A stretch of DNA of 17,552 bases from an uncultured Bacteroidales bacterium (GTDB lineage Bacteria > Bacteroidota > Bacteroidia > Bacteroidales > UBA932), in contig CAMOVV010000004.1 in the NCBI GenBank assembly GCA_946627685.1, positions 1-17,552 on the forward strand, written 5' to 3'. The notes below the pieces were generated by a model, which was not told the origin of the DNA, ran no database searches, and was given only the letters and a program-made list of their open reading frames with translations. Both the position numbers and the translations under genes were made by a program. The first letter of the stretch is position 1. Each line of letters begins with the position of its first letter. Below, piece by piece: positions 1 through 17,552 of this stretch.

Positions 1-950
1 TTCAGATGGGGTCTGGAGATATGCCTGTGCTTGCTGCCCCTGCAATGACGGCCTTGATGGAGAACGCTGCCATGCTTGCCGATGGCCCACTGGGCGATGT
101 CGAACATGTGGGCTCCCCAGTCGGTCATGAGGCCACCTCCGGAGACTTTGTACCATCTCCAGGCGCCCCAGAGCTGTTCGTCCTTATCGGGAGTGATGAC
201 CGGGTCGAGGTCGGAGTGGTAGCGGACGGAGGGGGGAAGGGGGCCGAGCCATTTGTCCCAGTTCAGGCCGGCGGGCACTTCCATCGGGGGAAGGTTGTTG
301 GGCGCGGGAGCCCCGGTGACGCGGTTCACGTCGTTGCGGCCGACATAGACCTTTATCTTGCGAATCTTGCCGAGCTCACCTTCGCGGGCGAGGGTGGCGG
401 CATGGATAAATTCGGCGCTGGAGCGCTGCTGGCTGCCCACCTGGAGGATGCGGCCATATTTGCGTACCGCCTTCACCAGCTGCTGGCCTTCGTAGATGGT
501 GAGGGTGAGGGGCTTTTCGAGATAGACGTGCTTCCCGGCCTTGCAGGCGGCTATGGCGATGATGGCGTGCTGATGGTCGGGCGTGGCGATGACCACGGCG
601 TCGATGTCCGCACGGGCAAGGAGGTCCTGGTAGTCTTCATAGACGTCCACCTTGACTTTCTTTACGCCTTTCTTCGTGTAGTAGTCGCTCACACGCCGCA
701 CGAAACGGTCCCTCTTGATGTCGTACACGTCGCAGCCGGCCACGACCTGAACGTCGTCCATCCTGATGAAGCCGTTCAGAAGGAACATGGCCTGCTGGCC
801 AAGGCCTATAAATCCGAGCGTAATCTTGTCATTTACAGATTTTCTGGCTGCCGGAGCCTTGGCGGAAGCGGCAAAGCCGGAAAGTGATGAAGGAAGGATG
901 AGCCCTGCAGCGCCGAGGGCCGATGTCCTTAAGAAATCTCTTCTTTGCAT
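1..950 (-). CDS. Tat-exported Gfo/Idh/MocA family oxidoreductase, partial
   Basis: NAD(P)-dependent oxidoreductase of the Gfo/Idh/MocA family; the substrate, probably a sugar or glycoside, cannot be told. The protein begins MQRRDFLRTSALGAAGL, a twin-arginine signal (RRDFLR) followed by an Ala/Gly-rich hydrophobic stretch, so it should be exported folded with its cofactor. A Rossmann start follows (ITLGFIGLGQQAM, GxGxxG-like), then the family hallmarks ATPDHQH and EKPLT (the catalytic-lysine region) and the C-terminal signature TDWGAHMFDIAQWAIG. About 300 residues lie in the window; family members with this signal usually have about 430-470, so the C-terminal part is missing. Start chosen because the Tat signal begins exactly at this ATG. 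Oddity: after GKHGS, near position 68, the frame becomes His/Arg-rich and stops resembling the family, while another frame looks more coding-like, so the edge may hold a frameshift. Monocistronic as far as visible and divergent from the Hdr-like operon. Confidence 0.85.
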   Translation of the reverse strand, partial: MQRRDFLRTSALGAAGLILPSSLSGFAASAKAPAARKSVNDKITLGFIGLGQQAMFLLNGFIRMDDVQVVAGCDVYDIKRDRFVRRVSDYYTKKGVKKVKVDVYEDYQDLLARADIDAVVIATPDHQHAIIAIAACKAGKHVYLEKPLTLTIYEGQQLVKAVRKYGRILQVGSQQRSSAEFIHAATLAREGELGKIRKIKVYVGRNDVNRVTGAPAPNNLPPMEVPAGLNWDKWLGPLPPSVRYHSDLDPVITPDKDEQLWGAWRWYKVSGGGLMTDWGAHMFDIAQWAIGKHGSVLHQGRHCRGSKHRHISRPHL

Positions 951-1029
951 GATAGGTCTTTAGTTTTGAGTTCCGCTAATATAACGCTTTTCCCGGCCAA
1001 ATCCAACAAAGGAAGAACAGTCGGAAAAA

Positions 1030-1059
1030 TTTGGACAAAAAAATAATTTTATATATTTG
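1030..1059 (+). promoter_or_regulatory. Bacteroidota-type promoter of the Hdr-like operon
   Basis: A -33 element TTTG (1030-1033), an 18-base spacer and a -7 element TATATTTG (1052-1059) match the Bacteroidota primary sigma consensus TTTG-N19-21-TAnnTTTG with a spacer one base short. It predicts transcription starting near 1063 and a leader of about 28 bases before the ATG at 1091. It is the only good match in the 140-base gap between the divergent oxidoreductase gene and the operon. No matching -7 box was seen on the minus strand for the oxidoreductase gene. Confidence 0.65.
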
Positions 1060-1090
1060 TGTTTGTACATAAACCAAAACCTCTTTGCCT

Positions 1091-1789
1091 ATGGGCATGC
1101 TATACGATAAATTGATGCAGGATTACCGGCTCCGGGAGGGCCTCAATGCCTGCATAAACTGCGGAACGTGCACGGCTGTCTGCCCTGCCGCCGAGTTCTA
1201 CAAATACGACCCCAGAAGAATTGTTGACATTGTCCAGAGCGGCGACGAAGAGAAAATCGAGGAGCTTCTCCGGAGCGATGTCATCTGGTACTGCGGCGAG
1301 TGCATGAGCTGCCTGACCCGCTGCCCGAGGAAAAACGCCCCGGGCCTGGTAATCATGGCCTTGAGGTCCCTTTCCATCGACCTCGGCTATTTCATCGAAT
1401 CGGAAAAAGGACGCCAGCAATATCTCCTTTCGAGGGATATCTGCGGCAATGTCCTCAACTACGGATACTGCGTCTATCCGCGCCATTTCGACTATAAATC
1501 CCATCCCGAGGCCGGAAGGGTCTGGGAGTGGGAAGAGCAGCACATGGACGAGGTGTATGAAAGGCTCGGCGCCAACCTCGAAGGCGGCGGCCCCGGGGCC
1601 CTCAGGAAAATTCCCGACGAAGATCTCGCCCAGCTGAAGAAAATCTTCGACCTCACCGGGGCCACAAAGAGAATGGAAACGGTGAAGGAGGCAGGGAGGA
1701 AAAAGGCCGAAGAGCTCGGCCTCACCGAGGAGGAGTTCTCCGCCATGCTCTATGAACAGTCCAGCCCCAAACATCTGAACAGGAAATGA
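1091..1789 (+). CDS. HdrC-like protein with two [4Fe-4S] ferredoxin motifs
   Basis: Predicted electron-transfer subunit related to HdrC of heterodisulfide reductase: it would carry electrons through two [4Fe-4S] clusters between a flavin subunit and an HdrB-like partner in the cytoplasm. Two CxxCxxCxxxCP motifs are visible, C21-C24-C27-C31 and C68-C71-C74-C78 (232-residue numbering), spaced as in HdrC. A charged, mostly helical region of about 150 residues follows, with two extra cysteines near 118-128. The ATG at 1091 is used; an in-frame TTG at 1085 and ATG at 1097 are alternatives. It is the first gene of a five-gene operon, and its stop overlaps the next start by four bases (ATGA). The Cys pattern and gene order make the family safe; the redox partner is inferred. 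Confidence 0.85.
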   Translation: MGMLYDKLMQDYRLREGLNACINCGTCTAVCPAAEFYKYDPRRIVDIVQSGDEEKIEELLRSDVIWYCGECMSCLTRCPRKNAPGLVIMALRSLSIDLGYFIESEKGRQQYLLSRDICGNVLNYGYCVYPRHFDYKSHPEAGRVWEWEEQHMDEVYERLGANLEGGGPGALRKIPDEDLAQLKKIFDLTGATKRMETVKEAGRKKAEELGLTEEEFSAMLYEQSSPKHLNRK

Positions 1790-2853
1790 TTTACGAAGGA
1801 AAACAAAAAATCTGGTCCGACTACCAGAAAGAGATACCGGACGACCACTACTATTATGTCCGCAGCTGCATCAGGCAGACCTTCTTCCCTGCGTCGGAAG
1901 GGGCCCTGCTGAAGATAACCCGCGGCATTCTCGGACGGGATGTATTTGAGAACGAGCATCATACCACCTGCGGAGGCATCGCCTACCACACCGACACCAT
2001 CCCCCACGAAACGGTGATGACCATCGTGGCAAGGCAGTTCGCCCTCATGCACAAGCATGGCTACGAGAACTATGTCTGCTCCTGCATCACTTCTTTCGGC
2101 ATTTATATCGAGACCCTCGAGACCTGGAGGAATTTCCCCGAGCTGGAGGCAAAAATCGCCGAGAACCTCAAGAAAACCTGCAACCTCGAGTTCGCAAAGC
2201 CGAAGTTCGTCGTCCACACCAGCGACCTTATCTATAAATTGAGAGAGGAGATTGCTTCAAAGGCAAAGTACAAGTTGGTGAATGTCAAGACGGGACAGCC
2301 GCTGAAGGTGGTGGAGCACATAGGCTGCCACTACTCGAAGATGTTCCCTTCGAAGGGGGTCGGCGGTGCGGAATATCCTTACGTCCTCGCCGGAATGGTG
2401 GAAGCCTGGGGCGGGGAAATCGTTGATTATCCGGAGCGTCGTCACTGCTGCGGCTTCGGCTTCAGGCAGTATCTCATCAAGGCCAACAGGGGTTATTCCC
2501 TCTCGAACACGCATAAGAAATTCGAGAGCATGGAGCCTTATGAGCCCGATTTCATCATCACCAACTGCCCCGGATGCGCCTATTTCATGGACCGCTGGCA
2601 GTATGTGATAGCCGAATCGCAGGGCAAGACCTACGGGGAGAACGGCAGGGGAATACCCGTCCTCACTTATGAGGAGGTCGCGGGACTCGTGCTGGGATTC
2701 AATCCCTGGGACCTCGGACTCCAGACCCATCAGGTGTATGTCGAACCCCTTCTGGACAAGCTCGGCATCCCCTACGAACCGGCAAAGAAATTCCTCGGGG
2801 CTAAAGGCCAGGACCTCGGCTGCCCGGCCCTTCCTACATGTCTAAAAGTATAA
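1786..2853 (+). CDS. HdrB-like CCG-domain protein
   Basis: 355-residue protein with two CCG-type modules, the fold that holds the non-cubane [4Fe-4S] clusters reducing disulfides in methanogen HdrB. The second module is canonical: C181, C221-C222 (HCCGFGFR) and C261-x-x-C264 (NCPGC), five cysteines with CX39CCX38CxxC spacing. The first is altered: C28, a single C62 in TTCGG where CCG is expected, then C98-S-C100 instead of CxxC, leaving four cysteines. It may hold an ordinary cubane cluster or none. The protein has no signal peptide or membrane span and should sit in the cytoplasm with the preceding HdrC-like protein. Translational coupling to its neighbour (ATGA overlap) and a four-base gap to the flavoprotein gene argue for a fixed complex. 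The substrate is unknown; CoM-S-S-CoB, used by methanogens, is unlikely in a bacterium of this type. Confidence 0.85.
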   Translation: MIYEGKQKIWSDYQKEIPDDHYYYVRSCIRQTFFPASEGALLKITRGILGRDVFENEHHTTCGGIAYHTDTIPHETVMTIVARQFALMHKHGYENYVCSCITSFGIYIETLETWRNFPELEAKIAENLKKTCNLEFAKPKFVVHTSDLIYKLREEIASKAKYKLVNVKTGQPLKVVEHIGCHYSKMFPSKGVGGAEYPYVLAGMVEAWGGEIVDYPERRHCCGFGFRQYLIKANRGYSLSNTHKKFESMEPYEPDFIITNCPGCAYFMDRWQYVIAESQGKTYGENGRGIPVLTYEEVAGLVLGFNPWDLGLQTHQVYVEPLLDKLGIPYEPAKKFLGAKGQDLGCPALPTCLKV

Positions 2854-2857
2854 GCCC

Positions 2858-3868
2858 ATGGCAAAAAACATCATCATCATAGGCGGCGGACCCGCCGGAA
2901 TGGAGGCTTCAGCCCGTCTGGACGCCCTCGGATATACGGTTTTCCTGGTGGAAAAGGAGAAGGCTCTCGGAGGCCATCTGGCACGCTGGGACAGGCTTTT
3001 CCCTGAAGGCAAACCCGCAGGACCCGTCCTCGATTCCCTCGTCGGAAATCTTGGGAACACGAAGGTGCTGCTTGAATCGGATGTGCTGAGCCTGAATCGT
3101 TTGGGAGATTCTTTCAGGATTTCGCTCTCCTCAGGTGTCAGCGTCATTGCAGACGCGGTCCTTCTCACCACGGGCTTCGACCTTTTCGAGGCTTCAAAGA
3201 AGGAAGAATACGGCTACGGCATCTACGACCATGTGGTGACCAACGCCGACGTGGAAGAGTTTTTCCGCACTGGCGGCGACCCGAGAATCGACAATCCCCA
3301 GAGAATCGGCCTCGTTCACTGCGTGGGATCAAGGGACGAAAAGGCCGGCTGCCGGAACTGCTCGAAGGTGTGCTGCGCCACCGCCGTCAAGCAGGCCTGC
3401 GAGCTGAAGGCCAAATTCCCCGCCGCGACGGTCTATTGCTTCTACATGGACCTCAGGATGTTCGGGCGCGGGTATGAAGACCTCTACCTCAAGGCCCAGA
3501 AAGAATATGGCATCAGGTTCATAAGGGGCAGGGTATCAGAAGTTTCCGAGAGAATTGACAAGACCCTCCAGATAAAGGCGGAGGACACCCTTTCCAGCAC
3601 CCCTCTCAGGGTGACCCTCGACCTTCTGGTACTCATGGCCGGCATGAGACCTTCCCGCGAAGGGACAAAAGTCGCGAAAATGATACATCTCGCAACCGGC
3701 GATGACGGCTTCCTCTCCTCCCTCGACGGCTTCGGCGGAATGCAGGCCACCTCCATCCCCGGACTCTTCGTCGCAGGAGCGGCCACAGGCCCCAAGACCC
3801 TCCCCGACACCATCGCAGAGGCCAGGGCAGCCGCCTCCCTCATCCACGAATACCTGCAGAAGTCATGA
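2858..3868 (+). CDS. Minimal HdrA/QmoA-like FAD and Fe-S oxidoreductase
   Basis: 336-residue flavoprotein resembling the FAD core of HdrA and, in length and layout, QmoA of sulfate reducers. The N-terminal FAD-binding motif is GGGPAGMEA (9-17), with the acidic ribose-binding end at VEKEKALGGH (31-40). The family signature is HCVGSRDEKAGCRNCSKVCC (154-173), with C155, C165, C168, C172 and C173; in HdrA the matching cysteines bind a [4Fe-4S] cluster. The second FAD contact is PGLFVAGAATGPKTLPDT near 303-320. Absent are the ferredoxin domains of the roughly 650-residue methanogen HdrA and any MvhD-like or thioredoxin-reductase-like extension, so electrons must enter through another protein. In the complex it should pass electrons to the HdrC-like subunits; bifurcation at its FAD is possible but unproven. 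Its stop overlaps the next start (ATGA). Confidence 0.85.
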   Translation: MAKNIIIIGGGPAGMEASARLDALGYTVFLVEKEKALGGHLARWDRLFPEGKPAGPVLDSLVGNLGNTKVLLESDVLSLNRLGDSFRISLSSGVSVIADAVLLTTGFDLFEASKKEEYGYGIYDHVVTNADVEEFFRTGGDPRIDNPQRIGLVHCVGSRDEKAGCRNCSKVCCATAVKQACELKAKFPAATVYCFYMDLRMFGRGYEDLYLKAQKEYGIRFIRGRVSEVSERIDKTLQIKAEDTLSSTPLRVTLDLLVLMAGMRPSREGTKVAKMIHLATGDDGFLSSLDGFGGMQATSIPGLFVAGAATGPKTLPDTIAEARAAASLIHEYLQKS

Positions 3869-4194
3869 TAGATTTCGGATTCTACCTTACCCCAAGTTCC
3901 ACCATCGACCTGGACAAGGTGGACCGCAAGGCGGTGGACGACCTCGCAAGGGCCGACTCCGGCATTCGCACCTGCATCGCCTGCGGCAGCTGCACGGCCT
4001 CCTGCACGGCCGGCGTCTTTGCCGACACCAGTGTCCGCCAGGCGATTCTCTCGGTCCTCAACGGCCGGAACGAAAAGGCCAGGGAACTTCTATCCTCGTG
4101 CATGCTCTGCGGAAAATGTATGATGGTGTGCCCCAGGGGAATCAACACCCGGCACCTTATCCTCTCCATCCAAAAATACTTTGACGGACAATGA
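3865..4194 (+). CDS. Short HdrC-like protein with two [4Fe-4S] motifs
   Basis: 109-residue ferredoxin-type protein, the second HdrC-like gene in the operon. Cysteines are C37-C40-C43-C47 (CIACGSCTASC) and C78-C81-C84-C88 (CMLCGKCMMVCP), each suited to one [4Fe-4S] cluster. Apart from these motifs and a short N-terminal region of about 36 residues almost nothing is present, so it is close to the smallest possible HdrC. It lies between the flavoprotein and the membrane fusion protein and overlaps both genes by four bases, so it probably wires the HdrA-like flavin to the membrane module. Qmo complexes use an HdrC-like domain fused to QmoC for that link; here it is separate. No signal peptide, so cytoplasmic. 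Confidence 0.85.
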   Translation: MIDFGFYLTPSSTIDLDKVDRKAVDDLARADSGIRTCIACGSCTASCTAGVFADTSVRQAILSVLNGRNEKARELLSSCMLCGKCMMVCPRGINTRHLILSIQKYFDGQ

Positions 4195-6098
4195 CGCCCT
4201 TCTACATACTGCAGACAGACGTTCCCGAGGTAATCGACAGAATCCCCGGAGCTTACGACCATTTCATCCTGCCCTACTGCGCGGGTATCATCTTCTGCCT
4301 GTGCTGGCTCGGCGTCGGCCTCGTGAGGGTCATCGCCAACCTCAGCTCCTCCGACAGGAAGGCCCTCCTCCTCTCTTTCGTCAATCCGGTGCTCATCTGG
4401 AAAAACCTGAAAGACATCTTCTGCGACTGCCTCCTCCACACCAAAATCTGGAAAAGGAAACCCCTCCTCGGCTTCATGCACTCCGCAATAGCCTTCGGAT
4501 GGTTCCTCCTCATCGTGCTGGGACACCTGGAAGTGTGGTTGTTCGCTCCCCGTCACCTCTACCTTGACAACGGCTCCCTTTTCTACCCCATCTTCTACAG
4601 ATATTTCATCTGGATGAACCCGGGACACACCACCCTCAGGGGCTCGCTGTTCTTCTTCCTCATGGACCTCTGCCTCCTGTATGTCCTTGCTGGTATAGGA
4701 CTTGCCATTTTCAAGAGATTCCGCTCCAGGCTGCTCGGGATGAAACACACCACCAAGCCCTCGCTCATGGACAGGGTGGCCCTCTACTCCCTTTGGGGCA
4801 TTTTCCCGTTCAGGCTGCTGGCCGAGAGCTTCACGGCCGACCTTGCAGGAGGAAGTTTCCTCACCCTTCCGGCCAACGCCCTGTTGCGCTTCCTTTTCGG
4901 GGACAACCTCCATTTCATGCCCTGGTGGTGGGCCTATTCCATCGTCCTCGGACTCTTCTTCGTTAGCCTTCCGTTCTCGAGATATATGCACATCCTCACG
5001 GAGCCCCTGCTCATTTTGCTGCGGAATGCGGGTATCAAGGTAAGGCACCCGAGGAAAGGCTACGCCGAGGCGGAAATCTATGCCTGCTCCAGCTGCGGAC
5101 TCTGCCTGGACGCCTGCCCGATGAACGTGCAGAAGAAGAACCTCCGGTTCTCTTCGGTTTACTTCATACGCTTCTTGAGAAGGCACAACGAAAAGAAAGT
5201 CAACCGTATAGCCGACAAGTGCCTGCAATGCGGCAAGTGCCTGGCGCTCTGCCCCGTCGGGGTGGATTCGCCTGCTATCCGAAGGCGCCAGCGGGCTGCC
5301 TACAACGACCGCCTGGCCTTTGACTATTCAGCCCTGAAGGCCCCCGTGCCCGGTGGCGTTTCCGGCGCGCCTGTTGCCGGCGGCGGCACCCCTGCGCCCG
5401 CCGGAGGGAAGGTGATGTATTTCGCCGGCTGCATGTCCCACCTTACGCCCAGAATCATAAAGGCCGTGCTCGAAGTGTTCCGGAAAGCCGGAGAAGACTT
5501 TGTCTTTGCCGACGAGAACGGAGGCCTGTGCTGCGGAAGGCCGCTTCTGCTCGCCGGAAAGGACCGGGCCGCAAAGACTGTCATCGAGGCCAACAGGAAG
5601 ATGATAATGGAATCCGGCTGCACGACGCTCGTCCTCTCCTGCCCCATCTGCCTCAAGGTGTTCAAAGAGGAATACAAGCTGCAAGGAATTGAGGTTCTTC
5701 ACTATACGGAATACATGGACAGGCTCGTAGCCGAAGGGAGGCTGACCCTCAGGAAAGGCGAAGGCTCCTTTGTCTATCACGACCCGTGCGAACTTGGAAG
5801 GGGCTGCGGCATCTACGACGCGCCACGCCGCCTTGTCGAGGGAGTCGGACAGCTGTGCAAGGCGGAAAAGGAAGGCGACGAAAGCGTATGCTGCGGCGGA
5901 AGCCTCGGAAGCCTCACCCTGAGCTATGACGACAGGAAACGGATTACAGCCGGAGCGCTGGACAACCTCCTCGTGAACCACCCGGACCGCATCGTCACCG
6001 CCTGCCCCCTCTGCCTCAAGACCTTCTCCGACGCCTCCTCCGACGTCCCCGTAGTGGACATCGCCGAACTCGTCGCAGAATCAACTGCCCGAGTCTGA
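4191..6098 (+). CDS. NarI/HdrE-like membrane domain fused to HdrC- and HdrB-like modules
   Basis: 635-residue protein that looks like HdrE+HdrD, or DsrM+DsrK, in one chain. Residues about 24-49, 92-118, 150-176, 192-213 and 245-278 are hydrophobic helices of a nitrate-reductase-gamma-like domain; H97, H112 and H267 (PFSRYMHI) are candidate heme b ligands. Two ferredoxin motifs follow, C299-C302-C305-C309 and C344-C347-C350-C354. A Gly/Pro/Ala-rich linker (about 384-408) leads to two complete CCG modules: C414, C447-C448, C484-C487; and C533, C567-C568, C605-C608. It should sit in the inner membrane with Fe-S modules facing the cytoplasm, exchanging electrons between menaquinone and a thiol/disulfide or Fe-S partner. 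It is the last gene of the operon, overlapping the previous one by four bases. The domain order also occurs in uncharacterised COG0247-type reductases, so quinone chemistry and direction of flow are inferred. Confidence 0.85.
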   Translation: MTPFYILQTDVPEVIDRIPGAYDHFILPYCAGIIFCLCWLGVGLVRVIANLSSSDRKALLLSFVNPVLIWKNLKDIFCDCLLHTKIWKRKPLLGFMHSAIAFGWFLLIVLGHLEVWLFAPRHLYLDNGSLFYPIFYRYFIWMNPGHTTLRGSLFFFLMDLCLLYVLAGIGLAIFKRFRSRLLGMKHTTKPSLMDRVALYSLWGIFPFRLLAESFTADLAGGSFLTLPANALLRFLFGDNLHFMPWWWAYSIVLGLFFVSLPFSRYMHILTEPLLILLRNAGIKVRHPRKGYAEAEIYACSSCGLCLDACPMNVQKKNLRFSSVYFIRFLRRHNEKKVNRIADKCLQCGKCLALCPVGVDSPAIRRRQRAAYNDRLAFDYSALKAPVPGGVSGAPVAGGGTPAPAGGKVMYFAGCMSHLTPRIIKAVLEVFRKAGEDFVFADENGGLCCGRPLLLAGKDRAAKTVIEANRKMIMESGCTTLVLSCPICLKVFKEEYKLQGIEVLHYTEYMDRLVAEGRLTLRKGEGSFVYHDPCELGRGCGIYDAPRRLVEGVGQLCKAEKEGDESVCCGGSLGSLTLSYDDRKRITAGALDNLLVNHPDRIVTACPLCLKTFSDASSDVPVVDIAELVAESTARV

Positions 6099-7307
6099 TC
6101 AGTCGCCGATAAGATCCTGCAGCAACCGGTCCAGAAGAGATTCAGAGTAGCCTGCCTGGATCTTGCAGATTGTCCCGGCGGGATTTATGATAACGAAGGT
6201 GGGGATTCCGGGGGTGCCGAACATTCGCAGGAACACCGTTTCTCCCATGGGATCGTTCCAGTTGTTCCAGGTTATTCCATGCTCTTTCGAGGCCTCCTTC
6301 CAGACAGCCTCGGTGTCCACGCTGATGCTGACGACTTCCAGTTTTCCTGAATACTTTTCGGCGATCCGCGTCAATTCAGGGATAGCTTGGACGCAAGGGG
6401 CGCACCCGCGGCTCCAGAAATCCGCCAGGATCCATTTCCCGGAAAGATCAGCCAGCTTCCGTTTCTCCCCGGATGCATCCTTATAATGATATTCGGTTAC
6501 ATGGTCGCCTTCCCGCACCCGGCGCACATCTTCCAGGTAACCGGCGATTTTACGGCCTTCAGACGAGGCTTTCTGCTCATTGGATAGACGCCCGTATATC
6601 TTCCAGGCCGTTTCACGGTTCTCTTCTTCTCCGTTTGAAACCCCCATTGCAATGGAATACAGCTGTCTGAGGGCATAACGGCCGATTTCCTCCTCCTGAA
6701 GAATCTCCATAATCTGCCGGGTCAGCCTGTTGCCGATACCATGCAAGGAATCCAAATCGTCCTTCATGACTCTCCGCAACGAATCCTGAACCTCCGCCGA
6801 AGATTCTCCGCCATATATAAGGGCATAGACGGCAGAGTTGCGGTGGACGCTGATATCCTGATGAGCCTTCCAGTCTTCAAGCGACATCTTTCCCAGAAAC
6901 CGGGCGCGAAGTTTCTGGTCCTTCACGGGGCTTTTGACTTCAGCATTGTTCATATAGTGTGCATCTCCGCAGACGCTGACCTTCACACCGGGCTCCAGAT
7001 ACAGCTCCGGGCCGTGGCTGAGCGGAATCGGGTATGCGCCGGAATTATTGATCAAAGAGATTGCATAGTATTTGTCTGCCTGGACGGAATCCAGACGGAA
7101 ACTGAACTTACCGTTCTCCAGAGTGTCCGTCATTACGCCTTTTCCTGAATTTTCATCCATGAGGACGAGGACGGCGGAAACCGTGTCTGAAGGATTAATC
7201 CCCGCCACCAGGCCGGTTATAAGGGCGCCGTTTTCAGGAACCTTGGGCCCGCAGGAGAAAACTGTGAGGACAACGGATGCAACAGCACAGAAATCCAGAA
7301 CTTTCAT
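6099..7307 (-). CDS. TlpA-type thioredoxin lipoprotein with DUF4369-like N-terminal domain
   Basis: 402-residue envelope thiol-disulfide oxidoreductase. MKVLDFCAVASVVLTVFSC is a lipoprotein signal with lipidated C19. Residues about 27-110 resemble the DUF4369 beta-sandwich found before thioredoxin domains in Bacteroidota, followed by a helical region rich in charged residues. The C-terminal thioredoxin fold carries WSRGCAPC with C302 and C305 as the redox pair and the cis-proline loop GTPGIPTF with P369. Family members reduce or exchange disulfides in exported proteins; the partner is unknown. The open frame extends upstream to 7376, but that extension would cross the predicted promoter and hides the signal peptide, so the ATG at 7307 is used. 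The gene converges on the Hdr-like operon with no base between the two stop codons. Confidence 0.88.
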   Translation of the reverse strand: MKVLDFCAVASVVLTVFSCGPKVPENGALITGLVAGINPSDTVSAVLVLMDENSGKGVMTDTLENGKFSFRLDSVQADKYYAISLINNSGAYPIPLSHGPELYLEPGVKVSVCGDAHYMNNAEVKSPVKDQKLRARFLGKMSLEDWKAHQDISVHRNSAVYALIYGGESSAEVQDSLRRVMKDDLDSLHGIGNRLTRQIMEILQEEEIGRYALRQLYSIAMGVSNGEEENRETAWKIYGRLSNEQKASSEGRKIAGYLEDVRRVREGDHVTEYHYKDASGEKRKLADLSGKWILADFWSRGCAPCVQAIPELTRIAEKYSGKLEVVSISVDTEAVWKEASKEHGITWNNWNDPMGETVFLRMFGTPGIPTFVIINPAGTICKIQAGYSESLLDRLLQDLIGD

Positions 7308-7342
7308 AGCAGATGAGATTATTTTATAAGGCGCAAGTCCCG

Positions 7343-7350
7343 CAAAGGTA
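7343..7350 (-). promoter_or_regulatory. -7 box of the TlpA-type gene
   Basis: On the minus strand 7350-7343 reads TACCTTTG, a full match to TAnnTTTG. It predicts transcription starting near 7339 and a leader of about 31 bases before the ATG at 7307. No clear TTTG was found at the -33 position. The box lies only 10 bases from the oppositely directed box of the lactonase gene. Confidence 0.5.
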
Positions 7351-7360
7351 TAAAATATTC

Positions 7361-7368
7361 TATATTTG
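7361..7368 (+). promoter_or_regulatory. -7 box of the lactonase-family gene
   Basis: TATATTTG matches TAnnTTTG exactly and ends six bases before the ATG at 7375. With the usual distance from this box, transcription would begin at about 7372, giving a leader of only a few bases, or none. No TTTG is present at the expected -33 position. Confidence 0.5.
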
Positions 7369-7374
7369 TGAACC

Positions 7375-8466
7375 ATGAAACGGAACTTGATATTTGCATT
7401 GGCGGCTTTGTGGCTGATGCCGCTCGCAGCCCAGAATCCCAGGATCCTGATAGGGACCCTGACGGAAGGAACGGCCTCGGAAGGGATTTACCTCTATTCG
7501 TTTGACTCCGGGTCGGCCCAGGCGACCCTGCTGGATACAGCTCCTGCCGCAAATCCCACATTTTTGACCATATCTGACGATGGTACAAGGGTTTACAGCG
7601 TAAATGAATTTCATGACGGAAGACAAGGGGTGAGTTCCTTCACCCTCGGCCCCGACGGGATTTCCCCCCTCAACAGCCTTTCCATCCCCATGGAAGCGGC
7701 AAACGCCGGGGACCCCTGCAATATCCTCTGGCTTCCGGGAGTTGTCGTCACATCGAACTACACCGGAGGGTCCGTAACGGCCTTCCCGCTCAATGCCGAC
7801 GGCACTCTCAACGGCATGAGCCAGGCTTTCTCCTGCGAAGAATCCCCGGCCGTCATCGAATCCAGGATGCACTGCGCCGTGCTCTCCCCGGAAGGAAAGT
7901 ATATTTTCGTGACAAACCTGGGACTTGACTGCATCCATCGTTTCGTCCGCGGGGAGAAGGAGCGGCCTCTTGGCAAAGACACCGTCGCCTGGAAAGAAAA
8001 AAGCCGCGCCAAATTCGGCCCCAGACACATGGTTTTCAGCGACGACGGACGCTTCGCCTATCTTCTTTGCGAGCTCGGGGACAAACTCGTTGTCTTTTCC
8101 TATGACGATGGAGAACTTACTCCTATACAGACACTTACCGCCTACAAAGGCCGTGGCCGCGGCAGCGCCGACATCCACCTCTCCCCCGACGGCCGCTTCC
8201 TCTACACAAGCCACCGCCTGAGAGGCGACGGTATCTCCATTTTCTCCGTTGACGGCAAGACCGGAAAGGTGAAGCGCGCGGGTTTCTGCCGCACAGGCGT
8301 CCACCCGAGGAATTTTGCCATCAGCCCCGAAGGCAGGTTCCTCCTTTGCGCATGCAGGGACAGCGACCGCGTCGAAATCTACAGCCGCGACCCGGTCTCC
8401 GGCACCCTCACCCCCACAGGCAAGAGCATCGGAATCGACTCTCCTATGTTCGTCAGGTTCCTTTAG
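7375..8466 (+). CDS. Exported lactonase-family (Pgl-like) seven-bladed beta-propeller
   Basis: 363-residue protein of the lactonase family (PF10282, COG2706), whose best-known member is the beta-propeller 6-phosphogluconolactonase. MKRNLIFALAALWLMPLAAQ is a type I signal peptide, so the protein acts in the periplasm or outside, where sugar-acid lactones rather than 6-phosphogluconolactone are the likelier substrates. Repeated blade motifs are visible: ISDDGTRVYSVNEF, LSPEGKYIFVTN, FSDDGRFAYLL, LSPDGRFLYTSHR and ISPEGRFLLCACRDSDRV, each pairing a (S)PDG-type turn with a following strand. Length fits the family (about 340-380). The start agrees with the signal peptide although it lies very close to the promoter box. 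It is alone in its transcription unit, divergent from the TlpA-type gene and convergent with the GH43 gene 48 bases away. Family confidence is high, substrate unknown. Confidence 0.88.
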   Translation: MKRNLIFALAALWLMPLAAQNPRILIGTLTEGTASEGIYLYSFDSGSAQATLLDTAPAANPTFLTISDDGTRVYSVNEFHDGRQGVSSFTLGPDGISPLNSLSIPMEAANAGDPCNILWLPGVVVTSNYTGGSVTAFPLNADGTLNGMSQAFSCEESPAVIESRMHCAVLSPEGKYIFVTNLGLDCIHRFVRGEKERPLGKDTVAWKEKSRAKFGPRHMVFSDDGRFAYLLCELGDKLVVFSYDDGELTPIQTLTAYKGRGRGSADIHLSPDGRFLYTSHRLRGDGISIFSVDGKTGKVKRAGFCRTGVHPRNFAISPEGRFLLCACRDSDRVEIYSRDPVSGTLTPTGKSIGIDSPMFVRFL

Positions 8467-8514
8467 GGACGCTTGATTTCCAGCGTGCGGCAGTCAAGGA
8501 AGGACAAGCCGCAA

Positions 8515-9516
8515 TCACTTTATTTCCAAAGAGTAGCCGGTGTCTTCGAGAGGAAGGATGACGGGATGGGAATGGCCGCTGTTCGGCTGGTGGAAGACGA
8601 TTCTGAGATTGCCTTCGAAATCCCGGAACACCATCGGGTGTCCTCCGTCGGCCTCGAAGATGGGCTCGGGGTCGCAGGTCCAGGGGCCGGCAATTTTTCC
8701 GGAAGCGGACCTGGAAACGGCCACGCAGTACTTCCCGTTTTTGAACGAAGACCACAGAATCAGCAGCTGTCCGTCTTTTGTCCTGTAAACGAAGTTCCCG
8801 TCGGAAACGTAGGCCGGCGATGAAGACCCGTCAGGATTTTTCCACTGGTTTATAGGAGAGCACCAGGGAGCCTGGGAGGCGGTAAACAGCGTGCGGGGCT
8901 CCCCGGCAGGGCCGGAAAGGTCTTTTTTCAGGGGCATAAGCTCGAAGGTCCCGTCCAGAACCTGCACCCACTCGTGGCAGAAAATCATGTACGGCACCCC
9001 GTCTTCGACCCAGAGAGTGCCGTCAAGGGCCATGTAGTCCTTGGGGGTGGTCAGCTCTTTTCCAAGGGGAAGGAAGGGGCCGTCCAGGGACTCCGAGCGG
9101 AAAATCTGGGTACCCCTGTAAGTGAAGGCGGGCCAGTCTGGGACGGATTCCGCCCATTTGCGGTCGGAGTTAAGGGTGGCGAAAATATACCAGTTCCCCT
9201 CGTAGCGGTGGACCTCCGGGGCCCAGACCGCCCCGGTGATGAAATTGTCCTCAGGCACCGTGAACACCCTCGAAGGGCCGCTCCAAAGTTTCAAATCCTT
9301 GCTTTTGAACGCTTCCACCCCGCCAAGACCCTCGTCGGTGGTAGATGAGCGGAAAAGCCAGTAGTTCTTCGTGGCCTCGTCCGCCACTATGAAGGGGTCA
9401 CGGCAATAGATGCTGTCGGTAGGGATTCCCGCCGGGGCTTCGGCACGGCGCCCTCCGGTCTTGCACGAAACCGTGGCGCAAAGGACGGCCGCCAGGATAA
9501 ACAGGTGCTTTTTCAT
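8515..9516 (-). CDS. Glycoside hydrolase family 43-like lipoprotein
   Basis: 333-residue five-bladed beta-propeller glycosidase of the GH43 type, the class acting on arabinose-, xylose- or galactose-containing side chains. The signal MKKHLFILAAVLCATVSC ends in a lipobox (C18), so the enzyme is probably anchored in an envelope membrane. Visible blade motifs: CRDPFIVAD with D40, the expected general base; WAPEVHRYEGNWYIFAT (98-114); MALDGTLWVEDGVPYMIF with D165, the likely pKa-modulating aspartate, followed by E182 in CHEW; SDGNFVYRTKDGQLLILWSS; and GHPMVFRDF. Which glutamate is the general acid cannot be fixed by eye. A TTG at 9531 lies upstream in frame, but the signal peptide fits the ATG at 9516. 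The start lies 11 bases after the GH92 stop, so both are one operon. Subfamily and substrate are not determined. Confidence 0.85.
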   Translation of the reverse strand: MKKHLFILAAVLCATVSCKTGGRRAEAPAGIPTDSIYCRDPFIVADEATKNYWLFRSSTTDEGLGGVEAFKSKDLKLWSGPSRVFTVPEDNFITGAVWAPEVHRYEGNWYIFATLNSDRKWAESVPDWPAFTYRGTQIFRSESLDGPFLPLGKELTTPKDYMALDGTLWVEDGVPYMIFCHEWVQVLDGTFELMPLKKDLSGPAGEPRTLFTASQAPWCSPINQWKNPDGSSSPAYVSDGNFVYRTKDGQLLILWSSFKNGKYCVAVSRSASGKIAGPWTCDPEPIFEADGGHPMVFRDFEGNLRIVFHQPNSGHSHPVILPLEDTGYSLEIK

Positions 9517-9527
9517 CGTAATGGAAA

Positions 9528-11897
9528 TCAAAGTTTTTCGCTGGAAAGGGAATACGGGAGGTCAGAGGGAGCCGGGACGGCTTTTTTCCTGGGCCTGGAA
9601 GTCATGTCGAACTCGAGCACGCCGCCCTGAAGGATGTCTTCCCTTGTCAGGAATCTGCGGCTCAGGGGTTTGCCGTTCAGCCTTACGGCCTTGACGTAGC
9701 GGTTGCGGGAGCTGACGGCAGGAGCCTTGACGGTGAAGTCGGCGCCGCCTTCAAGATGGAGGGTCATTTCGGGAAGGAAAGGCGCCCCGATGACAAACTC
9801 TCCGCTTCCCGGACAGACGGGATAGAAACCCATCGCCGAGAAGATGTACCAGGCCGACATCTGTCCGCAGTCGTCGTTTCCGCCGAGACCTTCCCTCTCG
9901 GGACGGTACATCCTTTCCATGATTTCCCGGAGCCAGTACTCTCCCTTCCAGGGCTGCGACGTCCATTGGAAGAGGTAGGGAATGTGGTGGGAAGGCTCGT
10001 TCCCGTGGACGTAGCCGCCGATGAGGCAGGATGCCTCGATATCTTCGTTGTTTTCGTAGTATTTGGGGTCAAGGGGAGTCGCGAAAAGGGTGTCCAGGAT
10101 ACCCAGGAAGCGTTTTTCCCCTCCCATAGCCTTTATCAGCCCTTCAACGTCGTGCGGCACGTGGAAGGAGAAATTCCAGGAATTGCCTTCTATGAAACCT
10201 TCCCCGTAGGTCTGCAGGGGGTCGGTGGGAGTTTTCCAGCTTCCATCCGCGTGGCGGGCCCTCGCGAAGGGGGATTTTCCGTCGAAGAGATTCTTCCAGT
10301 TCATCGCCCTCCGGGCATAAACCCTTGCGAGAGAATCCTTTCCGGCCTGTTTCGCGGCCTTGTAAATCGTCCAGTCGTCGTAGGCGTATTCCAGGGTTGT
10401 GGAAGCTCCGGTCGAGGAGCTTTCCAAAGGGACGTAACCCTTTTCCATATAGGCCCCTACACCTTCCAGATAAGGAACGGTGGAAGTGGACACCATCGCG
10501 TCGAGAGCCCTTTCAACGTCGATGTCCGCCCCGGCTCCGAGGGCGTCGGAAATGACTGATACCGCGTGATATCCACTCATGCACCAGCCCTCGTTGGCCA
10601 TGAGAGACCAGATGGGCAGAAGGCCGTGCGCGCTCTGTGCCTGATGGTGGAGCATGGAAAGGGCCATGCCGCGGGCCCTCTCCGGATGCATAAGCAGGAG
10701 AAGGGGATGCTCGGCCCTGTAGGTGTCCCAGAGGGAGAAGACGGTGTAGTTGTCCCAGCCGTCAGTGTGGTGGATTCCTCCGTCAAGGCCCCTGTAAGCC
10801 CCGTCCACATCGTCATATACGGACGGATTAATCATGGTGTGGTAGAGGGAGGTGTAGAGCATCCGCTTCTGGTCTTCCGTCCCGGAGACGGTGATTTTCG
10901 AGAGTTCCCTGTCCCAGGCGGCGGCAGCTTCCGAGCAGATTTGGCTGAAAGATTTGTCTCCGCTTTCCGCCTGTAGGTTTTTAAGGGCCCCTTCCACGGA
11001 AGTGGCGCTCAAAGCCACCCTGACCACCAGTTCGTCGCTGCCGGCCCAGTCGAAGTCGAACCAGCATGAAAGTCCCCTTCCGGCCATTTCAGGGAAGCCG
11101 TGGGAGGTGTTGAATTTACGCCAGAATCCCTTGTAGGGGGAGTTGAGGGTCTCTTTGCAGCCGTAGTCTTTCACGGAACGGGAGAATTTGACCGCGAAGT
11201 AGGTATAGTGCTCGCGGGCCCATCCCTGGGTGAGGCGGTAGCCTGTCAGGAGGCTGTCGCCGACCATCCTCACGCTGGCCCAGAGGGTCTTGCCTTCGTA
11301 GTTGTAAAGGCCGTGGGAGAGGTCGAGGACAAGGTGGCGGGCGTTTTCGGCGGCGGGATAGGTGTAGCGGTGGATGGCTGTCCTCTCCGTGGCGGACAGC
11401 TCCGCCTTTACGCCGTAGTCGTCGAGGGTGACTGCGTAGTAGCCCGGGAAGGCCGTCTCGGAATCATGGCTGAAGCGGCTTCTGTAGCCTTTTTCAGGCT
11501 CGGAGGCCGTGCCGGGATTGAGGCGCAGGGCTCCCGTGACGGGCATCAGGAGGATGTCCCCGAGGTCCGAATGTCCGGTTCCGCTGAGATGGGTGTGGGA
11601 AAAGCCTACTATGGTCGGGTCGTCATAACGGTAGCCGGCGCAGAGGGTATAGACCTCGGCCTGGTATTTTCCCGCGACGTTGTGGGGAATGGTGTCCGTG
11701 TCGGGACTCACCTGAACCCCTCCGAAAGGCACGCAGGCTCCCGGGAAGGTGTGTCCCATGCCGGAGGTACCTATCATCGGATCAACATACCGGGAAAGTT
11801 TTTCAGGACCGGCTTCAGCCCGTGAATATCCGGACAGGAGGCAGCCTGCCGCAATCAGGGCGGCAACCACCGCGATGGTTTGGACGAATTTCTTCAT
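9528..11897 (-). CDS. Glycoside hydrolase family 92 exo-alpha-mannosidase
   Basis: 789-residue GH92 enzyme; characterised members are calcium-dependent inverting exo-alpha-mannosidases, often acting on alpha-1,2-linked mannose of N-glycans or yeast mannan. Family motifs are clear: YVDPMIGTSGMGHTFPGACV near the N-terminus, GFSHTHLSGTGHSDLGDILL, SLWDTYRAEHPL, the general-acid motif IEGNSW with E570, and the calcium/catalytic-base motif GGNDDCGQMSAWYIFSAMGF with D675 and D676. Length fits the family (740-790). The signal sequence begins MKKFVQTIAVVAALIAAGC; it could be a weak lipobox or be cleaved later near SRAEA, so attachment is uncertain. A GTG at 11921 is in frame but falls on the predicted promoter, so the ATG at 11897 is preferred. 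First gene of a two-gene unit with GH43. Linkage specificity cannot be read from the sequence. Confidence 0.93.
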   Translation of the reverse strand: MKKFVQTIAVVAALIAAGCLLSGYSRAEAGPEKLSRYVDPMIGTSGMGHTFPGACVPFGGVQVSPDTDTIPHNVAGKYQAEVYTLCAGYRYDDPTIVGFSHTHLSGTGHSDLGDILLMPVTGALRLNPGTASEPEKGYRSRFSHDSETAFPGYYAVTLDDYGVKAELSATERTAIHRYTYPAAENARHLVLDLSHGLYNYEGKTLWASVRMVGDSLLTGYRLTQGWAREHYTYFAVKFSRSVKDYGCKETLNSPYKGFWRKFNTSHGFPEMAGRGLSCWFDFDWAGSDELVVRVALSATSVEGALKNLQAESGDKSFSQICSEAAAAWDRELSKITVSGTEDQKRMLYTSLYHTMINPSVYDDVDGAYRGLDGGIHHTDGWDNYTVFSLWDTYRAEHPLLLLMHPERARGMALSMLHHQAQSAHGLLPIWSLMANEGWCMSGYHAVSVISDALGAGADIDVERALDAMVSTSTVPYLEGVGAYMEKGYVPLESSSTGASTTLEYAYDDWTIYKAAKQAGKDSLARVYARRAMNWKNLFDGKSPFARARHADGSWKTPTDPLQTYGEGFIEGNSWNFSFHVPHDVEGLIKAMGGEKRFLGILDTLFATPLDPKYYENNEDIEASCLIGGYVHGNEPSHHIPYLFQWTSQPWKGEYWLREIMERMYRPEREGLGGNDDCGQMSAWYIFSAMGFYPVCPGSGEFVIGAPFLPEMTLHLEGGADFTVKAPAVSSRNRYVKAVRLNGKPLSRRFLTREDILQGGVLEFDMTSRPRKKAVPAPSDLPYSLSSEKL

Positions 11898-11920
11898 ATT
11901 GACTTCAATGTTCTCTTTCA

Positions 11921-11928
11921 CAAAGATA
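11921..11928 (-). promoter_or_regulatory. -7 box of the GH92-GH43 operon
   Basis: On the minus strand 11928-11921 reads TATCTTTG, an exact TAnnTTTG match. It predicts transcription near 11917 and a leader of about 20 bases before the ATG at 11897. No good -33 TTTG is seen, which may point to dependence on an activator. Confidence 0.5.
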
Positions 11929-11949
11929 GCAAAAGGATGAATTATTGTT

Positions 11950-11957
11950 TATATTTG
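11950..11957 (+). promoter_or_regulatory. -7 box of the DUF4251 lipoprotein gene
   Basis: TATATTTG matches the consensus and predicts transcription near 11961, with a leader of about 54 bases before the ATG at 12015. It lies 21 bases from the oppositely directed box of the GH92 gene, so the two promoters share their upstream region. No -33 TTTG is seen. Confidence 0.45.
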
Positions 11958-12014
11958 TTGTCGGCGAATAATTCATACTTTTCTTCCCTGTCAACCGTAA
12001 TAATCAACAATACA

Positions 12015-12500
12015 ATGAAAACCTATCCGATACTGATTGCGTTGTCGCTGATTCTTCTTGGAGGATGCGGAGCCTCACGGATGACGCTCGAAGAGCAACA
12101 AGCCGTCGCCCAGAAGACGAACCAGAATCTGGACAGCCGGAAATTCCGGATAAACGTCGATTACATGATGCCCCGAAGGGGAGGAGCGAAGTCCGTGTTC
12201 GGTTCATACCACGTCACCATCGACGACACCGTCATTGACTCCTACCTGCCCTATTTCGGAGTGGCCTACAGGGTCCCTTACGGCGTCGCAAAGGTCCTGA
12301 ACTTCAAGGACGACATTGAAGAATACGCGGACAGCGGCTGGAACAGGGGGAAACGGGTCATCGCCCTTTCGACGGACAATGACGAAGACTTCCTCGTCTA
12401 TACCATCACCGTGTATGACAACGGCACCGCCGAAATCCAGGTACGCTGCCGCAACCGCGAAGACATCGGCTACCGGGGCTCCATCGCCCTCGAAGAATAA
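12015..12500 (+). CDS. DUF4251-family lipoprotein
   Basis: 161-residue lipoprotein of unknown function. MKTYPILIALSLILLGGC is a signal peptide with a clear lipobox (LLGGC, C18). The mature part resembles DUF4251 (PF14059), a Bacteroidota family: residues around KFRINVDYMMPRRGG, the central DSYLPYFGVAYRVPYG and the C-terminal YDNGTAEIQVRCRNREDIGY are the recognisable conserved blocks. It should be an envelope protein with a small beta-rich domain; no catalytic residues are evident. Upstream in-frame starts (for example the ATG at 11937) overlap the promoter and lack the signal peptide at the right place, so 12015 is used. It is followed on the same strand, after 81 bases, by the outer-membrane barrel gene, which seems to have its own promoter. 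Confidence 0.8.
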   Translation: MKTYPILIALSLILLGGCGASRMTLEEQQAVAQKTNQNLDSRKFRINVDYMMPRRGGAKSVFGSYHVTIDDTVIDSYLPYFGVAYRVPYGVAKVLNFKDDIEEYADSGWNRGKRVIALSTDNDEDFLVYTITVYDNGTAEIQVRCRNREDIGYRGSIALEE

Positions 12501-12527
12501 CCGCATTGCAGGGCACTCGGAGGCCTG

Positions 12528-12559
12528 TTTGCTTTTTTTTTGAAAAATGCCGTAATTTG
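12528..12559 (+). promoter_or_regulatory. Possible promoter of the outer-membrane barrel gene
   Basis: TTTG (12528-12531), a 21-base gap and TAATTTG (12553-12559) resemble the -33/-7 pair, but the second element is one base short of TAnnTTTG. A run of nine to ten T bases lies between them. A leader of about 20 bases before the ATG at 12582 would result. Confidence 0.3.
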
Positions 12560-12581
12560 CCGCTTGAAAACAACATTTGAA

Positions 12582-13172
12582 ATGAAAAAGATACTTACAA
12601 CCCTTATCTGCGCAGCGGCCGCATTGCTTTTCGCCGCCAACACCAACGCACAGAGCCAGTGGGGCTTCGGCGGCGGTTTCATCCTCAATTCCTTCTCCGG
12701 AGCTGACAAAGCCCTGGTGGTGAACGACGCCTCCCGTCCCGGATTCTATCTCGGAATCGACAGGAACTGGGCTTTCTCTTCCCTTGAAGGCCTTTCCCTC
12801 GACCCCGGCGTAAACTTCGTCTATGTCTCCAAGGACAAGAAGCCGACCCCCTACATCCAGATTCCCGTCCACATCAAGTACACCACCGAGATGGCTCCCG
12901 ACTTTCTCGCCGCCCTTTACACCGGCCCGGTTTTCAATCTGGGACTCACGGCGAACGGATTCACGAGGGATGAATTTTTCCCTCTTGCCAAGATGAAGAA
13001 GTGGAACGCACAGTGGGCCATCGGAGCCGAGTTCACCTACTCCGAGTCCATCGCCCTCAAGGTCAGCTACAACCTCGGCATGAGCAGGGCCTTCTATGTC
13101 AAAGAGGCTTCTGACCCCAACATCCGTCAGAACAGCTTCCAGATTGGTCTTGTCTTCCGCGTATTCGAGTAG
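12582..13172 (+). CDS. Small outer-membrane beta-barrel protein
   Basis: 196-residue protein with a type I signal peptide (MKKILTTLICAAAALLFAAN, cleavage probably after A23 at TNA-Q). The mature part alternates aromatic/hydrophobic and polar residues in strands such as WGFGGGFILNSF, SRPGFYLGIDRNW, PYIQIPVHIKYT, FLAALYTGPVFNLGL, AQWAIGAEFTYSES and IALKVSYNLGM, and ends in a strand FQIGLVFRVF, as in eight-stranded barrels of the PF13568 type. It should sit in the outer membrane; no transport or enzyme function can be assigned. The start is set by the signal peptide; an upstream in-frame TTG at 12540 lacks it. The gene converges on the alkyltransferase gene with 11 bases between stop codons, and a strong inverted repeat begins 28 bases after its stop. 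Confidence 0.82.
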   Translation: MKKILTTLICAAAALLFAANTNAQSQWGFGGGFILNSFSGADKALVVNDASRPGFYLGIDRNWAFSSLEGLSLDPGVNFVYVSKDKKPTPYIQIPVHIKYTTEMAPDFLAALYTGPVFNLGLTANGFTRDEFFPLAKMKKWNAQWAIGAEFTYSESIALKVSYNLGMSRAFYVKEASDPNIRQNSFQIGLVFRVFE

Positions 13173-13183
13173 GACAGAGCTGA

Positions 13184-13750
13184 TTACAATCCGAATTCCA
13201 AGGCTATCAGGCTCCGCTTGATAGCCTTTCCTTGTGCATACTCCCCGACATCCACCGCATCCAGAAGGTAAAGGTCCCTCCCTTCGAAAAGGGTGCTTTT
13301 CGCGCTGGCCTGGATTTCGGCAATCCTGTCCATCGACTCTTTGGGAATGATGAGATGGCAGGGAATTATGAAGGCCACGGGGTTGCAGGCGACGGCGTGG
13401 GCCACGGCCCGGACTCCCGACGGATTGTCGCAGAGAGCTGCGAAGTCCGTGTAACTGAAGAGCTTGCGGGAAGGGGTGTAGTTCCCATCGCTATGGTTAA
13501 GCGAAAAAAGTTTCTCCCACACCTTTTTCTGGAATGCGGAGCCGTAAAGGGCGAGGTCTTCCAGGCGGGTGGTCCGGGCGAGTTCCACAAGGGCAGCGGT
13601 GGAGACTTTTTCCGTGGAAACGGAGGAAACGAGGGAAGGATTCTGCCCCGCAATCTTTCCCGCAATCCTCGCCAGCTGAGCGTAATTCATTGAGACGGAA
13701 GCGATTTTTCCGTCCACGCGGGTAACAATCCATTGAGGGCCTGGTTTCAT
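13184..13750 (-). CDS. O6-alkylguanine-DNA alkyltransferase family protein with enlarged active-site loop
   Basis: 188-residue protein of the methylated-DNA-protein-cysteine methyltransferase family, which repairs O6-alkylguanine by irreversible transfer of the alkyl group to a cysteine. The DNA-binding/catalytic domain starts near YGSAFQKKVWEKL and shows conserved Y100 (LFSYTDFAAL), the arginine finger R114 (PSGVRAV), the hinge N123 and the active cysteine C131 in IIPCHLII. Relative spacing equals human MGMT (Y114, R128, N137, C145). Two things are odd: PCHL replaces the usual PCHR, and the substrate loop YAQG (171-174; YSGG in human) comes 40 residues after the cysteine instead of 13, leaving a 27-residue insertion before the usual end (E185). 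The N-terminal 65 residues are not recognised. The start lies five bases after the GH88 stop, so it is probably co-transcribed with the lyase and GH88 genes. Confidence 0.82.
   Translation of the reverse strand: MKPGPQWIVTRVDGKIASVSMNYAQLARIAGKIAGQNPSLVSSVSTEKVSTAALVELARTTRLEDLALYGSAFQKKVWEKLFSLNHSDGNYTPSRKLFSYTDFAALCDNPSGVRAVAHAVACNPVAFIIPCHLIIPKESMDRIAEIQASAKSTLFEGRDLYLLDAVDVGEYAQGKAIKRSLIALEFGL
13200..13228. terminator. Perfect 10-bp inverted repeat, candidate terminator or mRNA 3' hairpin
   Basis: AAGGCTATCA (13200-13209) and TGATAGCCTT (13219-13228) form a perfect 10-bp stem with a nine-base loop GGCTCCGCT. It begins 28 bases after the stop of the barrel gene and lies inside the last codons of the opposing alkyltransferase gene. 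The following plus-strand bases (TCCTTGTG) are only moderately T-rich, so intrinsic termination is possible but not certain. Confidence 0.45.
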
Positions 13751-13755
13751 GACTT

Positions 13756-14997
13756 TTATTTTTTTACCATCCGAAGGAGGGCTTCAAGGAAATAGTAATC
13801 TGCGAAAGACAGGGGGCAGTCCACCTCGCTTTGCCTGGGCTTGTGGCCTACGCCGTGCTTGAGAAGGAAGTTCCCGTTTTCCCCGGGAGCTGAAAGATAT
13901 TCGGGAGAAGAGAGGGTGCGGAGCTGTTTCCCGGCCATGGCAAGGCAGCTGTCCGACAAGGACTTGTCTTCGGTCAGGGAAGCCAGTTCGCAAAAGGCGG
14001 AGGCCATTATGGCCCCGGCGGACGAATCCCTGAAATCATCTTCAGGGGCATCCAAATCCCACACGGGGATGCCGTCGGCGGGGAGCCTTCCCAGAAGCAT
14101 CCGGGCTATGTTTTCCGCCACGCCCAGATACTCCTCCACCTTTGTCTCGCGGTACATCATAGTATAACCATACAGGGCCCAGGCCTGGCCGCGGGCCCAT
14201 GCAGAGTCGTCGGAGAAGCCCTGATGGGTCTTTTTCGCGAGAACCTTTCCCGTAGCAGGGTCATAATCCACGACGTGCCAGGAAGTGTAGTCGGGACGGA
14301 AATGGTTCTTTATCGTGGTGTTGGCGTGGGTCAGGGCCATCTTCAGGAAACTGTCCTCACCAAAAAGCCTGGATGCAAAGGTGAATATCTCCAGGTTCAT
14401 CATGTTGTCGATGATGACGGGATAAGTCCATTCGCCTCCGTCCCAGCTCCTTGTGGCGCCGACCACCGGGGAGAACCTGGCGGCCAGGGCCTCCGCCCCT
14501 TTCCTGATGGTCGGAAGCCAGGAGGCGTCCGAGGTGAGCCTGTAGGCGTTGCCGTAGCTGCAGTTTATCTGGAAACCGATGTCGTGGCCGGTGTTTTTCT
14601 CCGGCAGGGCGGCCAGCTTGAGGGTGTTTTTCTCCGCAAGGGCCTTGATTTCAGGGTCTTTGGTATATTGATAAATGAGCCAGAGCCCGCCGGGGAAAAA
14701 GCCGCTCACCCAATCCTCCACGGGGGCGTCCGTAGGCTTTCCGTTCACGAATGACTTGGGAATCCTGTCATCGGCAAGCCTTGCGTCCATTGCCTTGTAC
14801 TGCTCCTTCGCAAGGGCGAACACCCTGTCGGCCATTTCAAGGACCGTCTCACTTGCCATGGAGGTATCCTCATTCTTCCCAGCCTTCCTGCTCCAGGGAG
14901 AGAGAAGGGCGAAAACCAGGAGGAAGGCAAGGCCGAAGGCCAGAATGTAACCGAGGCCGAAACCCAGGCTGAAACCTTTTTTGCTGGAATTATTCAT
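13756..14997 (-). CDS. Glycoside hydrolase family 88 unsaturated uronyl hydrolase
   Basis: 413-residue GH88 enzyme. The family removes a 4,5-unsaturated uronic acid from the non-reducing end of oligosaccharides made by polysaccharide lyases, by a vinyl-ether hydration mechanism. An (alpha/alpha)6 pattern is present with the hallmarks DWVSGFFPGG (95-104), HDIGFQI with D139, and IIDNMMNLE with D197; these two aspartates correspond to D88 and D149 of Bacillus UGL. Further landmarks are THQGFSDDSAWARGQAW from 257, DSSAGAIMASA, and the typical end GVGHKPRQSEVDCPLSFADY. Residues about 10-33 form one hydrophobic segment with no obvious cleavage site, so the enzyme is probably anchored in the inner membrane facing the periplasm. 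It is 12 bases downstream of the lyase gene and 5 bases upstream of the alkyltransferase gene, the middle gene of one operon. Confidence 0.92.
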   Translation of the reverse strand: MNNSSKKGFSLGFGLGYILAFGLAFLLVFALLSPWSRKAGKNEDTSMASETVLEMADRVFALAKEQYKAMDARLADDRIPKSFVNGKPTDAPVEDWVSGFFPGGLWLIYQYTKDPEIKALAEKNTLKLAALPEKNTGHDIGFQINCSYGNAYRLTSDASWLPTIRKGAEALAARFSPVVGATRSWDGGEWTYPVIIDNMMNLEIFTFASRLFGEDSFLKMALTHANTTIKNHFRPDYTSWHVVDYDPATGKVLAKKTHQGFSDDSAWARGQAWALYGYTMMYRETKVEEYLGVAENIARMLLGRLPADGIPVWDLDAPEDDFRDSSAGAIMASAFCELASLTEDKSLSDSCLAMAGKQLRTLSSPEYLSAPGENGNFLLKHGVGHKPRQSEVDCPLSFADYYFLEALLRMVKK

Positions 14998-15009
14998 AAC
15001 ATGCGGAAT

Positions 15010-17100
15010 CTAAAGTTCTTCAAGTTCAAACCTCTTTTCAGGGGAAATATCTTCCTGCGCCTTCAGCTTTCCGTTGAAAACGTAGGTGTTGTTCCGTGAC
15101 ACAAGGTTCTTCGCGGCAGAGCTCTTCACGCCGAAGCCGTTGTTGTACTGGATGGTGTTGTTCTCTATGAGTATATCCTCGGAGGGGTGCGCAAGATAAT
15201 CGACAAGTATGCCGTTGGAGTCGTTCCCTTCGAAAAGACAGCCCTTTATGGTAAGTCCCCTGGTGTCGGAGACGGTCACGCCGTTCCAGTCGTTCCTTGC
15301 GATTTCGCAGCCTTCGATATCCACGTTCCTGCAGCTCTTGACGACCACTCCGGAGCCCTTGAACGAGCAGTCGAGCCTGGAATTGACGATTTTCACGTCC
15401 TCACATTCATGCAGGAGGAGGTTGTGCTGGATGCGGTCTCCCGGCACGATGTGCGAGCCGTTCTCGGTGAAATCGCAGTTTTCGATGACAATCCCCTTGG
15501 TGTCGGAGAAATAGACGCCCGTGCGGGAGAAGTTCATCACGGTAAGGTTCCGGAGGGTGATGCCCGAGTGCGGGGCGTCGATGTCCCCCTGGCAGTGGAG
15601 GCCGTTGAGGCTGTTGCTCAGGCGGGCGGAGCGGTCGAAACGGCCGGTGTTGGGGTCGTAGCCGGGATTGTGGTCCCAGGCGCCGTCAATCACGAAATCG
15701 CTGAGGGTGATGTCTTTCTGTCCGAATCCACTGAAGGAGAACGCTATGTTGAAGATGGTGGGTTCGCAGACGAAGACCGTCTCCAGCCCCTCTCCCTTGA
15801 GGGTTATCCCGGAAGGGATGGTATAGGTCTTTTTCACCTTGTATTCTCCGGCCTTGAGAAGGATGGTCCTGCCGGTGCCGGCGGCCGCGTCCATGACGGC
15901 CTGCAGGTCGTCCCCGGGCTTCACCACGATGGCGTCTGCGGGGGCGGGAGAGGTCTCGGAGGCCTTTTTCGCTCCCACCATATAGGCTATCTTCGAAGGT
16001 TCCGGTTTCTTGAGTACGGCCGGAGTCTCGCCGAAGCTGGCGCTCCACGAGGTGAGCTTTTTAAGGTAGTCCTTGTCCCCGTGCTCGATGGCATATTTGA
16101 CATGGGGAAGGTCAACGCCCCTGGACGTGTAGTAATTGTAAACCCACTCGAGTCCGTGGCTGAAATTCCCCCTTTCCCTCTGTGCCGGAGGGCCGTAGCA
16201 GTCCACTTCTTCTCCGGAATTCCAGGTCTCGAGGTATTCCAGTCCCAGGGCGAGCCTCTGCCCGGCGGCCTCGAAGAGATTGACTCCCTGGTTGTAAGCC
16301 ACCCTCGCGGCATAGGAGAAGAGCCTCTCTCCCATCTGGGCGTGCCCCATGTCGCGGGTCATTTCCTGGCACTGTCCGTTGGGCCAGATATATTTGAGGA
16401 GACTGCCGTTGAAGGGGCTGTGGAGATAGTGGTACACGGCATTGTCGAACATTTCCCTGTTGTCCGTAAAGACGGCGAAGGCCATTATGGTGTGGAGGAT
16501 TGAGCCGTCCCAGTTGCCGTTGGCTTCGGAAGAATAGTAACGGATATAAGGGAAAAGGATTTCCATGAGAAGGGTATTGCCGCTTTCCGTGTTCTCCTGC
16601 GTCCATCCGGGATAGGTATAACGCAGGATCTCGGCGGCGTTGCAGAATGCCTGTCCGTCAAGGCCTATGATGAGTTTCGTGTCGTTTTCGTCGAAGCTGC
16701 GCAGCTTGCGCGACCAGGCGTCGATGATCTCTATGGCTTTCTTCGCGTAGGCTTCCTCTCCGGTTATATACCATAGGACGGCGCAGGCATATACCTTTCC
16801 GGAGCTGGCTCCCCACTGCGAAGAACCTATATCTATCGAACCGTAAGCCCCGCGGATGACCCTTGAAGAAGGCTGCGGGACGAAATCGAGAAGGCCTTTT
16901 TTCAACTCTTCGGCATATCCGGCCCAGGGCTCTTCTCCGGCCTGGACCTTCGCCTTAATCCAGTCAAGGTCCGCGAGGGTGAGGTCTATCCCAGGATGCG
17001 AAAATTCCGTCCCCGAAGAGGCTGAGGGTCTGCAGGATGGCGTCAGGAGCGCAGAAAGGCAGAGGGCGGCGACGGCAAGAAGTCTGGAAACTGTTTTCAT
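15010..17100 (-). CDS. Alginate-lyase-like (alpha/alpha toroid) domain fused to a parallel beta-helix, lipoprotein
   Basis: 696-residue two-domain enzyme. The signal MKTVSRLLAVAALCLSALLT is followed by PSC, a likely relaxed lipobox with C23. Residues about 35-350 resemble the alginate lyase superfamily fold (PF05426, also used by PL38-type lyases), with WITGEEAYAKKAIEIIDAW, NWDGSILHTIMAFAVFTDN and the family motif QEMTRDMGHAQMGE, where R249 and H253 are likely catalytic-site residues. Residues about 385-685 form a right-handed beta-helix (PF13229-like) beginning VVKPGDDLQAVMD and LLKAGEYKV, then repeats such as GIVIENCDFTENG, VDIEGCEIARNDWNG, LTIKGCLFEGNDSNG and ILIENNTIQYNNGFG. The first domain should cleave a uronic-acid polymer by beta-elimination; the second may be a second lyase or epimerase domain or bind glycan. 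First gene of the operon with GH88. The ATG at 17100 starts the signal peptide; an in-frame TTG at 17124 does not. Confidence 0.78.
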   Translation of the reverse strand: MKTVSRLLAVAALCLSALLTPSCRPSASSGTEFSHPGIDLTLADLDWIKAKVQAGEEPWAGYAEELKKGLLDFVPQPSSRVIRGAYGSIDIGSSQWGASSGKVYACAVLWYITGEEAYAKKAIEIIDAWSRKLRSFDENDTKLIIGLDGQAFCNAAEILRYTYPGWTQENTESGNTLLMEILFPYIRYYSSEANGNWDGSILHTIMAFAVFTDNREMFDNAVYHYLHSPFNGSLLKYIWPNGQCQEMTRDMGHAQMGERLFSYAARVAYNQGVNLFEAAGQRLALGLEYLETWNSGEEVDCYGPPAQRERGNFSHGLEWVYNYYTSRGVDLPHVKYAIEHGDKDYLKKLTSWSASFGETPAVLKKPEPSKIAYMVGAKKASETSPAPADAIVVKPGDDLQAVMDAAAGTGRTILLKAGEYKVKKTYTIPSGITLKGEGLETVFVCEPTIFNIAFSFSGFGQKDITLSDFVIDGAWDHNPGYDPNTGRFDRSARLSNSLNGLHCQGDIDAPHSGITLRNLTVMNFSRTGVYFSDTKGIVIENCDFTENGSHIVPGDRIQHNLLLHECEDVKIVNSRLDCSFKGSGVVVKSCRNVDIEGCEIARNDWNGVTVSDTRGLTIKGCLFEGNDSNGILVDYLAHPSEDILIENNTIQYNNGFGVKSSAAKNLVSRNNTYVFNGKLKAQEDISPEKRFELEEL

Positions 17101-17128
17101 AAGTTGGTTCGAAAGTGTTATCAAGCAC

Positions 17129-17136
17129 TAAAGGTA
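17129..17136 (-). promoter_or_regulatory. Possible -7 box of the lyase-GH88 operon
   Basis: On the minus strand 17136-17129 reads TACCTTTA, one mismatch from TAnnTTTG. It would give transcription near 17125 and a leader of about 24 bases before the ATG at 17100. The nearest TTTG is too far away for a -33 element, so support is weak. Confidence 0.3.
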
Positions 17137-17204
17137 ATGAAAAAAAAGGAAGATGAAAAAGGCCAAAGAATCAGGTGGATAAGGTTTTAAACGGTGTTGA
17201 AAAC

Positions 17205-17235
17205 TTTGTTAATTTGATTTTTATACGTATATTTG
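17205..17235 (+). promoter_or_regulatory. Promoter of rpsL
   Basis: TTTG (17205-17208), a 19-base spacer and TATATTTG (17228-17235) match the Bacteroidota consensus fully, including spacing. This is the best promoter in the window, as expected for a ribosomal protein operon. Predicted transcription start is near 17239, with a leader of about 49 bases. Confidence 0.75.
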
Positions 17236-17238
17236 CAG

Positions 17239-17253
17239 CCCCTTTAAAAGGGG
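17239..17253 (+). promoter_or_regulatory. Hairpin at the predicted 5' end of the rpsL mRNA
   Basis: CCCCTT (17239-17244) and AAGGGG (17248-17253) form a 6-bp stem with a TAA loop. It sits where the transcript should begin, 35 bases before the rpsL ATG. It could stabilise the mRNA 5' end or act in regulation; a T tract is lacking, so it does not look like a terminator. Confidence 0.4.
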
Positions 17254-17287
17254 GTTTAAAACATAAATTATAGATTAACAATTATTT

Positions 17288-17552
17288 ATGCCCACAATTC
17301 AACAACTTGTTCGCAAAGGACGCGAGGTTGAGACCGTGAAAAGCAAATCTCGCGCGCTGGACGCTTGTCCTCAGAAGAGGGGCGTATGCCTTAGGGTTTA
17401 CACAACCACCCCTAAGAAACCTAACTCCGCAATGAGAAAGGTTGCCCGTGTACGTCTTACCAACTCTAATGAGGTCAATGCCTACATCCCTGGCGAGGGC
17501 CACAACCTCCAGGAGCACTCCATCGTGCTCGTCCGCGGAGGCCGTGTAAAGG
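17288..17552 (+). CDS. rpsL: 30S ribosomal protein S12, N-terminal part
   Basis: First 88 codons of S12, the decoding-centre protein of the small ribosomal subunit; the C-terminal third lies beyond the window. [13 protein letters not shown] and the conserved stretches [20 protein letters not shown] and [20 protein letters not shown] identify it without doubt. K43 and K88 (K42 and K87 in E. coli mature numbering) are both lysine, the form usual in streptomycin-sensitive ribosomes. The leader is AT-rich with no Shine-Dalgarno sequence, as usual for the phylum. In Bacteroidota rpsL normally leads the str operon (rpsL, rpsG, fusA), which would continue to the right. It is divergent from the lyase-GH88 operon, with 187 bases between start codons. 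Confidence 0.98.

Follow-up and report, generated by a model that had tools for sequence, protein, structure and literature searches.

A five-gene Hdr-type operon occurs in Bacteroidales of the gut and rumen. We propose that its product is an sHdr-like complex, anchored in the membrane and independent of lipoate, which would give sulfite for sulfonolipids; we put the probability of this reading at roughly 60%. The genes, in the order C1-B1-A-C2-M, lie in a stretch of 17,552 nucleotides from an uncultured Bacteroidales bacterium (here called the window). That the complex supplies sulfite is suggested by the neighbours of the operon in related genomes and by gene co-occurrence, and it is from such comparisons of sequence that we infer the direction of the reaction, the sulfur donor, the product and the coupling to quinone.

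Sulfonolipids such as the sulfobacins are immunomodulatory and have been linked to inflammatory bowel disease (PMC11211663, available portion). The word "sulfite" is absent from the two papers on the sulfonolipid pathway that were consulted (PMC9304779, PMC11211663), and the question of where anaerobes without sulfate assimilation obtain the sulfite for cysteate seems not to have been asked. Among the top literature matches listed, from a search that covered few subscription journals, no paper joined Hdr proteins and sulfonolipid synthesis. The operon offers a testable answer on sulfite supply, and with it a likely function for a redox operon that is conserved widely in the Bacteroidales but has not been characterised. 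The chemistry of sHdr would have moved from energy-yielding sulfur oxidation to anaerobic lipid biosynthesis and, if this is true, an immunoactive lipid is made by these bacteria at the expense of reduced sulfur.

Anatomy and conservation of the operon

The initial annotation described a five-gene operon for an Hdr-like membrane electron-transfer complex. We confirmed the operon, and the anatomy and homologies of the subunits, which were aligned by family after proteins had been screened by score and length, support such a complex. The features are listed in Table 1. The promoter was called with the Bacteroidota consensus, which has 2 matches in the window against 0.10 expected; scanning the same stretch for Rfam families and tRNAs gave no matches. 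In B1, the proposed catalytic subunit, the C-terminal CCG site is intact (C181, C221, C222, C261, C264) and the N-terminal site is cut down to C28, C62 and C100. Both CCG sites are complete in the HdrB-like domain of M.

Table 1. Features of the Hdr-type operon and its upstream region, in window positions
Feature	Position	Strand	Remarks
Bacteroidota-type promoter	1030..1059	+	TTTG, 18 bases, TATATTTG; ends 31 bases before the C1 ATG
C1, HdrC-like	1091..1789	+	two [4Fe-4S] sites (8 Cys), C127 invariant; sHdrC1 counterpart
B1, HdrB-fold	1786..2853	+	sHdrB1 counterpart
A, short HdrA-type flavoprotein	2858..3868	+	one Fe-S site (C155, C168, C172, C173); sHdrA counterpart
C2, HdrC-like	3865..4194	+	two [4Fe-4S] sites
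M, NarI-like membrane cytochrome b domain, HdrC-like dicluster and HdrB-like domain	4191..6098	+	EtfD-like

Conservation of the five-gene order, on which that annotation had left its proposal to depend, was found in 35 of 38 loci, and in some genomes the operon is split, with B1-A alone (L113, L116) or C1-B1 alone (L125, L128). A search of 296 genomes of the phylum, 3 of which (that of the window included) belong to the Bacteroidales, gave no close B1 outside this order and two remote ones at 30–31%; SulA is present in 107 of the same genomes.

Relation to known Hdr-type systems

The sHdr-LbpA system serves sulfur oxidation and is known in a type I arrangement, C1B1AHC2B2, and a type II arrangement, C1B1AHB3 with EtfAB. 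The soluble part of the operon, initially thought to be a Qmo-like flavin/HdrC part, instead matches the core of this system: C1-B1-A is homologous and in the same order in the operon and in two type II sHdr clusters (L160, L161), and C1 matches its L160 counterpart with 98 bits. A short HdrA is common to both, and A, a flavoprotein of sHdrA type that lacks what methanogen HdrA carries in addition, aligns with 6tjr, presumably sHdrA, in a single stretch (3-327, 220 bits), whereas methanogen HdrA is matched only in pieces. B1, like sHdrB1, is without two of the N-terminal cysteines, and the two proteins have in common the CCGFGF motif as well as [T/S]C and C-x-T-S-[FY]-G (alignment A3). In the tree, a 100/99 branch, for which a long-branch warning was given, places B1 together with sHdrB1. 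By score the difference is only moderate, sHdrB1 giving 115-139 bits and methanogen HdrB fragments 104-107 bits.

The operon also differs from sHdr in several respects. A C-terminal cysteine still present in B1 is gone from the sHdrB1 of L160 and L161. Type I clusters have C2 and B2 after H, whereas the operon has a separate C2 followed by M, whose chain joins the second HdrB-like domain to a cytochrome b domain; L160 and L161 also encode a membrane Fe-S protein resembling M (105 and 99 bits). Neither an H protein nor EtfAB is among the five genes, and no sulfur-carrier gene was recognised beside the operon. In the 59 of 66 B1-positive genomes of the order that were examined, some on short contigs, no LbpA-family gene was found within 12 kb of B1; GCV_H is present in 55 of the 59, never within that distance, and absent in 4. 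Of the two systems, only the Bacteroidales operon is tied to lipid biosynthesis.

M had been described as a Dsr-like membrane part, a view that did not hold: the NCBIfam DsrK model gives it 42 bits, far below the cut-off of 400, and M matches EtfD over 564 residues. EtfD (9ojn), the mycobacterial ETF:menaquinone oxidoreductase, likewise has NarI-like, dicluster and HdrB-like parts in one chain, although M is shorter, and ETF partner genes are absent among the five genes, the soluble partners of M being C1, B1, A and C2. As the EtfD structure reveals an electron wire leading to menaquinone (PMC13083937, available portion), the homology makes M a probable menaquinone reductase, and the initially proposed coupling to menaquinone is likewise probable.

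Other Hdr-type systems matched less well. QmoABC and DsrMK resemble the operon in that a flavoprotein of Hdr type, together with cytochrome b and Fe-S parts, is linked to menaquinone, but the qmoC model, the only Qmo model compared, gave C1 48 bits against a cut-off of 300 and did not list M, and neither Apr nor Dsr genes were recognised in the window. This agrees with the initial report of no sulfur-metabolism gene beside the operon there. Methanogen HdrABC and HdrDE have the same folds, B1 reaching a TM-score of 0.84 (by target length) against HdrB 5odc, but scores against the NCBIfam models fell far short of the cut-offs (HdrA, 241 bits against 1100; HdrB, 135 against 450; HdrC, 85 against 350); A has neither the N-terminal nor the ferredoxin part of the methanogen HdrA, and the CoM/CoB context is absent around the operon.

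Association with sulfonolipid genes

Cysteate synthase converts O-phosphoserine and sulfite to cysteate. In three loci of the window's genus (L144, L145, L146) we observed the arrangement SulA-SDR-C1-B1-A-C2-M-cysteate synthase on one strand. Elsewhere the operon lies together with SulA and SDR (L109, L110, L112) or in the order SulA-CS-like-C1-B1-A-C2-M (L111). The operon is clustered with both SulA and a cysteate synthase or CS-like gene in L109-L111 and L144-L146, though not in the window, and operon clusters with one or the other occur in several families. In 19 of the 51 B1-positive genomes of the genus, cysteate synthase is 3.09-3.35 kb from B1; that the gene follows M immediately was observed in L144-L146 and deduced from this gap in the 19 genomes. 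Two cysteate synthases behind M that were tested scored 460 and 485 bits (cut-off 324.9), and the CS-like protein of L111 fell below this cut-off with 108 bits. The L111 SulA best matches 7u7h, labelled 7-keto-8-aminopelargonate synthetase-like (636 bits), followed by 596 bits against 28eh, "Cysteate-C-fatty acyltransferase", and 237 against serine palmitoyltransferase. The window's genome, which is 66% complete, gave no match for SulA or CysH. A coenzyme-M-like thiol pathway, an idea raised by the cysteate synthase, was set aside because SulA and SDR are in the same cluster. The substrate, previously left open, can thus be narrowed: since sulfonolipid genes accompany the operon in relatives, its likely product is sulfite.

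Presence of B1 (130 bits or more in the order) is associated with SulA at each level examined. Across 197 genomes of the order, SulA was found in 64/66 with B1 and 82/131 without (p=1.4e-8), and with one genome per family, the first in listing order (n=112), in 36/37 and 51/75 (p=2e-4). Within the genus (n=101) the counts were 49/51 and 26/50 for SulA (p=1.8e-7) and 47/51 and 23/50 for cysteate synthase (p=3.4e-7). The genus genomes with B1 are slightly more complete (mean 91.2, against 88.5), and the associations were therefore repeated at 90 and 95%; at 95% completeness or more the counts were 23/23 with B1 and 7/13 without it, for SulA and cysteate synthase alike. Across the order, cysteate synthase did not track B1 (24/66 with B1, 34/131 without, p=0.14; 58 genomes, one partial match, G130 at 312 bits, being kept), also when CS-like proteins were added (36/66 and 59/131, p=0.23).

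Proposed mechanism and alternatives

In the proposed mechanism, B1 would take sulfide or carrier-bound sulfane sulfur and oxidise it to sulfite. Electrons would travel through A, by its FAD and its cluster, and through the clusters of C1 and C2, to enter M at its HdrB and HdrC domains; heme b would hand them on to menaquinone, with fumarate as the final acceptor. Cysteate synthase would consume the sulfite, and from cysteate SulA and then the short-chain reductase (SDR) would make capnine-type sulfonolipids. In anaerobes of the sulfidic gut, the complex would replace the sulfate activation and PAPS reduction (CysDNH) of other sulfonolipid makers. We see an even chance that the operon represents a third sHdr class, menaquinone-coupled and lipoate-free, for anaerobic assimilatory oxidation of gut sulfide or sulfane sulfur to sulfite for sulfonolipids, an anaerobic counterpart of PAPS reductase.

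The same clusters and co-occurrence would also fit formation of sulfite by reduction, in which menaquinol electrons split S-sulfonates (S-sulfocysteine, thiosulfate) into thiol and sulfite, as might be expected of Hdr enzymes, which are disulfide reductases, and of the two complete CCG sites in M. We consider this quite unlikely: by their potentials, thiosulfate is not reduced by menaquinol unless proton motive force drives the reaction, and B1, the candidate for catalysis, shows the altered site of sHdrB1 and not that of the methanogens. Unlikely too, if a little less so, is a general oxidation and detoxification of sulfide or sulfane sulfur linked to the menaquinone pool, to which the sulfonolipid tie would be secondary. 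Sulfide detoxification has been suggested for the Hdr genes of Labilibaculum, Ancylomarina, Lentimicrobiales and other strains, but sulfide oxidation was not seen in culture (PMC11129491, available portion). The isolated C1-B1 pairs are in keeping with this role, that of L125 lying near CysH, an OsmC-like gene and a Cys/Met PLP-enzyme gene, and that of L128 having an OsmC-like gene nearby, together with genes that were judged by eye to be of thioredoxin type; yet detoxification would not lead one to expect a co-occurrence with SulA that is nearly exclusive (64/66), nor gene runs shared with sulfonolipid genes. Finally, the complex might handle no inorganic sulfur at all; it would then serve fumarate respiration, or a thiol/disulfide couple, as redox partner and would have hitchhiked into sulfonolipid clusters. 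Its neighbours are indeed unrelated in many of the 38 loci, the window included, but several families have it clustered with SulA or cysteate synthase, and the statistical association holds within the genus and across families, which makes this very improbable.

CysH and other sources of sulfite

Like the proposed oxidative complex, sulfate assimilation by CysDNH yields sulfite, and in 9 other sulfonolipid clusters SulA has CysH as a neighbour; the proteins are unrelated, however, and CysDNH reduces sulfate, whereas the Hdr-type complex would start from reduced sulfur and oxidise it. Within 12 kb of SulA in the 146 SulA-positive genomes of the order, CysH (E<1e-30; 125 genomes in all, 116 above the curated cut-off) was found in 9, B1 in 4 and both in none. 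One locus (L149) has CysH, CysD, CysN and CysQ beside SulA, 2 of the 9 genomes (G050, G181) have B1 elsewhere, and the 5 genomes of the order in which SulA or a CS has B1 nearby gave no match for CysH. As CysH also occurs in 45/64 genomes with SulA and B1, and as B1 adjoins CysH in two (G158, 1.1 kb, same strand, L138; G078, 4.9 kb), the two are not strict alternatives. We observed no overall anti-correlation in the order (CysH in 46/66 with B1, 79/131 without, p=0.21) and a weak one among SulA-positive genomes (45/64 and 71/82, p=0.022).

Of the 101 genomes of the genus, 22 lack both B1 and CysH although SulA and cysteate synthase are present, so that another source of sulfite must exist. In one of the 22 (G237, L142) a YeiH-type (PF03601) transporter, which may, at a guess, import sulfite, lies beside cysteate synthase, and look-alikes of it were seen by eye in L140, L141, L143 and L144.

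Organization and conservation of the operon

The initial annotation had described five Hdr-like genes as one operon, and this proved to be real: all five are read from the + strand; ATGA overlaps join them at three of the four junctions, and a four-base gap separates them at the other. All five proteins scored below the curated NCBIfam thresholds for methanogen Hdr, qmoC and DsrK. The thioredoxin-fold, beta-propeller, GH43 and beta-barrel genes of the window have no visible tie to the operon.

Features of the operon and its flanks in the window
Feature	Position	Strand	Assignment
Promoter	1030-1059		Bacteroidota-type
C1	1091-1789	+	HdrC-like (Pfam, NCBIfam)
B1	1786-2853	+	HdrB-like (Pfam, NCBIfam)
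A	2858-3868	+	HdrA-like (Pfam, NCBIfam)
C2	3865-4194	+	HdrC-like (Pfam, NCBIfam)
M	4191-6098	+	dicluster and two CCG stretches (Pfam, NCBIfam)
Flank	6099-7376		thioredoxin-fold protein
Flank	7375-8466		lactonase-type beta-propeller
Flank	8515-9531		GH43 enzyme
Flank	12540-13172		outer-membrane beta-barrel

Used as query against named genomes, M matched 39 loci, 38 from Bacteroidota and one archaeal. The gene order, proposed earlier as a check, was kept, C1-B1-A-C2-M being complete and in order in 35 of the 38 Bacteroidota loci; the exceptions were L023, where no C2 was called in the A-M interval, L041, whose contig starts inside A, and L050, which has M alone. Other ORFs are interspersed among the five genes in L054 and L058. 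In the protein database M matched 7133 of 7998 scored candidates, surely including many wider Fe-S relatives. An alignment of 79 filtered B1 proteins showed identity of at least 97% at 106 of 355 positions, with the cluster cysteines invariant. The Hdr module is widely conserved. It also splits into pieces, B1-A only (L113, L116) or C1-B1 without A, C2 and M (L125, L128), as though built from separable modules. The archaeal locus (L059, Candidatus Thorarchaeota archaeon) has M-like similarity only, with 27% identity over residues 278-631.

Association with sulfonolipid genes

We observed a gene recurring directly behind M in 11 of the 38 loci, and the two such genes tested were cysteate synthases (CS) by NCBIfam (460 and 485 bits; cut-off 324.9). 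In Alistipes finegoldii, SulA condenses cysteate with acyl-ACP, the first step of sulfonolipid synthesis (PMC9304779). Locus L111 has SulA, CS-like, C1, B1, A, C2 and M in this order on one strand; L112 has SulA before the operon and a short-chain reductase (SDR) after it; in L109 and L110, C1-C2-M-B1-A has SulA, CS-like and SDR genes next to it; and in L144, L145 and L146, from the window's own genus, SulA-SDR-C1-B1-A-C2-M-cysteate synthase forms a single run. The L111 SulA scored 636 bits against 7u7h, labelled 7-keto-8-aminopelargonate synthetase-like, which we infer to be the Alistipes SulA structure, and 596 bits against 28eh, labelled Cysteate-C-fatty acyltransferase, compared with 237 bits against serine palmitoyltransferase. 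We take the SDR to be the probable reductase of 3-ketocapnine, a step described in PMC11211663. Because of these neighbours (SulA, cysteate synthase, SDR), the Hdr module would function in sulfonolipid synthesis. In the window itself no sulfonolipid gene adjoins the operon; its genome carries cysteate synthase on a separate contig (C11:2471-3637, 429 bits), and no SulA match was found in that genome, which is 66% complete.

Co-occurrence supports the sulfonolipid link. Among 197 Bacteroidales genomes (the order set), SulA was found in 64 of 66 with B1 versus 82 of 131 lacking it (p=1.4e-8), the 2 B1-bearing exceptions being the window's 66% complete genome and G046; with the first genome per family, the counts were 36/37 versus 51/75 (p=2e-4). 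Within the window's genus (101 genomes), SulA occurred in 49/51 versus 26/50 and cysteate synthase in 47/51 versus 23/50, and at completeness of at least 95% each occurred in 23/23 versus 7/13; these one-per-family, genus-level and completeness steps control genome relatedness only in part. Cysteate synthase does not track B1 across the order set, and 22 of the 101 genus genomes carry both SulA and cysteate synthase but lack B1 and CysH.

Hdr genes have been reported from Black Sea isolates of Labilibaculum, Ancylomarina, Lentimicrobiales and other strains, for which sulfide detoxification was suggested; the same source describes capnine lipids in Ancylomarina and Labilibaculum (PMC11129491), which fits the sulfonolipid reading.

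Several other genes were seen at these loci. A MarR-like regulator, which may sense sulfur species, lies directly upstream of C1 in L025, L026, L027, L030, L031, L033, L038 and L048 and near cysteate synthase in L143 and L145 (the L026 protein was scanned, the remainder assigned by similarity). A YeiH-type transporter (PF03601; L142:11150-12481; similar proteins by eye in L140, L141, L143 and L144), possibly for sulfite or sulfonate, adjoins cysteate synthase even where operon and CysH are absent. An OsmC-family protein (PF02566; L111:5347-5769), possibly handling thiols or persulfides, follows M and has relatives near C1-B1 in L125 and L128. Glyoxalase-superfamily proteins (PF00903; 356-367 aa; L109:13169-14239, L145:8719-9804; look-alikes in L146 and L149) accompany SulA in both Hdr-type and CysH-type clusters.

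CysH and the Hdr module in alternative clusters

Some sulfonolipid clusters of the order have sulfate-assimilation genes, including CysH (PAPS reductase), in place of the Hdr module; the product of these genes is sulfite. In the order set, 9 genomes have CysH no more than 12 kb from SulA, as in L149 (SulA, VOC-like protein, CysH, CysD, CysN, permease, SDR-like, CysQ, CS-like); B1 is that close to SulA in 4 genomes and to any CS in 5. The SulA-CysH and SulA-B1 lists share no genome at this distance, and CysH had no match in the 5 genomes with B1 near SulA or CS. In the genus set CysH exceeded the cut-off in just 3 of 101 genomes, and none of these 3 belongs to the 19 in which cysteate synthase adjoins the operon. 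Thus the Hdr module and CysH occupy alternative versions of the sulfonolipid cluster. This argument from place falls short of proof and describes no strict rule: CysH also occurs in 45 of the 64 order genomes with SulA and B1, and in G050 and G181 it is beside SulA with B1 elsewhere. We also noted B1 or C1-B1 adjoining CysH, not SulA, at distances of 1.1 kb (G158, L138) and 4.9 kb (G078, L125), so both sulfite routes can sit together.

Kinship with sHdr and proposed mechanism

Protein A aligned in a single stretch (220 bits) with 6tjr, which we take to be sHdrA of Hyphomicrobium, whereas methanogen HdrA matches A in pieces only. Type II sHdr clusters occur in two genomes that share the window's phylum but not its class: L160 (DsrE, LbpA, C1, B1, A, an unknown 251-aa protein, fused C-B, two ETF subunits, an M-like protein) and L161, which resembles it by similarity and by eye. 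PMC11582611 defines type II as C1B1AHB3 plus etfAB, regards sHdrB1 as the subunit proposed to be catalytic, and states that sulfur is oxidised to sulfite by the system. Window B1 and the sHdrB1 of L160 and L161 have a CCGFGF motif in common and, compared with methanogen HdrB, have lost two N-terminal-site cysteines; a C-terminal cysteine lost from the latter two is kept in window B1. BLAST leaned in this direction too: three proteins resembling sHdrB1 gave 139, 125 and 115 bits with B1, and two methanogen HdrB fragments gave 107 and 104. A 27-sequence tree, for which the program gave a long-branch warning, placed B1 and sHdrB1 on the same side of a 100/99 branch, and the fold of B1 is that of HdrB (TM-score 0.84 to 5odc, by target length). 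The protein family agrees with a role in supplying sulfite. A separate sHdrB1-like gene was seen on an Acidithiobacillus ferrooxidans plasmid (L171, 7854-9194); its neighbours are annotated as hemerythrin, globin, hydroxylamine reductase and GcvH, and the 17 kb shown contain no gene annotated as an sHdr partner.

The 59 genomes covered, of 66 bearing B1, had no LbpA-family gene within 12 kb of B1, and 4 of the 59 had no GCV_H at all. The sHdr-LbpA system has LbpA and, in type II, ETF, whereas the Hdr module has no nearby LbpA, no ETF gene among its five and a probable exit to quinone in the membrane. It therefore falls outside the sHdr-LbpA system in the strict sense, but with its sHdr-type core it may work in a similar way.

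We draw the proposed mechanism at B1 from gene neighbours, co-occurrence, the cluster alternatives and sHdr kinship. B1 would convert reduced sulfur to sulfite, and menaquinone would receive the electrons by way of A, C1, C2 and M. Potentials are about -116 mV for sulfite/sulfide, -74 mV for menaquinone and +30 mV for fumarate; on these values, sulfide oxidation to sulfite runs downhill when the electrons end on fumarate.
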